Source of the DNA: Spirochaetaceae bacterium
Lineage (GTDB): Bacteria; Spirochaetota; Spirochaetia; DSM-27196; PWMO01
Assembly (NCBI GenBank): GCA_007693325.1
Contig: REDW01000065.1
Location: forward strand, 1 to 64,000
Direction of reading: 5' to 3'
DNA: 64,000 nucleotides
The first letter of the stretch is position 1; each line of letters begins with the position of its first letter. Positions 1-64,000 of this stretch are shown here, one piece after another. The translations under genes were made by a program, and so were the position numbers. The notes beneath the pieces were generated by a model. The model was given only the letters and a program-made list of their open reading frames with translations, did not search any database and was not told where the DNA came from.

Positions 1-1
1 C

Positions 2-1099
2 CGATTCGGCGACCAGCGCATTCTGTCGCAGGATACCGTCCGCCGCGCGCTGGAGATCCGGTTCCGCAACCACCGGCGCCTCCCCGGAGTCAGCACGGGA
101 TTCCTGGAGCAGGAGCACGCCGGGTTACGCCTGCTGATTCGTGACGGTGATTCCGAAGGGATGATGTCGCGCATGATCCTGGTGCCGCAGGCGGATATCG
201 GACTGTTCCTGGTAACCGGCACCAACAACACGGCGCCACGGACCACCGCCGCCGGGTTCCTGGCACAAGCGCTGTGTGACGAAATCGAGTGCCTGGATCC
301 GCTGGACGGTTATCCGCTGCCCGAGTTGAGCGAACCGCTGCAGGCGTACAGCGGTCTCTACAGTCTGACTAATCGGCCACGCAACGATGTCAGCCGTCTA
401 CCGTTACAGCTTTCTACCCTGCTGCGCATTCGCGCCACCGATGCCGGAACGCTTCTGGTCACTCCGATGCCGGACGATCCTTTCGCGGGAATCGATCGTC
501 CAACCGAATTCCACCCTCTCGGAGAGCAACTGTTTGAATCAGCCGACCGCTCGGCGCGTATTGCCTTTGCGCGCGGTCCGCTGGGCGAGGTGCGTTACCT
601 GTTCTCCGGCGGCGGCTACCACGGAACGTACGAGAAGCTGCAACCGTGGCAACGGCTCTACTTCGCTCTGGCCGGCCTGTTGCTACCGATATTACTCTGC
701 GTCATCGAGACCCTGCGGCGGATCATCTGCGCGCTGAGACGTACTACTGCTGTGCAACCGGATAGGCGCGGCAGGATGCAACGCATCGGGATGACCACCT
801 TTGCCGCCACCACAACGGCCTTTGCAGCGCTGCTGGTTCCGGCACTGGCGCTGGTGGGCAGCGCAGCGGGGCTTGCGCCGTGGGTGCTGGGCATGGGCGC
901 CTTTGCCTACACGGTGTTCAGTTTGCCGCTGGTTGGGTTTACGGCGGTACTCTGGACACTGGCACTGGGAGCGCGCAGCGTTCCCACCGGACTCGCAATA
1001 TCGCTACCAGCAGGCGTCATGGATCGCCTGCTGCTGGCCTCAGTGCCAATACTGTTTGTTGCGCTGTATCACTGGCGCCTGCTGGGGTTCTGGTTCTGA
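2..1099 (+). CDS. C-terminal part of a membrane-anchored serine-hydrolase (beta-lactamase-like) protein
   Basis: The reading frame is open from the first bases of the window, so the N-terminus and presumably the catalytic Ser-x-x-Lys domain lie outside it. What is visible is an extracytoplasmic part (GLRLLIRDGDSEGM, then LFLVTGTNN) resembling the end of the penicillin-binding-protein/AmpC-like fold. A small beta-rich segment around YSGLYSL follows. The C-terminus has about four hydrophobic helices, ending YHWRLLGFWF. This architecture is typical of class C beta-lactamase-related hydrolases that carry a C-terminal membrane anchor. Substrate and physiological role cannot be told from this fragment. 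The gene converges on the HD-domain gene with a 28-base gap. Confidence 0.6.
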   Translation, partial: RFGDQRILSQDTVRRALEIRFRNHRRLPGVSTGFLEQEHAGLRLLIRDGDSEGMMSRMILVPQADIGLFLVTGTNNTAPRTTAAGFLAQALCDEIECLDPLDGYPLPELSEPLQAYSGLYSLTNRPRNDVSRLPLQLSTLLRIRATDAGTLLVTPMPDDPFAGIDRPTEFHPLGEQLFESADRSARIAFARGPLGEVRYLFSGGGYHGTYEKLQPWQRLYFALAGLLLPILLCVIETLRRIICALRRTTAVQPDRRGRMQRIGMTTFAATTTAFAALLVPALALVGSAAGLAPWVLGMGAFAYTVFSLPLVGFTAVLWTLALGARSVPTGLAISLPAGVMDRLLLASVPILFVALYHWRLLGFWF

Positions 1100-1127
1100 G
1101 CGCCAGCCGGCGCCCGACGACGATGTC

Positions 1128-1718
1128 TCAGCAGTACTTCACGTACTCGCGGTATATCCGGCGGTAGAGCTGCTGACCGGTTGGCGTACACAGCCGTGAC
1201 TCCGCGGTGGCAAAGAACTCATCCAGCCGTTCAAAGCCGCCCGTACTGGAGTAGCGCGCATCCATGTCGTAGCGCCGGTCACGCTGGTAGCGCAGCGCCT
1301 GCAGGCACATGTCCACCAGATTCATATCGCGCACAAACTGCGCTTCTGCAGCAGCCGAAGCCTCGTACTGCTGCCACAGCTCGCGGATTGGCGCGGCCGA
1401 TCCGCTGGCCGGGAACAGCCGGTCGATTGCCGCGCGTTCGTTTTCCTGCTTCTGCTGCAGCGAGATTGTGCGGTCGGACTCGTCAACGCGCGCGGCTACA
1501 TCACCGGTCAGCGCCTCGGCGGCATCGTGCACCAGCGCCATGGCAACAGCGCGGTCAGCGTCAACACCGGCAGCCTCCGCGTACAGCAGGCAGAGCAGCG
1601 CAGTGCCCCAGCTGTGGTCGGCAACCGATTCCGGGTCGCCAATACCGCGGATCTGCCAGCCGACGCGTTTGTGGTCCTTGAGAGCGTAGAGAGCATCGAG
1701 GGTTGCCAGGTCGATCAT
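1128..1718 (-). CDS. HD-domain phosphohydrolase (YfbR/HDDC2-like)
   Basis: This is a protein of 196 residues starting at MIDLATLDAL. It carries the metal-binding signature of HD phosphohydrolases: His in SVADHSW, the HD pair in VHDAAEALTGDV, and a later Asp in NLVDMCLQAL. Families with this layout include bacterial 5'-deoxynucleotidases (YfbR) and HDDC2. A nucleotide monophosphatase activity is therefore the best family-level guess; the substrate is not shown. I chose the ATG at 1718 because the conserved fold begins there and it lies 7 bases after the rseC stop. It is the last gene of the rnf operon, and nothing in its sequence explains a link to electron transport. Confidence 0.8.
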   Translation of the reverse strand: MIDLATLDALYALKDHKRVGWQIRGIGDPESVADHSWGTALLCLLYAEAAGVDADRAVAMALVHDAAEALTGDVAARVDESDRTISLQQKQENERAAIDRLFPASGSAAPIRELWQQYEASAAAEAQFVRDMNLVDMCLQALRYQRDRRYDMDARYSSTGGFERLDEFFATAESRLCTPTGQQLYRRIYREYVKYC

Positions 1719-1725
1719 GCGGCGC

Positions 1726-2157
1726 TCAGAACTGCGGGATCTCTGCCACCGGCTCCAGCGCGTAGCGAAACCTGCGCACCATGCTGCGGTCGATCCGGGC
1801 CACCGCAAAGCCGGAAAGCAGCAGCGCGGCAACGCCGACTGCGACAGACAGCAGTATACGCGCATCCTCCCCATAACCGGCGAAGAGCGCAAAGTAGGCT
1901 CCAAAAAGACCGCCGATCAGTGCCACAAACGGGATACCGTAGGTTATGAGCGTCACACCCAGGATTGAGGCGTTGCTGATACACAGCCGAACCGGCTGCG
2001 CCGGCTGCAGCTCGTAGATCTCGGGAACAGTCACACTCTTGCCGGCCGCGTGGCACGACTCGCGTATAGTACAGCGGTCACAGGCCGCTGGTGCGGTGAT
2101 CCGCACAACGGTGCCGTCGTCGCTGACACGCTCTACAACGCCGTACTCTTCGATCAC
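1726..2157 (-). CDS. rseC: RseC/MucC-family (SoxR-reducing-system) membrane protein
   Basis: The protein has 143 residues. The N-terminal segment has the family's cysteine pattern (CDRCTIRESC), suited to an Fe-S or redox site. Two transmembrane helices follow (about residues 65-110), then a basic tail. In proteobacteria RseC works with Rsx/Rnf proteins to keep SoxR reduced, and rseC homologues often sit in or beside rnf operons. The GTG start at 2157 overlaps the rnfB stop as GTGA, which implies translational coupling. A longer frame starting at 2262 would run well into rnfB and is not needed. The family call rests on position, the Cys motif and the membrane topology. Confidence 0.82.
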   Translation of the reverse strand: MIEEYGVVERVSDDGTVVRITAPAACDRCTIRESCHAAGKSVTVPEIYELQPAQPVRLCISNASILGVTLITYGIPFVALIGGLFGAYFALFAGYGEDARILLSVAVGVAALLLSGFAVARIDRSMVRRFRYALEPVAEIPQF

Positions 2158-3035
2158 GTTTCTACCGCCTCGGCCCGCGAAGCCCGCGAGGCCTTGATTC
2201 TGGCCATCGCCTCGTCCTTCTTGACCAGGTTGCGGTTGGAATTGTAGCATTCGGTCGGGCACTTGGCTCCGTACTCGGGCTTTGCGCTGTAGTTACTGGT
2301 GTTAACGCGAGCCAGGTTGTCCGTAACGCTGACCGCTTCCGGGTTGTCGTCAGCCGCCGCAGCCTTGACGCAGATATTGCAGGCAATGCACGCCTTGTTG
2401 CACACTTTGCGCGCGATCGGCCCCGGATCCAACGACTTGCAGTAGACAAATGCATCGTACTTCAGCGGATGAAGTTCGATCAGATCACGCGGACAGGCAA
2501 TCACGCAGTTACCACAGGCGGTGCACTTCTCAGCATCCACGTAGGGAATGCCGGTGGGACTCATGTGGATTGCATCGAACGGGCACGCGGCAACGCAGCT
2601 TCCCAGCCCTACGCAGCCGTACTTGCAGCGCTTGGCGACATCCTGCGAGTAGATCGCCGCCGCGCACTCGGGGATTCCTCTGTACTCGCCGGGGAACGCC
2701 GAGGCTTCGGAGTCTCCCTGGCAGAATACTACCGCCACCAGCTTGTCTTTCTGTTCGTCAGAGACCTTGACCCCCATCACGTGCGCTACGTCACGAGTGG
2801 TCTCCTCGCCGCCAACCACGCACAGGTCTATCTTCTCGCCGTTCTGCGCCACCGCCTCGGCGTAAGCCGCACACGATGCGTAGCCGCAGCCGCCGCAGTT
2901 GACCCCCGGCAACGTATCTTCCAGCTCGGCGATGCGTGGATCGGTCTCGACGGCAAAACGCGTGTTGGCCGTAACCAGAAAAAGCGCGAAGACGAGTCCG
3001 ATCAAGCCCATCATCGCCGCTGCAATAAGTACCAT
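2154..3035 (-). CDS. rnfB: Rnf electron transport complex subunit B (iron-sulfur protein)
   Basis: RnfB is the multi-cluster Fe-S subunit of the Rnf complex that passes electrons between ferredoxin and the membrane part. The 293-residue protein has an N-terminal membrane anchor. The cluster motif CGGCGYASC follows near residue 47. Two ferredoxin-like motifs come next (CVGLGSCVAACP, preceded by CKYG, and CTACGNCVIACP). There is a further Cys group, CNKACIACNIC, and a basic Ala/Arg-rich tail. It is 12 bases downstream of rnfA, and the ATG at 3035 is preceded by GGAGG. Its stop codon overlaps the GTG of rseC. All cluster cysteines expected by eye are present. Confidence 0.96.
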   Translation of the reverse strand: MVLIAAAMMGLIGLVFALFLVTANTRFAVETDPRIAELEDTLPGVNCGGCGYASCAAYAEAVAQNGEKIDLCVVGGEETTRDVAHVMGVKVSDEQKDKLVAVVFCQGDSEASAFPGEYRGIPECAAAIYSQDVAKRCKYGCVGLGSCVAACPFDAIHMSPTGIPYVDAEKCTACGNCVIACPRDLIELHPLKYDAFVYCKSLDPGPIARKVCNKACIACNICVKAAAADDNPEAVSVTDNLARVNTSNYSAKPEYGAKCPTECYNSNRNLVKKDEAMARIKASRASRAEAVET

Positions 3036-3047
3036 ATATGTCCTCCG

Positions 3048-3626
3048 TTACGCCGCTACCAGGCCCGAGAATCCCATGAACGCCAGCGCCAGAATTCCGG
3101 CCACGATAAGGGTAATAGCTGCACCCTGGAACGGCTTTGGGATGTCGGCGGTTTCCAGCTGCTCGCGAATCCCGGCCATGATTACAATCGCCAGCGTAAA
3201 CCCGACTCCGGCGCCAATCCCGAATACCACCGACTCTATGAAGCCGTAGCCGCGCATGGTGTGCAGCAGCGCTACAAACAGGATCGCGCAGTTAGTCGTG
3301 ATCAGCGGCAGAAAAATGCCGAGTGTCTTGTAGAGCGCCGGCGAGGTCTTTCTTATGAACATCTCGACAAATTGCACCAGTGACGCAATGACAACGATGT
3401 ACGAGACGTACTCCAGAAACGGCAGTCCCAGCTGAATCAAAATGAAGCGGTTAATGATCCAGGTTACGATTGCGGTGATGGTCATCACAAAGGTGACCGC
3501 GATGCCCATCGAGAGCGCCGCATCGATCTTCTTCGAGACGCCGATAAACGGGCAGATACCGACGAAGTAGGTCAGCACAAAGTTGTTGACAATTGCCGCG
3601 GAGATAATCAGAACTACTAGACTCAT
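3048..3626 (-). CDS. rnfA: Rnf electron transport complex subunit A
   Basis: RnfA is an integral membrane subunit, paralogous to RnfE, that forms the ion-translocating core of the complex. This 192-residue protein has about six hydrophobic helices. It shows family-typical sequence such as NNFVLTYFVGICPFIGVSK near the N-terminus and TTNCAILFVALL in the middle; in this family the Asn-Cys region contributes to a membrane Fe-S site shared with RnfE. Only one base separates its ATG from the rnfE stop, so the two are probably translated together. Length matches the usual 190-200 residues. Confidence 0.96.
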   Translation of the reverse strand: MSLVVLIISAAIVNNFVLTYFVGICPFIGVSKKIDAALSMGIAVTFVMTITAIVTWIINRFILIQLGLPFLEYVSYIVVIASLVQFVEMFIRKTSPALYKTLGIFLPLITTNCAILFVALLHTMRGYGFIESVVFGIGAGVGFTLAIVIMAGIREQLETADIPKPFQGAAITLIVAGILALAFMGFSGLVAA

Positions 3627-3627
3627 C

Positions 3628-4266
3628 CTACGCCTCCGCCTTGCTCTCGGCCTTGATCAGCACGGTGTGGCTGCCCTCTTTGAGGGCGTTAAAGATCGCC
3701 ATAAGCACGCCCAGCGTAAGGAACGCCCCGGCCGGCAGGATCATCACCAGCAGCGGCGTGAACCCTTCACCGAACAGCTCGATACCGAAAAACGCTCCGC
3801 TGCCGAGCACCTCGCGCACGGCACCGAGCACCATCAGCGCCGCGGTGAAACCGGCTCCCATGCCGAGCGCATCGCTGACCGCCGGCCCAGGTCCGTTGCG
3901 CGTGGCAAACGCCTCGATGCGCCCCATGATCACACAGTTGACCACAATCAGCGGCACATAAGGCCCCAGTGATGCCGACAGCGGCGGAAAAAACGCACGT
4001 AGCACCAGGTCTGCAATAGTAACAAAGGTTGCGATCACCACCGCGTAGACCGGGATGCGCACTTCCGAGGGTACCAGCGGCTTGATCAGACTGCCGATCA
4101 GCGCCGCGGATACCAGCACAAACGAGGTTGCCATTCCCATACCCAGGCCGTTAACCACGGACGTGGTCACCGCCAGGACCGGGCACATCCCGAGCACCTG
4201 CACAAATACCGGGTTATTCTTTATGAGGCCTTTGGCAAATTCGTAGGTTATCGATCTTGTGGCCAT
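3628..4266 (-). CDS. rnfE: Rnf electron transport complex subunit E
   Basis: RnfE is the membrane partner of RnfA. The 212-residue protein begins with a short cytoplasmic segment (EFAKGLIKNNPVFVQVLGMCPVLAVT) followed by about six helices. It contains the IVVNCVIMGRIEAFA motif that mirrors the NCAIL motif of RnfA. It lies between rnfG and rnfA, with 9 bases to rnfG. The gene order C-D-G-E-A-B is the one commonly seen in clostridia and several anaerobic phyla, rather than the A-B-C-D-G-E order of gamma-proteobacteria. Confidence 0.96.
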   Translation of the reverse strand: MATRSITYEFAKGLIKNNPVFVQVLGMCPVLAVTTSVVNGLGMGMATSFVLVSAALIGSLIKPLVPSEVRIPVYAVVIATFVTIADLVLRAFFPPLSASLGPYVPLIVVNCVIMGRIEAFATRNGPGPAVSDALGMGAGFTAALMVLGAVREVLGSGAFFGIELFGEGFTPLLVMILPAGAFLTLGVLMAIFNALKEGSHTVLIKAESKAEA

Positions 4267-4275
4267 AGCTGCTCC

Positions 4276-4842
4276 TTAGCGATCCTCGGCGTCGCGGATA
4301 GCGTCGATCGCCTTCTCTGCACGCCTGTTGATTGCATCGACCACCGCGTCGGTGGAAATCGTAGCTCCCGAGATCGCCTGAACCTCGTTGGCCGCAGGGT
4401 CGGGCTCCACGTGGCGGATGGTTGTGATGGATTGCATGGGATCCAGCCCGATGAACTGCTCGCGAAACTGCTCTTCGGTAATCCGGCCGCCCAGTCCGGG
4501 TGTTTCCAGATTCTCCACCACCTGCAGCCCCTCGATCTGCTGCAGGTCAGGAGTGAGCCCCAACAGCATGCTGATCGGACCGTTGTAGCCCGAAGCGGTA
4601 ACCGCTACTGCGTAACCAATCAGCCGGCCCTCTGCGTCCTCACCGCGGTAAATGTCCATCTCCTCGATCTCGAGCTGTTCGAACTGTGGTTCATCCACGT
4701 CGCTGAAGAGCGCAGCCAGCGAGGCCTGCAGCGCACGCTCTCGGTTAAGCTCAATACGCGGTGAAAGCGAGGCAAACGTTGCAGCCAGTACCAGTCCCGA
4801 GAGAACGGTAACCAGTGTCAATACGATAATCATTCGTCTCAT
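4276..4842 (-). CDS. rnfG: Rnf electron transport complex subunit G (covalent FMN protein)
   Basis: RnfG is an extracytoplasmic flavoprotein anchored by one N-terminal helix (about residues 4-24). FMN is attached covalently to a threonine in the S-G-A-T motif, seen here as AISGATIST with Thr161. The ETPGLGG motif at about residues 113-119 is also characteristic. The 188-residue length is normal. The ATG at 4842 overlaps the rnfD stop as ATGA, indicating coupling. In the complex RnfG relays electrons on the outer face of the membrane, next to RnfD. Confidence 0.96.
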   Translation of the reverse strand: MRRMIIVLTLVTVLSGLVLAATFASLSPRIELNRERALQASLAALFSDVDEPQFEQLEIEEMDIYRGEDAEGRLIGYAVAVTASGYNGPISMLLGLTPDLQQIEGLQVVENLETPGLGGRITEEQFREQFIGLDPMQSITTIRHVEPDPAANEVQAISGATISTDAVVDAINRRAEKAIDAIRDAEDR

Positions 4843-5840
4843 TGAGCGCCTTCCCCGGCTTTAGCCGTCTGAGCCCCAAAAACGCGATTGTCGGTGTAGC
4901 GGTTGATAATCGGCGTAACCGCGTTCATCAGCAGAATGGCAAACATCACGCCTTCCGGATAGCCGCCGAAAAGCCGGATTACCACTACCAGCGTGCCGGC
5001 TCCAACACCGAAGATCACATTGCCCACGCGGGTGTAGGGAGTGGTCACCATGTCGGTGGCCATGTAGACAGCGCCCAGCATCAGCCCCCCGGCGAACAGG
5101 TGGAACACCGGGTCGGCAAAGCTGCCCGGGTCAACCAGATGGGGGATTCCGGTCAGCACAAAGACAGTGCCCAGCAGCGATACAACCATCTCCCAGCGTA
5201 TCAGCCGCAGCGCCAGCATCGCGATACCGCCGGCTACAATGAAAATCGAGCCGGTCTCGCCGATACTGCCGCCAATCTGGCCAAACAGCAGATTGGGCAG
5301 CGCCTCGTAGATCCCCTCGAATCGGGCCGCCGCCAGCGGCGTTGCCTGTGTCTGCGCGTCGATTCCCTGCGGCAGAAAAGCAAACACGCGGTTGGGCGTG
5401 GTCCAGGTGGTAATCTGCACCGGATACGCCGCCGAGAGAAACGCCCGCCCTACCAGCGCCGGATTGAATACGTTGGAGCCGATGCCGCCGAAAACCTCCT
5501 TACCGAGGAAGATCGCCACGACGCAGCCGACAACCAGCGCAACCGGCGAGATCTCCGGCGGCAGGACCATGACCAGCAGCACCGCGGTGACAACCGCGCT
5601 GCCGTCGGCAATCGACCACGGACTGCGCCCGCGCGCACGCCGCGTCAGCGACTCGGTAACCAGGCAGGAGGCAATGGCCAGTACGTAGAGCCCCAACACC
5701 CGCAGTCCGAAATAGAATACCGACATCACCATTGCCGGCAGCAGCGTGATCACAACGGAAAACATGATGCGCTGTGTAGTATCGGCGGCGCTGTCGTGAG
5801 GCGAGGAGGTCAGGATAAATCCTTCAGCTCGAGCACTCAT
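4839..5840 (-). CDS. rnfD: Rnf electron transport complex subunit D (covalent FMN membrane protein)
   Basis: RnfD is a polytopic subunit of the NqrB/RnfD family, 333 residues with about nine to ten helices. The TDMVTTPYTRVG motif contains the threonine expected to bind FMN through a phosphodiester bond. The segment FGGIGSNVFNPALVGRAFL is also typical. It is the second gene of the operon, 15 bases after rnfC, and overlaps rnfG by four bases. Whether the complex pumps sodium ions or protons cannot be decided from this reading. Confidence 0.96.
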   Translation of the reverse strand: MSARAEGFILTSSPHDSAADTTQRIMFSVVITLLPAMVMSVFYFGLRVLGLYVLAIASCLVTESLTRRARGRSPWSIADGSAVVTAVLLVMVLPPEISPVALVVGCVVAIFLGKEVFGGIGSNVFNPALVGRAFLSAAYPVQITTWTTPNRVFAFLPQGIDAQTQATPLAAARFEGIYEALPNLLFGQIGGSIGETGSIFIVAGGIAMLALRLIRWEMVVSLLGTVFVLTGIPHLVDPGSFADPVFHLFAGGLMLGAVYMATDMVTTPYTRVGNVIFGVGAGTLVVVIRLFGGYPEGVMFAILLMNAVTPIINRYTDNRVFGAQTAKAGEGAQ

Positions 5841-5855
5841 GCGGATCGAACTCCT

Positions 5856-7175
5856 TTACAGTTTATGGACTCGGACGTAGTTCTTGGCGTAGCGTATCCA
5901 GGCCACCAACTTGATCCTGGACGGGCAGACGTAGGCGCACGATCCGCACTCAAAGCAGTCGTTCAGATTGTGCTGCCTGGCTTCAACAAACTTCTGCGCC
6001 TTAGCGTACGCCGCCAGCTTCAACGGCATCAGGTTCATCGGACAGGCGTCGACGCAGCGCGCACAGCGAATACACGGCGACTCGGCGGGCACTTCGGCCT
6101 GGGTGAGAAAGAGCAACCCCGATGAGCCCTTGGTCAGCGAATAGTCGAGCGTCGGCAGCGCCACTCCCATCATAGGCCCCCCGACCAGTACTTTGGCAAC
6201 ATCTCCGTTAAATCCACCGCAGGCCTCTACAAGGTCTTCAAACGGCGTACCAATTGGCGCACGAAGGTTCCTGGCAGTCTTGATGCCGTCGCCGGAAACC
6301 GTAATCACGCGGTCAATCAGTGGCTTGCCCCAGAAGAACCAGTCCTCGATGGCCACCAGAGTGAAAACGTTGGCCACAATCACACCGATTTCCAGCGGCA
6401 GCTTGCCGGCGGGAACGGTGCGCCCGCAGGCAGCGTAGATCAGCATCTTCTCGGCACCCTGGGGATATTTGACCTTCAGCGGCACAATTTCAATCGGCGT
6501 ATCCGGGATCTCGGCGGCAGCCCGGCTGACCGCCGCGATTGCGTCCGGCTTGTTGCTCTCGATACCAAACAGGATGCGCTTGAATCCGAAGCCGCGGTTC
6601 AGAATGCGAACCGCTTCAAGCAGCTCGGCGGTCCGCTCGAGCATGAGGCGGTGATCACAGGTCAGGTACGGTTCGCATTCAACTCCGTTGATCACCAGCG
6701 TGTCGATCTCGGCTGTTGACGGCGGTGAAAACTTGACGTGAGTCGGAAACGTGGCACCACCCATGCCCACGATGCCCGCATCGCGTATTCCCTCAACCAC
6801 AGTGTCACGGTCCAGCGCGTTCAGATCTACCTCACGCCGCTGCCACTGATGCGCCTGCGTCTCTTCCACGTTGACTGCGATCTCGATGTAGTCCGACATG
6901 CGGCCGGCCGGCAGCGGCTGCTGCACGATCTTCTTGATCTTGCCGTGGACCGGCGAATGAACCCTGGCAGAGACAAAGCCGTCGGCGTCGCAGAGCAGTT
7001 CGCCGGGCATCACCTCATCACCGCGCTGCTTTACCGGAACAGCCGGCTTACCCAGATGCTGCGACACCGGAATGCGTAGTAGTTGGGGAATCGGTACGTC
7101 CTCAACGGGCAACGAGGCGGTACGCGTTTTATGATCATGAGGGTGAACACCCTTCTTGAAGGTTCGTAAGGTCAT
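5856..7175 (-). CDS. rnfC: Rnf electron transport complex subunit C (NADH/FMN and 2[4Fe-4S] protein)
   Basis: RnfC is the cytoplasmic, NAD(H)-interacting subunit. The 439-residue protein has the glycine-rich GIVGMGGATFPTHVK segment of the NuoF-like nucleotide/FMN fold. Its two ferredoxin-type motifs are CIRCARCVDACP and CFECGSCAYVCP, near residues 375-415. I chose the ATG at 7175 because GGGAG sits just upstream and MTLRTFKKGVHPHDHK is the usual RnfC beginning (compare the family pattern FxGGIHPxxxK). A longer frame to 7247 is open but has no support. It is the first gene of the eight-gene minus-strand operon. Confidence 0.95.
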   Translation of the reverse strand: MTLRTFKKGVHPHDHKTRTASLPVEDVPIPQLLRIPVSQHLGKPAVPVKQRGDEVMPGELLCDADGFVSARVHSPVHGKIKKIVQQPLPAGRMSDYIEIAVNVEETQAHQWQRREVDLNALDRDTVVEGIRDAGIVGMGGATFPTHVKFSPPSTAEIDTLVINGVECEPYLTCDHRLMLERTAELLEAVRILNRGFGFKRILFGIESNKPDAIAAVSRAAAEIPDTPIEIVPLKVKYPQGAEKMLIYAACGRTVPAGKLPLEIGVIVANVFTLVAIEDWFFWGKPLIDRVITVSGDGIKTARNLRAPIGTPFEDLVEACGGFNGDVAKVLVGGPMMGVALPTLDYSLTKGSSGLLFLTQAEVPAESPCIRCARCVDACPMNLMPLKLAAYAKAQKFVEARQHNLNDCFECGSCAYVCPSRIKLVAWIRYAKNYVRVHKL

Positions 7176-7359
7176 CGGGAACTCCCGTTCCGTGGCTTCA
7201 CGGCTATCCGTCAGCGAGTGACAATGCCCAATCTGCCACCTGCACACGTCACCCGCATCCTCCTACCCCCGATTGAGATAGCAACCACAGTACCTATTTG
7301 ATTTTGTCAATAAGTCTATGGCGTTTAGCGCCACCTGTCAACCTGAGCTGAACTGGAAA
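7176..7359 (-). promoter_or_regulatory. Upstream region of the rnf operon with a consensus -35 element
   Basis: Read on the minus strand, this gap between the rnf operon and the small secreted-protein gene contains a perfect TTGACA at 7305-7310, about 130 bases before the rnfC start. I could not place a convincing -10 box 16-18 bases after it; the surrounding AT-rich stretch (7291-7320) is the most promoter-like part. No Fnr or Fur-like palindrome was evident. The assignment as rnf promoter is by position. Confidence 0.35.
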
Positions 7360-7869
7360 CTAGTAGTCTATTCTGAGAATCTGCTGCAGTTTGTCGCGCC
7401 GGGACTCGATCAGTGCCAGTTCAGCAGCCGACGGTTGCTGGCCGGTTGGCGCCATCGCCGATTCGGCTGCCCCGTCACGCTGCCGGTCAAGCTGCTCGAT
7501 CAGCTGTTCTTTCTGCTCGGCGCTGAGGTGCGGGCTCTGCTGAATGGCGGCTCGCTGCTGCTCGAACCCGTCGTCGGCTTGCTCGCCGCGTCCGCCGGCT
7601 TCGAGTTCTACGAGCCCGGCACTGACCCGGGCGGCAACGTAGAAAAAGCGCTCGGGCTGCCAGCCGCGATCCCGAAGCCAGCGTTCGCTTGTTGCCTCAT
7701 CATCGGCGTCCTCGGACCACGCCACAAAGCCGGGCCAGTCTCCGATAAAGCGATCGAGTTCAGCTGCGCTGAGCGGCTCCTGCTGTTCGGCCCGCAGCGG
7801 CACTGTCCCTAGCAGCGCCAGCGTGAGGGTCAGCATAGCGATAGCCGGCAGCGATCTTCGATACAGCAT
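7360..7869 (-). CDS. Small secreted protein of unknown function
   Basis: I do not recognise this 169-residue protein. It starts at MLYRRSLPAIAML, where the ATG at 7869 has GGAGG five bases upstream. It has a clear signal peptide (hydrophobic to about residue 22, cleavage near PLRA-EQQ). The mature part is acidic and helical, rich in Gln, Glu and Ala, with a likely amphipathic or coiled segment at the C-terminus (SAEQKEQLIEQLDRQRDG and ALIESRRDKLQQILRIDY). Such segments resemble periplasmic chaperone-like or lipase-chaperone-like helices, but that is only an impression. It is monocistronic and divergent from the histidine kinase gene. Confidence 0.65.
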   Translation of the reverse strand: MLYRRSLPAIAMLTLTLALLGTVPLRAEQQEPLSAAELDRFIGDWPGFVAWSEDADDEATSERWLRDRGWQPERFFYVAARVSAGLVELEAGGRGEQADDGFEQQRAAIQQSPHLSAEQKEQLIEQLDRQRDGAAESAMAPTGQQPSAAELALIESRRDKLQQILRIDY

Positions 7870-8063
7870 TGCAGCCTCCGCATCCATTTACACAGTACGA
7901 GTGGTTGCACACGGCTGTCAAGAACCGGGGGGGGCCGGCGAGAGCAACCGCGCAAAAATGTCCCCGATTTCGGCATTGCGCAATTTTTTCCCACTGCAAC
8001 CGAAGAATAACCCGCAGAGCGGTGCCAGGCACGCCGAAACCGGGCTAAAACGGCCAAAACGTG

Positions 8064-8095
8064 GCGGATAATCGCTGTTTCACGCGGATTATCGC
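8064..8095. repeat. Two 12-bp near-identical repeats, candidate upstream activator sites
   Basis: GCGGATAATCGC (8064-8075) and GCGGATTATCGC (8084-8095) differ at one base and are exactly 20 bp apart start to start, that is two helical turns. Each has the inverted core GAT-W-ATC. They lie immediately upstream of the sigma-54 promoter at 8103. The spacing and symmetry fit binding sites for an activator oligomer, plausibly the NtrC-type regulator encoded downstream. They are closer to the -24 element than most enhancers, so IHF-like or other binding is an alternative. Confidence 0.5.
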
Positions 8096-8102
8096 GCCTG
8101 GT

Positions 8103-8118
8103 TGGCACGCTTCCTGCA
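8103..8118 (+). promoter_or_regulatory. Sigma-54 (RpoN) promoter of the two-component operon
   Basis: The sequence TGGCACGCTTCCTGCA has the -24 GG (8104-8105) and -12 GC (8116-8117) separated by exactly 10 bases. It matches the TGGCAC-N5-TTGC consensus at all but one of the key positions. The downstream operon encodes a histidine kinase and a sigma-54 activator, so the system probably controls its own expression. The expected transcript would start near 8130 and carry a leader of about 190 bases. Confidence 0.75.
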
Positions 8119-8322
8119 ATACTATGTGTACGTGCCGCTTCACGCAGCATCCGCTGTGGGCCGAAACGGCGGAGCGGGCGTCGCGCCCTTCTCCTCCCGG
8201 GAGGGCGTGGCGCCCGGCGGTAGGCCGGGAGAAACAACACTCCTTCTTCCGTTCTCTCAGGTGCAGGTCCTTTCTGCAGGGCCTGCACCACCTTTATATT
8301 TGCGCTATCATGTAAGAGAACT
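8119..8322 (+). promoter_or_regulatory. GC-rich structured leader of the kinase-regulator transcript
   Basis: The stretch between the sigma-54 promoter and the kinase start has no gene. It contains GGGCG-TCG-CGCCC (8176-8188), the perfect palindrome CCTCCCGGGAGG (8193-8204), GGGCG-TGG-CGCCC (8203-8215) and a 10-base stem GTGCAGGTCC/GGGCCTGCAC with an 8-base loop (8261-8288). CGCCCT at 8184-8189 can also pair with AGGGCG at 8202-8207, so alternative folds are possible. There is no strong T-tract after any stem. It may be an attenuator, a protein-binding leader or a dispersed palindromic repeat; I cannot choose between these. Confidence 0.45.
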
Positions 8323-9588
8323 ATGGAGAGCCTGCAGCGCGACAAAATCCTGTTCATCTCGCTGGTTTCACTTCTGGTAGTGCTGGTAACGCTGGGACTG
8401 CTCTCATTCCTCTTTCGCAGCCGCGATCACGATCACCTCTTCATGGAATACCAGGCGGTGCGCATGGCGGCCGCGGCAATGGAGGTATTCCAGCACCAGG
8501 GCGACATCTCAAATGATCAGTTTCCCGACACGGTGCGTGGGTTCGGCGTCTACTCTTCGGACGGAGGTCCGCTGATGGTGCGCGGTTCGGTTCCGGCGGT
8601 ACTACCGCCCACGGTAGTTAACGATCCGGCCCCGTATCAGACAATCATCGACGGCAATACGCTGCGGCTGCTGCGCGTAGTGGGGACCATGTCCTATACG
8701 GAAGGCCGTTCACGCCGCCCCGAGATTCCGGAGAGCTCAACGCCCGAGGCGCGCATGAGCCGCCGCTTCATCGTGCTGGACTACGATATTTCATCGTATC
8801 GCAGCGAGTTCCGCGCGCGGACGTTCTACTGGTCGGGGCTGACCGTGAGCTTCTTTCTGCTGCTGGCCCTGGTGTGGGCGCTCTACCGCCGGGTACAGGC
8901 GTACCAGATCCAGGAGCAGAAACAGCGCGGCCTGGTGCAATTGGGTGCGGCCGCCCGCACGCTTACTCATGAAATCCGCAACCCATTGGGTGCAATCCAG
9001 ATTCAGAACGCCGTGCTCAAGCGCAAGCTTCCCAAAGGTTATCACAGTTCGCTTGAGGTGTTCGATGAGGAGATTGGCCGCATCGCACTGCTGGTTGACC
9101 GGGTACGTGACTTTCTGCAAAGCGGTGCCGGCAACGTTGAAGCGGTGGACATTGTTGAACTGCTGCAGTCGCTGGCGCAGCGCTTCGAGTTCGAGGTTAG
9201 CCTCGAGCTGCCGCAGCACCCGGTAACGGTGGCTTTCGATCGCGCGCGGCTGCGCTCGGTGTTTGAAAACGTGATCAAGAACGCGGGCGAGAGCATGGCC
9301 GGTGATCAGGGAGATCAGTACGTAGAGATTGCAGTCACCGAGGACCGACAACACGCCAGCGTCACTGTCGCGGATCGCGGAGCGGGAGTTCCCAAGGAAG
9401 ATCGTGACCGGATTTTTGATCCGTTCTTCACCACCAAGAGCGGCGGAAGCGGTGTCGGTCTGGCGATCACACGACAGTTTCTGACCATGATGGGAGGCAG
9501 CATCGAGCTGCACGACCGCCCCGGCGGCGGTAGCGAGTTCCGCATTACACTGAGAAAGGAGAACGAGCGTGCGACTGCTGATCGTTGA
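8323..9588 (+). CDS. Membrane sensor histidine kinase, partner of the adjacent sigma-54 activator
   Basis: The 421-residue protein has an N-terminal helix (residues 9-31), a periplasmic sensor region (about 33-168) and a second helix (about 169-188). The dimerisation domain has the phospho-acceptor LTHEIRNPLG (His216). The HATPase domain shows the N box FENVIKNAGES, the G1 box VADRGAGVP and the F/G2 region FDPFFTTKSGGSGVGL. This is the AtoS/ZraS-like class that pairs with NtrC-type regulators. The sensed signal is not apparent. The start at 8323 has a weak ribosome site (AAGAG). The gene overlaps the regulator gene by 20 bases. Confidence 0.9.
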   Translation: MESLQRDKILFISLVSLLVVLVTLGLLSFLFRSRDHDHLFMEYQAVRMAAAAMEVFQHQGDISNDQFPDTVRGFGVYSSDGGPLMVRGSVPAVLPPTVVNDPAPYQTIIDGNTLRLLRVVGTMSYTEGRSRRPEIPESSTPEARMSRRFIVLDYDISSYRSEFRARTFYWSGLTVSFFLLLALVWALYRRVQAYQIQEQKQRGLVQLGAAARTLTHEIRNPLGAIQIQNAVLKRKLPKGYHSSLEVFDEEIGRIALLVDRVRDFLQSGAGNVEAVDIVELLQSLAQRFEFEVSLELPQHPVTVAFDRARLRSVFENVIKNAGESMAGDQGDQYVEIAVTEDRQHASVTVADRGAGVPKEDRDRIFDPFFTTKSGGSGVGLAITRQFLTMMGGSIELHDRPGGGSEFRITLRKENERATADR

Positions 9589-10918
9589 CGACGAGAAGAA
9601 CATCCGCACATCGATAGTCGATTTCTTCCGCATGGAGGGTTTTGAGACCGCCGAGGCTCAGAACGGCCTGGCGGCGCAGAAACTGCTGGTTGAACAGAGC
9701 TTTGACGGTGTGGTCCTCGACCTGCGCATGCCGGGAATGGATGGGCTAACCCTGCTGCGCTGGCTGCGCGGCGAAGGACGCCAGATCCCGGTGGTAATGA
9801 TTTCGGCCTACGGGGACATCGAGGATGCGGTGACCGCCATCAAGGAGGGCGCCGGAGACTATCTGGTCAAGCCGTTTGACCCCACCGAGCTGCTGCTGCG
9901 GGTGCAGCGGACTATCGAAGACCATATCCTGCGCACGCGCGCCTCGCTGCTGAACGATGAGCAGCGCTTCACCGACACCGAGAACCCGGCGATGCGTGAA
10001 ATCTACGCCCTGGCTGACAAGGTTGCCCCCAAGGACGCCACGGTGCTGCTGACCGGCGAGAGCGGGACCGGCAAAGAAGTAATGGCGCGCCGGATTCACG
10101 CCCTGTCGAGGCGCGCTGACCGTCCGTTTGTGCCGATCAATATCGGCGGGGTTCCCGAAACTCTGGTTGAGAGCGAGCTTTTCGGCTACGAACGAGGCGC
10201 TTTTACCGGCGCCGAAACGCGCAAGCGCGGCATGATCGAGACCGCCTCCTCCGGTACGCTGTTTCTCGACGAAATCGGCGACATGCCGATGCAGCTGCAG
10301 GTCAAGCTGCTGCGCGTCATCCAGGACCGCAAAATCCAGCGCCTCGGCGGTACCGGGGTGATACCGGTGGACGTTCGCATCATCGCTGCCACCAATGCTG
10401 ATCTCGAAGGGCGCGTGGCCGACGGCCGTTTTCGTGAGGATCTGTTCTACCGATTGAACGTAATCCGCATTCATCTGCCACCGCTGCGTGATCGTCCCGA
10501 GGATATCCCGGTACTTGCGCGTCATTTCCTGCGCGTCATGCGTGACCGTACCGGCTCTCAGGTAACCGAGATTGCACCCGGGGCGCTGCGCAAGCTGCAG
10601 TCGTACCGATTTCCCGGCAATGTGCGCGAGATGGAGAATATGATCGAACGCGCGGTGATCCTGGCCGACAGTGAGACACTGCACGCCGCTGACTTCACGC
10701 TGCCAAACGCCAACGGTACCGCGGCGGTTCAACAATCGCCGCCGGGCACGCTGAAGGACATGGAGCGCGAAATGATCCATACAGCGCTGCTGCGCCACGA
10801 GGGGCATCGCCAGAACGCAGCCGAAGAGCTCGGCATCAGCCGCCGCACACTGCTGAATAAGATCAAACAGTATAAAATTGAGACGCCGCGCCGTACAGAT
10901 GCAGAAGACGACCAGTAG
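9569..10918 (+). CDS. NtrC-family sigma-54-dependent response regulator
   Basis: This is a protein of 449 residues in three parts. The receiver domain has acidic residues DD at 7-8, phospho-acceptor Asp51 and Lys101. The AAA+ domain has Walker A GESGTGKE (163-170), the sigma-54 contact loop GAFTGA (210-215) and Walker B TLFLDEIGD. The C-terminus has a Fis-type helix-turn-helix (NAAEELGISRRTLLNKIKQ). All residues needed for ATP hydrolysis and sigma-54 contact are present, so it should be a working transcriptional activator when phosphorylated by the upstream kinase. Besides its own operon, targets are unknown. Confidence 0.95.
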   Translation: MRLLIVDDEKNIRTSIVDFFRMEGFETAEAQNGLAAQKLLVEQSFDGVVLDLRMPGMDGLTLLRWLRGEGRQIPVVMISAYGDIEDAVTAIKEGAGDYLVKPFDPTELLLRVQRTIEDHILRTRASLLNDEQRFTDTENPAMREIYALADKVAPKDATVLLTGESGTGKEVMARRIHALSRRADRPFVPINIGGVPETLVESELFGYERGAFTGAETRKRGMIETASSGTLFLDEIGDMPMQLQVKLLRVIQDRKIQRLGGTGVIPVDVRIIAATNADLEGRVADGRFREDLFYRLNVIRIHLPPLRDRPEDIPVLARHFLRVMRDRTGSQVTEIAPGALRKLQSYRFPGNVREMENMIERAVILADSETLHAADFTLPNANGTAAVQQSPPGTLKDMEREMIHTALLRHEGHRQNAAEELGISRRTLLNKIKQYKIETPRRTDAEDDQ

Positions 10919-11002
10919 ATCGCAATAGATTGCATAAATCGTCGAGTTTTTGTGACTTCTGTGCTACCCTATAGGGCAACACACTGTCGATTGGAGGAAA
11001 CT

Positions 11003-12004
11003 CTGAGTCGGACAACTGGCACCAACACCGGCAAGACGGCCCGTTTGTTACGCAGCACAGATCTCTTCGCTTCGCTCAGCCGGAACGAGCTCACGCTGGT
11101 CAGCGAAGCAAGCGAGGTTGTCGATTTTGGTGCCGGCTCGGTTGTTTTCGAACCCGGCTCGAGTGGTAGCCACCTGTATGTCATTGAGAGCGGCGAAATA
11201 GTCATCCGTTCAGAACTCGATGCCGAGTCGGGCCGCGAGCTCGCCCGCTTCATCGCCGGTGAGGGCTTTGGTGAGCTCGATCTGCTGACGCACGCTGCAC
11301 GCAGCGCGTACGCCATCGCGGCAACCGACAGCCGGGTGGTACGGTTTCCGGCTCACGATCGTGATTTTGAGCAGGTGCTGCACGGGAACCCCGAGACGTC
11401 GGCGCAGATTCTGTTCAAACTGCTGGGAAACGTTGCCGGCAGATTGCGTTCCACCAACAAACTCATCAGCGACAATACCCCGTGGGTGCGCGAGCTTCGC
11501 CGCCAGGTTTTCTTTGACAAGCTGACCGGTCTGTACAACGCCGCGTTTCTCAAGGAGCAGCTGGCATCGTATCGCAAGAATCCACAGAACGGCTTCACGC
11601 TGCTGATGATGAAACCGGACAATTTCAAGGAGATCAACGATAGCTACGGGCACGAGGCCGGTGATGCAACCCTCAAGCGCCTGGCAACCATATTTGGCCG
11701 CGCCATGAAGGATCCTCGTGTGGCAATCCGCTACCGCGGCAACGAACTGGCGGCGCTCCTTCCCGGCCAGGACGCCGGAGCGGCCACCACTGTGGCCCGA
11801 GATCTGGGCGATTCCGTGCGCGCAATGGATATTACCGACTGCACCGGCGGCGCAGCGGTCTCGGTCACCGCCAGCTTCGCTATCGGCTGCTACCCCGAAC
11901 ACCGAGCCCGGACCGACGACCTGGTAACCGATACGCACGCGCTGCTGTTTGAGGCGCGCGCGGCAGGGGGAGACCGGATCCTGCAGCTGGAGGAGCCGTC
12001 GTGA
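11003..12004 (+). CDS. cNMP-binding domain plus degenerate GGDEF protein
   Basis: The protein has about 333 residues. The N-terminal half is a cyclic-nucleotide-binding domain (FGELDLLTHAARSAYA keeps the Glu and Arg of the phosphate-binding cassette). The second half is a GGDEF fold (DKLTGLYN, then DSYGHEAGDATLKRLA), but the signature reads RGNEL in place of GGDEF and no RxxD inhibitory site precedes it. It is therefore probably catalytically dead and may act as receptor or partner. The start is uncertain: an ideal GGAGG at 10993-10997 sits five bases before an in-frame CTG at 11003, whereas the GTG at 10952 falls inside a possible promoter. TTG at 10992 is another option. The last four bases overlap the next gene. 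Confidence 0.8.
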   Translation: MSRTTGTNTGKTARLLRSTDLFASLSRNELTLVSEASEVVDFGAGSVVFEPGSSGSHLYVIESGEIVIRSELDAESGRELARFIAGEGFGELDLLTHAARSAYAIAATDSRVVRFPAHDRDFEQVLHGNPETSAQILFKLLGNVAGRLRSTNKLISDNTPWVRELRRQVFFDKLTGLYNAAFLKEQLASYRKNPQNGFTLLMMKPDNFKEINDSYGHEAGDATLKRLATIFGRAMKDPRVAIRYRGNELAALLPGQDAGAATTVARDLGDSVRAMDITDCTGGAAVSVTASFAIGCYPEHRARTDDLVTDTHALLFEARAAGGDRILQLEEPS

Positions 12005-14196
12005 GTCGAGCCAACGATATCGGTTCCTTCCTGCAAAATGTGGCTATCTTTGCCGATCTGAGCTCCGAGGAGCGCTCACGCATCGCCGCGCTGCTGTCAC
12101 GAGTTGAGTTGAAGGGCGGGCAGCAGCTCTTCCGCGAAGGCGACCGCGGCGAAACGCTCTATATTGTGCGCTCGGGTGAGTGCGCGATTACCGTCAGCCT
12201 TCCCGATGGTCAGGAAATCGATATCACGTCGTTCGGCAGCGGAGATTTCTTCGGTGAGATGTCGGTCTTCGAAGACGCTCCACGCTCTGCCAGCTGCTAC
12301 GCGCGCAGCGATGCGGTGCTCTACGCTCTGACCGAACACGATTTTCACACGTTGCTGGATAACCACCCGTCACTGGCCATGCAGGTGATGTTCCGGATGC
12401 TGACCGCCACCGCACAGCGGCTGGCCAACACCAACGTGTTTCTCAGCGATATGGTTCAGTGGGGTGAGGCCGCGCGCAAACGCGCGGTAACCGACGAGGC
12501 AACCGGGCTGTTCAATCGCCGTTTCCTCGATGAGGCCATTGAAGAGCAGTTCCAGAAGGCACGCACCGCTAACCGCTTTCTGTCGGTGGTGATGCTCGAC
12601 CTTGATCACTTTAACAGCATTAACGACCAGTACGGCCACCCGGTTGGCGATGAGGTGATCAAGGAGGCCGTGTCGGTGTTCCGCCGCCACTTCCGCGACA
12701 GCGATATCGTAGCGCGCTACGGAGGAGACGAGTTCACCATTCTGATGCCGGATACCGGTCCGGCGCTGGCGCTGGAGATCTGCAGCGCAGTCTGCCGCGA
12801 CGTTGCCGCCTTGTCGATTCTGGAGGGACGCGGCGGGAGTATGAGCCGTGTTACCACCAGTCAGGGGATCGCTTCCTATCCGCATCACGGAACAACGGTG
12901 GAACAGGTCAAAGAGCGTGCCGATCAGGCGCTCTACCGCGCCAAGGAAAAGGGGCGCAACCAGGCACTGGTGGCCGAAGGGGCCAACCCTGCAGCCCACG
13001 CAGCTGCCGGTTCAATGATAGCCAAGCACGATATCCCGACCATTGCCGAGAAGAACCGCGTGGTCAACAACATCATCGATGCGCTGGTCAGCCGCAAGCG
13101 CTTCCTGGTTATCGGGCATCAGAACCCCGATGAAGACTGCATCTCGTCGATGGTTTCCATCGGGCTGCTGCTGAGCAAGCTTGCCAAGCCGGTTCTGTTG
13201 TGTACCGCCCCCGAGATTCCGGTACACTTTCGCTACCTGCTCGAGATCTGCCGCTACAACTCGATCGACGTCAACACGCGTTGCGACGGCGTCGATGAAG
13301 CGGTAGACACCCTTATCATCTGCGACTCGGCCAAGCCGTCCATGATCGAATCTAATCCAACTATCGATCAACTGATGGCAGATCCGCGGATACTCAAGAT
13401 CGAGATCGATCATCACCTCGATACCGACAGCCGCTACAGCGGCGATGAAGGCTTCTGCCTGGTAGCGGCGGCTTCATCAGCGGCCGAGTTAATCGGCTAC
13501 CTTGGCTGCAAACTGAGCCTGCGCCGCGACGTCATCCGCGAGTACGATATAGACGAGGTCTTCTCGCGCAACATGGTGCTGGCGGTACTGACCGGTATTG
13601 TCGGGGACACCCAGATGGGCAAGTTCATCAAGAGCAAGAAGGAACGGCGCTTCTACAACATCTTCAGCGGGATGTTCAATCGGCTTCTGTCGCAGAAGAC
13701 TACCAAGCAATCCAACTTCTACAACATGGAGCAGGTGTACTCCGAACTCCGCAGCCTTTCGGCATCGCAGAAAGAACTCTATACCGAGTTGTTCGAGCGC
13801 CGCACGCGAAGCGATTCGGTAGCCTATATCGCCCTCGACGCGCGCGAGAGCCAGGGCGTCTATTCACGTTTCGATATCGACACGGTTGTCTCAGTTGCAC
13901 GCGCAATTGCCGACGAGCTGGCAGAAGAGAGCGGCAAGCTGAGCCTGGTAGCGTATTACGACCACACCAACTCTTCCGACCTGGTCCAATTCCGCATGCG
14001 CCGCAGTGAGAGCTTCAAGGAACTTGATCTGCGCAGTATGCTCTCGGAACTCAACCTGAAGAACGGCGGCGGCCACGAAGGCGCCATCGGTTTTCGTGTA
14101 CCCAAAGGTGAGCTGGAGGATTTCAGCGCTTTTGTTACACAGCTGATCGAGACAGCCGAAGCACGCGTTGCCGCCGCGGAAAAACGCGAAAACTAG
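12001..14196 (+). CDS. cNMP-binding, GGDEF and DHH/DHHA1 fusion protein
   Basis: A 731-residue signalling enzyme. Residues 1-130 are a cyclic-nucleotide-binding domain with an intact cassette (FGEMSVFEDAPRSAS, Arg95). Residues 160-325 are a complete diguanylate cyclase domain: GGDEF at 241-245, with an RxxD product-inhibition site (232-235) at the standard spacing. Residues 360-530 are a DHH phosphoesterase domain (GHQNPDEDC and EIDHHLD with DHH at 470-472). Residues 600-715 are DHHA1 with GGGH at 689-692. DHH/DHHA1 proteins include NrnA nano-RNases and GdpP c-di-AMP phosphodiesterases. The start GTG at 12001 overlaps the upstream stop. Linking a cNMP sensor, a c-di-GMP synthase and a (di)nucleotide hydrolase in one chain is unusual; the hydrolysed substrate is unknown. 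Confidence 0.92.
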   Translation: MSRANDIGSFLQNVAIFADLSSEERSRIAALLSRVELKGGQQLFREGDRGETLYIVRSGECAITVSLPDGQEIDITSFGSGDFFGEMSVFEDAPRSASCYARSDAVLYALTEHDFHTLLDNHPSLAMQVMFRMLTATAQRLANTNVFLSDMVQWGEAARKRAVTDEATGLFNRRFLDEAIEEQFQKARTANRFLSVVMLDLDHFNSINDQYGHPVGDEVIKEAVSVFRRHFRDSDIVARYGGDEFTILMPDTGPALALEICSAVCRDVAALSILEGRGGSMSRVTTSQGIASYPHHGTTVEQVKERADQALYRAKEKGRNQALVAEGANPAAHAAAGSMIAKHDIPTIAEKNRVVNNIIDALVSRKRFLVIGHQNPDEDCISSMVSIGLLLSKLAKPVLLCTAPEIPVHFRYLLEICRYNSIDVNTRCDGVDEAVDTLIICDSAKPSMIESNPTIDQLMADPRILKIEIDHHLDTDSRYSGDEGFCLVAAASSAAELIGYLGCKLSLRRDVIREYDIDEVFSRNMVLAVLTGIVGDTQMGKFIKSKKERRFYNIFSGMFNRLLSQKTTKQSNFYNMEQVYSELRSLSASQKELYTELFERRTRSDSVAYIALDARESQGVYSRFDIDTVVSVARAIADELAEESGKLSLVAYYDHTNSSDLVQFRMRRSESFKELDLRSMLSELNLKNGGGHEGAIGFRVPKGELEDFSAFVTQLIETAEARVAAAEKREN

Positions 14197-15281
14197 AACG
14201 CCTCCTGAAAGTTGACGTAGACCGAGAGGTCCTCACCGTTATGCGCAAGGTCAACCCTGATATTCAACCGCTGCTCGGGATTGACCGCAAAACGCAGACC
14301 GAGTCCCGCAGCGGTTGCAATGTCGTCAAGACCGAGTGCGTCGAGCGACGATGCCACCCGTCCGGCACCGCCAAACGCCACCGCACCGAAGCGCCACACA
14401 AGCGGGAAACGCAGCTCCGCCTGCGTTGAGAATGATACACTGTCACGATAGCGTCCTTCGAGAACTCCGCGCAGGGTGTTACCTCCGCCGATAGTCGGCA
14501 GGTACTGAAACGGCACGTCACCACCCGACTGCAGCAGCACGGTTTGTCCGCCCAGAATCAGCGACGGTGCAAGCGAGACAAAGTAGCGAGTGTCGAGTCT
14601 GCTGCGCCAGAAAGTATCGCTGGAGCCAAGCCAGAACGGGTAACCGCGCACGTCCACATCGGCGTAGAGGCCGCGGCCGGGATAGACGTTGCTGTCACGG
14701 CTGTCATACACCGCCCGTGCACCGGGGCCGGTGGCCACAGTGTAGTCGCTGCCGCGTAGCTCACCGGTTTCCAGTGCTCCGCCGGCATCGGTCTCCAGCA
14801 CGTTGAGATAGCTCAGCTGATACGATGGCCCGATACGCATGCGTTCTGATAGCGGGAAAAGTAGCGATGCCGCGGATGCCAGTCTGAGCTGGGTGAACTG
14901 CTCCTCTGCATCGGCATCCATTCCGATCCCGAAAAACTCGCCAACCGACCGGCCGGCGCGTGCTTCGGTCTGCAACGTCAGCCCCGCACCAACGCGATGG
15001 TCGGTGATGAGGTTGGCGGAAAACGTGCCGGCGGTTCCGTAGATCAGATTGGTGGAAACGGTGTCGGTTGGAGCGCCGGGATACGGCACGCTGAAAAACA
15101 GCGCCGCACCGCCCAGAATCAGGCCGTCCTCGGGAGAATACCCGATGACCGGCAGCGGCACCACGCCGCGCACAGGATCGGCGCTGTCCGCGCGCGCATT
15201 GAGGTCCGCGGCCTGATCGGCGGGCAGTCCGGCAATCACGCAGAGCAACACGACAACAGTCAGCGCCAGAATGCGTTCCAT
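14193..15281 (-). CDS. BamA/TamA-superfamily outer-membrane beta-barrel (surface-antigen domain)
   Basis: The 362-residue protein has a signal peptide (about 1-25) and then alternating barrel strands with no POTRA domains. The family loop motif appears as GGNTLRGVLEGRYRD near residue 275. The C-terminus is the beta-signal YVNFQEAF ending in Phe. This matches the bacterial surface antigen (D15) domain as found in short, POTRA-less members of unknown function. It is convergent with the DHH gene, and the two stop codons overlap within CTAG at 14193-14196. No neighbour suggests a specific cargo. Confidence 0.85.
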   Translation of the reverse strand: MERILALTVVVLLCVIAGLPADQAADLNARADSADPVRGVVPLPVIGYSPEDGLILGGAALFFSVPYPGAPTDTVSTNLIYGTAGTFSANLITDHRVGAGLTLQTEARAGRSVGEFFGIGMDADAEEQFTQLRLASAASLLFPLSERMRIGPSYQLSYLNVLETDAGGALETGELRGSDYTVATGPGARAVYDSRDSNVYPGRGLYADVDVRGYPFWLGSSDTFWRSRLDTRYFVSLAPSLILGGQTVLLQSGGDVPFQYLPTIGGGNTLRGVLEGRYRDSVSFSTQAELRFPLVWRFGAVAFGGAGRVASSLDALGLDDIATAAGLGLRFAVNPEQRLNIRVDLAHNGEDLSVYVNFQEAF

Positions 15282-15392
15282 GATGCTCCAAGTAATAGCT
15301 CAGGCTGATCCACCGCGTCAAGCTGCGGCCCATTGCCGCAATTGCCGCCTGTCCGTATACTCACAGCAGACGGTTCAGCCAAGGATCAAGCC

Positions 15393-16055
15393 ATGCAATA
15401 CCGTGTTGCGGTGCAGAGCATAACCGCACTCACCGACAGCGTCTACCGCCTGCGCACCGATAAACCGCAGGGCTACGTGTTTACGCCGGGGCAGTACACC
15501 GAGCTGGCGATTGACCGCCCCGGATTTGCCGAGGAGACGCGCCCGTTCTCGTTTACCTCAAGGCCCGAAGATGCGCAGCTGGAGTTCATCTTCCGCAGCC
15601 ACCGCTCGCACGCCGGGGTAACCGCCGAGCTGGAGGGTGTAACGGCCGGCACAGAGCTGGTGCTGGAGCCTCCCGCGGGTACCATCAGCTACCGCGGCCC
15701 CGGCTGTTTTATTGCCGGCGGAACCGGCATAACGCCGTTTCTTTCCATCTTCCGCAGCCACAGCGGACGCCGGGATTTTGGTGCCAACAGGCTGCTGTTC
15801 TCCAACAAGACCGAGCAGGATCGCTTCCTGACCGCCGAACTTCAGGCGCTGTTTGACGACAGGGTGCGCTTTGTAGTAACTCACGACCCCACCAGCCACT
15901 GCGACTGCACGTTTATCGACCTCGACTATCTTCGTCCCTTTGTCGAATCAGACCGGCTCTACTACGTCTGTGGTCCCGATGACATGGTCAAAGAAGTCTG
16001 CACTGCATTGTCCGCTCTCGGCGTTGGCGAGCACAACCTGGTGCTGGAGCGATAG
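15393..16055 (+). CDS. FAD/NAD(P)-binding oxidoreductase (ferredoxin reductase-like)
   Basis: A 220-residue protein starting at MQYRVAVQSI. The FAD-binding barrel has RPFSFTS (the R-x-Y/F-S flavin motif). The NAD(P) half has GGTGITPFLSIF and CGPDDMVKEV. There is no 2Fe-2S domain, so it resembles flavodoxin/ferredoxin reductases or the reductase half of flavin oxidoreductases. It ends directly before the flavoredoxin-like gene with no gap, so the two are probably coupled and may exchange electrons. The ATG at 15393 is preceded by AAGGA. Confidence 0.88.
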   Translation: MQYRVAVQSITALTDSVYRLRTDKPQGYVFTPGQYTELAIDRPGFAEETRPFSFTSRPEDAQLEFIFRSHRSHAGVTAELEGVTAGTELVLEPPAGTISYRGPGCFIAGGTGITPFLSIFRSHSGRRDFGANRLLFSNKTEQDRFLTAELQALFDDRVRFVVTHDPTSHCDCTFIDLDYLRPFVESDRLYYVCGPDDMVKEVCTALSALGVGEHNLVLER

Positions 16056-16673
16056 ATGGAGATCAGCCCCGCCGCACTGGAGCCGCGGCAGATGCACAAG
16101 CTGATAATCGGCAGCGTGGTGCCGCGCCCGATCGCCTGGGTTTCTACCATCAGCACCGAAGGCCGGACCAACCTGGCGCCGTTCAGTTTCTTCAACGGGG
16201 TCTGCGCCAGCCCGCCTACGTTGTCGCTGTCGTTCAGCTACAATCCCGAGCGCCCGGATCACAAGAAAGACAGCCTGCGCAACATCGAGGCGACAGGCGA
16301 GTTTGTGATAAATGTGGCCGCTGAACCGCAGCAGGAAACAATGCACGCCACATCAGGAGACTTTGATATCCAGATCAGTGAAATCGAACGCTTGGGACTT
16401 ACGACTGCTCCAAGCGTGCGCGTTACTCCGCCGCGTATTTTTGAGTCACCAATTCAGTTCGAATGCCGCTTGCTGCAGATGATCCCGGTCGGCCAGGGCC
16501 CCGCAAGCGCCACCCTCGTGTTGGGGACCGTCCAGCATATCCATGTTGACGATCACCTGATCGACAACGATTACCATATCGATATCCGGGCTCTCAAGCC
16601 GATCGGCAGGCTGGCCGGCAACAGCTATTGCTATGTGCACGAGATCTTTGACCTCGGACCGCGGCCGCGCTGA
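16056..16673 (+). CDS. Flavin reductase-like (FMN-binding split-barrel) protein
   Basis: The 205-residue protein has the flavoredoxin/flavin-reductase fold: GSVVPRPIAWVSTIS near residue 20, then NLAPFSFFNGVCASPP and FVINVA. Members bind FMN non-covalently and either supply reduced flavin or catalyse small reductions. It begins right after the stop of the FAD oxidoreductase gene. Together they look like a two-component flavin system. The acceptor is unknown. An MFS transporter gene follows 13 bases later. Confidence 0.88.
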   Translation: MEISPAALEPRQMHKLIIGSVVPRPIAWVSTISTEGRTNLAPFSFFNGVCASPPTLSLSFSYNPERPDHKKDSLRNIEATGEFVINVAAEPQQETMHATSGDFDIQISEIERLGLTTAPSVRVTPPRIFESPIQFECRLLQMIPVGQGPASATLVLGTVQHIHVDDHLIDNDYHIDIRALKPIGRLAGNSYCYVHEIFDLGPRPR

Positions 16674-16686
16674 GATTCAATTCAGC

Positions 16687-17877
16687 ATGCCGAATTCCAG
16701 TCCAACCGACAAGCCGTTCATTCTCCGCCCTGCACTGCTGTTAGCGATGGTGCTGTTCTTCAACTTTGCCGCACGGGTCGTCTTCTCGCCAATCCTGCCA
16801 ATGATTGAGCAAGAGCTCCTGCTTTCGCACGCGCAGACCGGAACGTTCTTTCTGTTGATCACCTTTGGTTACACGGTGGCCATCCTGCTGTCGGGGTTCC
16901 TTGCGGCGCGCATACAGCACCACCGCGTGATCATAGTCTCAATTGCGGTAGCAGGTGCCGCACTGCTGCTGATATCGGTCTCGCACACACTGCTTCAGAT
17001 TCGCTTAGGGCTGGTGCTGCTGGGGATGGGCGCCGGACTGTACTCGCCGTCGGGAATAGCAACGCTTACCCAGAGTGTCAGCCGGCGTCACTGGGGCAAG
17101 GCGATTGCGATCCACGATCTGGGTCCCAACCTGGCGTTGATTGTGGCGCCGGCGGCGGCAACGCTGTTCATCGGCGGTGCGGGTTGGCGAGCGCTACTGA
17201 CAACTATCGGAGCGTTGTGCCTGCTGACCGCCGGAGCGTTTGCGCTCTTCTCCAGACAGGGCCGCTTTGCAGGGCAGCCGCCCCACCTGGGAAACATCCG
17301 TGCAATTCTCTCGCAGCGGGTGTTCTGGGTTGTAACGCTCTATTTTGCCATTGGCGTTGCCGGAGTACTGGGCATCTTTGCGGTTGTGCCCACTTACCTG
17401 GTATCCGAACGCGGCATGCCGCACGAGTACGCCAATATGCTGGTCAGCGTGTCGCGGCTGACCGTGCTCCCGGTGATCTTCCTTGCCGGCTGGCTGCGCG
17501 ACCGGTTGGGTGAACGTCGGCTGATCGGCGGTGTCGCGTTTGTTACCGGAATGCTGACTCTGGCGCTGGGACTGGCCCCAACCAGGTACCTGCCGGCGGT
17601 TGTGATCCTGCAGCCTACGGTCCTGGCGGCCTTATTCCCGGCCGCGTTCTCGGCTATCGCGGCCATCGGGCCACCGGAGACTCGCAATGTGGCGGTGTCA
17701 CTGATGGTTCCCGGATGCTATATTCTGGGTGGCGGGGTGTTCCCGGCCGTTATGGGCGTACTCGGTGACCAGGGCCGGTTCTTCATCGGCTTTGCGGTAG
17801 TAGGGACAATTGCGCTGCTGAGCCTGCTGTTCCTGCCGCTTCTCACCCTGCCTTCAATGTCTGAAGAATCGCTATGA
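16687..17877 (+). CDS. Major facilitator superfamily transporter
   Basis: The 396-residue polytopic protein has about twelve hydrophobic helices. It carries a recognisable MFS loop 2-3 region (SGFLAARIQHHRVI) and a repeated pattern in the second half (LAGWLRDRLGERRLIGG). Substrate cannot be read from the sequence; the overall style resembles the nitrate/cyanate or sugar-phosphate-type MFS groups, but I would not go further. The ATG at 16687 was chosen over the upstream GTG-like starts because it fits the end of the preceding gene. It lies in a run of closely spaced redox genes. Confidence 0.88.
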   Translation: MPNSSPTDKPFILRPALLLAMVLFFNFAARVVFSPILPMIEQELLLSHAQTGTFFLLITFGYTVAILLSGFLAARIQHHRVIIVSIAVAGAALLLISVSHTLLQIRLGLVLLGMGAGLYSPSGIATLTQSVSRRHWGKAIAIHDLGPNLALIVAPAAATLFIGGAGWRALLTTIGALCLLTAGAFALFSRQGRFAGQPPHLGNIRAILSQRVFWVVTLYFAIGVAGVLGIFAVVPTYLVSERGMPHEYANMLVSVSRLTVLPVIFLAGWLRDRLGERRLIGGVAFVTGMLTLALGLAPTRYLPAVVILQPTVLAALFPAAFSAIAAIGPPETRNVAVSLMVPGCYILGGGVFPAVMGVLGDQGRFFIGFAVVGTIALLSLLFLPLLTLPSMSEESL

Positions 17878-17892
17878 GGAGGTCTACCGCCG

Positions 17893-18261
17893 ATGCTGCA
17901 ACGAAGACAACTATCCGCGACACAGGCTCGCAGCGCAATTGAGAACGGCGATTTCGGCAGCGATGTTATCAACGCCGGTGCGAAAGTGGCGCTGATCCTG
18001 ACCCAGAGCTGGTGCCCTCAGTGGCCGGCAATGCAGAAATGGATGCGCGGTCTGCAGAAAGACGGTAAGCCGGCTGATCACGATATCATCGTGTTCGAGT
18101 TTGTCTACGACGGGGTGGAGTTTGCGCGCGAGTTCACGGCGTTCAAGGAACGCGTTCTGGGCAACAGCTTGATTCCCTATGTGCGCTATTATCGGGACGG
18201 CGTTCTGGTGGATGAAAGCAACTACATCGGTTCGCGCGGCTTCCTGCAGAAACTGAGCTAA
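17893..18261 (+). CDS. Thioredoxin-like fold protein with a single active-site cysteine
   Basis: The 122-residue protein has features of the thioredoxin fold: VALILTQSWCPQWPAM at about residues 31-46, then IIVFEFVYDG, and SLIPYVRYYRDGVLV where the cis-Pro segment would be. The usual CxxC is reduced to a single Cys in WCPQW, so disulfide reductase activity by the classic mechanism is unlikely. It may be a monothiol or a binding protein. The start codon is preceded by GAGGAGGT. It is 15 bases after the MFS gene and 14 bases before the carbonic anhydrase-like gene. Confidence 0.75.
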   Translation: MLQRRQLSATQARSAIENGDFGSDVINAGAKVALILTQSWCPQWPAMQKWMRGLQKDGKPADHDIIVFEFVYDGVEFAREFTAFKERVLGNSLIPYVRYYRDGVLVDESNYIGSRGFLQKLS

Positions 18262-18275
18262 GCGGAGGTTCATCG

Positions 18276-18824
18276 ATGCACAAGATGCAGTTTGGCGCTG
18301 TATGGCCGTATAGGAGCCTGCAGCCGTCGCTTGACCCAAGCGTCTTTGTTGCGCCGGATGCACAGATCATCGGCGATGTCTCCCTGGGACCCCACAGCAG
18401 CGTCTGGTACGGCGTGGTACTGCGCGGTGATATACACTACATCCGCATTGGGACCATGAGCAATATCCAGGACGGCACTATCATCCACGTGACCCGCGAC
18501 ACTCACCCTACGGTAGTTGGCGATTGCGTCACCGTTGGCCACCGCGCAGTGCTGCACGGCTGTACGGTTCACGATTACACGCTGATAGGCATCGGGGCAG
18601 TTGTGCTGGACGGTGCGGTGGTAGAAGAGCGCGCAATGGTAGCCGCCGGCGCGCTGGTGACCCCGGGCACCCGCGTGCCGAGCGGAGCGCTCTACGGCGG
18701 CGTCCCGGCCAGGCAGTTGCGCGCATTGACGCAGGCCGAGATGGACGACTTCAGCGGTTCGGCCGAGCGCTACCGCCGCTATGCCGATGACAGCGCGGCC
18801 TCGCTGCGAAGCGCCGGGCTCTGA
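18276..18824 (+). CDS. Gamma-carbonic anhydrase family hexapeptide-repeat protein
   Basis: The 182-residue left-handed beta-helix protein is of the YrdA/PaaY/gamma-CA family. It shows repeated hexapeptide turns (FVAPDAQIIGDVSLGPHSSVW, in several short steps) and the family metal ligands: His in DTHPTVVGD and the pair in GHRAVLHGC. The C-terminal helix (AEMDDFSGSAERYRRYAD) is usual for the group. Some members are zinc or iron carbonic anhydrases and many have no shown activity. It ends the redox/transport gene run that begins near 15.4 kb. A GCGGAGG ribosome site precedes the ATG. Confidence 0.9.
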   Translation: MHKMQFGAVWPYRSLQPSLDPSVFVAPDAQIIGDVSLGPHSSVWYGVVLRGDIHYIRIGTMSNIQDGTIIHVTRDTHPTVVGDCVTVGHRAVLHGCTVHDYTLIGIGAVVLDGAVVEERAMVAAGALVTPGTRVPSGALYGGVPARQLRALTQAEMDDFSGSAERYRRYADDSAASLRSAGL

Positions 18825-18874
18825 GCCGCAACGTAGCACCACGCGGGACACTTTTGCTTTGCGCTTGCTTGGTG

Positions 18875-18889
18875 TATAGTCTTTACGCA
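18875..18889 (+). promoter_or_regulatory. -10 element abutting the malic enzyme start (possible leaderless mRNA)
   Basis: TATAGT at 18875-18880 is followed by only eight bases before the ATG at 18889, with no ribosome-binding sequence between. A -35 element is not clear (TTTTGC-like at about 17 bases). If this box is used, transcription would start at or within a few bases of the initiation codon. Confidence 0.45.
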
Positions 18890-20232
18890 TGACCGACAAC
18901 CAAAGACTCAAGCAAGCCCAACGTCCACAACAGATATCCAGTGCGCTACACAAGTTCTACCGTGGCAAGATGGAAACGGTTCCCAAGTGCGCGGTGCGCA
19001 AGCTGGATGATTTCTCGGTCTGGTACTCCCCCGGCGTGGCCGCGCCCTGCAGCGACATCTTCGAGAATCCCCAGCTTGTCTACGACTACACCAGCAAGTG
19101 GAATACCGTTGCCGTGATCTCGGACGGCAGCCGCGTGCTGGGCCTGGGCGACATCGGCCCCAAGGCGGGACTGCCGGTAATGGAAGGCAAGGCGCTGCTC
19201 TACAAATACCTCGGCGGCGTTGACGCGGTGCCGATCACGCTGGACACCAAGGATCCCGATGAAATCATCCGTACCGTGCTGCTGCTCCAGCCGGCGTTTG
19301 GCGGCATCAATCTGGAAGATATCGAGCAGCCCAAGTGCTTCCGCATTCTGGATACGCTGCGCCGTGAAGCCGAAATCCCGGTCTGGCACGATGACCAACA
19401 GGGTACGGCCACCGTCACGCTGGCGGCGCTGCTCAACGCACTCAAGCTCACCGGCCGTACCATCGAGAACAGCTCGATTGCATTCATCGGGACCGGCGCG
19501 GCTAACGTTGCCTGCGCACGGCTGATCTTCGGACGCGGGGCAGACCCCGGCGCGTGCTACATGGTCGACAGCCGCGGTATTCTCGGTAGCCACCGGGACG
19601 ATATCAAAGCGCGGCGCAATGAGTTTGCCGAGAAATGGCAGCTGTGCGAGACTACCAACAGCTCCGGGCGCCGCGGCGGCATTGCCGAAGCCATGAAAGG
19701 CGTGGACGTGGTTATCTCGCTCTCCAAGCCTGAGCCCGGCACCATCGAGGGTGACTGGGTAAGATCGATGCGCAGGGACCCGATTGTGTTTGCCTGTGCC
19801 AATCCAACACCGGAAATCTGGCCGTGGGACGCTACCGAAGCCGGCGCCGCGGTTGTTGCCACGGGGCGCAGCGATTTTCCCAACCAGGTCAACAACAGCG
19901 TCTGTTTCCCGGCGATCTTCCGCGGAGCGCTGGACGTCCGCGCGCGTACAATCACCGACGAGATGTGTTTCACCGCCGCTGAGGCGCTTGCCGCGGCCGT
20001 CGAGAAGGAGCTCAGTCCAACACGTATTATTCCGACCATGGAGGAGCGCGCTGTGTTTCCGTTCGTTGCCACCGAGGTGGGCCTCAAGGCACAGGAACAG
20101 GGAGTAGCTCAACTGACGGTTGACCGAGACACGCTGCTGCGTTCAGCCACCGAGATAATTGAGCGGTCGCACCGGCTTACCGGCATGATGATGCAGAATG
20201 GACTCATCGCCGCGCCTGAGGAAGAACTGTAA
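18889..20232 (+). CDS. Malic enzyme (malate to pyruvate, NAD(P)-dependent)
   Basis: The 447-residue protein belongs to the bacterial short malic-enzyme class without a phosphotransacetylase domain. Seen motifs are [34 protein letters not shown] (in parts), the metal-binding [12 protein letters not shown], the Rossmann [12 protein letters not shown] and [12 protein letters not shown]. It decarboxylates malate to pyruvate and would link the TCA cluster of this window to pyruvate and NAD(P)H supply. Cofactor preference is not decided by eye. Its TAA stop overlaps the ATG of the next gene (TAATG), so the flavoprotein downstream is co-translated. Confidence 0.93.
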
Positions 20233-21146
20233 TGTACGATCTGGTTATTGTAGGGGCCGGCCCGGCAGGGCTCGCCGCCTCGGCATACGCTATCCGCAAG
20301 AACCTCGGTTTTCTGACTGTTGCCACCGCGCTGGGCGGCAAAGCGCTCTACCGAGTCAGTATTCCCGGTACCACCGAGCATCGCGTGCTGCGCGCGGATC
20401 AGCTGCTGACTGATTTTCGCCGTGAGCTCGAGTACCTCAATGAGCGCTACTGTATTGGAACAGCAGATCGAATCAGCTATCACGACCAGGTCTACACGCT
20501 GCACGTCAGAATCGGCGGCGATACCAGGCAGATTCAGAGCCGTATGGTACTGATCGCTACCGGTACACGAGTGCGCAAACTGGGGGTACCCGGCGAGAGT
20601 GAGTTTGGTGGGCGCGGCCTGGGGTATTCGGCTCTCAGCTACTCCCACCTGCTCAGTGACCGCGATGTGTTTCTCTACGGCGACAGCCAGCGCTCGGTGG
20701 ACTCTGCACTGGAGGTGGCGTTACACGCGCGCTCGGTTGTATTGGTACTGGAACAGATGGGCCGCTATCACGAGATCTACCGCGAAAAACTTCGCGGCGC
20801 GGAAAACGTGACTCTGCTGGAAAACCATACAATCCAGGCGTTCCACGGCGACAACTACTGTCACTCCGTCACGCTGAAAGAACATGACGGTAAGACCGAG
20901 CAGATCAACGCTGACGCCTTCTTCCTGGAGCTGCGCCCGACGCCCAATTCCGAGCTTGTTGCCGAACTGGTCGAGACCGACGAATCCGGGCATATCGTGA
21001 TCGATACGCGCAACCGCACGTCGGCAGCCGGGATCTTCGCCGCCGGTGACGTCACATCAACCGGGTTCGAGCAGTCGCTGATAGCGGTAGGTGAAGGCGC
21101 CAACGCGCTGCTTTCAGCCTACGAGCGGCTGATGTGGGCGGTATGA
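20232..21146 (+). CDS. Thioredoxin-reductase-like FAD/NAD(P) oxidoreductase lacking the redox cysteines
   Basis: The 304-residue flavoprotein has the N-terminal FAD motif LVIVGAGPAGLAAS, a second dinucleotide-binding segment (DVFLYGDSQRSVDSALE) and the C-terminal FAD motif GIFAAGDVTSTGF. Where thioredoxin reductases carry CxxC this protein reads GYSALSYSH, with no Cys. It therefore resembles the cysteine-free relatives such as ferredoxin-NADP reductases of the YumC type or YpdA-like enzymes. Translational coupling to malic enzyme suggests that it uses the NAD(P)H produced there. The electron acceptor is unknown. Confidence 0.85.
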   Translation: MYDLVIVGAGPAGLAASAYAIRKNLGFLTVATALGGKALYRVSIPGTTEHRVLRADQLLTDFRRELEYLNERYCIGTADRISYHDQVYTLHVRIGGDTRQIQSRMVLIATGTRVRKLGVPGESEFGGRGLGYSALSYSHLLSDRDVFLYGDSQRSVDSALEVALHARSVVLVLEQMGRYHEIYREKLRGAENVTLLENHTIQAFHGDNYCHSVTLKEHDGKTEQINADAFFLELRPTPNSELVAELVETDESGHIVIDTRNRTSAAGIFAAGDVTSTGFEQSLIAVGEGANALLSAYERLMWAV

Positions 21147-21778
21147 GTCGCTGCGTCGTTGTGCTGATAACGGTGTGTACTCTGCTTTCGCTACCCGCAG
21201 CCGCAGAGGCAGAGCGCCGCACGCGTGTCGGCCCCGCCGCGCTCTACCATCATGCAGATTTCATATCCGACGCATTTGAGCAAACTAGCGATCCGCCCAC
21301 AATTCCTGACAGCGGAGCAGTCTTTTCGCTCGGCATCGCGCTAACCCACGTCGAGCCGCTATCGGATGTGCTGGGTTTACTGGTTGCGCTGCGCATGGCT
21401 GGGCCGGTGGCGGTTGCCGACGACGGCGGCGGGAGGCCGTTGTCAGACTACAAGTCTCCGAGGGTGGTTGGTGACGGGATTATCGGACTCAGCAGAGTCT
21501 GGGGCCGCGCTGCTACTCCGCAGTTTGACATCGGCGGCGGGCTATATTTTGTGAATCTGATGATCAAAGGCTCTGACGCCAATGTTCCGAGCGTAGACAG
21601 CCGGTTGATCGGCGGACTAGCGGTTGAAGGCGCAGTCGGCCTGCCACTGACAAGCGCAACCGATTTTTTTGTTGCAGGATCTGCCGGCTACGGATTCTTT
21701 CCGCTTACTACCGGAACCCGCCGCACCAGTTCGATCCTGGGAGCAGGACTCACCAGCGGCGTTCAGTTCAGATACTGA
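21143..21778 (+). CDS. Secreted, probably outer-membrane beta-barrel protein of unknown function
   Basis: I do not recognise this family. The 211-residue product has a signal peptide (about 1-24, cleavage near AAAEA-ERR). The mature part has alternating amphipathic strands rich in Gly, and the last residues VQFRY end in Tyr as in outer-membrane barrels. The ATG at 21143 overlaps the upstream stop (ATGA), so it is the third gene of the malic enzyme operon. It converges on the flavodoxin gene with five bases between them. Confidence 0.65.
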   Translation: MSRCVVVLITVCTLLSLPAAAEAERRTRVGPAALYHHADFISDAFEQTSDPPTIPDSGAVFSLGIALTHVEPLSDVLGLLVALRMAGPVAVADDGGGRPLSDYKSPRVVGDGIIGLSRVWGRAATPQFDIGGGLYFVNLMIKGSDANVPSVDSRLIGGLAVEGAVGLPLTSATDFFVAGSAGYGFFPLTTGTRRTSSILGAGLTSGVQFRY

Positions 21779-21783
21779 CCGCG

Positions 21784-22287
21784 TCAACGCTCCAGGCAGG
21801 CACGCAGCTCTGCGGCAAAGCCGCTGACCGCGTCCATGCGGATCCGGTCCACATCCTCGCGCACTTTGGCAACACTATGCATCAGGAATCGGTCAACAAA
21901 CTTGAGCCGGCGCAGCTTGACCGCTCCACCGAGGTCGGCCTGCGCACAAGCGTGCTGCTGCAGCCACTGCGGGTAGGCCATGCCCAGCTGCGTCCTGGCC
22001 TGATCGCCCTCGTACAGGCAGGAGATGAACAGTCCCACCCTGGACCGCAACAGCGTCTCACGCTGCGAATCGCAGAACCTGGGGACATCGGCAACGATGC
22101 GCCCGGCATAGATCGGCCCGCCGATAACAATCAAATCGGCAGCCTGGAGTTGAGCCGGCTCGACGTGAGCCATTTCGCTGAGCAGGACGCGTGTGTCCTG
22201 GTTCTCTTCCAGCAGGTTAGCCAGGCGCCCAGCCGCAGTGGCTGTGGCTCCGTAGCGGGACGCATACACAATCAAAACCGAACACAT
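21784..22287 (-). CDS. Flavodoxin-domain protein (HemG-like)
   Basis: The 167-residue protein starts at MCSVLIVYASRYGATATAA, the flavodoxin phosphate-binding loop. The second FMN loop follows as VIGGPIYAGRI. Length and C-terminal region (FVDRFLMHSVAKVRED) resemble the HemG type of protoporphyrinogen oxidase and related menaquinone-dependent flavodoxins, so a role in haem synthesis is possible but not shown. The ATG at 22287 has CGGAGG nine bases upstream. The gene is divergent from the UPF0173 hydrolase gene. Confidence 0.8.
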   Translation of the reverse strand: MCSVLIVYASRYGATATAAGRLANLLEENQDTRVLLSEMAHVEPAQLQAADLIVIGGPIYAGRIVADVPRFCDSQRETLLRSRVGLFISCLYEGDQARTQLGMAYPQWLQQHACAQADLGGAVKLRRLKFVDRFLMHSVAKVREDVDRIRMDAVSGFAAELRACLER

Positions 22288-22384
22288 GATCCGAAGGCCT
22301 CCGTTGCTGCAGCAGAGAGTACCGCACAGGCGGAGGTGTGTACAGATGCTGAGCCATAGCGGATAATGGGGACGGAGGTACACT

Positions 22385-23056
22385 ATGGGACTCGAGATTA
22401 CTTTCCTGGGCCATTCGGGGTTTCGGCTCTCGGATGGAACTCACGCGCTTGTTATCGACCCGTTTCTCTCCGACAATCCTGTGGCCGCCATGAGCGCCGA
22501 GCAGATCGAATGCGACTACATTGCGCTCACCCACGGCCACGCCGATCACTTTGGTGATACGGTGGAGATCGCCAGGCGCACCAACGCTACGGTGATTGCC
22601 GCATTTGAGATCTGCAATTTCCTGGGAGAACGGGGTGTTACCAGGGTCGAGCCGGGAAACCACGGCGGACGCATACAGACCGACTTTGGCTGGGTGGCGT
22701 TCACCCAAGCTTACCATTCATCGTCCTACGAAGGCCGCTACATGGGAATGCCGGCCGGCCTGGTGATCAGCATGGGAGGACACACGTTCTATCACGCCGG
22801 TGACACCGACCTGTTCAGCGACATGCAGCTGATCGGCGAAATCTATCATCCGGATATCACCGCCGTGCCGATCGGAGACCGCTTCACCATGGGGCCACAA
22901 CTGGCCGCGCGCGCCTGCGACCTGATTGGAGCCGCAACCGCAATCCCGATTCACTACCGCACCTTCAATCTACTGCTCCAGGATGCATCAGAGTTCAAGC
23001 CCAGAACAGCTACCGTACTGGAACTCAACCCCGGCGATACACACCGACTGACATAG
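22385..23056 (+). CDS. UPF0173 metal-dependent hydrolase (metallo-beta-lactamase fold)
   Basis: The 223-residue protein has the beginning MGLEITFLGHSGFRL, the metal site THGHADHFGD near residue 50, His in YHAGDTDLFSDM, and a late His in IPIHYRTF. These are the hallmarks of the YtkL/UPF0173 group, whose physiological substrates are not known. Length is normal for the family. An ACGGAGG ribosome site lies just before the ATG. A GC-rich hairpin follows about 10 bases after the stop. Confidence 0.9.
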   Translation: MGLEITFLGHSGFRLSDGTHALVIDPFLSDNPVAAMSAEQIECDYIALTHGHADHFGDTVEIARRTNATVIAAFEICNFLGERGVTRVEPGNHGGRIQTDFGWVAFTQAYHSSSYEGRYMGMPAGLVISMGGHTFYHAGDTDLFSDMQLIGEIYHPDITAVPIGDRFTMGPQLAARACDLIGAATAIPIHYRTFNLLLQDASEFKPRTATVLELNPGDTHRLT

Positions 23057-23066
23057 CGCGGTGTTA

Positions 23067-23081
23067 CTCGCCGGAGGCGAG
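23067..23081 (+). terminator. Short hairpin after the UPF0173 hydrolase gene, weak terminator candidate
   Basis: CTCGCC (23067-23072) and GGCGAG (23076-23081) pair around a three-base loop, 11 bases after the stop codon. The following bases are GCTTTGGCT, so there is no good T-tract. It could end transcription inefficiently or simply protect the 3' end. Confidence 0.35.
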
Positions 23082-23231
23082 GCTTTGGCTCACTCCATGG
23101 TGCTCCGACTGGTGTTGACCAACCACGTGCCGTACTCGAGCTGTGCCTAATGAGTGCGGTCTCCGGTTTGACCGTTACCCATATACCACCCAGATTGACT
23201 GCATCCCTTTCTGACGGCTACACTACACGCA

Positions 23232-24839
23232 ATGCAACAGAAAGACCGAAATTTCACCGGTTTTGGTTTGAACATGAACCCCGTTGTATCAATAACCAGC
23301 GGGTTGTTCATTTTGCTGTTTTCCTTGTACGCGCTTTTCCGGCTGGAGCAGGTCAGCGAGCTCTTTGAGAGTATCAATGACTTTGTGATAAGCAACTTCG
23401 ACTGGGTATTCATCTTCAGCAGCAACGCTTTCATTGTCGTGGGTATTGGCCTCGCGCTTTCCAAGCTCGGGCTTGTTAAGATCGGCGGTCTCGATAGCGA
23501 GCCGGAGTTCTCCAATTTTGCGTGGTATTCCATGCTCATATCCGCCGGCATGGGCATAGGCTTGATGTTCTGGGCAGTGGGGGAGCCGCTGACACACTAT
23601 GTTGTGGAGCCTCCCATTTTTGCCGGTTCTGACTCCGCGGTTGCTGCTATGGCATCGACTTTTCTACACTGGGGTCTGCATCCGTGGGGAATATACGCCA
23701 TGGTTGCATTGGGATTGGCCTACTTTGCGTTTAACAAGAAACTGCCACTGTCTTTTCGGTCCCTCTTCTACCCATTCTTCGGAGAAAGAATACACGGCGT
23801 ACTCGGTGATTTCGCAGATATTTTTGCGGTACTGGCCACTATGTTCGGGCTGGCTACCTCTTTGGGCCTGGGTACGATGCAGATAAACAGCGGACTCGAT
23901 TACATGTTTGGCACGGGAACGAATGTAGGTATACAGGTCGGGATTATCGCCGGTGTTACGTTGCTGGCATTAGTGTCCGTGATGGCCGGCATAAACAAGG
24001 GGGTCAGGTTCTTATCGGAGATCAATATCAAGCTCGCTTTTGTCTTCATGCTGCTGGTGTTCCTGTTGGGCCCGACCGTGTATATCTTGAGGCTTTTCAT
24101 AAGCTCTACCGGCTTCTACTTCGGTAGACTCGCAGAGTACGCGGCTTTCTTGAGTCTGAATGGAGACTCGGACTGGCAGGGTGAGTGGACAATCTTCTAT
24201 TTGGCCTGGTGGATATCATGGTCTCCTTTTGTAGGGATGTTCATTGCCCGGATTTCAAAAGGACGAACGATACGCGAGTTCATGCTCGCAGTCTTGCTTC
24301 TCCCTACGCTTGTATCCTTTTTCTGGCTGTCGGTGTTCGGCGGGACTGCCATTCAACTAGACGGCGTTTTCGGAGGAGCCTTGTTCGAGACGGTACAGGC
24401 CAACTACTCGATTGCGCTATTCGAGATGGTGGATCTGCTGCATATACCCCTGTTGCCCGGCTTAGTCCGCGTGCTGCTGTTTATCGTCATTACAGCACTG
24501 GTAATGTCGTTTTTTATTACGTCCTCGGATTCGGGTTCGCTCGTTGTTGACAAGCTCACCTCGGGTGGCGTGATGCACTCGCCCAGGCATCAGCGGGCTT
24601 TTTGGGCGGTCCTGGAAGGTTTGCTGGCTGCAACGCTTCTGGTCATAGGTGGCGAAGTGGCTCTGTTTACGCTGCAGACGGCGGTCATTACGGCTGGACT
24701 GCCGTTGGCCATAATGCTGGTCGTGATGTCGGTAGCGTTGGTCAAGGATATTATCCAAACGCACTCGAAACAGGACACAATCACGCGAAAGAAGAAATTC
24801 AGGGAACTACTTGCGGAGTTCGAAGGGCCGGCCTCCTGA
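23232..24839 (+). CDS. BCCT-family (betaine/carnitine/choline) transporter
   Basis: The 535-residue protein has about twelve helices. It shows the family glycine stretch SAGMGIGLMFWAVGEP near residue 100 and the helix-8 signature WWISWSPFVGMFIARISKGR near residue 320. BCCT carriers take up compatible solutes such as glycine betaine, usually with sodium ions. The glycine-stretch form GMGIG is common in sodium-coupled betaine carriers, but the substrate is not settled. Base composition is lower in GC than neighbouring genes: the line 24061-24120 has 30 of 60 GC against 34 of 60 in sdhB at 41701-41760. It is monocistronic. Confidence 0.92.
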   Translation: MQQKDRNFTGFGLNMNPVVSITSGLFILLFSLYALFRLEQVSELFESINDFVISNFDWVFIFSSNAFIVVGIGLALSKLGLVKIGGLDSEPEFSNFAWYSMLISAGMGIGLMFWAVGEPLTHYVVEPPIFAGSDSAVAAMASTFLHWGLHPWGIYAMVALGLAYFAFNKKLPLSFRSLFYPFFGERIHGVLGDFADIFAVLATMFGLATSLGLGTMQINSGLDYMFGTGTNVGIQVGIIAGVTLLALVSVMAGINKGVRFLSEINIKLAFVFMLLVFLLGPTVYILRLFISSTGFYFGRLAEYAAFLSLNGDSDWQGEWTIFYLAWWISWSPFVGMFIARISKGRTIREFMLAVLLLPTLVSFFWLSVFGGTAIQLDGVFGGALFETVQANYSIALFEMVDLLHIPLLPGLVRVLLFIVITALVMSFFITSSDSGSLVVDKLTSGGVMHSPRHQRAFWAVLEGLLAATLLVIGGEVALFTLQTAVITAGLPLAIMLVVMSVALVKDIIQTHSKQDTITRKKKFRELLAEFEGPAS

Positions 24840-24962
24840 TAGAACTGTCCGATACGAACTTCAGTCGACGCTGGATACCTGCGAATCCGTTGTACGTTAC
24901 ATAAGGTGCTGCCGCTCGACATCCCGGAGATTAGCGGTCTCAGGCTTGCCGGCCCGCTTCGG

Positions 24963-26213
24963 CTAGAACCGGTAGTTGAATCCGGTGGAGACGCGGACCG
25001 ACCCGGGGCGGTCCCAGCCGAAGATCGCATCATCGTCACCCGCCTGCACAGCGGCAAAGGCCTGAGCGCGAAAGCCGCCGAAAACGTTCCAGCTCACTCC
25101 CCCGGTGATCAGCGCCGATTGGTCGATCGGGGAAACCACGCTGCGCGCGATTATATCTACGGTGCGCCCGGGCGAGTACACCAGCTCGGGGTACAGCAGA
25201 ATCCCGTACTCGGCCTCGCGGTCGTTCCGGTTTTCCCAGTCGCCGCCCGGCTGAACCAGAGTCTCAAAGCGCCCGGTGAGGGTGCGGTCGGGGCCCACGT
25301 TGAAGCCGTAGTAGATCCCGGTGCTGAGCGTGGAGCGTTCCTCGAGCACGCGCGCAGCGTCCGAGGGCATGTCTTCATCGAGCGTCAAGCGCCCCGCGGC
25401 GTATACGTCGGCCCTAAGTCCGCCCTGCAGCGCGAGCGCGAAGTTGTGGGTCTCCGCGCGCCCGTCCCACAGGTACGACGGCTCTACGGTGATCCCGGCG
25501 AGCTGGGTGTGCAAGCGCAGCCCGGAGCTGGTCTGCGACAGCGGGGCCGCCTGGTCGAAGGCGGTGCCGCTGTCTGCGATCGAGGCGCCGGCGCCGTTAT
25601 TGTCTTTGTCGTCGGCATCCTCGGCGGTGAAGAGCGCGATGTCGGCAAGCGGCGGCAGCACCACGGTCTCCAGATAGCTCAGGTCGCCGATCGGGAAGTA
25701 GAACGACGTGAGCCAGGCGGTCTCGTCGCGCACGTCGTCTACCTCGGTGAAGTCCGCCGCGGCGGTACCGTCGGCGCCAAACAGCAGGTCGGCGGCGTTG
25801 AACAGGCTGCCGACGCCCCAGGTGAGCCGGTCGCGCCCGGAGGTCACGCGCATGTTGTACTCCTCGGTGACCGGGAAACGAAAGCGGATGTTTGCGCGCG
25901 GGACCTCAAGCAGCGCCGGGCGAATAGCGGGCCCGCCGGGAACGGCCAGCTGCTCCCCGAGGGTGGCACGCAGTTGCAGTCGGCCCTGCACCGGTTGGCC
26001 GCGGGGAGACAGGAAATCCACCTGCCCGCGCGCGAATCCCAGCAGGCCGAGCTCATCGCCCGTCCAGACGAAGTTTGCGAAGCTGTCGAGCTCGCTCTGG
26101 ACCCGTGTTTCGGCGGCAGCTCCGGCAGCGACCGCGAGTGCGAGTGCCGTAATGAGTACCGGCAGCCGAACGACGCGCGAGTGGTGTTTTGTTTTTCTCA
26201 TGCCGGTTACCAT
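24963..26213 (-). CDS. Porin-like outer-membrane protein, last gene of the TetR/ABC operon
   Basis: The 416-residue secreted protein has a signal peptide (hydrophobic LITALALAVAAGAAA) and a long succession of barrel strands. The C-terminus VSTGFNYRF ends in Phe. It resembles DUF1302-like or similar outer-membrane proteins that accompany MacB/LolCDE-type exporters, but I cannot name a family. The ATG at 26213 overlaps the stop of the LolA-like gene by seven bases; an ATG at 26201 (MRKTKHH) gives a more conventional signal peptide. It would provide the outer-membrane end of the export system. Confidence 0.72.
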   Translation of the reverse strand: MVTGMRKTKHHSRVVRLPVLITALALAVAAGAAAETRVQSELDSFANFVWTGDELGLLGFARGQVDFLSPRGQPVQGRLQLRATLGEQLAVPGGPAIRPALLEVPRANIRFRFPVTEEYNMRVTSGRDRLTWGVGSLFNAADLLFGADGTAAADFTEVDDVRDETAWLTSFYFPIGDLSYLETVVLPPLADIALFTAEDADDKDNNGAGASIADSGTAFDQAAPLSQTSSGLRLHTQLAGITVEPSYLWDGRAETHNFALALQGGLRADVYAAGRLTLDEDMPSDAARVLEERSTLSTGIYYGFNVGPDRTLTGRFETLVQPGGDWENRNDREAEYGILLYPELVYSPGRTVDIIARSVVSPIDQSALITGGVSWNVFGGFRAQAFAAVQAGDDDAIFGWDRPGSVRVSTGFNYRF

Positions 26214-26971
26214 GTCAGCTGTTCCAGCGAAAAGACCCCGCGCGGCAGGTCTACGCCGATGTCCACCTGGTGCAGAATCATCTCGGTGCCGCTGGAGCGG
26301 CGGGTCTGGTCGGTGATACGAATACGCGCGGGGAAGATGTAACCGTCCTGCTCCATCGTCTCCAGCACCTCGGTGACTTTCAGTTTGCGCCCGGCGCGCG
26401 CGTACTGCTCGCTCTTGCGCAGCACAAAGTCCTCGCTGTCCACCCAGTAGATCTGCTTGGGATACGCCACGTTGGTCCCGCGTGCGGTGAGCTCAATCTT
26501 GTAACACCGCCGGTCGTCGACGGTTTCTTCGCCCAGCAGCTCAAACTTGTAGTCCTCAGCGAGACCACGGCCGCCGGTCATGTCCTCGTAGGAGATGTCC
26601 GAACCCAGCAGCGAGTCGCGCAACGCCGAGCCTGTCAGCCGAATTGTCTCACGCGCATCCGGGTAATACAGGTACAGGTCGTCGTTGCGGCGCAGTACCC
26701 GCTGGCCCTCCTCGTCGCGCGAGGTGAACTCCACCAGGAAGCGGTCATCACCCTCGGTGTGGGCGAAGAAGGTGCTTACGCGGTCGCCGAAGCGGTCGGT
26801 GATCACCATCTCGCCCTCAATGTAGCTGGTAGGGTGGGTCTGGTTGTCCTCCATGCGCTCGATGATTTCATCGGCGCTCAAGGCGAATGCGCTCGGCGCC
26901 ACCAGTGCCGCCAACGCTACCAGCAACCCAATCCGCCATGCCTTGCGTCGAGCTATTCGTAAGTATTGCAT
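26207..26971 (-). CDS. Outer-membrane lipoprotein-sorting protein (LolA-like)
   Basis: The 254-residue periplasmic protein has an N-terminal signal (cleavage near AFA-LSA). The fold matches the LolA/LolB-like half-barrel group annotated as outer-membrane lipoprotein-sorting proteins: ADEIIERMEDNQ at the start of the mature part, DDLYLYYPDARETIRL in the middle, and YPKQIYWVDSEDFVLRK towards the end. Proteins of this group are typically encoded next to FtsX-type permeases, as here. Its role would be to carry a hydrophobic ligand from the inner-membrane transporter; the ligand is not known. Confidence 0.85.
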   Translation of the reverse strand: MQYLRIARRKAWRIGLLVALAALVAPSAFALSADEIIERMEDNQTHPTSYIEGEMVITDRFGDRVSTFFAHTEGDDRFLVEFTSRDEEGQRVLRRNDDLYLYYPDARETIRLTGSALRDSLLGSDISYEDMTGGRGLAEDYKFELLGEETVDDRRCYKIELTARGTNVAYPKQIYWVDSEDFVLRKSEQYARAGRKLKVTEVLETMEQDGYIFPARIRITDQTRRSSGTEMILHQVDIGVDLPRGVFSLEQLTW

Positions 26972-27036
26972 TATCTCACCCTCCTTGATTCCAAAGTCAG
27001 TTTTCCCGCGTGGCCGTAGGGCGCACGGTGCCGGCG

Positions 27037-28266
27037 CTACACGCGTAGCGCCACGACCGGCTGCAGCTTTGCCGCCCGCCGCGCCGGCACAAACGAGGCG
27101 AGCATCGCCACTGCCAATGAGTAGAAGAACGTTAACACAGTGGAACGCCAGTTCAGAACCGGGTACAGCACCGTGGAGAGGTCCATATCCACCATTTCCA
27201 TCTGCGCGCCGAAATCTATGCCGGTGTACTGCAGCGGCACCGCCAAAGCCGCGCCGGCCAGCACTCCCGCCAGCGACCCGGCGATCCCGAGGTAGGTCGC
27301 TTCGGTGAAAAACAAGCGCACCAGCTGGCCGCCGCGCATGCCCATCGCCGAGAGCGTGCCGATCTCGCGCGTACGCTCGTGGATCGTCATCATTGTAGTG
27401 TTCACGATCACGGTGCTGCCCAAGAGGAAGAAAAACAGCGCGATGATGCGGTAGACCACATCGGCCATCTGCAGATAACTGTAGCCGCCGCTGACCTCTG
27501 TCCAGGAAGCTACGTTCATCCCCTCCGGGCCCTCTTCGGAAAGAAGCGCACTCACGGCGGCTTTCAAGACCTCGGTACGTCCGTCGGTGCTCTTCAAGAG
27601 AACCTCACTCGCAGCGTCGCGCATGCGCATATAGTGCCCTGCAGCCTCAATCGGGAGCAGGAACGCAGTGCGATCAAGCGCCGCCACCGGGAACGCGGCG
27701 AGACCTACAACGTCCACCGTGAAGGCGTTTGAGGTTCGGGCACGAGTCTGCGTGAGAAACGTCACCGTGTCGCCAACGCCGGCACCGAGCTCGCGCGCGA
27801 GCCGATTGCCGAGGATCGCTTCGCTGGTTCCCGTCGCCGGCAAGCGGCCCTCCGCGACAATGAGATCGAGGTCCTCCTGGTATTCCTGCTCCATCCGGAA
27901 GTCCAGCCCAATCCCGCGCGCGCTTATTTGGCGCTCGCCACGGAATGACACCGCGGGGATATTGATCCGCGGGCTCAGCGCCGCGACCTGCGGCAGCTGT
28001 TCCAGGCGCTCAGCGAGCGCGCGGTGATCCGGTACCACGTACTGCACCGGGTTCAGGTATTCGTAGCGGTCAAACTCCGCATTGCGTATGCGCACTTCAC
28101 CTGATTCATAGTTCCAGGCGTTGTGGCGGATATCAGCGCGAATTCCTTCCAGCAGCGCAAACAGCAGCGTGATACTCAAGGCCGCTACCGCAACCGCGGT
28201 TACCGAAAGCAGGCTGCGCCGGCCGTTGCGGAAGACGTTTCGCAGTGCAATGCCCGACAGTTTCAT
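27037..28266 (-). CDS. ABC transporter permease, MacB/LolC (FtsX) type
   Basis: The 409-residue protein has one N-terminal helix, a large periplasmic domain (about residues 45-280) and three C-terminal helices. It includes the family segment TIHERTREIGTLSAMGMRGGQLVRLFF (read in pieces). I chose the ATG at 28266 because AGGAG lies seven bases upstream and MKLSGIALRNVFRN is the usual start. FtsX-type permeases move lipoproteins, peptides or lipids by a mechanical stroke rather than through a channel. It is the second permease of the operon and probably forms a heterodimer with the upstream one. Confidence 0.9.
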   Translation of the reverse strand: MKLSGIALRNVFRNGRRSLLSVTAVAVAALSITLLFALLEGIRADIRHNAWNYESGEVRIRNAEFDRYEYLNPVQYVVPDHRALAERLEQLPQVAALSPRINIPAVSFRGERQISARGIGLDFRMEQEYQEDLDLIVAEGRLPATGTSEAILGNRLARELGAGVGDTVTFLTQTRARTSNAFTVDVVGLAAFPVAALDRTAFLLPIEAAGHYMRMRDAASEVLLKSTDGRTEVLKAAVSALLSEEGPEGMNVASWTEVSGGYSYLQMADVVYRIIALFFFLLGSTVIVNTTMMTIHERTREIGTLSAMGMRGGQLVRLFFTEATYLGIAGSLAGVLAGAALAVPLQYTGIDFGAQMEMVDMDLSTVLYPVLNWRSTVLTFFYSLAVAMLASFVPARRAAKLQPVVALRV

Positions 28267-28345
28267 AGAACTTCTCCTGACCATCGTGGGTTTCTCATTA
28301 CGCGGATCGTGCCGTCCGTCATGCTTCCTCGCCTCATTGCCACAT

Positions 28346-29698
28346 TCAGTGCTGCCGCAGCGAATCGGAGATCCCGCGCCGCAGGATCCTGCGAACGGGC
28401 AGCAACGCTACCGCGCCGGCCAACACCGCGGCACCCACCGCCGCGGTGATCATTGTGCGCGGACTCCAGACCCCATACAGAACGCCGTCAAATCGAAAGT
28501 CCATCTCAACGTCCGCGAGCACCGCGCTGTAATCAATGCCGTGGGCAGTCAGGTACCACACCAATGCGGCGCCGAGCAGCAGCCCAATCGCGGCGCCGAT
28601 GAGACCGATGCCGGCTGATTCAAACACGAACATCGAACGAATCTCGCCGTTGCGCATACCGAGCGCGCGCATCATTCCGATCTCGCGCTCGCGCTCAAGC
28701 ACCGCCATCAGCATGGTGTTCGAGATTCCCACGACCGCGATGACGCCGAGCAGCAGCAGCACCACGGCGAACGCGGCATCCTGCAGCTCCATCGCCGCGG
28801 CGAACTCTGCGGTCATCTCGTCAAAGCTCAACAGCTCAATTGCCGAGCTTTGCGGGCCTCCGTCGCCGGCGGCCGGGGATTCGGTGAGGTTCACTCCGGC
28901 GCGCTCGAGTGCGGCGCGCACCGGCTGCAGGTCGGCGGCACCGGGTACCGGCTCGGGCAGCGCCAGGTGAATTGCAGTCACCGCGCCGCGCATCTCAAGG
29001 TAGAAGTCGGCAATGTCCAGCGGCATGTAGATCGCGGAGCGGTCCACGGTGGGGTTGGGTGTCTCGTAGATGCCCACAATGTCCATGTCCAGGATCTGGT
29101 GAAAACCGTCGCGGGTACGCGTGGTGATCGTTACTGGGTAACCCACCTCGGCGCCCAGACGCTCGGCAAGCCAGGCGCTGATCAGGATGCCGTGTTCACC
29201 GGGATCGAGAAATTGCCCTTCGATGAGCGCATCCGCGAGGTGAAACACGCGCGCATCGCGTTCGGGGTCTATCCCGTACATATTCAAGTGCACCGAGCCG
29301 TCTTCGGGATAGGGATCGTAGTGCACGATCAGCTCGCCGCGGAATCCCACCCGCGGTGCGGCGGCGATGTCCCCGTCCTCCAGTGCGCTCACCACCGCGT
29401 CGACGTCTGCAACCGTAATGTCCAACGGGTACTGCTCACGCTCATCCCAGTAACCGGTGCCGGTGATCGCGGCGCTCGCGGTTTCGTAGCGCACGAGGTT
29501 GCGGTCGCCCTCGGCGATCAGCCCATCGAGCATCGACGCCATGCCGATGAAGATCGCTACGCCGAACGCAATGGCACTCACGGTGATCAGCGTTCGGCGT
29601 CGATAGCGTGTAAGGTTCTTCGCCGCGAGCACCGCCAACATGCGCAGTCCTGCGTACGTGCGATGGTGTCCGGTGCGTGAACTCTTGAAGACCGTCAT
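28346..29698 (-). CDS. ABC transporter permease, MacB/LolE (FtsX) type
   Basis: The 450-residue protein has the same layout as the downstream permease: first helix around RRRTLITVSAIAFGVAIF, a periplasmic domain, then three helices beginning near AAFAVVLLLLGVIAVVG. The family loop LEREREIGMMRALGMRN is also present. The ATG at 29698 shares its A with the ATPase stop (TGATG), so the two are translationally coupled. Sequence differences from the other permease suggest a heterodimeric LolCE-like complex. Confidence 0.9.
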   Translation of the reverse strand: MTVFKSSRTGHHRTYAGLRMLAVLAAKNLTRYRRRTLITVSAIAFGVAIFIGMASMLDGLIAEGDRNLVRYETASAAITGTGYWDEREQYPLDITVADVDAVVSALEDGDIAAAPRVGFRGELIVHYDPYPEDGSVHLNMYGIDPERDARVFHLADALIEGQFLDPGEHGILISAWLAERLGAEVGYPVTITTRTRDGFHQILDMDIVGIYETPNPTVDRSAIYMPLDIADFYLEMRGAVTAIHLALPEPVPGAADLQPVRAALERAGVNLTESPAAGDGGPQSSAIELLSFDEMTAEFAAAMELQDAAFAVVLLLLGVIAVVGISNTMLMAVLEREREIGMMRALGMRNGEIRSMFVFESAGIGLIGAAIGLLLGAALVWYLTAHGIDYSAVLADVEMDFRFDGVLYGVWSPRTMITAAVGAAVLAGAVALLPVRRILRRGISDSLRQH

Positions 29699-30384
29699 CA
29701 CGCGCTCCTTCTCACCTCGTCGCTCTCGATGAGCCCGTCGTGCAGGCGGCACAGCCGGTAAGCGTAGTCCATCACCATCTGGTCGTGCGTGGAGAACACA
29801 AAGGTGGTGCCACGCTTCCGGTTGATGTCTTCCATGAGCTTGAGGATCGATTCGCCGGTTTCGGAGTCAAGGTTCGCAGTCGGCTCGTCAGCGAGCACAA
29901 TGATCGGGTCCTTCACCAGCGCGCGCGCCACCGCCACCCGCTGCTGCTGCCCTCCGGAGAGCTTCGCCGGACGGCGATCCTCCATCCCGCTGAGGCCGAC
30001 CTCACGCAGCAGTTTCATGGTGCGCTCGCGAATCTCTGACTCAGGGGTTCCCATGAGCGCCAACGCCATTGCCACGTTCTCGTAGGCGGTAAGTACCGGG
30101 ATGAGGTTGAAGTTCTGGAAGACGAAGCCGATTTTGGCCCGACGAATCTCCACGAGACTGCGCTTGCTGCTGCCGTTTACCGGCGCCCCGTCTATCTCTA
30201 CGCTGCCGCTGTCGGCGGTGTCGATGCAGCCGATGATGTTCAACAGCGTGGTCTTGCCCGAGCCGGAGGGGCCGGCGATCGAGAGAAACTCGGCCTCATC
30301 GATCTCGAGGCTGACGCCGCGCAGCGCGCGTACGTGGGTCTCGCCGTCGATATACTCTTTGTGTACGTCGGTAACCGTGATCAT
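29698..30384 (-). CDS. ABC transporter ATP-binding protein, LolD/MacB type
   Basis: The 228-residue ATPase has Walker A GPSGSGKTTLLN, the signature LSGGQQQRVAVARAL, Walker B VLADEPTANLD and the switch His in FSTHDQMV. All catalytic elements are intact. The subfamily is the one that energises FtsX-type permeases (LolD, MacB, FtsE). It starts three bases after the TetR gene stop and is followed by the two permeases, giving a complete exporter. Confidence 0.95.
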   Translation of the reverse strand: MITVTDVHKEYIDGETHVRALRGVSLEIDEAEFLSIAGPSGSGKTTLLNIIGCIDTADSGSVEIDGAPVNGSSKRSLVEIRRAKIGFVFQNFNLIPVLTAYENVAMALALMGTPESEIRERTMKLLREVGLSGMEDRRPAKLSGGQQQRVAVARALVKDPIIVLADEPTANLDSETGESILKLMEDINRKRGTTFVFSTHDQMVMDYAYRLCRLHDGLIESDEVRRSA

Positions 30385-30387
30385 ATT

Positions 30388-31071
30388 TCATGCTCCTCTT
30401 TGTTCGAGATAGACTCTTATGCGTCCGAGAACCTGCTCGGCGCCGAGGGTGATCGTTTTCTCCGGAACGCCTAGCAGCCGGTTTATCGCCAGTTCCAGGA
30501 TAGAGATCATATCGGCGTAGTCGTACAGCTTGCTCGGCTCATCGATAGACTCGACCAGAATGCGGCTCCGCGACTCGGCGATTCCGATGAGCATCCCCAT
30601 AATGAACTCGCCGAAGCGCTCCGGGCGGGGGGCATCGAATACGCCCGCCTCTACACCTTCCACAATTACCGCGTTGAAGTACGGGCCTAACGCGTCGAGG
30701 CTGTTTTCGGAGATGCGCCGCAGCAGCAGCGCGTTTTCCGGGCGGTACAGCGCCGTGATTGTAGTCACCATCAGCTCCACGTTGGTGCTCTTCCAGCCGG
30801 AGTTGATGTCGAAGTAGCCTTGCAGCCGTTGCACCGGAGAGATGTCACTGCGCCGCGCGAGCTCTTCGAAGGCCGGGAGCATCTGTTCTATCAGCCCCTG
30901 GACCAGCCCCTCCACCAACGCGGCTTTCGAGGAGAAATGATGATAGAACGTTCCCTTCGCGATTCCCACCTCCTCGATGATCTGCGCGATGGAAGTATGG
31001 TCGTAGCCGTGTTCGTAGAACAGCCGCTCTGCGACTGCCAGGATCTCGGTTCGCCGTTCGCCTGCTACCAC
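30388..31071 (-). CDS. TetR-family transcriptional regulator of the exporter operon
   Basis: The 227-residue protein has an N-terminal helix-turn-helix (RTEILAVAERLFYEHGYDHTSIAQIIEEVGIAKGTFYHHF in the usual arrangement, residues 7-46) and a ligand-binding C-terminal domain. The start is GTG at 31071, with AAAGGAG just upstream. Two perfect palindromes lie 12-72 bases upstream and overlap AT-rich promoter-like sequence. The regulator is the first gene of a run with the ABC exporter, so it very probably represses its own operon. The inducer is unknown. Confidence 0.93.
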   Translation of the reverse strand: MVAGERRTEILAVAERLFYEHGYDHTSIAQIIEEVGIAKGTFYHHFSSKAALVEGLVQGLIEQMLPAFEELARRSDISPVQRLQGYFDINSGWKSTNVELMVTTITALYRPENALLLRRISENSLDALGPYFNAVIVEGVEAGVFDAPRPERFGEFIMGMLIGIAESRSRILVESIDEPSKLYDYADMISILELAINRLLGVPEKTITLGAEQVLGRIRVYLEQRGA

Positions 31072-31082
31072 GGGTGCTCCTT

Positions 31083-31113
31083 TAGCTATAGACCGACCGT
31101 CGGTCTATAGCTA
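31083..31113. promoter_or_regulatory. TetR operator 1, 31-base perfect palindrome
   Basis: TAGCTATAGACCGAC (31083-31097), a central C at 31098, then its exact reverse complement (31099-31113). The centre is 27 bases upstream of the regulator start. The flanking TATAGA/TATAGC hexamers within the arms could serve as -10 boxes, so binding would block the promoter. Confidence 0.85.
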
Positions 31114-31120
31114 AGTCCAG

Positions 31121-31143
31121 CATAGACCGACGGTCGGTCTATG
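31121..31143. promoter_or_regulatory. TetR operator 2, 23-base perfect palindrome
   Basis: CATAGACCGAC (31121-31131), central G at 31132, then the exact reverse complement (31133-31143). It shares the 21-base core ATAGACCGAC-S-GTCGGTCTAT with operator 1. The centres are 34 bp apart, close to three helical turns, so two dimers could bind on nearly the same face. Confidence 0.85.
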
Positions 31144-31504
31144 TCAAGCGAAGCTTGCGCTGTGTTGCGGGTGGTGTGAACGTTGTGAAGGCCGCAGCTC
31201 AACCGGGTGGCTGGGCTTGAGCACGATCTTCTCGCCCCACGCGATAGCGGTAGGTGATCCTTTTTGGTACGGTCATCCCGATAGTTCTCGGCGGTTTGAT
31301 CATGTCCTTACACGTTTGACAGCAGCATAGGCATCATCGGCATTGCCGCGACTGCTATGAGCGGATCGAGCGCATCTGGAAGCACCGCTACGATAACCCG
31401 TCTGCGGTTAGGCTGAAGCGCGGACCGCAGGGATGAGGGCCAGCGGCGCTGATGCCCAACAACATTTTCGGCACCACTTCCCATTCGTCCCGAGTCGGCC
31501 GATT
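31144..31504. other. Intergenic region with no convincing gene
   Basis: This stretch of 361 bases lies between the TetR operators and the acyltransferase gene. Open frames here lack family signatures and good start sites. No tRNA-like fold, insertion-sequence end or clear terminator was seen. Its position next to toxin-antitoxin genes suggests that it may hold degraded accessory sequence. Confidence 0.4.
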
Positions 31505-32368
31505 TTACCCACCGTACACGATTCTGCGTGCAACTTTCTTGACCACGTCGATCCTGCGTAACGTCTCGGCGGGCAACTGAGGCATGCTGCGATGGTTCTC
31601 GAGAACAACCCGGTGGAGCGCTGCTGCGAGCGATCGTCTGTCCGTCGCCCAGACCGGACTGGAGCCGTAGCGAATCCGGCAAATGATACGGGGTGCGTGA
31701 AATGCGCGGTAGATGTGTGTCAGCAATGGCGGCCACTCCTCCCACCCGATTACCGCACTTGCCGGTGGCCAGGATCGGGTCGTTTCGTAGCATACCGTTG
31801 CCCAGTAGACCGGACGCCGCAGGTCGACCGCTACTTGCAGCAGTGCGGGTTTGAACGGCCGTACCGTCTCCCCGCGGCTTGTGCGTCCCTCTGGAAAGAC
31901 CATGAGCGAAGCTCCGTTGCGGAGAATCGTGTGCATCACCCTCCGCGTCCGACCGATCGCTTTGACGCTCATGCGATTGATAAACCTGACGCCGACGGAC
32001 TTGAGAAGCACCCCGAATCCGATAATCCGGCCGTAGAGGTGATTGACCATGAAACGGCATCCAAGTTCGCTCAGGAAAGTGAAGGAGTCCGCCCAACTCA
32101 CGTGGTTGGCCACGATGAGCGAGCCCGGCGGTGGCTGAACGCCCTCTCGCCGGATGCGGATATTGGACGCGTAGAGCAAAATCCGACCGACCTTCCGCGT
32201 GATACTCTCGCGCAACCGGCGGTATACCGGTATCGGCAGTACGGCGCGCATCAGCAGAACTACAATCGCGCACGTAAAGAACACGTACGCAAAGCAGAGG
32301 AGACGAAGAATACCGCGGATGCTTCCAATCAACGTGTGCCGCGGATCGCGCGAGGCCAAATATGACAT
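31505..32368 (-). CDS. 1-acyl-glycerol-3-phosphate acyltransferase family protein (PlsC-like)
   Basis: The protein has about 287 residues and an N-terminal hydrophobic segment (LRLLCFAYVFFTCAIVVLLM). The acyltransferase motifs are NHVSWADSF (the H-x4-D catalytic pair, near residue 90) and FPEGRTSRG (glycerophosphate binding, near residue 158). It would transfer acyl chains in phospholipid synthesis or modify a related lipid. The ATG at 32368 is preferred to the GTG one codon earlier. A TATACT box ends seven bases upstream with no ribosome site between. It stands alone and is divergent from the antitoxin gene. Confidence 0.85.
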   Translation of the reverse strand: MSYLASRDPRHTLIGSIRGILRLLCFAYVFFTCAIVVLLMRAVLPIPVYRRLRESITRKVGRILLYASNIRIRREGVQPPPGSLIVANHVSWADSFTFLSELGCRFMVNHLYGRIIGFGVLLKSVGVRFINRMSVKAIGRTRRVMHTILRNGASLMVFPEGRTSRGETVRPFKPALLQVAVDLRRPVYWATVCYETTRSWPPASAVIGWEEWPPLLTHIYRAFHAPRIICRIRYGSSPVWATDRRSLAAALHRVVLENHRSMPQLPAETLRRIDVVKKVARRIVYGG

Positions 32369-32491
32369 CACCGTCAGTATACCAGTAAAGCAGGGAGCAC
32401 GGAACGGAACCTGGAAGAAAACAGCGCTGCGCCGGCGATGGTAGCCGGCGAGCGGAGCTCGGACTCATCGTGCTTGACAACGTGGCCACGC

Positions 32492-32803
32492 GTGGCTACT
32501 AGTCAAATAGTGAAGACCAAACAGCTGCGGGACAACCTGAGTAGCTATCTGCGCGAGGTTCGTACGGGAGTGCGAATCCTCGTTCTGGATCGCGATGAAG
32601 TTGTAGCGGAGCTCCACGAACCGAGCGGGAAATACCCGCCACCTCTTTCAAGCAGGGCAGAGGAACTGGTGAAGCAGGCAAAGCTCATTCCGGCGCGTGG
32701 TGAAATAGTTGACTGTCCGCAGAGCCCGGTAAAGCTACCTGCCGGCAGCGCAGCTGGCTATCTTGACGCGGACCGGGATGAGTCCTATGGCACTGTACGT
32801 TGA
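32492..32803 (+). CDS. Phd/YefM-like antitoxin
   Basis: The protein has about 103 residues. The N-terminal part VKTKQLRDNLSSYLREVRTG followed by ILVLDRDEVVAELHEP matches the DNA-binding half of Phd/YefM antitoxins. The proline-rich remainder would bind and neutralise a toxin. The start is uncertain: GTG at 32492 or GTG at 32510, neither with a good ribosome site. The end overlaps the PIN-domain gene by 17 bases, the usual antitoxin-toxin arrangement. Confidence 0.75.
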   Translation: MATSQIVKTKQLRDNLSSYLREVRTGVRILVLDRDEVVAELHEPSGKYPPPLSSRAEELVKQAKLIPARGEIVDCPQSPVKLPAGSAAGYLDADRDESYGTVR

Positions 32804-33113
32804 ATGTTCTGCGATTCTTGCCTGGATCTTCGGAGAAGCTGCCGGTGAGCACTCACGAAAGGTCATGAACTCCGTTCGTCCAATAGTTAGTTCTACCTTG
32901 AGCGTATTGGAGGTTGAACGCGCCGTGCGCCGAGCCCTCAGTACGGGTGCTCTCACTGAGGCGGAGGTTGTCAAACTCCAGGGTCTGTTCCGTTCGGTCT
33001 GCCGCGGCTGGGAGTTCATGGAGATGACTCCGGAGATCCAGCGCAGAGCGGCTGAGTCCTTCCCGGTTGAACCTCTGCGCGCTCTCGGAGTGCCGGATTC
33101 AGGCGGCCGCTGA
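32787..33113 (+). pseudogene. Truncated PIN-domain (VapC-like) toxin
   Basis: The 108-residue frame begins MALYVECSAILAWIF, where intact PIN proteins usually have YVD(T/S)SA, so the first catalytic Asp is replaced by Glu. The conserved Glu appears in SVLEVERAVRRAL. The sequence then reaches VEPLRALGVPDSGGR and stops, exactly where a normal protein continues with the third acidic residue (LDxxHLA-type segment). No continuation was found in the other frames down to 33170. The toxin is therefore very probably inactive. The antitoxin upstream appears intact. Confidence 0.65.
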
Positions 33114-33170
33114 CCGCCTAGATCAACGGGCAAGCGCTCAGCGCACCCGAAGATCAGCCGGGCAATCGGC

Positions 33171-33536
33171 TCATGAGAGCGAGTAAGGGATGCGTACTCC
33201 CGGGTGGTTCGACGGAAAGTCCTTTGTGTTTCTGGTGACAAGAAGAAGTCCGTTCACCTCGGCAGCAGCCCAGACCAGAGCATCCGGAACTCGAACTCGG
33301 TGGTTTCTGCGGATGCGAATAGCGGCCTCAAGCGTAGCGGAAGACAAACTGGCAATGGTGAATCGAGCCAGGAAAGCCCGTACTGCGAGGTCGTTAGATG
33401 GGGATGTACCTACCAGTATCTCAACGAAGGTTATCGGGCTTATGAAAACACGCCGGTAACGCTGCAACTCGCCGCGTGCGTGTTCAATCCCGTTGAGATA
33501 GTCGATGATAATATTGGTATCAAACAGGGCTTCCAC
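33171..33536 (-). CDS. vapC: VapC-like PIN-domain ribonuclease toxin
   Basis: The 121-residue protein starts VEALFDTNIIIDYLNG from a GTG at 33536. The acidic residues expected of PIN nucleases are visible: Asp in LFDTN, Glu in ITFVEILVG, Asp in RVPDALVWAAA and a final Asp in TRNTKDFP. VapC toxins cleave RNA, often tRNA or rRNA. The gene follows the antitoxin with one base between the stop and this start. It converges on the truncated toxin gene. Confidence 0.88.
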   Translation of the reverse strand: MEALFDTNIIIDYLNGIEHARGELQRYRRVFISPITFVEILVGTSPSNDLAVRAFLARFTIASLSSATLEAAIRIRRNHRVRVPDALVWAAAEVNGLLLVTRNTKDFPSNHPGVRIPYSLS

Positions 33537-33537
33537 T

Positions 33538-33768
33538 CTATGAATCCCACTCGGAACGGAGTCGTTGCTGATACGTAACTCCGTCCTCGCGCCGGGCGCC
33601 TTGCTCAGCCCACACTCCAAAAGCGGTGTCTTCTACGCTTCCTGCAGCGCTCTCGAGATAGCGCTCCACCGCCTCTCGAATCAGCTCGCTACGGGATACG
33701 CGGCGCTGCTGTTTGAGCTCATCAAGCCGTTGAACGTAGCTGTCCGGAATCTCGATAATAGTACGCAT
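33538..33768 (-). CDS. vapB: Ribbon-helix-helix antitoxin (VapB/CopG-like)
   Basis: The 76-residue protein MRTIIEIPDSYVQRLDELKQ followed by RRVSRSELIREAVERYLE is a classic ribbon-helix-helix DNA-binding domain. A C-terminal toxin-binding tail (VWAEQGARREDGVTYQQRL) follows. It forms a module with the PIN toxin downstream. The ATG at 33768 lies six bases after a -10 box, so the message may have no leader. Confidence 0.88.
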   Translation of the reverse strand: MRTIIEIPDSYVQRLDELKQQRRVSRSELIREAVERYLESAAGSVEDTAFGVWAEQGARREDGVTYQQRLRSEWDS

Positions 33769-33803
33769 ATGATGATGATATATGATGATTATTACTGGGT
33801 CAA
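33769..33803 (-). promoter_or_regulatory. vapBC promoter with overlapping TGATGAT repeats
   Basis: On the minus strand, TTGACC (33798-33803), a 17-base spacer and TATCAT (33775-33780) form a near-consensus sigma-70 promoter. The plus strand over the -10 and spacer carries repeated ATGATGAT units, a plausible operator for the ribbon-helix-helix antitoxin. Only six bases separate the -10 box from the ATG. Confidence 0.75.
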
Positions 33804-33879
33804 GTGTGCTCGAGCAGCAATAACAATTGTCACCGGTGGTTTCGGGCCGGTGCTATGCACCGTCTGACATAGTCAGCTC

Positions 33880-35295
33880 TTACTCCGCGGCGGGAGGCTC
33901 CTGCTCGCCCTCGTCAAACACCACAATTGTTCCGGCAATGTTCATCACGTCGCCGGGTTTCAGGTCGCGCCTGGTGGTGGGTCTGTTGTTGACCGTAATC
34001 TCTTCGGCGCTCTCCACCCGGTAGCGCTTGGTCTTGGGGTCAAACACCACGGTTGCGTGATGGGCGCGCATCGCCGGTGACCCGTGGATAGTTAGGTCCG
34101 CGTTCTCTGCCCCACCGATGACTGTCTGCCCCTGGCGCAGCGCAAACATGCGCGTGGCGGCCTTGGGGCCACCGATAATCTCAAGGTTGGCGTCGCTGCG
34201 CGTATTCTGAAAGCGCAGCGCACGGATCAGAAACCAGAGCCCCACCGCCAGCAACAACGGGATCAGCGCCAGCCAGCCGAGGTTAGCCGGCCTCGAGCCA
34301 AGGATAGTGCTCGAGTAGTAGTAGCGCGTATCGCGAAACAGGTTTCCTGCGGTGTCAACGTACTCGACTCGAGCAAACTTGCGCTCGGCCGGCTCCATGG
34401 TTGGCGCGTAGCTGATGCGGTACTCCTGCAGTACGCGATCGCGAATGTCGAGGTAGACCTCGGCCAGCTGCCGGTCATCGCGCGCGTCGTAGACACGTCC
34501 GCCGGTCTGCTGCGCTATAGTGTCCAGATTGTCATCCTGCTCGGTGCCGAAGTGGATTGCAAACAGCGATACCCCGCTGTCCTGCAGTTGTCCGATCGCC
34601 TCGCGGTAATCGAACACGTGCTCGCCGTGACGCGGATGTGGAGTGCCGCGATGGACGTAGAACGGGAAATTCTCGCCGTCCGAGAGTAAGATCAGCACCG
34701 TTCGGCCGGCAACGTCGGCAATCTCGCGCGACGCGTCGATGATTGCGGCGTAGAGTTCGGTAAACCCCTCACCGGGCCCCGGGGGGTCAATTGCATCCAC
34801 CAGCCGCTGAATCTGCAGCCGGCTCTCGATCGGCTGCGAATGCACCGTGTAGAAGGTATTGAACTCCGCCAGGCCAACGCGGTCTCTGGGATTTTCAATA
34901 GACTCCAGCAGAATGCGCGTGGCGCGCTTGGCGTGTGTCATGCGCATCTGGTCAACGTCATCGGTTGGCTCATCATCAATTGTGTCGTACATGCTGCCGG
35001 AATTGTCCAGCAGCAGGAAGAAGGTTATACCCTCCTCCAGATCAGCCACCGACTCAACGCGGTGGTTGCCGATGTGTCTGAAACGCTCACCGTCAACCGA
35101 CTCAAACACGCGGAAATCGTCCGCACCCAGTCCGAGCACGGGAACGTCGCTGCGGTCGGTAACGCTGACAAACAGGTCTACCTGCTGTCGCGTCAGGAGC
35201 CGGCTCGGATCAACCTGCGAGATGGTTACTTCGCCGAAGGCAACGGCTGCCGAAAATCCCAGTAACAGTAGCGTACAACAAACAGCGCGCTTCAC
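33880..35295 (-). CDS. VWA-domain membrane protein with a C-terminal FHA domain
   Basis: The 471-residue protein has a signal peptide (to about residue 21) and an extracytoplasmic von Willebrand A domain with the metal-ion site DNSGSMY (near residue 97) and LSDGENFPF. One helix (LALIPLLLAVGLWFLIRAL, near residue 350) follows. The cytoplasmic forkhead-associated domain has GQTVIGGAENADLTIHGSPAMRAHHATV in pieces. FHA domains bind phosphothreonine. Together with the kinase and the other FHA protein of this operon it should be part of one phospho-signalling assembly; the VWA part would bind a partner outside the inner membrane. Confidence 0.9.
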   Translation of the reverse strand: MKRAVCCTLLLLGFSAAVAFGEVTISQVDPSRLLTRQQVDLFVSVTDRSDVPVLGLGADDFRVFESVDGERFRHIGNHRVESVADLEEGITFFLLLDNSGSMYDTIDDEPTDDVDQMRMTHAKRATRILLESIENPRDRVGLAEFNTFYTVHSQPIESRLQIQRLVDAIDPPGPGEGFTELYAAIIDASREIADVAGRTVLILLSDGENFPFYVHRGTPHPRHGEHVFDYREAIGQLQDSGVSLFAIHFGTEQDDNLDTIAQQTGGRVYDARDDRQLAEVYLDIRDRVLQEYRISYAPTMEPAERKFARVEYVDTAGNLFRDTRYYYSSTILGSRPANLGWLALIPLLLAVGLWFLIRALRFQNTRSDANLEIIGGPKAATRMFALRQGQTVIGGAENADLTIHGSPAMRAHHATVVFDPKTKRYRVESAEEITVNNRPTTRRDLKPGDVMNIAGTIVVFDEGEQEPPAAE

Positions 35296-35319
35296 AACGC
35301 ACCTCCTACTCGTGGCGCC

Positions 35320-36210
35320 CTACTCGTGGCGAAAGAAAAGTTTGGCAGTGCCGATTCTGATTACGTCTTCGTACTTCAGCATCCGACGCGTGACTCGGTC
35401 ATCGTTTACGTAAACCGGTTGCTGCTCGTCAAGCGGCTCGAGGTAGAGTTCGCGGTTGCGCAGCAGCAGCTGCGCGTGGCGGTTGGCTACCCCGCGGTAT
35501 CCGCTGAGGATGATGTCGGTGTTGTCAGCGGCGCCGATCAGGGTGCGCCGCTGATTGAGCACAAACTCCTTGCCCTTGAAACGCCCGTTCAGCAACCGCA
35601 ATACGCCCAGGCTCAGCTGATGCTCTACCAGAGAATAGAACAGCGAGACCAGCAGACCAAACATCACCAGTCCCACCAGCTGCACCAGCGGCAGATGTGG
35701 ATAGAGAACCTGGCCGTATTCAATAGCCCCTCCACCCAGGAATCCGCCCGCCAGGCCGCCGGCAACACCTACCGCCAGTTTACGGCCGGACCACGCACGA
35801 ACACCTTCGGCAGCCCCAACGAACAGCCCCATAACTGCCCAGCCGGTTGCACGGGCCAGTGGAAACCCCACACCGCGTACCGCTTCTTCACTCTGCAGCA
35901 GGTGTTCTCCCAGCACAAACAGCACTCCCTGTCCCAGCAGAAACCCGAGCACCCCACCGCCGCTGCCCAGTAGCGAGCCCCACAACGCCCCACGCACGAT
36001 GCGTCGGTTGCTGCCGGCAATGATGCCCTCGCCGGTACCGAACACCAGGCCAAAGATGAAGCCAAAGACGGCCCCCGACGCCAGGCTGAACACCAGAAAA
36101 GACGGGAAGACAGCCTGGTAGCGGATAAACAGGTCCATTACCGGCCAGGCCAGGATACCGGCCAGAAGTCCGAGGCCGCAGATTATCAGTCGCTTGATCC
36201 AGGTGGACAT
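35320..36210 (-). CDS. Polytopic membrane protein with a C-terminal FHA domain
   Basis: The 296-residue protein has about seven Gly-rich hydrophobic helices in residues 5-205. The C-terminal FHA domain has LNQRRTLIGAADNTDI, then NRHAQLLLRNRELYLEP, and the binding loop residues Arg/His in GVANRHAQ. It probably docks a threonine-phosphorylated partner at the membrane. The membrane part belongs to no family I can name. It sits nine bases after the kinase gene and 24 bases before the VWA-FHA gene. Confidence 0.85.
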   Translation of the reverse strand: MSTWIKRLIICGLGLLAGILAWPVMDLFIRYQAVFPSFLVFSLASGAVFGFIFGLVFGTGEGIIAGSNRRIVRGALWGSLLGSGGGVLGFLLGQGVLFVLGEHLLQSEEAVRGVGFPLARATGWAVMGLFVGAAEGVRAWSGRKLAVGVAGGLAGGFLGGGAIEYGQVLYPHLPLVQLVGLVMFGLLVSLFYSLVEHQLSLGVLRLLNGRFKGKEFVLNQRRTLIGAADNTDIILSGYRGVANRHAQLLLRNRELYLEPLDEQQPVYVNDDRVTRRMLKYEDVIRIGTAKLFFRHE

Positions 36211-36219
36211 GCTGTGCTC

Positions 36220-38133
36220 CTACTCTCCAATACTCTGATCTACGCTCCGGCGGCCAATCCGGAAAGAGTACCCGTCAACGGAATCATCACGCTCCAGATA
36301 GACCGTAAGACGGCGCTGTGGTTCGATATCCACGGTTACACCGGGCGGTGATTGGCCGTTGACAGCGGCACTAAGCCGATAGCGCCCGGGAGCCAGCACC
36401 AGCTCCAGCGGTTCTGCCTCGGACGTTCCAACTTCAGCCAGCTGCGGCCGGCGCCCACCGCGCAGATAGCGCGTCTTCCCATCCAGCTGCAGCGCAACGC
36501 CGGCTTCGGCGGCAATAATCTGCACCGCACCCGGGCGCGGCTGAAGCCGTGCATCCAGAATCAGGTCACGCTGATGAGGCTCGATTCGCAACGAGTACTC
36601 GGCAGTGTAGTAGTTGTCGGCGCGTACGCGGAAGGCGTGTACCGCAGCGGTCTGCAGCTGCCGCGCCTGCGGTACATTGAAGGGGACCCAGCGGCCCTGG
36701 CGGCGCACCCATACCTGCGGGTTGGCAATCCGCTGGCCGCTTACAGCATCGCGCACCTGCAGATCGACGTTCAGTGGAGCCTCATCGGCTGCGGGCATGG
36801 CAAACTCCAGCACGCGGCTATGGGCCGTAGGCGGATACTCGCGCTGCAGCGCGCGTGGAGCCAGAAAGAACGAGCGCCAGAAGAGGCGGTCTCCCAGCGA
36901 CAGTTTAACCCGATAGCTGCCGCTCGGCTGGAACAGCCGCGCGGACTCGTAGACACGGTAATCTGCGGTTTCCAGCTCGGCAACCTCGTGAAACGCAAAA
37001 CGCGCATCCTCGACTTCAGGGATAGCGCCCCCGTCGTCCAGAAAGAGCTGCGCCCGCAGTTGCATGTCCTGCATGCGGCTGTCTTCCTTGTGGGTGCGAA
37101 CGCGCAGCGTGAACGCGCCGTACTCATCGCTCTGCAGCAGCTCGTAATGGTAGCCGTGCTGGTACCCGACGTAAGCCGCAGCGCCGCCGAGCAACAATAG
37201 TAGTGCTGCGGCCAGCGGTGCCGCCCGCGCCACCGGCGAGGGGCGCTTGAGCGGCTGCCAGGTTCCCGAGAGGTAGGCGGCGATGCGCACGCTCGGTGCC
37301 TGGCGCCGCTTGCCGCGCAGCGCCTTGTCCAGAAGGCGCACCAGCGGCGCCAGCTCCTGGAAACGCCGCTTGGGCTTGACGCGCATGCACTTACGGATCA
37401 GCTTACTTGCAAATCTGCTTATCCTGGGGTTCAGCTTACGCGGCCTGGTGTACTTGCCCTGCTGGATCAGCCGGATCGATTCAGCGGTCATGTTACCGGG
37501 AAACGGCTTTTTGCCGGTCAACATCTCGTAGAGCATAACGCCCACGGAGTAGACGTCGGCGCGCTTATCTACGCTGTGGGTATTGTGGAACTGCTCCGGG
37601 GCCATGTAGGATGGCGTACCCAGCGTCATCCCCTCGCGTGTCAGTCCCGACTCGGCCTCTTCGTGCAGACTTGCTATACCAAAATCAACCAGTTTCACCT
37701 GGCCTTCATTGGAGATCAGGATATTGGCCGGTTTGATGTCGCGATGGACAACGCCGCGACTGTGCGCGTAGAGCAGCGCACGGCAGCAATCGCGAAAGAT
37801 CAGAAGTGCAATCTCCTCGGGCAGATAGCGTTCCCGCCGCAACAGCTGCTCGAGCGACACTCCGTCAACGTACTCGAGCACGATGTAGTAGTACGAGCCT
37901 TCGCGGAAATGATCGTAGACATCGACAATGTAGTCGTTCTTGAAGTCAATCATGATCCGCGCTTCACGGCGAAAGCGTTCGCGGATCGAAGCGTCACCGC
38001 GCAGCGTCAGCTTCTTGATAATCACAAAACGATCGAGCGTTGGATGCTCGGCCTTGTATACCGAGCCCATGCCACCCTTGGCGATTTCTGAGACAATCTT
38101 ATACTTACCGACTGATTGCGGTTTGCGCGCCAT
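36220..38133 (-). CDS. Transmembrane Ser/Thr protein kinase (PknB-like)
   Basis: The 637-residue protein has a cytoplasmic kinase domain with the Gly loop AKGGMGSVYKA, catalytic Lys40, HRDIKPANIL (Asp132), VDFGIA (Asp150) and the activation segment GTPSYMAPEQF. A basic stretch and one transmembrane helix (about 305-325) are followed by an extracytoplasmic C-terminal half of about 300 residues. That half is rich in beta segments, with a PEGA-like pattern (LELVLAPGRYRLSAAV). All kinase residues are intact. The gene lies between the unrecognised 181-residue protein (22 bases upstream) and the two FHA genes. The external region may sense an envelope ligand. Confidence 0.93.
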   Translation of the reverse strand: MARKPQSVGKYKIVSEIAKGGMGSVYKAEHPTLDRFVIIKKLTLRGDASIRERFRREARIMIDFKNDYIVDVYDHFREGSYYYIVLEYVDGVSLEQLLRRERYLPEEIALLIFRDCCRALLYAHSRGVVHRDIKPANILISNEGQVKLVDFGIASLHEEAESGLTREGMTLGTPSYMAPEQFHNTHSVDKRADVYSVGVMLYEMLTGKKPFPGNMTAESIRLIQQGKYTRPRKLNPRISRFASKLIRKCMRVKPKRRFQELAPLVRLLDKALRGKRRQAPSVRIAAYLSGTWQPLKRPSPVARAAPLAAALLLLLGGAAAYVGYQHGYHYELLQSDEYGAFTLRVRTHKEDSRMQDMQLRAQLFLDDGGAIPEVEDARFAFHEVAELETADYRVYESARLFQPSGSYRVKLSLGDRLFWRSFFLAPRALQREYPPTAHSRVLEFAMPAADEAPLNVDLQVRDAVSGQRIANPQVWVRRQGRWVPFNVPQARQLQTAAVHAFRVRADNYYTAEYSLRIEPHQRDLILDARLQPRPGAVQIIAAEAGVALQLDGKTRYLRGGRRPQLAEVGTSEAEPLELVLAPGRYRLSAAVNGQSPPGVTVDIEPQRRLTVYLERDDSVDGYSFRIGRRSVDQSIGE

Positions 38134-38155
38134 GCTCGATAACGTCCGGCCGGCG

Positions 38156-38701
38156 TTACTCGTCGGAATCCCGGGTCATGACCACGGTCTTGTTGACCTC
38201 GACAAACTCTTCGGTGATGGCCTGGGTGGCCTCGGTCAGTTTCTGCTCTTCGTCGGCCGGCTCGAGCGCTTCACGGTGCACGGCAATCTTGAAGATCGGC
38301 GAGCTCTTCTGAATTGGTCCGATATTGAACGCCACCGGATCATCGGCCACTACATCGTCGGCCAGTTCGGAGTGCTCGTGTGTTGCCGTATCGGGCACGT
38401 CCTGGCGCAGACCGATGCTGGCGTACTCTACGCGGCGGCGCCCCTCAACCAGCGGGCCGATATTGAGAATCGAACCGGAGTAGGTCAACAGCAGCGCGCC
38501 ACGCTCGTCCTCCCGGGCCAGTTCATCGACCTCCTGCATGTTCAGTTCGTCCAGTTTTGTCTCAAAAATGCGCTTCTTCTCCAGCCATACCTCGGCAATC
38601 CGTTCAATCGAATCCTCGGTGTTGGGCAATCCCGAAGTAGCGGTGATCTGTTCGATGTGATCGCGAATTTCTTCCGGTATCTGATCCAGATGGACTCCCA
38701 T
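38156..38701 (-). CDS. Unrecognised protein, paralogue of the N-terminal part of the divergent HU-fusion protein
   Basis: I do not recognise this 181-residue family. It starts MGVHLDQIPEEIRDH from the ATG at 38701 with AAGGAGG just upstream. It has a helical N-terminus, the conserved centre ALLLTYSGSILNIGP, the strand-like RRRVEYASIGLRQDVPD, and an acidic C-terminus. There is no signal peptide or membrane helix. About half of the first 97 residues are identical to the first part of the divergent gene at 38845, and similarity continues to residue 175. It is the first gene of the kinase-FHA-VWA operon, which suggests that it is a kinase substrate or adaptor. Confidence 0.8.
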   Translation of the reverse strand: MGVHLDQIPEEIRDHIEQITATSGLPNTEDSIERIAEVWLEKKRIFETKLDELNMQEVDELAREDERGALLLTYSGSILNIGPLVEGRRRVEYASIGLRQDVPDTATHEHSELADDVVADDPVAFNIGPIQKSSPIFKIAVHREALEPADEEQKLTEATQAITEEFVEVNKTVVMTRDSDE

Positions 38702-38795
38702 GACGTCCTCCTTAACGAGTGTCGTGTATGCTCTATAGTAGACACATCCGGCAACAAAAATCCACCGCAGACGCGTCACAGCGGCATAAACGCGC

Positions 38796-38801
38796 TATAA
38801 T
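38796..38801 (+). promoter_or_regulatory. Consensus -10 box of the HU-fusion gene
   Basis: TATAAT lies 43 bases before the GTG start within the 143-base divergent intergenic region. No strong -35 element is seen at 16-18 bases. On the opposite strand a TTTTTG element is followed after 17 bases by TATAGA, a plausible promoter for the kinase operon. Confidence 0.5.
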
Positions 38802-38844
38802 AGGCGCCGGCTGTGTCATCTCATACAAAAGACTGGAGGACGAC

Positions 38845-39711
38845 GTGGAGCGTACATTTTCGCAACTGTCACCGCGCATTCAGCGCCATCTGGAATCGGT
38901 AACCGAATCATCGGGACTGCCGCCGGGAGAAGACTCGCTGGCTCGCATCACTACCAATTGGCTCGACAAACGCAGGCTGGTTGAGGATCAGGCCGCCGCC
39001 CTCGACATGCAGGAAGTTGAGCACGTTGCCGCTGACGATCCACGCGCCCTGCTGCTGCTGACCTATTCGGGCTCGCTGATCGCCATCGGCATCCGACGCA
39101 GCAGCGGACGCTGGTTTGAATACGCCAGCATCGCACTACGCGACGACGTGCCGGACCTGGTACAGGGCGACAGCGTTACTCTGAGTGCCGACGTGCGGGT
39201 AGACCAGCCGGCACAGTTTGGCGACTGCGCGGTTACACGCAGCTCGGATGTGTTGAGTATCCGCACCTTTGCCGATGATGTCGATCCGCAGGAGCAGGAG
39301 CGTCGCCTGCGTGAAGCCACCATCTTTCTGACCAACGGTTTTGTCAAACTGAACCAGACGCTGACAATGCCGGACGGTAACATCGAACACTTCACCCTGC
39401 GGTCAATGGTGCAGTACATTGCGCGCAAGAACTCGGTGACACAGACGCAGGCGCGCCAGCTTATCGACGACTACCTGCAGATGGTCGAGGCCGGCGCGCT
39501 GCTGGGTGAACGCGCGCCGCTGGGCCGCATCGGGCGGCTCTACTACGGTATACGCCCGCCGCAGAAGGCTCGCGTCGGCCGCAACCCGGCTACCGGTGAC
39601 GAAATCACTATCCCGGCCAAAGCGGCCACCGCGGTACCGCGCATCAAGTTCAGCAGCTACCTCAAACAGCGTACCGCCGCGGTACCGGTGGACGATCAGC
39701 AGCAGCTGTAG
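38845..39711 (+). CDS. Fusion of an unrecognised domain to an HU/IHF-type DNA-binding domain
   Basis: The protein has 288 residues. Residues 1-180 are a paralogue of the divergent 181-residue protein (LLLLTYSGSLIAIGI, FEYASIALRDDVPD). Residues 184-276 match the HU/IHF fold: an N-terminal helical part (MVQYIARKNSVTQTQARQLI), then the DNA-binding arm region with GRNPATGDEITIP at 245-257 and the final helix IKFSSYLKQR. The proline and basic residues of the arm are conserved. I chose the GTG at 38845 because GGAGG lies five bases upstream; the open frame continues to 38719 but overlaps the promoter region. It would bind or bend DNA, while the N-terminal domain may give dimerisation or regulation. 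Confidence 0.9.
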   Translation: MERTFSQLSPRIQRHLESVTESSGLPPGEDSLARITTNWLDKRRLVEDQAAALDMQEVEHVAADDPRALLLLTYSGSLIAIGIRRSSGRWFEYASIALRDDVPDLVQGDSVTLSADVRVDQPAQFGDCAVTRSSDVLSIRTFADDVDPQEQERRLREATIFLTNGFVKLNQTLTMPDGNIEHFTLRSMVQYIARKNSVTQTQARQLIDDYLQMVEAGALLGERAPLGRIGRLYYGIRPPQKARVGRNPATGDEITIPAKAATAVPRIKFSSYLKQRTAAVPVDDQQQL

Positions 39712-39946
39712 CCGCGCCGTGCAGCGTGACGGTAGTCTCCGCCAGCCGGAACGCAGACTGGTCTGGACTGCGGCACCTCCCAGCGGGTCAACCCGTTACA
39801 GTGCCGCTGCGCGCGGCTTTCCAATTCCCGACTTTTGTGCTATATTTTGGTCGGTTCTATGAATACTTATTCCTGCCGCGTGGTGTACGTTTGTCTACGA
39901 GTTATTCGGTTCCACAGCCGGAAACACCCCAGAAGGAGCAATCATT
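39712..39946 (+). promoter_or_regulatory. Promoter and leader of the sdh-suc operon
   Basis: This 235-base gap before sdhA has no membrane-protein reading frame. It contains TTTCCA (39818-39823), a 17-base spacer and TATATT (39841-39846), with an extended TGC just before the -10 box. Transcription would start near 39853 and leave a leader of about 95 bases. AAGGAG lies nine bases before the GTG start of sdhA. Confidence 0.65.
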
Positions 39947-41674
39947 GTGACACATGAGTTTGACGCTGTTATCGTCGGCGCCGGAGGGGCCGGACTGTAT
40001 GCGGCCCTCGAAGCCAGCAAGACCGCCAGGACCGCCGTTGTCTCCAAGCTCTATCCTACCCGCAGCCACACCGGAGCTGCTCAGGGCGGTATCGGCGCCG
40101 CACTGGGCAACGTCGATGAAGATAGCCCCGAATGGCACGCCTTCGATACGGTCAAAGGCGGAGACTACCTGGTTGATCAGCAGGCCGCACGCATTCTGGC
40201 GGACGAGGCAGTGCAAGCGGTATACGATCTGGAGAACCGCGGTCTGCCGTTCTCGCGTACCCCGCAAGGCAAGATTGACCAGCGCCGCTTCGGCGGGCAT
40301 ACCCGAAATTTCGGCGAGGCAGCGGTACACCGCTCGTGTTACGCGGCCGATCGCACCGGCAACATGATACTGCAGACGCTCTACCAGCAGTGCATCAAGA
40401 ACGATGTCCATTTCTACGACGAGTTTCAGGTGATCGAAGTGATCATGGAAGGTACACGCGTGGCGGGTATCGTGACCTTTGAGCTCGAAAGCGGCGAGAT
40501 CCATGTCTTCAAGGCCAAGGCGGTCATGTTTGCCACCGGCGGCTTTGGACGCATGTTCAAGATCACCTCCAACGCTCACGCCAACACCGGTGACGGTCCG
40601 GCAATTCTGGCACGCGCCGGGATCCCGCTCGAAGACATGGAGTTCTACCAGTTCCACCCTACCGGAATACGCGGCATGGGCATCCTGATTACCGAAGGGG
40701 TGCGCGGTGAAGGCGGAATCCTCAAGAACAGCAGCGGCGAGCGCTTCATGGAGCGCTACGCTCCAACGCTGCTGGACCTGGCGCCGCGCGACATGGTTTC
40801 GCGCGCAATCATGACCGAAGTACTCGAAGGCCGCGGCATGCGTGGTGACGGTAAGATCGACGACTACGTGATGCTCGACGCCAGCCATCTTGGCCGTGAG
40901 ACGGTCTACGCCAAGATTCCCGATATCGCAGACTTCTGCAAAACCTACCTTGCGATAGACCCCGCCGAGGCAGCAATGCCGGTACAACCAACCGCGCATT
41001 ACGCCATGGGCGGCATTCCTACCAACCTGGACGGCCAGGTCTGCACCGCGGACACTGTCTACGCCGGGCTCTACGCCGCCGGCGAATGCGCCTGTGTTTC
41101 AGTTCATGGCGCCAACCGGCTCGGCACAAACAGCCTGGTTGACCTGGTGGTCTACGGCCGGCGCGCCGGACGCCATATCGCCGACTTTGTGCGCCATGCC
41201 GACCACGGCTCGGTGCCGGCGGACGCCGGCAAGGCCGCGCGCGAGCGAATTGCCACCCTCAAGCAGAGCACAGGCGCCCACCCGGGCCCGCTCTACGAGA
41301 AGATGCAGGAAGTGATGATGGCCAAGATAGGAGTGTACCGCGAGCAGCGCCAGATGGAAGAGGCTGTTGCCGAGATACAGCAGCTGCGCGATGAGTTCAA
41401 ACAGGTACGCGTGCAGGACGGCAGCTCGAACTACAATCAGGAGGTCCTCGGGATCCTGGAGCTGGAGAACCTGCTCGACCTCTCCCTGGTTACCGCTGTT
41501 TCGGCGCTCAACCGGACCGAAAGCCGCGGCGCTCACTCGCGCAAGGACTTCCCCGAGCGCGACGACAGCGGCTGGCTCAAGCACAGCATGGCATCGCTGA
41601 AGGATTCTGATGTATCGATCGATTACAAAGCCGTGGACACCAGCATCTGGGAACCCAAACCACGAACCTACTAA
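39947..41674 (+). CDS. sdhA: Succinate dehydrogenase flavoprotein subunit
   Basis: SdhA oxidises succinate to fumarate with a covalently bound FAD. The 575-residue protein has the FAD fold [16 protein letters not shown] and the covalent site SHTGAAQGG (His41). The Gln (residue 46) is the residue typical of dehydrogenases, where E. coli fumarate reductase has Glu. The active-site segment [20 protein letters not shown] and [10 protein letters not shown] complete the picture. It opens an eight-gene operon. No sdhC or sdhD gene is adjacent, so the membrane anchor must lie elsewhere or be absent. Confidence 0.95.
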
Positions 41675-41683
41675 GGAGTGAAC

Positions 41684-42436
41684 ATGCAGATCGCCCTTGA
41701 GATACAGCGTTTCAACCCCGAGACTGACTCGCAACCCAGGCTGCAGACGTTCAACGTGACCGTTGAGCCCACCGATCGTATCCTGGACGCGCTGATGGAC
41801 ATCTCGCGTTACCAGGATGGTACGCTGGTGTTTCGCAAGAGCTGCGCCCACGGTGTGTGCGGCTCCGATGCAATGCGCATCAACGGCAAGGAGCGGCTGG
41901 CGTGCAAGACGCTGGTGCAGGACGTTGCCGAGGCCGAGGGCGCCACGGTGCGCATCGAGCCGCTGCGCTATCTGCCGGTCCAGCGCGACCTGATGGTAGA
42001 CCAGTCGGTGTTCTTTACCAAGTTCCGCTCGGTCAAACCGTTCCTTGTTCCTGAAAGCGAGATCGAGGAAAAGGAATACCTGCAGTCACAAGCAGAGCGG
42101 GCCGTATTTGATGAAGCCACCAAGTGCATCAACTGCTCGGCGTGTTACTCGGCGTGCCCGGTGCTGCAGAAAAACCCCGACTTCCTCGGTCCGGCTGCAA
42201 TAGTTCAGGCGGCGCGCTTTGTCTTTGACAGCCGCGACAAAGGCCTCGAGGCCAGGCTCGGCGTGCTGGACGATCCCAACGGGGTGTGGCCCTGCGAGAA
42301 CCACTTCGAGTGCACCCGGGTCTGCCCGCGCGAGATCAAGATTACCAAGCTGATCAATCTCACCAAGCGAGAGATCAAGAAGTACCGCGAAGCGCGCGGT
42401 GAACAGACCGCAGAACCAGAAGGGGCTAACCAATGA
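41684..42436 (+). CDS. sdhB: Succinate dehydrogenase iron-sulfur subunit
   Basis: SdhB carries electrons from FAD to the quinone site. The 250-residue protein has the [2Fe-2S] ligands in SCAHGVCGSDAMRINGK and LACKT, the [4Fe-4S] motif CINCSACYSACP and the [3Fe-4S] motif CENHFECTRVCP. The start is ATG 41684 with AAGGAG five bases upstream; a GTG at 41678 is inside that site. The gene overlaps sucC by four bases. All cluster ligands are present. Confidence 0.95.
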   Translation: MQIALEIQRFNPETDSQPRLQTFNVTVEPTDRILDALMDISRYQDGTLVFRKSCAHGVCGSDAMRINGKERLACKTLVQDVAEAEGATVRIEPLRYLPVQRDLMVDQSVFFTKFRSVKPFLVPESEIEEKEYLQSQAERAVFDEATKCINCSACYSACPVLQKNPDFLGPAAIVQAARFVFDSRDKGLEARLGVLDDPNGVWPCENHFECTRVCPREIKITKLINLTKREIKKYREARGEQTAEPEGANQ

Positions 42437-43560
42437 AGATCCACGAGTATCAGGCAAAAGAGCTCTTTGCGAACTACGAAATCCCGGTGCAGGACCAGGC
42501 GGTTATGACCGAGGCCGACCAAGCCCGCGAGGCTACCGATAAGCTCGGCGGCTTTGTGGTTGTAAAGGCGCAGGTTCTGGTGGGCGGCCGCGGCAAGGCC
42601 GGCGGTGTCAAGCTGGCTCGGTCTGCCGATGAGGCGGTTGATGCCGCGCGCACGATCCTGGGGCTCACGATCGGGGATCTGCCGGTAGAAAAGGTCATGA
42701 TCGCCCCGGCGGTCGATATCAAGAAAGAGTACTACATGGGTCTGACCCTCGACCGGGCGCGCAAGCAGTTGATACTGATGGTCAGCAAGGCCGGCGGGGT
42801 AGATATCGAGGAACTGGCGGTTGAGCGCCCCGAGGAGATTCTGCGCTTCCACATCAACCCGCTGGACGGGATCGATGAAACCGGGCTGGAGGCGTGCCTG
42901 TCCCAGGTCTTCGAAACCCCGCGTCTGCTCGAGCAGGCCGGCGACGTGGTGCGCAAGATGTACAAGCTCACCGTTGAAAAAGACTGCTCTCTGGTGGAGA
43001 TCAATCCCTACGCGCTGGTGGATGACGACACGCTGCTGGCGTTGGACGCCAAGGTCAACTTCGATGATAACGCGCTCTACAAGCACGCCGATGTCGAAGC
43101 GATGAAGAATCCCGAAGAGTACTCGCAGGACGAGATCGACGCAAAGGCCGCAAGTCTGAGCTTTGTCAGCATGGACGGCGAAATCGGCTGTATCGTCAAC
43201 GGCGCGGGACTGGCGATGGCCACCATGGACATTATCAAGCTCTACGGCGGGACGCCGGCTAACTTTCTGGACGTTGGCGGAAGCTCCAACCCGGAGAAGG
43301 TGCTCAGCGCGCTGCAGATCATCACGCGCAACCCGAAGGTCAAAGCGATCCTGATCAACATCTTCGGCGGCATCACGCGCTGCGACGACATTGCCAACGG
43401 TATCCTGATGGCGATGAAGCAGATCGATATCAAACTGCCGATGGTTATCCGGCTGATTGGCACCAACGAAAAAGAAGGGCGCGCGCTGCTGATGGACGCG
43501 GGCTTTGAAGTGGCCGAAGAGCTCAGCGCGGCAGTAGAAAAAGTCGTATCGGTAGCGTAA
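42433..43560 (+). CDS. sucC: Succinyl-CoA synthetase beta subunit
   Basis: The 375-residue ATP-grasp protein begins [19 protein letters not shown], the standard SucC start. [17 protein letters not shown] is the nucleotide-binding loop, and [13 protein letters not shown] is near the C-terminus. With SucD it converts succinyl-CoA to succinate with formation of ATP or GTP. It is slightly shorter than the 388-residue E. coli protein but complete. The ATG overlaps the sdhB stop. Confidence 0.96.
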
Positions 43561-43580
43561 GTACAAGCGAGGCAAACCAG

Positions 43581-44453
43581 ATGAGCATACTGATTGATGA
43601 GAAGACACGGGTCATCGTCCAGGGAATCACCGGCCGCGACGGGTCATTTCACGCGCGATCCATGATAGCCGACGGCACCAATATTGTCGGTGGCGTTACA
43701 CCGGGCAAGGGCGGCGAGAAGCTCGACGACATCCCGGTCTACAACACGGTTGCCGATTGTATGAAGCAAACCGGCGTTGACGCCAGCGTGATCTTTGTCC
43801 CGGCCAGATTTGCCTCCGCGGCTATCCGCGAGGCTGCAGATGCCGGCGTGCCGCTGATCATCTGCATCACCGAAGGACTGCCGGTAATTGAGATGGTCTC
43901 CAACTACCATTACGTGCAGCGCAGAGGACTGCGGCTGATCGGACCCAACTGTCCCGGATTGATCTCACCGGGCAAGTGCAAAATCGGCATTATGCCGGCG
44001 CGCATTCACAAGCCGGGATCCGTTGGCGTAATATCGCGCAGCGGCACGCTGACCTACGAAGTGGTCTACAACCTCACCACCAGCGGCTACGGACAGTCAA
44101 CCTGCATCGGCATCGGCGGTGACCCGGTGATCGGCTCCAGCTTCACCGACATGCTCGAGCTGTTTGAGCAGGATCCGGACACCGATTCGGTGATCGTGAT
44201 CGGCGAGATAGGCGGTGAGGACGAGGAAGCCGCCGCGGAGTTCATAAAGCATAAGATGAGCAAGCCGGTGGTGGGCTTCATCTCGGGGCGCACCGCGCCG
44301 CCGGGCAAGCGCATGGGACACGCAGGCGCAATCATTTCCGGTGGCAAGGGAACTCCGGACGCCAAGATAAAGGCGTTCAACGCCGCCGGCGTTCCGGTAG
44401 CCGACAAACCGGATGAGATTCCGGCCCTGTTGCGTAAACAGACCGGTCGTTAA
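43581..44453 (+). CDS. sucD: Succinyl-CoA synthetase alpha subunit
   Basis: The 290-residue CoA-binding subunit has [32 protein letters not shown] and the phospho-histidine region [18 protein letters not shown]. The active-site His is in GHAGAI. Length matches the family. It follows sucC by 20 bases and precedes the 2-oxoglutarate dehydrogenase E1 gene by 20 bases. Confidence 0.96.
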
Positions 44454-44473
44454 CTGTCCAAAGGGGTAGCGCC

Positions 44474-47347
44474 GTGGATCAGCACGTAATCGACCTCTCG
44501 ACCGCACGGTTCTTTGAAGAGCTGTACGAGCGCTGGAAAGTTCAGCCTGACGATGTTCCCGCTGAATGGCAGCGCTACTTCCAGGCTTTCGACCACGATA
44601 ACGGCGCTGCTGCAGCCGCCGGCAACGGACAGCCGGCCGACACACCCTTACCGCTTGCCGGTGTTGCAGGCCCTGCCGGCGCAGCAATCGGCGCGGCTGA
44701 CCAACTCAGCGCGGCGCGCGCCGCCTACAAGCAGAGCCGCGTCAACGCGCTGATCTGGGCCTACCGCGACGTGGGCTACATCTACGCCGACCTGAATCCG
44801 CTCAAGAACTACTCTACTCCCGAGTTGCGCTACCTCTACTACACCATGCAGGCAAATTACGAGAAGCTGTCGCTCTCCGCGTTTGGCCTGACCGACGAGG
44901 ACATGGACCAGGAGTTCAGCAGCGGCGGCTATTTTGACCCGCCGCGCATGAAGCTGCGCGACCTTGTGCAGACGCTGCAGCAGACCTACTGCGCAACGGT
45001 CGGTGCCGAGATTCTGCATATTCAGAACAAGCCGATGCGCCGCTGGTTGATCGAGAAGATCGAGAGCCCCGACAGTCAGGCCGACTGGACGCAGCGGCAG
45101 AAGATCCGTTTCCAGAAAGACCTGATCAAAGCTGAGGAGTTTGAGCATTTTGTTCAGACCAATTTTGTCGGGCAGAAGCGCTTCTCACTCGAGGGCGGTG
45201 AGGTACTGATCCCGGCGCTGCGCTTTCTGATAGACAGTGCGGCCGACCGCGGCCTGAAGGAGATCGTACTCGGCATGGCACACCGTGGCCGGCTCAACGT
45301 GTTCACCAATGCGCTGCGCAAACCGGGCGCCGAGACCTTCAGCAAGTTCTTTGATAACTACAAGCCGCACACCTACGGCGGCTCCGGTGACGTGAAGTAC
45401 CATCTCGGCCACAGCTTCATCTATTCCACCGCCGAGGGGGCCGAGATTCACATCAGCCTGGTAGCCAACCCGAGCCATCTCGAGGCGGTTGATCCGGTGG
45501 TAGAAGGCAAGTGCCGCGGAATCCAGCGCCGCCGCAAAGACTGGAACCGCAAGAAGGTGGTGCCGGTCTTGATTCACGGCGATGCTGCGTTCTCGGCGCA
45601 GGGCGTGGTGGCAGAGACTTTCAACCTGATGCAGCTCCAGGGCTACCGCACCGGCGGAACGGTGCACATCGTGCTCAATAACCAGATCGGTTTTACCACG
45701 GCGAGCAAAGACGCGCGCTCGTCATTCTTTCCCACTGATATAGCCAAGGCTATGCCGGTACCGATCTTTCACGCCAATGGCGATCACCCTGAGTCGGTTG
45801 CGCGCGCGCTGAACCTGGCAATCCGCTTTCGCCAGAAATTCGGCTACGACGCTGTAGTCGATATTATCTGCTATCGGCGCCTGGGGCACAACGAAGCCGA
45901 TGAACCGTCGTTTACGCACCCGATCATGTACAAGCTGATCAAGAGCCACGAGAGCGTAGCGACACTCTACGGCCGCCGGCTGGCCGAACAGGAAGCCTAT
46001 TCGCAGGAGGACCAGCAACGCTTCCGGCAGAAGTATCGTGACGTACTGAAGCAGGAGCTCGAGAAAGCCAGGTCCGGCTTTCGCCCCGACCTGGACGACG
46101 CCTTTCAGGGTGGAGCGTGGAGCAGTTTCCAGCACGACTACACCTTTGAACCGCTGGAAACCGGCGTTGAAGCAGCTACGCTTGCAAAGATCGCCACCGC
46201 GCTTACGACGCCGCCTGACGACTTTGCGCTGCACTCCAAGCTCAAACGGTTCATCAAGGAGCGCCGGCAGGCGATCGCCAGCGGCGGCGCTATCGACTGG
46301 TCTTTTGCCGAAGCGTTGAGTTTCGGCTCGTTACTTAGCGAGGGCTATCCGATACGCCTCAGTGGTGAAGACTCAGCACGGGCAACCTTCTCGCAGCGCC
46401 ACGCGGTGTGGTGGGATGTCCAGACCGAATCTCCCAAGACCTATACCCCGCTGCAGCACGTCGACAAGGACCAGGCGTGGTTCTCGGTCTACGACAGCCC
46501 ACTGTCCGAGTTTGCCGTGCTCGGCTTTGACTATGGCTATTCGCTGGCGCAGCCGCAGATCCTGGTGCTCTGGGAAGCGCAGTTTGGAGACTTTGCCAAC
46601 GGTGCGCAGGTGATTATCGACCAGTTCATTTCCTCGGCGGAATCCAAGTGGTTTCGCGCCAGCGGCCTGGTTATGCTTCTGCCGCACGGCTACGAGGGGC
46701 AGGGCCCCGAGCATTCCAGCGCACATCTGGAGCGCTATCTGCAGTTGTGCGCAGACTACAACATGCAGGTGGTCAACCCGACCACGCCGGCGCAGTACTT
46801 CCACGTTCTGCGGCGCCAGATGAAGCAGCCGTTCCGTAAACCGCTGATCATCATGACCCCCAAGAGCCTGTTGCGTCACAAGGCGTGTGTGTCCCGGCTG
46901 GATGACCTGTCCAGCGGGCACTTCCGCAACGTGATCGATGACAGCATCGACGCGGCGCCGGTCTCACGCGTGATCCTGTGCAGCGGCAAAATATACTACG
47001 ACCTGCTGCAGCGCAGGCAGGAGCTGGACCGCACGGATATTGCGCTGGTGCGTCTCGAGCAGATCTATCCCTTTGATACCGAACAACTCTCGGGCATCCT
47101 GGAACGCTACAACAGCGAAGCCGAGGTGGTCTGGTGTCAGGAGGAGACCCGTAACCGCGGTGCCTACAGCTTTGTGCTGGAACGGATCGGTGACATGATC
47201 CATCCGAGCGGAAGGCGTCTGCGCTACATCGGCCGTGCCGCCAGCCCGAGTCCTGCCACCGGATCGTACAAGCAGCACGCCGAAGAGCTCGAGGAAATAC
47301 TGGCGCAGGCAATCGGTAGTCAGCCGCAGCCGCACAAGCAAGCCTGA
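44474..47347 (+). CDS. sucA: 2-oxoglutarate dehydrogenase E1 component
   Basis: The 957-residue thiamine-diphosphate enzyme has the N-terminal SucA/KGD1 region (FFEELYERWKVQPDDVPAEW), EIVLGMAHRGRLNVF and VAETFNLMQLQGYRTGGT. The segment HNEADEPSFTHP carries the ThDP-associated residues, and VWCQEETRNRGAYSF is near the end. It decarboxylates 2-oxoglutarate and transfers the succinyl group to the lipoyl arm of E2. The GTG start follows an AAAGGGG-like ribosome site. Its presence with E2 and Lpd points to an oxidative TCA cycle rather than a ferredoxin-dependent bypass. Confidence 0.96.
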   Translation: MDQHVIDLSTARFFEELYERWKVQPDDVPAEWQRYFQAFDHDNGAAAAAGNGQPADTPLPLAGVAGPAGAAIGAADQLSAARAAYKQSRVNALIWAYRDVGYIYADLNPLKNYSTPELRYLYYTMQANYEKLSLSAFGLTDEDMDQEFSSGGYFDPPRMKLRDLVQTLQQTYCATVGAEILHIQNKPMRRWLIEKIESPDSQADWTQRQKIRFQKDLIKAEEFEHFVQTNFVGQKRFSLEGGEVLIPALRFLIDSAADRGLKEIVLGMAHRGRLNVFTNALRKPGAETFSKFFDNYKPHTYGGSGDVKYHLGHSFIYSTAEGAEIHISLVANPSHLEAVDPVVEGKCRGIQRRRKDWNRKKVVPVLIHGDAAFSAQGVVAETFNLMQLQGYRTGGTVHIVLNNQIGFTTASKDARSSFFPTDIAKAMPVPIFHANGDHPESVARALNLAIRFRQKFGYDAVVDIICYRRLGHNEADEPSFTHPIMYKLIKSHESVATLYGRRLAEQEAYSQEDQQRFRQKYRDVLKQELEKARSGFRPDLDDAFQGGAWSSFQHDYTFEPLETGVEAATLAKIATALTTPPDDFALHSKLKRFIKERRQAIASGGAIDWSFAEALSFGSLLSEGYPIRLSGEDSARATFSQRHAVWWDVQTESPKTYTPLQHVDKDQAWFSVYDSPLSEFAVLGFDYGYSLAQPQILVLWEAQFGDFANGAQVIIDQFISSAESKWFRASGLVMLLPHGYEGQGPEHSSAHLERYLQLCADYNMQVVNPTTPAQYFHVLRRQMKQPFRKPLIIMTPKSLLRHKACVSRLDDLSSGHFRNVIDDSIDAAPVSRVILCSGKIYYDLLQRRQELDRTDIALVRLEQIYPFDTEQLSGILERYNSEAEVVWCQEETRNRGAYSFVLERIGDMIHPSGRRLRYIGRAASPSPATGSYKQHAEELEEILAQAIGSQPQPHKQA

Positions 47348-47384
47348 GAGCAACAGGCGGCCATAGGGAAAAGAGAGAAGCGAT

Positions 47385-48596
47385 ATGAAACACAAAGTGC
47401 AGGTACCTCAGATCGGAGAGTCAATTTCCTCAGGCGTGCTGGCAACATGGCTCAAACAGGATGGCGACACGGTAGCCGAAGGCGATGAACTCTTTGAGCT
47501 GGAAACCGACAAGGCTACGCTGGCGATCCCATCGCCGGCCGCCGGCGTACTGAGCATCCAGGTCAAAGAGGACAGCGAGGTGCAGGTCGGGCAGGTTGTG
47601 GCCGCTGTTGACGGCGATGCATCATCGGACACCGCGGACACCACACCAAGCACGCCGAGCGCTGCTGAAGGTGACAGCAGCGCCGCGTCGGACGGCTCAG
47701 CGCTGTCACCGGCGGTGCGCCGAATTGTCGCCGAACACAAGCTGGACCCGGCTGCAATCAAGGGCAGCGGCCCGGACGGCCGCATAACCAAGGCCGATGC
47801 GCTGGCAGCAGTCAGCGCTGCCGATGCAAAGGAGACTCCGGCAGCGCCCGCTGAGCCGCGAGAGCCGGCAGAGGCATCCGGCGCTGAGCCGGGCGCGGAT
47901 CGTCAGCGGCGCGTCAAGATGTCCAACCTGCGCCGGCGCGTTGCCGAGAACCTGGTACTGTCACGACAGAACGCCGCGCACCTGACAACCTTTAACGAGG
48001 TAGACATGTCGCAGGTAATGGCGCTGCGCTCACAGCACAGGGAGCGCTTTGTTGAGAGGCACGGCGTCAAGCTGGGTTTTATGTCGTTCTTTGTCGGCGC
48101 AGCGGTGCGCGCACTGCAGCAGTTCGAGGCTGTCAATGCTTTTGTCGACGGGACCGATATCGTCTACAACAACTACTACAACGTCGGGGTTGCACTCTCG
48201 ACCGATAAGGGACTGATTGTGCCGGTTATCCGCGATGCAGACCGCAAAGGGTTTGCCGACATCGAATCGGAGATCCTTGCGTTCATCGAGAAGGCGCGCG
48301 CCCGCAGGCTCAGCCCCGATGAACTCACCGGCGGCACGTTTACCATCTCCAACGGCGGCGTATTCGGCTCGATGCTCTCCACACCTATTCCCAATCCGCC
48401 GCAGACCGGCATCCTCGGCATGCACTCTATTCAGAAGCGCGCGGTGGTTGTCGAAGACCAGATTGTGATCCGTCCGATGATGTACCTGGCGCTGACCTAC
48501 GACCACCGCATCATCGACGGCAAAGAAGCGGTCGAGTTTCTGGGCAAGATCAAGCAACTGATCGAGGATCCGTCGCGGATGCTGCTGGACCTCTGA
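47385..48596 (+). CDS. sucB: 2-oxoglutarate dehydrogenase E2 (dihydrolipoyl succinyltransferase)
   Basis: The 403-residue protein has a lipoyl domain with the acceptor Lys in ELETDKATL (about residue 43). An Ala/Ser/Thr-rich linker and a peripheral-subunit-binding domain ([23 protein letters not shown], in pieces) follow. The catalytic domain ends with the [15 protein letters not shown] active-site motif. It carries the succinyl group to CoA. The gene has an AGAGAGAAG ribosome site and lies 37 bases after sucA. Confidence 0.96.
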
Positions 48597-48609
48597 GGAG
48601 TACTTCATA

Positions 48610-50016
48610 ATGGCACGAGACAAGAGTGATCTGACGGTGATCGGTAGTGGCCCCGGAGGCTATATCGCGGCAATCCGCGCCGCGCAGCTCGGGCTGCGGG
48701 TGACGCTGGTTGAAAAATGGCCGACGCTCGGCGGAACGTGCCTCAACATCGGCTGCATCCCCTCCAAGGCACTGCTGGATTCCAGTGAGCTCTACGCCAG
48801 AATCACCACCGAGGCATCAGACCACGGTATTGCAGTCAAGGGAGCAAGCCTCGATCTTGCCGCAATGCTCGGACGCAAGGATCAGGTGGTCAAGAAGCTG
48901 ACCGCCGGGGTTGCACAGCTGATCAAGGCCAACAAGATCAGCGTGAAGCGGGGCACCGGCCGCGTAGACGCAGCCGGCACAGTTACGGTAACCGCCGACT
49001 CGGGAAAGAGTGAGCAATTTGGAACCGGTGCAATCGTGCTTGCCACCGGAAGCGTCCCGCAGGAGCTGCCGTTTCTGCCATTTGACCGCGAGATGGTGGT
49101 CAGCTCAACCGAAGCGCTGAGATTCGAGACCGTGCCCGCCAAACTGCTGATTGTGGGTGCCGGCGCCATCGGGCTGGAGCTCGGCAGTGTCTGGGCGCGG
49201 CTGGGCAGCGAGGTCGAGGTCATCGAGATCCTGCCCGAAATACTGGCGGGTTGGGACACACAGGTGGCAAAGACCGTGCGCCGCGAGCTCACAAAACAGG
49301 GGCTGACCTTTCAGCTGCAGACCAGGGTCACCGGCGTCAAGACAACCAGCACCGGGGTCACGCTGAGCGCGGAGGGCAAGGACGGCAAGCAGCTGTCCTT
49401 CAGCGCAGACCGGGTACTGGTTGCGGTTGGGCGCAAGCCGTATACCGATGGGCTTAACCTGGAGGAGCTCGATATCAAGCGGCACGAGGGACGCATTGTG
49501 GTCGATGAGCACTATCGTACCGCGATTGACGGCGTTTACGCGATTGGCGACATCATCCACGGCCCGATGCTGGCACACAAGGCCGAAGACGAGGGAGTAG
49601 CGGTAGCTGAGATTATCGCCGGCAAAGCCGGTAAGGTGAACTATGACGCAATTCCCAACGTTGTCTACACCTGGCCCGAAGCCGCCGCAGTCGGGCAGAC
49701 CGAGGAACAGCTCAAAGAGCAGGGTATAGCCTACCGCAGCGGGGTGTTTCCATTTGCGGCCAACGGCCGCGCATTGGCGATGCAGAGCAGCGCAGGTTTT
49801 GTCAAACTCCTGGCAGACAAGCAGACCGACGCCCTGCTGGGCGCGCATATCGTTGGGCCGTGGGCTTCGGACCTGATCGCCGAGGCGGTGTCGGTTATGG
49901 AGTTCGGCGGCAGTGCCGAAGACATCGCGCGGACGGCCCACGCCCACCCGACACTGTCTGAAGCGGTCAAGGAAGCCGCGCTGGGTGTAGACGGGCGCAT
50001 GTTGAACAGCAGATAA
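48610..50016 (+). CDS. lpd: Dihydrolipoyl dehydrogenase (E3)
   Basis: The 468-residue flavoprotein has VIGSGPGGYIAAIRAAQLG, the redox disulfide GGTCLNIGCIPSK, the NAD-binding VGAGAIGLELGSVW, the FAD motif GVYAIGDI and the C-terminal active-site HAHPTLSE. It reoxidises the lipoyl groups of SucB with NAD. It is encoded directly after sucB with 13 bases between, so it is probably dedicated to this complex. Confidence 0.96.
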   Translation: MARDKSDLTVIGSGPGGYIAAIRAAQLGLRVTLVEKWPTLGGTCLNIGCIPSKALLDSSELYARITTEASDHGIAVKGASLDLAAMLGRKDQVVKKLTAGVAQLIKANKISVKRGTGRVDAAGTVTVTADSGKSEQFGTGAIVLATGSVPQELPFLPFDREMVVSSTEALRFETVPAKLLIVGAGAIGLELGSVWARLGSEVEVIEILPEILAGWDTQVAKTVRRELTKQGLTFQLQTRVTGVKTTSTGVTLSAEGKDGKQLSFSADRVLVAVGRKPYTDGLNLEELDIKRHEGRIVVDEHYRTAIDGVYAIGDIIHGPMLAHKAEDEGVAVAEIIAGKAGKVNYDAIPNVVYTWPEAAAVGQTEEQLKEQGIAYRSGVFPFAANGRALAMQSSAGFVKLLADKQTDALLGAHIVGPWASDLIAEAVSVMEFGGSAEDIARTAHAHPTLSEAVKEAALGVDGRMLNSR

Positions 50017-50034
50017 TCGAGGCAAGGAGACAGT

Positions 50035-51180
50035 ATGGCATCAGTAGAGTACGCAAAAGGTCTTGAAGGGGTTATTGCCGCGGAGAGTTCGATCTGCCGC
50101 ATCGACGGAGAGAACGGCAAGCTGTACTACATGGGCTATCCGATACGCCAGCTGGTTGAACAGTGCAGCTTTGAAGAAGTCACGTACCTGCTGCTCTACG
50201 GCGAGCTGCCGACTATCGAACAACTAACGATCTTTCAGCGCAAGATGCGCCATTCGCGTCCGATCTCAGCACCAATCCAGGCGATGATCCGCGATTTTCC
50301 GCGCGATTCGCACCCAATGGAATTACTGCAGGCCGTTGTCTCGTATCTCAGCGGTTACGTAGAGCACAAGATCCAGCACGACGCATACTGCAACTGCCGA
50401 ATCACGCTGCACCAGGTCTCGCAGCTGGCAACTGTGGTGGCAACGCTGCACCGCTTCCGCAGCGGCAAAGACTACGTTGAACCGCGTGAGGACCTTTCGC
50501 ACGGCGCCAACTTTCTCTACATGCTGCACGGCCGGGAGCCTTCCGAGCTCGAGGGTACGATCATGGACGACTGCCTGACCCTGCACGCCGAGCACAGTTT
50601 CAACGCCTCCACGTTCACCGCACGCGTAGTGGCGTCAACCCTCTCTACCTGCTACTGCAGTATCTCAGCGGCCATCGGTGCGCTGTACGGCAGCCTTCAC
50701 GGCGGTGCCAACGAGAAGGTCATGGACATGGTAGATGAAGTTGGAGAGCTTTCCCGGGTCGACGCGTGGCTCAGTGCGGCGCTCGATCAGAAACGCAAGA
50801 TCATGGGCATGGGGCACCGGGTTTACAAAGCCAAGGATCCGCGAGCAATCGTGGTGGAGGGCTACCTGGAGAGACTGGGTGCCGAGAAGGGCGAGACGCG
50901 CTACTACGAAATTCTCAAGCGGATAGAGACGCTGTTTCGCGAACGGATGGAGGAGAAGGGCAAGCCGATCTACCCCAATGTGGACTTCTTTTCCGGCGCC
51001 GTCTATCGGCTGCTGGGTATTCCTTCATCGCTGTTTACTCCGGTCTTTGCCATTGCGCGTGCCCCCGGCTGGCTGGCGCATGTACTCGAGCAGCGCTCAG
51101 ACAACCGCATCTTCCGCCCAAAGGCGCTCTACGTAGGCCATCAACAGCGCGAGGTGGTCCCGATCGAGCAGCGCAGCTGA
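50035..51180 (+). CDS. gltA: Citrate synthase
   Basis: The 381-residue protein belongs to the shorter, Gram-positive/archaeal-like class of citrate or 2-methylcitrate synthases. The active-site parts are GSLHGGANEKVMDM (first His), GMGHRVYKAKDPRA (second His) and the late Asp in YPNVDFFSGA. It ends the sdh-suc operon, 18 bases after lpd. The stop codon lies inside a strong inverted repeat. Position in a TCA operon favours citrate synthase over methylcitrate synthase. Confidence 0.93.
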   Translation: MASVEYAKGLEGVIAAESSICRIDGENGKLYYMGYPIRQLVEQCSFEEVTYLLLYGELPTIEQLTIFQRKMRHSRPISAPIQAMIRDFPRDSHPMELLQAVVSYLSGYVEHKIQHDAYCNCRITLHQVSQLATVVATLHRFRSGKDYVEPREDLSHGANFLYMLHGREPSELEGTIMDDCLTLHAEHSFNASTFTARVVASTLSTCYCSISAAIGALYGSLHGGANEKVMDMVDEVGELSRVDAWLSAALDQKRKIMGMGHRVYKAKDPRAIVVEGYLERLGAEKGETRYYEILKRIETLFRERMEEKGKPIYPNVDFFSGAVYRLLGIPSSLFTPVFAIARAPGWLAHVLEQRSDNRIFRPKALYVGHQQREVVPIEQRS

Positions 51181-51195
51181 GAGAATCTCAGCTGC
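51173..51195. terminator. Perfect 10-bp hairpin over the gltA stop codon, between convergent genes
   Basis: GCAGCTGAGA (51173-51182) and TCTCAGCTGC (51186-51195) are perfect inverted repeats around the loop GAA. The gltA stop TGA is in the left arm. The mdh gene ends seven bases further on. No T-tract follows on either strand, so it may be a bidirectional Rho-independent-like or RNA-stability element. Confidence 0.55.
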
Positions 51196-51201
51196 AGCGT
51201 A

Positions 51202-52140
51202 TCAGCCCGGCGAGTAGAAACTCTCGAGGGTCACCACACCTTCTCTGACTGCCGCGGCCGACTGATCGAGTTCCTTCTGTTCATTGGGAAGCAGGTCCAG
51301 TTCCACGATCTTCTCGACACCGTTGCGGCCCAGCAGCACCGGCACCCCCAGGAAGATATCCGAATGGCCGTACTCGCCGCGAAGGTAGGCACTGGCCGCA
51401 CAGAGGCGCTTCTCATCGTTGACAATTGCCTCGACCATCTTGGCAGCTGATGCTCCCGGTGCGTAGTAGGCACTGCCCTTCTTCAGGTAATTGACAATTT
51501 CTGCGCCGCCGCTGCGCGTACGCTGAACCAGCTGCTCGATTTCGGCCGCCGGCATCAGCTCGGTCAGCGGAAACCCTCCAACCGAGGTGTAGCGCGGCAG
51601 CGGCACCATAGTATCACCGTGACCGCCGAGTACCATCGCCATGACATCGGACGGCAGCACGTTGAGCTTTGAGGCGATGAAGTATCGGAAGCGCGTTGCA
51701 TCCAGGATGCCTGCCATGCCGACCACCCGCTTGAGCGCAAACCCGCCTTCGCGCAGCACCACCATGCTGATGACGTCAAGCGGATTGGAGACCACCACGG
51801 TAACGGCGTTGGGGGCGTACCTGGCAATAGCCTGCGCGGCGGTCTTGGCGATACCGACGTTGGTCTTGAGCAGATCCATGCGGTCCATGCCGGGTTTGCG
51901 CGGGATACCGGCGGTCAGCACCACGACGTCTGAGTCAGCGATGTCGGCGTAGTCATTGGTGCCGATGATAGTCGCGTTGTACCTGCGCAACGGCGCGGCG
52001 TGCAGGAAATCGATAGCCTTGCTCTGCGGTAGCCCCTCGACCACATCGACCATCACGATCTCGTCGATATTCTTCTCGGCAATATAGTAGACCGCGGTTG
52101 CACCAACGTTGCCGGCACCGATGACTGAAACCTTGCTCAT
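51202..52140 (-). CDS. mdh: Malate dehydrogenase (LDH-like class)
   Basis: The 312-residue protein has the NAD-binding start VIGAGNVGATAVYYI with the acidic residue of NAD-specific enzymes in VMVDVVEG. The substrate loop RKPGMDRMD (Arg81 and Arg87) is the malate-type form. Asn119 in SNPLD, Asp147/Arg150 and catalytic His174 in GGHGDTMVP are all present. It converts malate to oxaloacetate for gltA, with which it converges. It lies 13 bases downstream of the divergent paralogue. Confidence 0.94.
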   Translation of the reverse strand: MSKVSVIGAGNVGATAVYYIAEKNIDEIVMVDVVEGLPQSKAIDFLHAAPLRRYNATIIGTNDYADIADSDVVVLTAGIPRKPGMDRMDLLKTNVGIAKTAAQAIARYAPNAVTVVVSNPLDVISMVVLREGGFALKRVVGMAGILDATRFRYFIASKLNVLPSDVMAMVLGGHGDTMVPLPRYTSVGGFPLTELMPAAEIEQLVQRTRSGGAEIVNYLKKGSAYYAPGASAAKMVEAIVNDEKRLCAASAYLRGEYGHSDIFLGVPVLLGRNGVEKIVELDLLPNEQKELDQSAAAVREGVVTLESFYSPG

Positions 52141-52153
52141 ATCTTCCCCCTGT

Positions 52154-53065
52154 TCAGGCTACGCCCAGAATCTGCTGCAGCTCGTGTGCGGCGGTAACAA
52201 ACCGGCTTTTCTGTTCCGGATCGAGCTCTGGCTCGAGCACCTGCTCCACCCCGTTACGGCCGATGATTGCCGGAAGGCTCATTGCAACATCGTGCAGGCC
52301 GTATTCACCTTTCAATACGATTGATACCGGGCAGATGCGGCCCGAATTGCGCACGATGGCTTCGGCAAGATCGCACGCTGCGGCCGACGGTCCGTAGTAC
52401 GCGCTGGCGCGCTGCGCCATATCGACAATCAGGTCACCGGCGTTGCGAGTTGCCTCGAACAGCGCCTCGATGCGGTCAGCGGGCAGCAGACGCGTTATTG
52501 GAACACCAGCAACGGTGCAGTAGTTTGCCAGCGGCACCATCGAACTCGAATGGCGTCCGACAACGGTTGCCGTGATGTCCTCCATCGCCACACCGAGTTC
52601 GTGAGCGATCAGGTAGCGCAGACGAGTGGAGTCAAGCATGCCGCCCAGCCCCATGACACGCTCGCGCGGCAGTCCGGACTGGCGCGCCAACAGCGCGGTC
52701 ATCAGGTCAACCGGTTCAGTGACCACAATGACCTTGTGATCGGTTCCGGCCAGCCGCGCTGCAATATCGCTCAGCGGCGTACGGTTGGCTTCAAAGAGAT
52801 CTTCACGCTTCATCCCCGGCTGTCGCACCGCCCCGGCGGTCACAATCAGGACGTCGGCGCGCAGGACGTCTTCTATGTCATCGGTTCCGCTGATCCTGGT
52901 GCTGTATCCACGCACCGGCGCCGCTTCCATCATATCCAGCGCTTTGCCGGTGGACATCCCTTGCTGAATGTCGTAGAGCACAACATCGCCTACGCCCTTC
53001 TCCGCCAGGAAGAACGCACAGTTTGCGCCTACGTTTCCACTTCCGATGATACCGATATTTGCCAT
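52154..53065 (-). CDS. Divergent malate/lactate dehydrogenase paralogue
   Basis: The 303-residue protein clearly belongs to the malate/lactate dehydrogenase family (IIGSGNVGANCAFFL, RQPGMKRED, GMLDSTRLR). It keeps Arg81, Arg87, Asp145, Arg148 and His172. However, the conserved NP(L)D segment reads TEPVD, replacing the Asn by Glu, and the His loop is GRHSSSMVP instead of GGHGDTMVP. Substrate or cofactor handling is thus probably altered. It is the first gene of a two-gene operon with the canonical mdh. A hydroxy-acid dehydrogenase of different specificity is the main alternative to a second malate dehydrogenase. Confidence 0.85.
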   Translation of the reverse strand: MANIGIIGSGNVGANCAFFLAEKGVGDVVLYDIQQGMSTGKALDMMEAAPVRGYSTRISGTDDIEDVLRADVLIVTAGAVRQPGMKREDLFEANRTPLSDIAARLAGTDHKVIVVTEPVDLMTALLARQSGLPRERVMGLGGMLDSTRLRYLIAHELGVAMEDITATVVGRHSSSMVPLANYCTVAGVPITRLLPADRIEALFEATRNAGDLIVDMAQRASAYYGPSAAACDLAEAIVRNSGRICPVSIVLKGEYGLHDVAMSLPAIIGRNGVEQVLEPELDPEQKSRFVTAAHELQQILGVA

Positions 53066-53141
53066 TTTCCGCTCCTGATGGTACTATACACGCGATCAAA
53101 GTTTCTGTCACCAGAACTCAGGTATAGTTGAGGGAGGCTGT

Positions 53142-54527
53142 ATGCCAAACGCCGCGCAGCGCACTGAATCCGACTCCATGGGCGAGGTTCGCATTCCGCA
53201 GTGGGCCTACTGGGGAGCCCAGACGCAGCGCGCCATGGAGAACTTTGCGGTCTCCAGTCTGCGCATTCCCACCGCGATGATACGCTCGCTGGCGCTGGTC
53301 AAGAAGCACGCGGCACGTACAAACGCGGAGCTTGGACTGGTGGAGCAACGGCTGGCCGACGCCATTGTGCAGGCAGCCGACGAGATGCTCGACGGCAAGT
53401 GGGACGAGCACTTCCCGATCGATGTCTTCCAGACCGGGTCGGGAACGTCGTGGAACATGAACGCCAACGAGGTACTGGCCAATCGCGCCAACGAGATTCT
53501 CGGTCAGCCACGCGGCACGCGCGCACCGGTCCACCCCAATGATCACGTCAACCGCAGCCAATCGTCCAACGACGTGATCCCCACGGCGCTGCATATCGCT
53601 GACCGCATGGTTGCAGATGAGCTGCTGACAGCCATGCAGCTGTTGCAGCAATCTCTGGCCGCCAAAGCCGACGAGTTCAAGGATCTGGTAAAGCTGGGAA
53701 GAACGCACCTGCAGGACGCGGTACCAATGACACTTGGCCAGGAGTTCAGCGGTTACGCCACCCAGATAGAAAAGAACATTCAACGCGTCAGCAACACCCT
53801 TGCCCACCTGGAAGAACTGGCGCTGGGCGGAACCGCGGTCGGTACAGGGATCAACTGTCACCCGGAGTTTGCTGAGCGGGCCATAACCGGCATTGCGGCC
53901 GAAACCGGTATCGCGTTCCGGCCCGCCGACAACCGCTTTGAGGCGATTGCCGCACGCGATGCGCAGGTGGAGCTCATGGGAGCACTGAACGTGCTGGCTA
54001 CCGGGATTATGAAGATCGGCAACGATCTGCGCCTGCTGGCCAGCGGACCGCGCGGTGCGCTGGGGGAGATCCTGTTGCCCTCGCTGCAGCCGGGAAGTTC
54101 GATCATGCCGGGCAAGGTCAACCCGGTCATACCGGAGATGATGATTCAGGTAGCGGCCTACGTCATGGGCAAGGTAGTCTCGGTGACCAGCGCCGGACAG
54201 AACGGCCCACTGGAGCTCAACATGATGCACCCGCTGATAGCGTTTGAGACCATCGACGCCATGTCTGTGCTGGCGCAGACCTGCCGCCGCAGCGCTGAAC
54301 GCTGTATCGACGGTATCAGCGCCGATAGCGAGCGCCTGGCGTTCTGGATTGAGTGGAGCCTTGCTCTGGTCACGCCACTGGCTATCGAGATTGGCTACGA
54401 CAGGGCCTCCGAGCTGGCCTATAAGGCCTACCGCGAGAAGCGCCGGATACGCGAAGTAGTGCTGGAGTCAGGCGTGCTGCCGCAAGAACGCGTTGCCGAG
54501 TTGCTCGATGCCCGTGGCATGATCTGA
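53142..54527 (+). CDS. fumC: Class II fumarase
   Basis: The 461-residue protein has TGSGTSWNMNANEVLANRA, the substrate region NRSQSSNDVIPTALH, GRTHLQDAVPMTLGQE and the signature GSSIMPGKVNPVIPEM. It hydrates fumarate to malate without an Fe-S cluster. The ATG at 53142 has GGGAGG upstream, and TATAGT at 53123-53128 is a likely -10 box. It is divergent from the two mdh-family genes and completes the malate side of the TCA set in this window. Confidence 0.95.
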   Translation: MPNAAQRTESDSMGEVRIPQWAYWGAQTQRAMENFAVSSLRIPTAMIRSLALVKKHAARTNAELGLVEQRLADAIVQAADEMLDGKWDEHFPIDVFQTGSGTSWNMNANEVLANRANEILGQPRGTRAPVHPNDHVNRSQSSNDVIPTALHIADRMVADELLTAMQLLQQSLAAKADEFKDLVKLGRTHLQDAVPMTLGQEFSGYATQIEKNIQRVSNTLAHLEELALGGTAVGTGINCHPEFAERAITGIAAETGIAFRPADNRFEAIAARDAQVELMGALNVLATGIMKIGNDLRLLASGPRGALGEILLPSLQPGSSIMPGKVNPVIPEMMIQVAAYVMGKVVSVTSAGQNGPLELNMMHPLIAFETIDAMSVLAQTCRRSAERCIDGISADSERLAFWIEWSLALVTPLAIEIGYDRASELAYKAYREKRRIREVVLESGVLPQERVAELLDARGMI

Positions 54528-54572
54528 GGTTGCCAGCAGCCGGTTGGCGTAGTAGACTAGGCGTACAGGTGA

Positions 54573-54590
54573 TACGCTGATTACGCTGAT
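54573..54590 (+). repeat. Tandem exact 9-bp repeat upstream of the TPR gene
   Basis: TACGCTGAT occurs twice back to back (54573-54581 and 54582-54590), about 20 bases before the TPR-protein start. It may be chance, or a small regulatory site. Confidence 0.3.
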
Positions 54591-54607
54591 ACAGAGGAGT
54601 ACAAGCG

Positions 54608-55288
54608 ATGGAACTGAACCATGCCGATCCGGCTTACCAGCAGGCAATGAGTCACTACCTTGCCGGCGAGTGGACGGACTCAGAGAAGGCGTTTCTGGCA
54701 TTGGCCGAAACCTACCCCAAGAGTCCCTTCGTCTACCTCATACTGGGCAATATACGCTATTCTCTGGGCAAGCTGGACGAGGCTGTTGCAACCTACCACA
54801 CGGCAACCGAGATCAACCCGCGGTTCGGCATCGCCTTCTACAAACTTGGGGTCTGTTACTACCGCATGGGCCGCCTGGAGGAAGCACTGAAGGCGTTTTC
54901 AGCGGTTGTGGCGATGGGCAGCGAGAGTCACGCAATGGCCGGCTACTTTGTCGGGCTGATCAACCTGTTCCTCGGGAAGGATGAGGCCGCTGCCAAGGGA
55001 TTTGCCGATTTCCGCGGCAAATCGCGCGAATCGCTGATTGCCAACTTTTACCTGGCTCAACTCAAGATCAAGCACAAGCAGTACGATGATGCGCTGGAAC
55101 TGCTGAACGAACTGGCCGAGGCTACCCCGGACTTTGCCGAAGTACACTATATGCTGGGTGTCGCAAACTACGGGCTGCACAACAACCTTCAGGCGATCAA
55201 GTGCTTCCAGCGGGCGCTGGAACTCAACCCCGAAGATGAACGCTCCAAGACCAAGCTCACGCTACTGACCGACGTACAGTGGCCGTAA
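54608..55288 (+). CDS. Tetratricopeptide-repeat protein
   Basis: The 226-residue protein consists of about six TPR units. Clear ones are VYLILGNIRYSLGKLDEAVATYHTATEINP (in sequence around residues 42-71), the next unit with AFYKLGVCYYRMGRLEEALKAF, and the last with HYMLGVANYGLHNNLQAIKCFQRALELNPED. It has no signal peptide, so it should be a cytoplasmic scaffold. A GAGGAG ribosome site precedes the ATG. Rubredoxin follows after 27 bases and is probably co-transcribed. No partner can be named. Confidence 0.9.
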   Translation: MELNHADPAYQQAMSHYLAGEWTDSEKAFLALAETYPKSPFVYLILGNIRYSLGKLDEAVATYHTATEINPRFGIAFYKLGVCYYRMGRLEEALKAFSAVVAMGSESHAMAGYFVGLINLFLGKDEAAAKGFADFRGKSRESLIANFYLAQLKIKHKQYDDALELLNELAEATPDFAEVHYMLGVANYGLHNNLQAIKCFQRALELNPEDERSKTKLTLLTDVQWP

Positions 55289-55315
55289 TACCGGGCAGCA
55301 CCAGAGGGTAACGTG

Positions 55316-55477
55316 ATGAAACTGTACGTGTGCAACGTCTGCGGCTACATCTACGATCCCGCCGAGGGTGATCCGGATTCCGGCATCGCGGTGGGTACCG
55401 CGTTTGAGGAACTCCCCGAGGACTGGGTCTGCCCGGTCTGCGGAGCTCCCAAAGATGAGTTCTCGGTCGAAGAATAG
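55316..55477 (+). CDS. Rubredoxin
   Basis: The 53-residue protein [19 protein letters not shown] continues with a [20 protein letters not shown] region. The two C-x-x-C-G/A pairs (CNVCG and CPVCG) bind one iron. The Pro-Glu-Asp-Trp-x-Cys segment is diagnostic. It is a small cytoplasmic electron carrier, often serving oxygen- or peroxide-reducing enzymes. An AGAGGG site precedes the ATG at 55316; an in-frame GTG is one codon upstream. It converges on the adenylate cyclase gene with seven bases between stops. Confidence 0.95.
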
Positions 55478-55484
55478 ACCCGGC

Positions 55485-57623
55485 CTACTTCTCGGTCATC
55501 ACCCAGACACCATCCCATCCGGCCGGTGGTGCCTGTTGCAGCTTCTGACAGCGTGCCAGATAGCGGGCCGCCGGTGGATCGCGGTCTGCTATCGGCGCAA
55601 ATGCCGCCTCGGCAGCCGCAAAACTGCCACGATAGTAGTTCTGCAACCCCTGCTCGAATTGTTTCAACCGATCCGCGTGCAGCTGATAGTCGGATTCAAA
55701 AAACGGTTCAAAAACCACCACCGCTTCCTTACGCCCCACCACCGCTACCCTCGACAGCTCTCGCGCGCGGAACTCCCCCTGGACCTGCTGCCACGTTGCC
55801 TGTGAGATCATGGTATAGGTACCGAACTGCTTATTGATGCCTTCCAGCCGCGCCGCGAGGTTGACCGCGTCACCGAGCATCGTGTAATCAAACCGCGTGC
55901 GCGATCCCATGTTGCCGACAACCGCCGGACCGCTGTTTATTCCGATGCGCATGTGCAGCTCTTTGCCGGTTCTCGCGGCAAACTGCGGGCGGAGCTCCGC
56001 GAGCCTGGCCTGCGCCCGCAGCGCGGCGCGTACGCAGCGCAGCGCGTGGTCATCCTGAGTCAGCGGCGCATTCCAGAACGCAATAATCGCGTCACCTTCG
56101 TACTTGTCGACGGTTCCGCCCTCGTCATGGATGATATCGGTCATCGCCGAAAGGTAGTCATTCAGCAAGGCGGTCAGCTCCTCGGGAGACAATCCTTCGG
56201 AGAGCGAGGTGAAGCCCTCCAGATCCGAGAAGAAGATCGACAGTTGGCGGCGCTCGCCTCCCAGGCGCAGACGCTGCGGGTCCTGGATCAAGTCTTCGAT
56301 TACCGCCGGACTCAGATACTGCTGGAAGGCGTTCTTGATATAGCGCTTCTGTTTGCCCTCGGTGGCGTAGTTGGCAACGTTGGCGCCTACCAGGGCCAAC
56401 GCTACCCCCACGGTAGGAACCATCAGAGGAACCCAGTACCCAACGGCGTAGCCGGCAAACGCCGCAGCCGCCGGCAGCGGAAGGAAGACAGCGTAGACAA
56501 TCACACTGCGTCCGGCACCCGAGACAACCGAACCCACTATGGAGGCGGCGATGACCAGCAGCAGAACCAGGGCTACGGTCATCCACGGAGACACCGGCCG
56601 CATGAAATCGTCGGACAGCAGGTTCTCGAGCATGGTAGCGTGTACATCCACGCCGGGAACCACCGAGGTAATCGGTGACGTGCGCAGGTCAAACAGGCCC
56701 GGCGCCGAGAAGCCGAAGAGCACGTAGGCGTCATGCAGTTCTTGCGGGTCAACCAGCGGGGTCTCGCCGCTTTGCAGCTCGATCTCGCTCTGCAGGATGG
56801 CAGCAGCGCTGAAATCCCGATGCCGCCCGGCCTGGTTCTTGAAGTGCAGCACTGCGTTGCCGCTGCGATCCAGCACTATAGGCCGGCCGTCCACGTGCAG
56901 AGCACCGTCGCTGCACACCAGCTCTACCGGTTCTCCGGCGTGGGCGCCACGTTCCTGGCCGGCGAGCCAGGCCGCCAGACCCAACGAGGGGACCACCACA
57001 TCGTCAAACATGATAACCGGGCGCACGCGTCTATAGACACCGTCGCGGTCTGGCTGCAGTTGCACGTTAGCCAGGTAACGGCTGGACTGCGCAACCTCCG
57101 CGATTGGAAACGCTGCGCGTGGGTAGCGGCGCAGCAATTGCTGCTGGTCACTGCATTGCTGCAACGTCAGATTCGGGCGCGGCACGTACTCGGGCCACTG
57201 CAGTGAATCACCGGTCTGCGTGCCAAAAAATGCCGACGCAACAAAACGATCCATTGAAGCGATTGCCGAGCCGAAGCTCTGGTCATCAAAAACGCCGTAA
57301 CCCGAGGGCTCCAGATAGAGCACGTCAAAGGCAAGCGCGCGCGCCTCGGCACGCGCGATAAAGCTGACAATGTAGGAGTAGACTTCACGCGGCCAGGGCC
57401 ACGTCAGCCCCATAGCGTCGCGCGCCCAATCGAGGCTGTCCTGGTCGAGCAGGATCAGAACCACCCGCGAATCGGGTTCGCGCTGCGGCGCAAAGGTGCG
57501 CGCACGCGCGTCCCAGGTGCGCGCTTCAAACAGCTCCAGCGCGCCGGTGGACCACAGCAACAGTGCCACCACAGCGGCGGCAACGCCTACAAGCAGCCCG
57601 CGCAGCAGCTTTGATTGCGCCAT
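55485..57623 (-). CDS. CHASE2-domain class III adenylate cyclase
   Basis: The 712-residue protein has an N-terminal helix and an extracytoplasmic CHASE2 sensor (about 30-320, with VVLILLDQDSLDWARDAMGL and FDVLYLEPSG near its start). About three helices follow (340-425), then a class III cyclase domain (about 455-640). Metal-binding Asp residues are in FFSDLEGFTS and KYEGDAIIAF. The Lys in DKYEGD favours ATP, and YTMLGDAVNLAARLE completes the site. It should make cAMP in response to an envelope signal. The cNMP-binding proteins at 11-14 kb are candidate receivers. A helical C-terminal tail (residues 645-712) is unassigned. Confidence 0.93.
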   Translation of the reverse strand: MAQSKLLRGLLVGVAAAVVALLLWSTGALELFEARTWDARARTFAPQREPDSRVVLILLDQDSLDWARDAMGLTWPWPREVYSYIVSFIARAEARALAFDVLYLEPSGYGVFDDQSFGSAIASMDRFVASAFFGTQTGDSLQWPEYVPRPNLTLQQCSDQQQLLRRYPRAAFPIAEVAQSSRYLANVQLQPDRDGVYRRVRPVIMFDDVVVPSLGLAAWLAGQERGAHAGEPVELVCSDGALHVDGRPIVLDRSGNAVLHFKNQAGRHRDFSAAAILQSEIELQSGETPLVDPQELHDAYVLFGFSAPGLFDLRTSPITSVVPGVDVHATMLENLLSDDFMRPVSPWMTVALVLLLVIAASIVGSVVSGAGRSVIVYAVFLPLPAAAAFAGYAVGYWVPLMVPTVGVALALVGANVANYATEGKQKRYIKNAFQQYLSPAVIEDLIQDPQRLRLGGERRQLSIFFSDLEGFTSLSEGLSPEELTALLNDYLSAMTDIIHDEGGTVDKYEGDAIIAFWNAPLTQDDHALRCVRAALRAQARLAELRPQFAARTGKELHMRIGINSGPAVVGNMGSRTRFDYTMLGDAVNLAARLEGINKQFGTYTMISQATWQQVQGEFRARELSRVAVVGRKEAVVVFEPFFESDYQLHADRLKQFEQGLQNYYRGSFAAAEAAFAPIADRDPPAARYLARCQKLQQAPPAGWDGVWVMTEK

Positions 57624-57632
57624 GGCAGAATC

Positions 57633-58595
57633 TCAGACGGAACCCATGGCACGTTGGTAACGACGTTGCCGTGCCGCCGTTCCCACCGGCTGATGGCGAT
57701 AGGACCCGATGGCGTTTCTAACCACGTCGATGCGGCTCTGCGGTGCGGGGTGGGTCTGCATGAATCCGGGGCCGTCGCTCTCCCATTGCTGGTCCATGCG
57801 CTCCAGCACGCGGATCAGCGCGTTGGGATCGTAGCCCACTCGTTTCATGATCTCGACGGCGGCTTCATCGGCTTCACGCTCAGCTGAACGCGAGTAGCCG
57901 CTGTTCACCAGCGTCGAGGTGATGTCGTTAATCGAATCTTCGAAGACCGAGGTCAACTCCGCAACCTCCTGCGACGTTGCAAACTGGGCCCCGGTTATGG
58001 CGGTACTGGTAAGCGCGGTAGTGATGCGCGCGGTTCGGATTGCCTGCAGGCCGTGGCGATGCTGCACATGACCGATCTCGTGTGCCAGAATGGCGGCAAG
58101 ATCGTCTTCGCTGCGCGTCAGCCGCAACAATCCGCGTGAAATGAAGATCAGGCCACTGGGGGTTGCAAAAGCATTTATCTCATCGCTGTCGAGAATCATG
58201 AAACGGTAGCCACCAAACAGCTCAGGGCGGTCGGAGGCTAAGGCCAGGCTCTGGCCCAGCAGGTTCAGGTAGTCGGTTGCCACCTGCTCATCGTACGGCT
58301 GATACTGGTCCAGAATGGTAGCCCCCACAGCGCGGCCGATGTAGTACTCCTGTTCAGGCGTGATATCCTCAAAGCTGCGTCCGACAGCTTCCGCGCTGCG
58401 CGCAACCGATGCAGCCTGCTGTTCGGTCATGCGGCCGGTAGCAACCGCAGCAGCAGTACCAACCTCTGCAATCGAACCGAGGCTTTCACACCCCGCAAAT
58501 GCCCACAGCGTGAGCGCACCAATTGCGAGTGCTCCGGTTACCCAACGACGTGCACGTTGCGGCAGTGCGCGCCTTCGTTTTGCCCGCGCGCTCAT
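57633..58595 (-). CDS. M48-family zinc metallopeptidase, probable lipoprotein
   Basis: The 320-residue protein has a basic N-terminus, a hydrophobic segment and a possible lipobox (LWAFAGC) near residue 35. The zinc site AHEIGHVQHRHG lies near residue 180, and the third ligand is probably the Glu in EREADEAAVEIMKR. It resembles LoiP/YcaL and the peptidase part of BepA, which process outer-membrane proteins. It overlaps the SH3-domain gene upstream by four bases (ATGA). A periplasmic quality-control role is inferred from the family. Confidence 0.9.
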   Translation of the reverse strand: MSARAKRRRALPQRARRWVTGALAIGALTLWAFAGCESLGSIAEVGTAAAVATGRMTEQQAASVARSAEAVGRSFEDITPEQEYYIGRAVGATILDQYQPYDEQVATDYLNLLGQSLALASDRPELFGGYRFMILDSDEINAFATPSGLIFISRGLLRLTRSEDDLAAILAHEIGHVQHRHGLQAIRTARITTALTSTAITGAQFATSQEVAELTSVFEDSINDITSTLVNSGYSRSAEREADEAAVEIMKRVGYDPNALIRVLERMDQQWESDGPGFMQTHPAPQSRIDVVRNAIGSYRHQPVGTAARQRRYQRAMGSV

Positions 58596-59068
58596 TGTTC
58601 ACCTCCCGGCAGCCGCAGCTCGCCCTCGTTGAGGAAAGCGGCCAGCCGCTCGGGCTCAACAGCGAAGCCCTCCATGCGATCAACCGCATCGTAATTCAGG
58701 CCCTGTTCGGCACGATAGCGGTCCTCAACCTCCTGGTTGAACCCGCGACCGGCCAACGCCACTTCACTGCCCGATGCGGCACGCTGTGCGTCAGCCTCAC
58801 CGGCCTGCATGACGATACGCTTGGTGGTCAGGGCCGACGAATGCACCCACCCGGCGCTGCCCTGGTGGGAGACGCGGCTCCAGCCCTGCGCCTGCTCCAA
58901 CACCTCTACACGGTCCCCGTAGTTCAACACCGCGTCTATTCGACCGAGAAAGCTCGGATTGGATCGAACCTGGGTTTCTCGCACCTCTACACTCATCATG
59001 GTCTGTGCCGGCACCGATGCTATTGCACCGACCATGATCAGCAGTAGCAAGAAGAGACGTTTCTGCAT
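58592..59068 (-). CDS. Secreted SH3-domain protein
   Basis: The 158-residue protein starts at MQKRLFLLLLIMVG from the ATG at 59068, with GGAGGG upstream. It has a signal peptide (cleavage near VPA-QTM) and a bacterial SH3 domain (VRETQVRSNPSFLGRIDAVL, then VEVLEQAQGWSRVSHQGSAGWVHSSAL, residues 28-85). The helical acidic tail ends EGELRLPGGEQ. Such proteins bind cell-wall peptides or scaffold envelope enzymes. It is coupled to the M48 peptidase gene, suggesting joint action in the periplasm. Confidence 0.85.
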   Translation of the reverse strand: MQKRLFLLLLIMVGAIASVPAQTMMSVEVRETQVRSNPSFLGRIDAVLNYGDRVEVLEQAQGWSRVSHQGSAGWVHSSALTTKRIVMQAGEADAQRAASGSEVALAGRGFNQEVEDRYRAEQGLNYDAVDRMEGFAVEPERLAAFLNEGELRLPGGEQ

Positions 59069-59132
59069 GACGATACCCTCCGCTGGTACCATAGTAGCCC
59101 GAACGGGCGCAAATGTCAGCGTGCGCGCTCGA

Positions 59133-60371
59133 TTACTCGAATGCGCAGATGATCAGCACGCCATTGTGCCCGCCGAATCCGAGCGAGTTGGACATGGCAG
59201 CCTTGATAACACCCTCTACACCGTGGTTCGGCACGTAATCCAGGTCGCATTCGGGATCGGGGTGATCGAGGTTTATGGTAGCAGGAAAGAACTGATCGCG
59301 AATTGCCAGTGTGCACACTATGGCTTCCACACCGCCGGCGGCACCAATCAGGTGTCCGTGCATCGACTTGGTAGAGCTTACCTTCAGCCGGTAGGCGTGC
59401 TCAGCAAAGACACTCTTGATGGCACGGGTTTCGACCGGGTCATTGACCGGTGTAGAAGTGCCGTGAGCGTTGATATAGTCGATCTGCTGCGGCTGCAGCC
59501 CCGCGTCGGCCAGCGCCATATTGATTGCGGCAATCGCGCCGCGGCCTTCGGGGTGCGGTGCGGTCAGGTGATTGGCATCGCAGCTGATGCCCGATCCGCC
59601 GATCTCGGCGTAAATCCTGGCTCCGCGCGCTTGTGCGTGTTCGAGTTCCTCGCACACCAGCACCCCGGCGCCCTCACCTATCACAAACCCGTCGCGATCT
59701 TTATCAAACGGACGCGATGCCAGCTCCGGCTTGTGGTTATACTGCGTACTCAGCGCCTGAATCACGTTGAAGCCCGACACGCCGAGTCTGGTCACGCACG
59801 CCTCTACTCCACCGGCAACCACTACGTCTCCACCGCCTTCGCGTATCCAGCGCAGTGCGTTCCCGATTGCATCGGTTCCCGAGGCACACGCGGTTGCCAT
59901 TGAATAGACCGGTCCCTGGGCGTTGATGGCGATTGCGACGTTTCCCGGCCCGATATTGGCGATCAATTTGGGTATGGTCATGGGGGGAACGCGATCGGGG
60001 CCCTTCTGATACAAGGTATAGTAGGAGTCCTCGATGGTCTCAAAGCCGCCGATACCAACACCGAGCATCACGCCCAGACGCGCCGGATCATCAAGGCCGG
60101 CTTCAAGCCCGGCGTCTCGCATAGCCTCAAGGCTGGCCGCCACCGCGTACTGCGAGAACAGGTCCATCTTGCGTGCGTCGCGGCGATCCATGTAATCGCC
60201 AGGATTGAAGTTCTTGACCTCGGCCGCTATCTTGGTATGATACTCGGCTGCATCGAAGCGCGTGATTGGTCCAACGCCGCTACGGCCGGCCTTTATCGCG
60301 CTCCAGAAGTCAGCGATATTGTTTCCCATCGGGTTGATGGTGCCGAGTCCGGTAATAACCACGCGTCGCAT
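59133..60371 (-). CDS. fabF: Beta-ketoacyl-ACP synthase II
   Basis: The 412-residue condensing enzyme starts MRRVVITGLGTINPMGNN. The Cys-His-His triad is visible: Cys in ATACASGTDAIG, His in NAHGTSTPVND and His in SMHGHLIGAAG, with Lys in STKSMHG. It elongates acyl-ACP chains. It begins one base after the fabG stop. No acpP gene lies between fabG and fabF, where it is often found. Confidence 0.96.
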   Translation of the reverse strand: MRRVVITGLGTINPMGNNIADFWSAIKAGRSGVGPITRFDAAEYHTKIAAEVKNFNPGDYMDRRDARKMDLFSQYAVAASLEAMRDAGLEAGLDDPARLGVMLGVGIGGFETIEDSYYTLYQKGPDRVPPMTIPKLIANIGPGNVAIAINAQGPVYSMATACASGTDAIGNALRWIREGGGDVVVAGGVEACVTRLGVSGFNVIQALSTQYNHKPELASRPFDKDRDGFVIGEGAGVLVCEELEHAQARGARIYAEIGGSGISCDANHLTAPHPEGRGAIAAINMALADAGLQPQQIDYINAHGTSTPVNDPVETRAIKSVFAEHAYRLKVSSTKSMHGHLIGAAGGVEAIVCTLAIRDQFFPATINLDHPDPECDLDYVPNHGVEGVIKAAMSNSLGFGGHNGVLIICAFE

Positions 60372-60372
60372 A

Positions 60373-61116
60373 CTACATCCCCATCCCGCCGGTGATGTGA
60401 ATCACCTGACCGGTCAGATACGAGGCGAGATCGGACGCCAGGAAGAGCACCACTTTGGCTACCTCTTCGGGCTCCCCGATACGCCCCATTGGAATCTGCG
60501 CACGCAGCTGATCGCGCTGTTCCTCGTTGAGCGCTTCGGTCATCTTGGTGTTGATGAATCCCGGGGCCACCGCGTTGACACGCACACTGCGCCCGGCTAC
60601 CTCGCGCGCCAGGCTCTTGGTAAAACCGATCAGCCCCGCCTTGGAAGCCGAGTAGTTGGTCTGGCCTCCGTTACCGATGACCCCCACAATCGAGGCAACG
60701 TTGATGATCGAGCCCGCGCGGCGCTTGATCATGCTGCGACTGATCACCTTGGAGATATAGAAAGCACTGGTCAGGTTGATGGTCAGCACATCGTTCCAGT
60801 CCTGCGCGGTCATGCGGAAGATCAGACCGTCGCGCGTGATTCCGGCGTTATTTACCAGAATGTCTATACCGCCGCTCTGTTCCAGGATCTCCTCGGTGGT
60901 GGCGGTTATGGTCTGCTCATCGGCCACGTTGCCTTCTTTGTAGACAACTGTTCCGCCGTGCTGTTCAGCGATCTCGCGATACTCATCCATCGAATCGCCC
61001 GGATTGAGATCGATATAGTACACCGAGGCGCCATTGCGCAGCAGCGCTAGAACAATTTCGCGGCCGATGCCACGCGATCCCCCGGTAACGAGTGCCGTAT
61101 TGCCTTCCAATAACAC
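60373..61116 (-). CDS. fabG: 3-oxoacyl-ACP reductase
   Basis: The 247-residue short-chain dehydrogenase has the NADP loop TGGSRGIGREI, VNNAGITRDGL and the catalytic Ser-Tyr-Lys set (IINVASIVG, then YSASKAGLIGFTKSLARE). The conserved end GMGM is also present. It reduces 3-oxoacyl-ACP in fatty-acid elongation. It follows fabD by 41 bases and abuts fabF. Confidence 0.95.
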   Translation of the reverse strand: MLLEGNTALVTGGSRGIGREIVLALLRNGASVYYIDLNPGDSMDEYREIAEQHGGTVVYKEGNVADEQTITATTEEILEQSGGIDILVNNAGITRDGLIFRMTAQDWNDVLTINLTSAFYISKVISRSMIKRRAGSIINVASIVGVIGNGGQTNYSASKAGLIGFTKSLAREVAGRSVRVNAVAPGFINTKMTEALNEEQRDQLRAQIPMGRIGEPEEVAKVVLFLASDLASYLTGQVIHITGGMGM

Positions 61117-61157
61117 TGTGTACTCTCCTCTGTTTGTGGTTGATCCCTTTGGCCGGA

Positions 61158-62132
61158 TCAGGAGGCGGAGACGACCGATCTGCTGCTCTCAAGGGACACA
61201 AGCGCCTTGATCTGCTCCAGCGTTCCTACCGGCGTGCACTGCAGCATGACCTCAGGGTGAGCCTTGAGCCACGCATTCCACAGTCCTCCGAGAACCGTTC
61301 CGGGCCCTACTTCAAGAAATCCTGCCACTTCATCGGCAACCATGCGGTTCATAGTAGCAACCCACTGCACCGGACGGACCAGCTGCTCGATACACGACCG
61401 CTTCAGTTCTTCTCCCGATTCTAACGCTTTTGCGGTGACATTGGAATAGATCGGCTTACGCGGGTCGCGGAACTCGATTCCGGCCAGTTCCTTCTCCAGC
61501 TCGTTTCTGGCATCCACCATAAGCGGACTGTGAAACGGCCCGGATACCTTCAGCCGCACAACGCGGCGTGCACCAGCGGCCTTCAAAGCAGCCTCGGCCG
61601 CACTCAGCGCGGCGGCGCTCCCCGATACAACGGTCTGCAGCGGGCTGTTGTGAATCCCCGGATAGGCGTCCGCTATCTGTTCGAGCACCGAGACAACCGT
61701 CTCGTACTCGAGGCCGAGCACCGCGGTCATTCCCGCCGGCCCGTCTGCGCTGTCAAGGGCACGGCTGGCCTGTTCCATCAGTTGCCCGCGCGCGCGAACC
61801 ACCGGAAACACGGACTCAAGATCGAGCACACCGGCCTCCACCAGAGCCGCGTATTCCCCCAGGCTGAATCCGGCCAATCGATCGCTCTTGATACCAAACT
61901 CGCGCAGCACCGCTGCAGAGGCGAGATTGGTTACGGTAATGGCTATCTGGGTGTTGTCGGTTGCTTTGAGATCCTCTTCGCTCCCCTCAAAAACCAGTTC
62001 TGCAACGTCAAAGCCGCAGCTGGAAGAAGCCAGCCGGAACAGTTCGCGCACCTCGGAAGAGAAGTCAAAAAGGTCCTTACCCATCCCCGGTGTCTGGGCG
62101 CCCTGCCCCGGAAAGAGAAAACTGTATCGCAT
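61158..62132 (-). CDS. fabD: Malonyl-CoA:ACP transacylase
   Basis: The 324-residue protein has FLFPGQGAQTPGMGKD, the nucleophile in GFSLGEYAALVEAG (where E. coli FabD has GHSLGEYSAL) and the catalytic His in VSGPFHSPLM. It loads malonyl groups onto ACP. It is the first gene of fabD-fabG-fabF, divergent from fabH. A GGGAGG ribosome site precedes the ATG. Confidence 0.95.
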   Translation of the reverse strand: MRYSFLFPGQGAQTPGMGKDLFDFSSEVRELFRLASSSCGFDVAELVFEGSEEDLKATDNTQIAITVTNLASAAVLREFGIKSDRLAGFSLGEYAALVEAGVLDLESVFPVVRARGQLMEQASRALDSADGPAGMTAVLGLEYETVVSVLEQIADAYPGIHNSPLQTVVSGSAAALSAAEAALKAAGARRVVRLKVSGPFHSPLMVDARNELEKELAGIEFRDPRKPIYSNVTAKALESGEELKRSCIEQLVRPVQWVATMNRMVADEVAGFLEVGPGTVLGGLWNAWLKAHPEVMLQCTPVGTLEQIKALVSLESSRSVVSAS

Positions 62133-62156
62133 AAGAGACCTCCCGAGCTAGGCGGA

Positions 62157-62185
62157 CGTTAACACGCTCATTTTGCACCTGTCAA
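62157..62185 (-). promoter_or_regulatory. fabD promoter candidate
   Basis: A perfect TTGACA lies at 62180-62185 on the minus strand, followed after 17 bases by TTAACG (62157-62162), a poor -10 box. The start codon is 25 bases beyond. The -35 element is strong, so a factor may assist. Confidence 0.5.
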
Positions 62186-62225
62186 GTCGGCCGCCGACCG
62201 ACACCCGCACCGCGCGACACGCGTA

Positions 62226-62254
62226 TTGACCGGCGAATGCCGCACAACTACAAT
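62226..62254 (+). promoter_or_regulatory. fabH promoter
   Basis: TTGACC (62226-62231), a 17-base spacer and TACAAT (62249-62254) match the sigma-70 consensus at five of six positions in each hexamer. The ATG at 62267 is only 12 bases after the -10 box, so the leader would be about six bases without a ribosome site. Confidence 0.75.
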
Positions 62255-62266
62255 GACGCAAACCGT

Positions 62267-63265
62267 ATGAAACCGCAGATGCAAGCCTACGTGCGCTCAA
62301 CCGGCGCCTACGTCCCACCGCGCCGAATGTCAAACGACGAGCTGGCGCAGTTGGTAGATACTTCAGACGAGTGGATCTTTTCACACACCGGGATTCGCTA
62401 CCGCCACATTGCCGCCGAAGGCGTTGCGGCTTCCGACCTCGCCGTAGAGGCCGCGCGGATTGCCCTGCAGCGCGCCGCGATAGAACCCGATGAAATTGAC
62501 CTGATTCTGGTGGCCACATCCACTCCCGACTACCTCGGCCTTCCCGCCACTGCCTGCATAGTACAGGACCGGCTGAAGGCCGGCAAGGCCGCTGCAATGG
62601 ATCTGGTAGCCGCATGCACCGGTTTTGTCTACGGCCTGCAGACCGCGCGCGCCTTTGTTGAGTCCGGTGCAGCGCGCACGGTGCTGCTGATCGGCAGTGA
62701 GGTGTACAGCCAGATCATCAATTGGCAGGACCGCAATAGCTGCGTACTGTTTGGCGATGGCGCCGGCGCGGTGGTTGTGAGCGCCGGCCAGACAGCCGAG
62801 GGCAGCCGGATTATCGACGGCGCGCTCTACTCGCGTGGCCAGGGGGCCGAGTCGCTGGCGCGGCTGGCCGGCGGCAGCCGCAGACCGCTGACCGAAGATC
62901 AGCGCGCCAGCGCCGAGTGTTTTCTTTCAATGGACGGCCGCAGTGTCTACAACTTTGCGGTTCCCGCGCTGGTGGAGACCATCCAGACGCTGCTGCAGCG
63001 CAACAGTCTCAGCTTCGATGACCTCGATTGGGTGGTCCCGCATCAGGCCAACGTACGGATTATCGAGGCTGCCGCCAAACGCGCCGGATTTGATCCAAAA
63101 AAGTTCTTCACCAATATTGCCGAGTATGCCAATACCTCGGCCGCGTCGGTTCCTATCGCGCTCGACGAGATGTGGCGCAACGGGCTGCTGAAGCGGGGAC
63201 AGACCATCATTACCGTTGGTTTTGGCGGTGGCCTGACCTACGGCGGCAACCTGCTTGTCTGGTAG
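62267..63265 (+). CDS. fabH: Beta-ketoacyl-ACP synthase III
   Basis: The 332-residue condensing enzyme starts MKPQMQAYVRSTGAYVPPRR. The Cys-His-Asn triad is visible in DLVAACTGFVYG, VPHQANVRII and ANTSAASVPIAL. It joins acetyl-CoA to malonyl-ACP to start fatty-acid synthesis. The ATG at 62267 is preferred over the in-frame ATG at 62237, which lies inside the promoter spacer; ATG 62279 is also possible. It is divergent from fabDGF. Confidence 0.93.
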   Translation: MKPQMQAYVRSTGAYVPPRRMSNDELAQLVDTSDEWIFSHTGIRYRHIAAEGVAASDLAVEAARIALQRAAIEPDEIDLILVATSTPDYLGLPATACIVQDRLKAGKAAAMDLVAACTGFVYGLQTARAFVESGAARTVLLIGSEVYSQIINWQDRNSCVLFGDGAGAVVVSAGQTAEGSRIIDGALYSRGQGAESLARLAGGSRRPLTEDQRASAECFLSMDGRSVYNFAVPALVETIQTLLQRNSLSFDDLDWVVPHQANVRIIEAAAKRAGFDPKKFFTNIAEYANTSAASVPIALDEMWRNGLLKRGQTIITVGFGGGLTYGGNLLVW

Positions 63266-63289
63266 CTGCCGGTTGACGCGACGTGGGAG

Positions 63290-63318
63290 TTGACACATGA
63301 CCGCAGACGCGCTACCTT
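63290..63318 (+). promoter_or_regulatory. Promoter of the PerR-like gene
   Basis: TTGACA (63290-63295), 17 bases, then TACCTT (63313-63318). Transcription would begin near 63325, inside the operator-like sequence at 63323-63339, consistent with autoregulation. Confidence 0.7.
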
Positions 63319-63322
63319 ATTA

Positions 63323-63339
63323 GTAATCGTTCCTATTAT
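63323..63339. promoter_or_regulatory. Operator-like palindrome upstream of the PerR-like gene
   Basis: GTAATCGTTCCTATTAT has inverted arms GTAAT/ATTAt and shares 14 of 17 positions with the element at 63799-63815 before dps (common pattern GTAAT-n-GTTCC-n-ATTA). It overlaps the probable transcription start of the regulator gene. Confidence 0.7.
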
Positions 63340-63351
63340 CAGGTAAGTGTG

Positions 63352-63768
63352 ATGGAAAAGAAGCTGCGTCGTAGCAGACAGCGAGAAAGAATCCTGGAAC
63401 TGCTGCACTACACAGATCAGCATCCAACTGCGGGTTGGCTCTACGACAGACTCAAACAGGAGTTTCCCAACCTCAGTCTGGGAACCGTATACCGCAACCT
63501 CGGCATCCTGGTAGAGCAGGGCACGGTGCGAAAGCTTGAATCCGGCAGCACCTTTGACCGCTTTGAGATCAACCGCGGTGATCACGTTCACGTTGTCTGC
63601 CGCACGTGCGGCCGCATCGAAGACCTCGAAATGGTTCAAACCGCAGAGCTGCAGCGTGCAGCGCACGAGCAGACCGGCATGACCATTGTGGGTCAGCGCA
63701 TCGAGTTGTTCGGCATCTGTGACCGTTGTGAAGCCGAGCAACCGCGGGATCAGCGTGTCCTGAGTTGA
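63352..63768 (+). CDS. perR: Fur-family regulator, PerR-like peroxide sensor
   Basis: The 138-residue protein has a winged-helix domain (LLHYTDQHPTAGWLYDRLKQEF, SLGTVYRNLGILVEQG) and a metal-binding C-terminus. Two zinc pairs are seen, CRTCG and CDRC. The sensing site has His in HPTA, DHVHVVC with both His ligands, and Asp in GRIED at the place where PerR has Asp104 and Fur proteins have Glu. The residue corresponding to Asp85 is Glu. The Asp favours a peroxide-sensing PerR role, and the adjacent dps gene supports it. The ATG at 63352 is used; an in-frame GTG is one codon earlier. Confidence 0.85.
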   Translation: MEKKLRRSRQRERILELLHYTDQHPTAGWLYDRLKQEFPNLSLGTVYRNLGILVEQGTVRKLESGSTFDRFEINRGDHVHVVCRTCGRIEDLEMVQTAELQRAAHEQTGMTIVGQRIELFGICDRCEAEQPRDQRVLS

Positions 63769-63798
63769 CGGCGATGCAGATAATCAGTAATTTTAGTC

Positions 63799-63815
63799 GT
63801 AATAGTTCCGATTAC
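63799..63815. promoter_or_regulatory. Operator-like palindrome upstream of dps
   Basis: GTAATAGTTCCGATTAC has perfect five-base arms (GTAAT/ATTAC) around a seven-base centre and lies 30 bases before the dps ATG. It matches the element before the regulator gene, supporting joint control by the PerR-like protein. Confidence 0.7.
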
Positions 63816-63844
63816 TATTTCTTACAACCTTAGGAGGGTTCAAC

Positions 63845-64000
63845 ATGACAGCAACAAGCGGAGAGAAGACAAAGACCAACGTTGGCCTCGAGGCGGCAGC
63901 TACCGAGGCAATCTGCAAGTCCATGAACGGCTATCTGGCGGATCTGCACGTGCTCTATACCAAGCTGCACAACTTCCACTGGAATGTGGAAGGCCCGGCG
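63845..64000 (+). CDS. dps: Dps-family ferritin-like protein, N-terminal part
   Basis: The first 52 codons are visible and the rest lies beyond the window. The sequence includes LADLHVLYTKLHNFHWNVEGP, read in two parts, which carries the ferroxidase-site His residues of Dps proteins (HNFHWNV). Dps oligomers oxidise and store iron using hydrogen peroxide and protect DNA. The ATG at 63845 follows TAGGAGGG. A shared operator with the PerR-like regulator upstream points to peroxide induction. Confidence 0.93.
   Translation, partial: MTATSGEKTKTNVGLEAAATEAICKSMNGYLADLHVLYTKLHNFHWNVEGPA

Follow-up and report, generated by a model that had tools for sequence, protein, structure and literature searches.

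A conserved pair of cyclic-nucleotide-binding GGDEF proteins in Spirochaetota, comprising a pseudo-cyclase and a predicted diguanylate cyclase that can be fused to a DHH/DHHA1 module

Two overlapping genes of an uncultured Spirochaetaceae bacterium, here named P1 and P2, probably let cAMP or cGMP control other signal molecules. We lean slightly towards reading them as a heteromeric, cNMP-gated c-di-GMP synthase, in which the catalytically dead P1 would hold GTP without metal and set the activity of P2, and the fused DHH module of P2 would cut a dinucleotide. This reading builds on the domain make-up, conservation, obligate pairing and natural fusions seen by sequence analysis and comparative genomics. 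The genes were identified in a 64,000-nucleotide stretch of contig REDW01000065.1, the window (Table 1). Both open reading frames, of 350 aa (P1) and 731 aa (P2), begin with GTG and share 4 bp, GTGA, the four-base overlap that had been noted before. The GGAGGAG ahead of the P2 start likely is its ribosome-binding site. The start of P1 is ambiguous: the position first proposed, a CTG at 11003 preceded by GGAGG, is possible, and GTG 10952 and TTG 10991 are also candidates. The histidine kinase and the NtrC-type regulator upstream were rejected as parts of the module; their conservation is confined to the closest relatives.

Table 1. Features of the P1/P2 locus and its surroundings in the window
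Feature	Position	Strand	Basis or remark
Sensor histidine kinase, upstream	8323..9588	+	kept in nearest relatives only
NtrC-type sigma-54 response regulator, ends 33 bp before P1 ORF	9569..10918	+	
P1, cNMP-binding and pseudo-GGDEF	10952..12004	+	ORF, Pfam; start 10991 or 11003 possible
P1 cyclic-nucleotide-binding domain, phosphate cassette FGELDLLTHAARSA	11120..11377	+	Pfam PF00027
P1 degenerate GGDEF domain	11510..11974	+	Pfam PF00990
Lys221 codon, first metal-binding Asp replaced	11612..11614	+	alignment
RGNEL where GGDEF is expected, P1	11735..11749	+	alignment
GGAGGAG, putative P2 ribosome-binding site within P1	11989..11995	+	sequence
P2, cNMP-binding, GGDEF, DHH and DHHA1, 731 aa	12001..14196	+	ORF, Pfam, model
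P2 cyclic-nucleotide-binding domain FFGEMSVFEDAPRSA	12103..12366	+	Pfam PF00027
P2 intact GGDEF domain	12484..12963	+	Pfam PF00990; catalytic residues invariant
RDSD, I-site (product-inhibition) RxxD motif, P2	12694..12705	+	sequence
GGDEF motif, P2	12721..12735	+	53/53 relatives
P2 DHH domain, motifs HQNPDED, CDSAK, IDHH, GDT	13102..13599	+	Pfam PF01368, alignment
P2 DHHA1 domain, GGGHEGA	13858..14151	+	Pfam PF02272, alignment
Nucleotide cyclase of class III with CHASE2, which may supply the ligand	55485..57623	-	Pfam

P2 has the composition of the original prediction: Pfam assigned cNMP_binding (6.2e-24, residues 35-122), GGDEF (3.6e-47), DHH (2.5e-9) and DHHA1 (2.7e-7) domains, all above cut-offs, and an RxxD motif accompanies the GGDEF. 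The cNMP phosphate cassette is retained in relatives of the N-terminal half of P2 (P2N), with Glu in 51/53 and the Arg, Ser and Ala in all 53. An intact cassette does not always mean cAMP binding. GGDEF is present in 53/53 P2N relatives, and D200, D202, N208, D217, K315 and R319 are invariant in 40 relatives. Hence P2 carries what defines a canonical diguanylate cyclase, the GGDEF motif, metal acids, guanine contacts and the phosphate-binding Lys and Arg, and is predicted to be an intact, complete c-di-GMP synthase. The RDSD sits five residues before GGDEF; its Arg is kept in 36/53 and its Asp in 42/53 relatives. The serine that Hypr enzymes have in place of the guanine-contact Asp was not found, D217 being invariant in the 40 sequences, and P2 was rejected as a Hypr/cGAMP synthase on this ground. 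A full-length model of P2 is confident within the domains and of low confidence in the linker 142-170.

The distribution of the pair was surveyed with profiles of P1 and P2N in 393 evenly drawn Spirochaetota genomes. P1-type and P2-type matches occurred in the identical 80/393 genomes, which are related, and the counts are not independent events. P1 is located directly upstream of 93/99 P2-type copies, on the same strand and in the same order; the genomes of the six other copies also hold an unpaired P1 match. In a Treponema-group genome (G330), the pair is 93-98% identical to that of T. vincentii. Nine genomes (L281-L289) encode P1 and P2N in a single ORF of 647-687 aa with the pseudo-domain first, and in one of these fusions Pfam recognised the cNMP domain twice and the GGDEF domain twice. 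On comparative grounds, P1 and P2 are an obligate pair. Because natural one-chain fusions exist, which is strong evidence for joint work, we infer that P1 and P2 form a complex. The conservation of a P1-type protein beside P2, a check proposed with the first description, was confirmed, and the pair is no peculiarity of this locus. A role of the pseudo-enzyme as regulatory partner, proposed from the single locus, gains support from the co-occurrence in 80/80 genomes, the adjacency, the fusions and an invariant lysine described below.

The DHH/DHHA1 module has the motifs HQNPDED, CDSAK, IDHH, GDT and GGGH. In 54 relatives, the key residues vary little or not at all and GGGH-GA is invariant, so that the claim of intact cyclase and hydrolase modules in P2 is supported by conserved catalytic residues in both. 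Strong DHH matches were found in 59/393 genomes, 52 of which also have the P1/P2 pair (odds ratio 81, uncorrected for kinship), and were absent from 28/80 pair-bearing genomes. Of 60 DHH copies, 19 directly follow P2N, fused or as the next gene; the Treponema group has a standalone DHH gene unlinked to the pair. Judged by this distribution, the module is a third, separable part that is optional to the pair. Its fold was predicted with a mean pLDDT of 85 and is similarly close to TM1595, GdpP, Borrelia DhhP and NrnA, with none separated as nearest; by sequence, the DHH profile is closest to GdpP. A closed Treponema-group genome of 1.1 Mb (G101, locus L214) contains the DHH gene and DAC and has neither the P1/P2 pair nor EAL. 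The standalone gene adjoins queH (epoxyqueuosine reductase) in the Treponema group (L211:5841-6548 and eight further loci), and it is flanked by SpoIIE-phosphatase/TPR and sulfatase-modifying-factor-like proteins in several families (L202:6044-8287, L188, L193-L195 and L198). All these neighbours were discarded as functional partners and read as lineage synteny.

The host encodes two DAC and six EAL domains and, judged by the DAC domains, makes c-di-AMP. DAC is present in 45/46 genomes of the host order and in 58/59 DHH-positive genomes; a domain that is near-universal does not by itself point to c-di-AMP as the substrate of the DHH module. EAL was detected in 49/59 DHH-positive genomes. The ten without EAL include closed genomes and three with a P2-DHH fusion (G157, G183 and G339), and pGpG from EAL enzymes is therefore not the general DHH substrate. 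This weakens pGpG clean-up as the sole DHH role and leaves the suggested degradation of the unit's own breakdown product unsupported as a general role. Candidate substrates are c-di-AMP and linear dinucleotides or short RNA, c-di-AMP being marginally preferred to linear pNpN, and a role limited to pGpG clean-up is disfavoured. It is possible, if doubtful, that the module is a nanoRNase/pGpG hydrolase that would end c-di-GMP turnover or recycle short RNA, the fusion keeping the local linear product low. No Orn was found above the curated cut-off in the 46 genomes of the host order, where c-di-GMP signalling is present, and known DHH nanoRNases substitute for Orn (PMC6256023, PMC9757072). The six EAL domains of the host would yield pGpG, and the closest fold, T. 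maritima TM1595, was solved with pApA. Against this function stand the EAL-less genomes, including the three with fusions, and the several further DHH proteins encoded by the host and its relatives. A cleavage of c-di-GMP itself, by which P2 would both make and break one messenger in a switchable manner, is improbable: according to PMC9757072, GdpP proteins that have been characterised act specifically on c-di-AMP, whereas the GdpP catalytic domain was crystallised with c-di-GMP (5xt3) and some fusion-bearing genomes lack EAL, which was surveyed here as the c-di-GMP hydrolase domain, HD-GYP being another.

P1 was recognised by Pfam as cNMP_binding (2.8e-14) and GGDEF (5.3e-29), above cut-offs. 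Direct alignment placed its RYRGNEL exactly on RYGGDEF of P2, in agreement with the first description of P1 as a protein with a cNMP cassette and RGNEL instead of GGDEF. The phosphate cassette has its Glu in 39/43 and its Arg in 36/43 relatives. The first metal-binding Asp is a Lys in 62/62 P1 sequences versus Asp in 73/73 P2N sequences. The Lys is also present in all nine P1 halves of the natural fusions, and unclassified other GGDEF sequences with this Lys are nearly all partial P1 copies. The GGDEF site reads RGNEL, RGDEF, MGNEL or similar in the family; RGDEF, which retains the second metal residue, occurs in 18/62 sequences. The basic pair of YxAKxxGR is changed to R and G, whereas P2N keeps K and R. 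Thus, P1 has neither the metal-binding acids nor the GGDEF of a canonical diguanylate cyclase. Guanine is contacted by an Asn and an Asp in known cyclases such as PleD; the corresponding residues are kept in P1 (Asn 60/62, Asp 62/62). When 43 relatives are aligned, the motif K-P-D-N-F-K..N-D.[YF]-G-H-[ED]..G-D shows hardly any variation. Compared with one 96%-identical relative, dN/dS is 0.127 overall and 0.085 in the pseudo-GGDEF half. A decaying pseudogene was rejected on a dN/dS of about 0.1 and the invariant motif; by its sequence, P1 is a conserved, catalytically dead cyclase look-alike and not a worn-out copy. Lost metal ligands, kept base contacts and a fixed Lys would fit guanine-nucleotide binding without catalysis. 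P1 and P2N are homologous along the whole length with 29% identity and therefore arose by duplication. This homology and the unpaired copies in a few genomes would also suit ordinary, independent cNMP-controlled proteins inherited as an operon after duplication, with P1 as the decaying copy, a very improbable explanation in view of the purifying selection on P1, its specific motif KPDNFK, its fusion to P2N in nine genomes and the one Lys in all sequences, which decay would not leave.

In the heteromeric synthase that we favour, the two CRP-like domains would bind cAMP or cGMP supplied by one of the host's class III cyclases (ten matches), and the cNMP-bound P1-P2 complex would alter its cyclase output, with P2 synthesising c-di-GMP. 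P1, with no divalent metal, would hold a guanine nucleotide, GTP being the likeliest, and set the activity of P2. GTP-loaded P1 may serve as a second input, and the complex would read cNMP and GTP. The fused DHH/DHHA1 module would hydrolyse another dinucleotide; one signal would raise one dinucleotide and lower another. Predicted elements of this mechanism are complex formation, the ligand, GTP binding by P1 and the direction of control. The cNMP-gated unit of the original prediction is favoured by the comparative evidence. A more far-reaching version is tentative and on balance unlikely: a single complex in which cAMP or cGMP leads to c-di-GMP synthesis and c-di-AMP destruction while a metal-free pseudo-cyclase reads the GTP pool, joining three to four nucleotide signals.

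Class III nucleotide cyclase domains gave ten matches in the 3.5-Mb host genome, including one in the window (55719-56246), pointing to a heavy use of cAMP/cGMP by the host. Genes for CHASE2 and class III cyclase proteins are located within about 5 kb of a DHH gene at seven loci (L188, L193-L196, L198 and L202), which may derive from one ancestral arrangement. At L195 and L202, the CHASE2 cyclase is directly upstream of DHH on the same strand, with a gap of about 80-110 bp. This neighbourhood links the DHH family with the synthesis of cAMP/cGMP. The cyclase in the window has the same architecture and had been proposed as ligand source; the CHASE2-DHH link of other lineages agrees with this, but the link to this specific cyclase is weak because the genome has ten matches. 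In another spirochaete, a P1-P2-DHH cluster is followed at a distance of about 7 kb downstream by a CHASE2-like reading frame (L043:9752-10636).

Related systems are known. GdpP/YybT (COG3887; PAS-GGDEF-DHH-DHHA1) has a GGDEF ahead of DHH-DHHA1, as in P2. Its GGDEF is degenerate, whereas that of P2 is intact, and it has an N-terminal PAS and membrane helices where P2 has a cNMP domain and is paired with a separate pseudo-cyclase. Pfam detected no PAS domain in P2, and its N-terminus is hydrophilic by eye, apparently without a membrane segment. Bd1971 of Bdellovibrio (cNMP-EAL) binds cNMP in a CRP-like domain, and both dimer sites must be filled (PMC6717892). It resembles P2 in the gating of a c-di-GMP enzyme by such a domain, a gating predicted for P2, whose cassette has the Glu and Arg. 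Unlike P2, which has GGDEF and DHH-DHHA1 and no EAL, Bd1971 gates an EAL phosphodiesterase without DHH or a partner pseudo-enzyme. Lcd1 of Leptospira (cAMP-GAF-GGDEF) is a cAMP-activated diguanylate cyclase of a spirochaete, as cited in PMC8846402, and cyclic-nucleotide control of such a cyclase is predicted for P2. Lcd1 reads cAMP by GAF and has neither DHH nor a pseudo-cyclase. For Caulobacter CC_3396/PdeA and Pseudomonas FimX, a dead GGDEF was proposed to control the enzyme by GTP binding (as cited in PMC12943098 and PMC8846402). P1 may be similar, judged by residue conservation; their dead domain is in the same chain as EAL, whereas P1, in which a Lys occupies the metal site, is proposed to act on a partner with an active GGDEF. 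Standalone DHH-DHHA1 proteins (TM1595, Borrelia DhhP, NrnA/Pde2 and Rv2837c) are the nearest folds to the C-terminal module of P2 and share complete catalytic motifs. The P2 module is larger (about 390 aa with extra segments versus about 320 aa), with 15-20% identity, and unlike the NrnA/DhhP type it is fused to cNMP-GGDEF or clustered with it, being standalone in some relatives.

The components are known singly from Bd1971, Lcd1, PdeA/FimX and GdpP. No description of the cNMP-GGDEF-DHH-DHHA1 architecture, of its combination with a pseudo-cyclase partner or of that pseudo-cyclase family was found in the open-access literature, with few subscription papers covered. If the proposed mechanism is true, the pair would be a direct junction from cAMP/cGMP to c-di-GMP and possibly to c-di-AMP, and P1 would define a family of obligate pseudo-cyclase partners with Lys in place of the metal-binding Asp. 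The natural one-chain fusions are ready constructs for structure work. An orphan DHH family, present even in a closed 1.1-Mb genome of the Treponema group, gains a testable context, and the P1/P2 pair is present in Treponema vincentii too.
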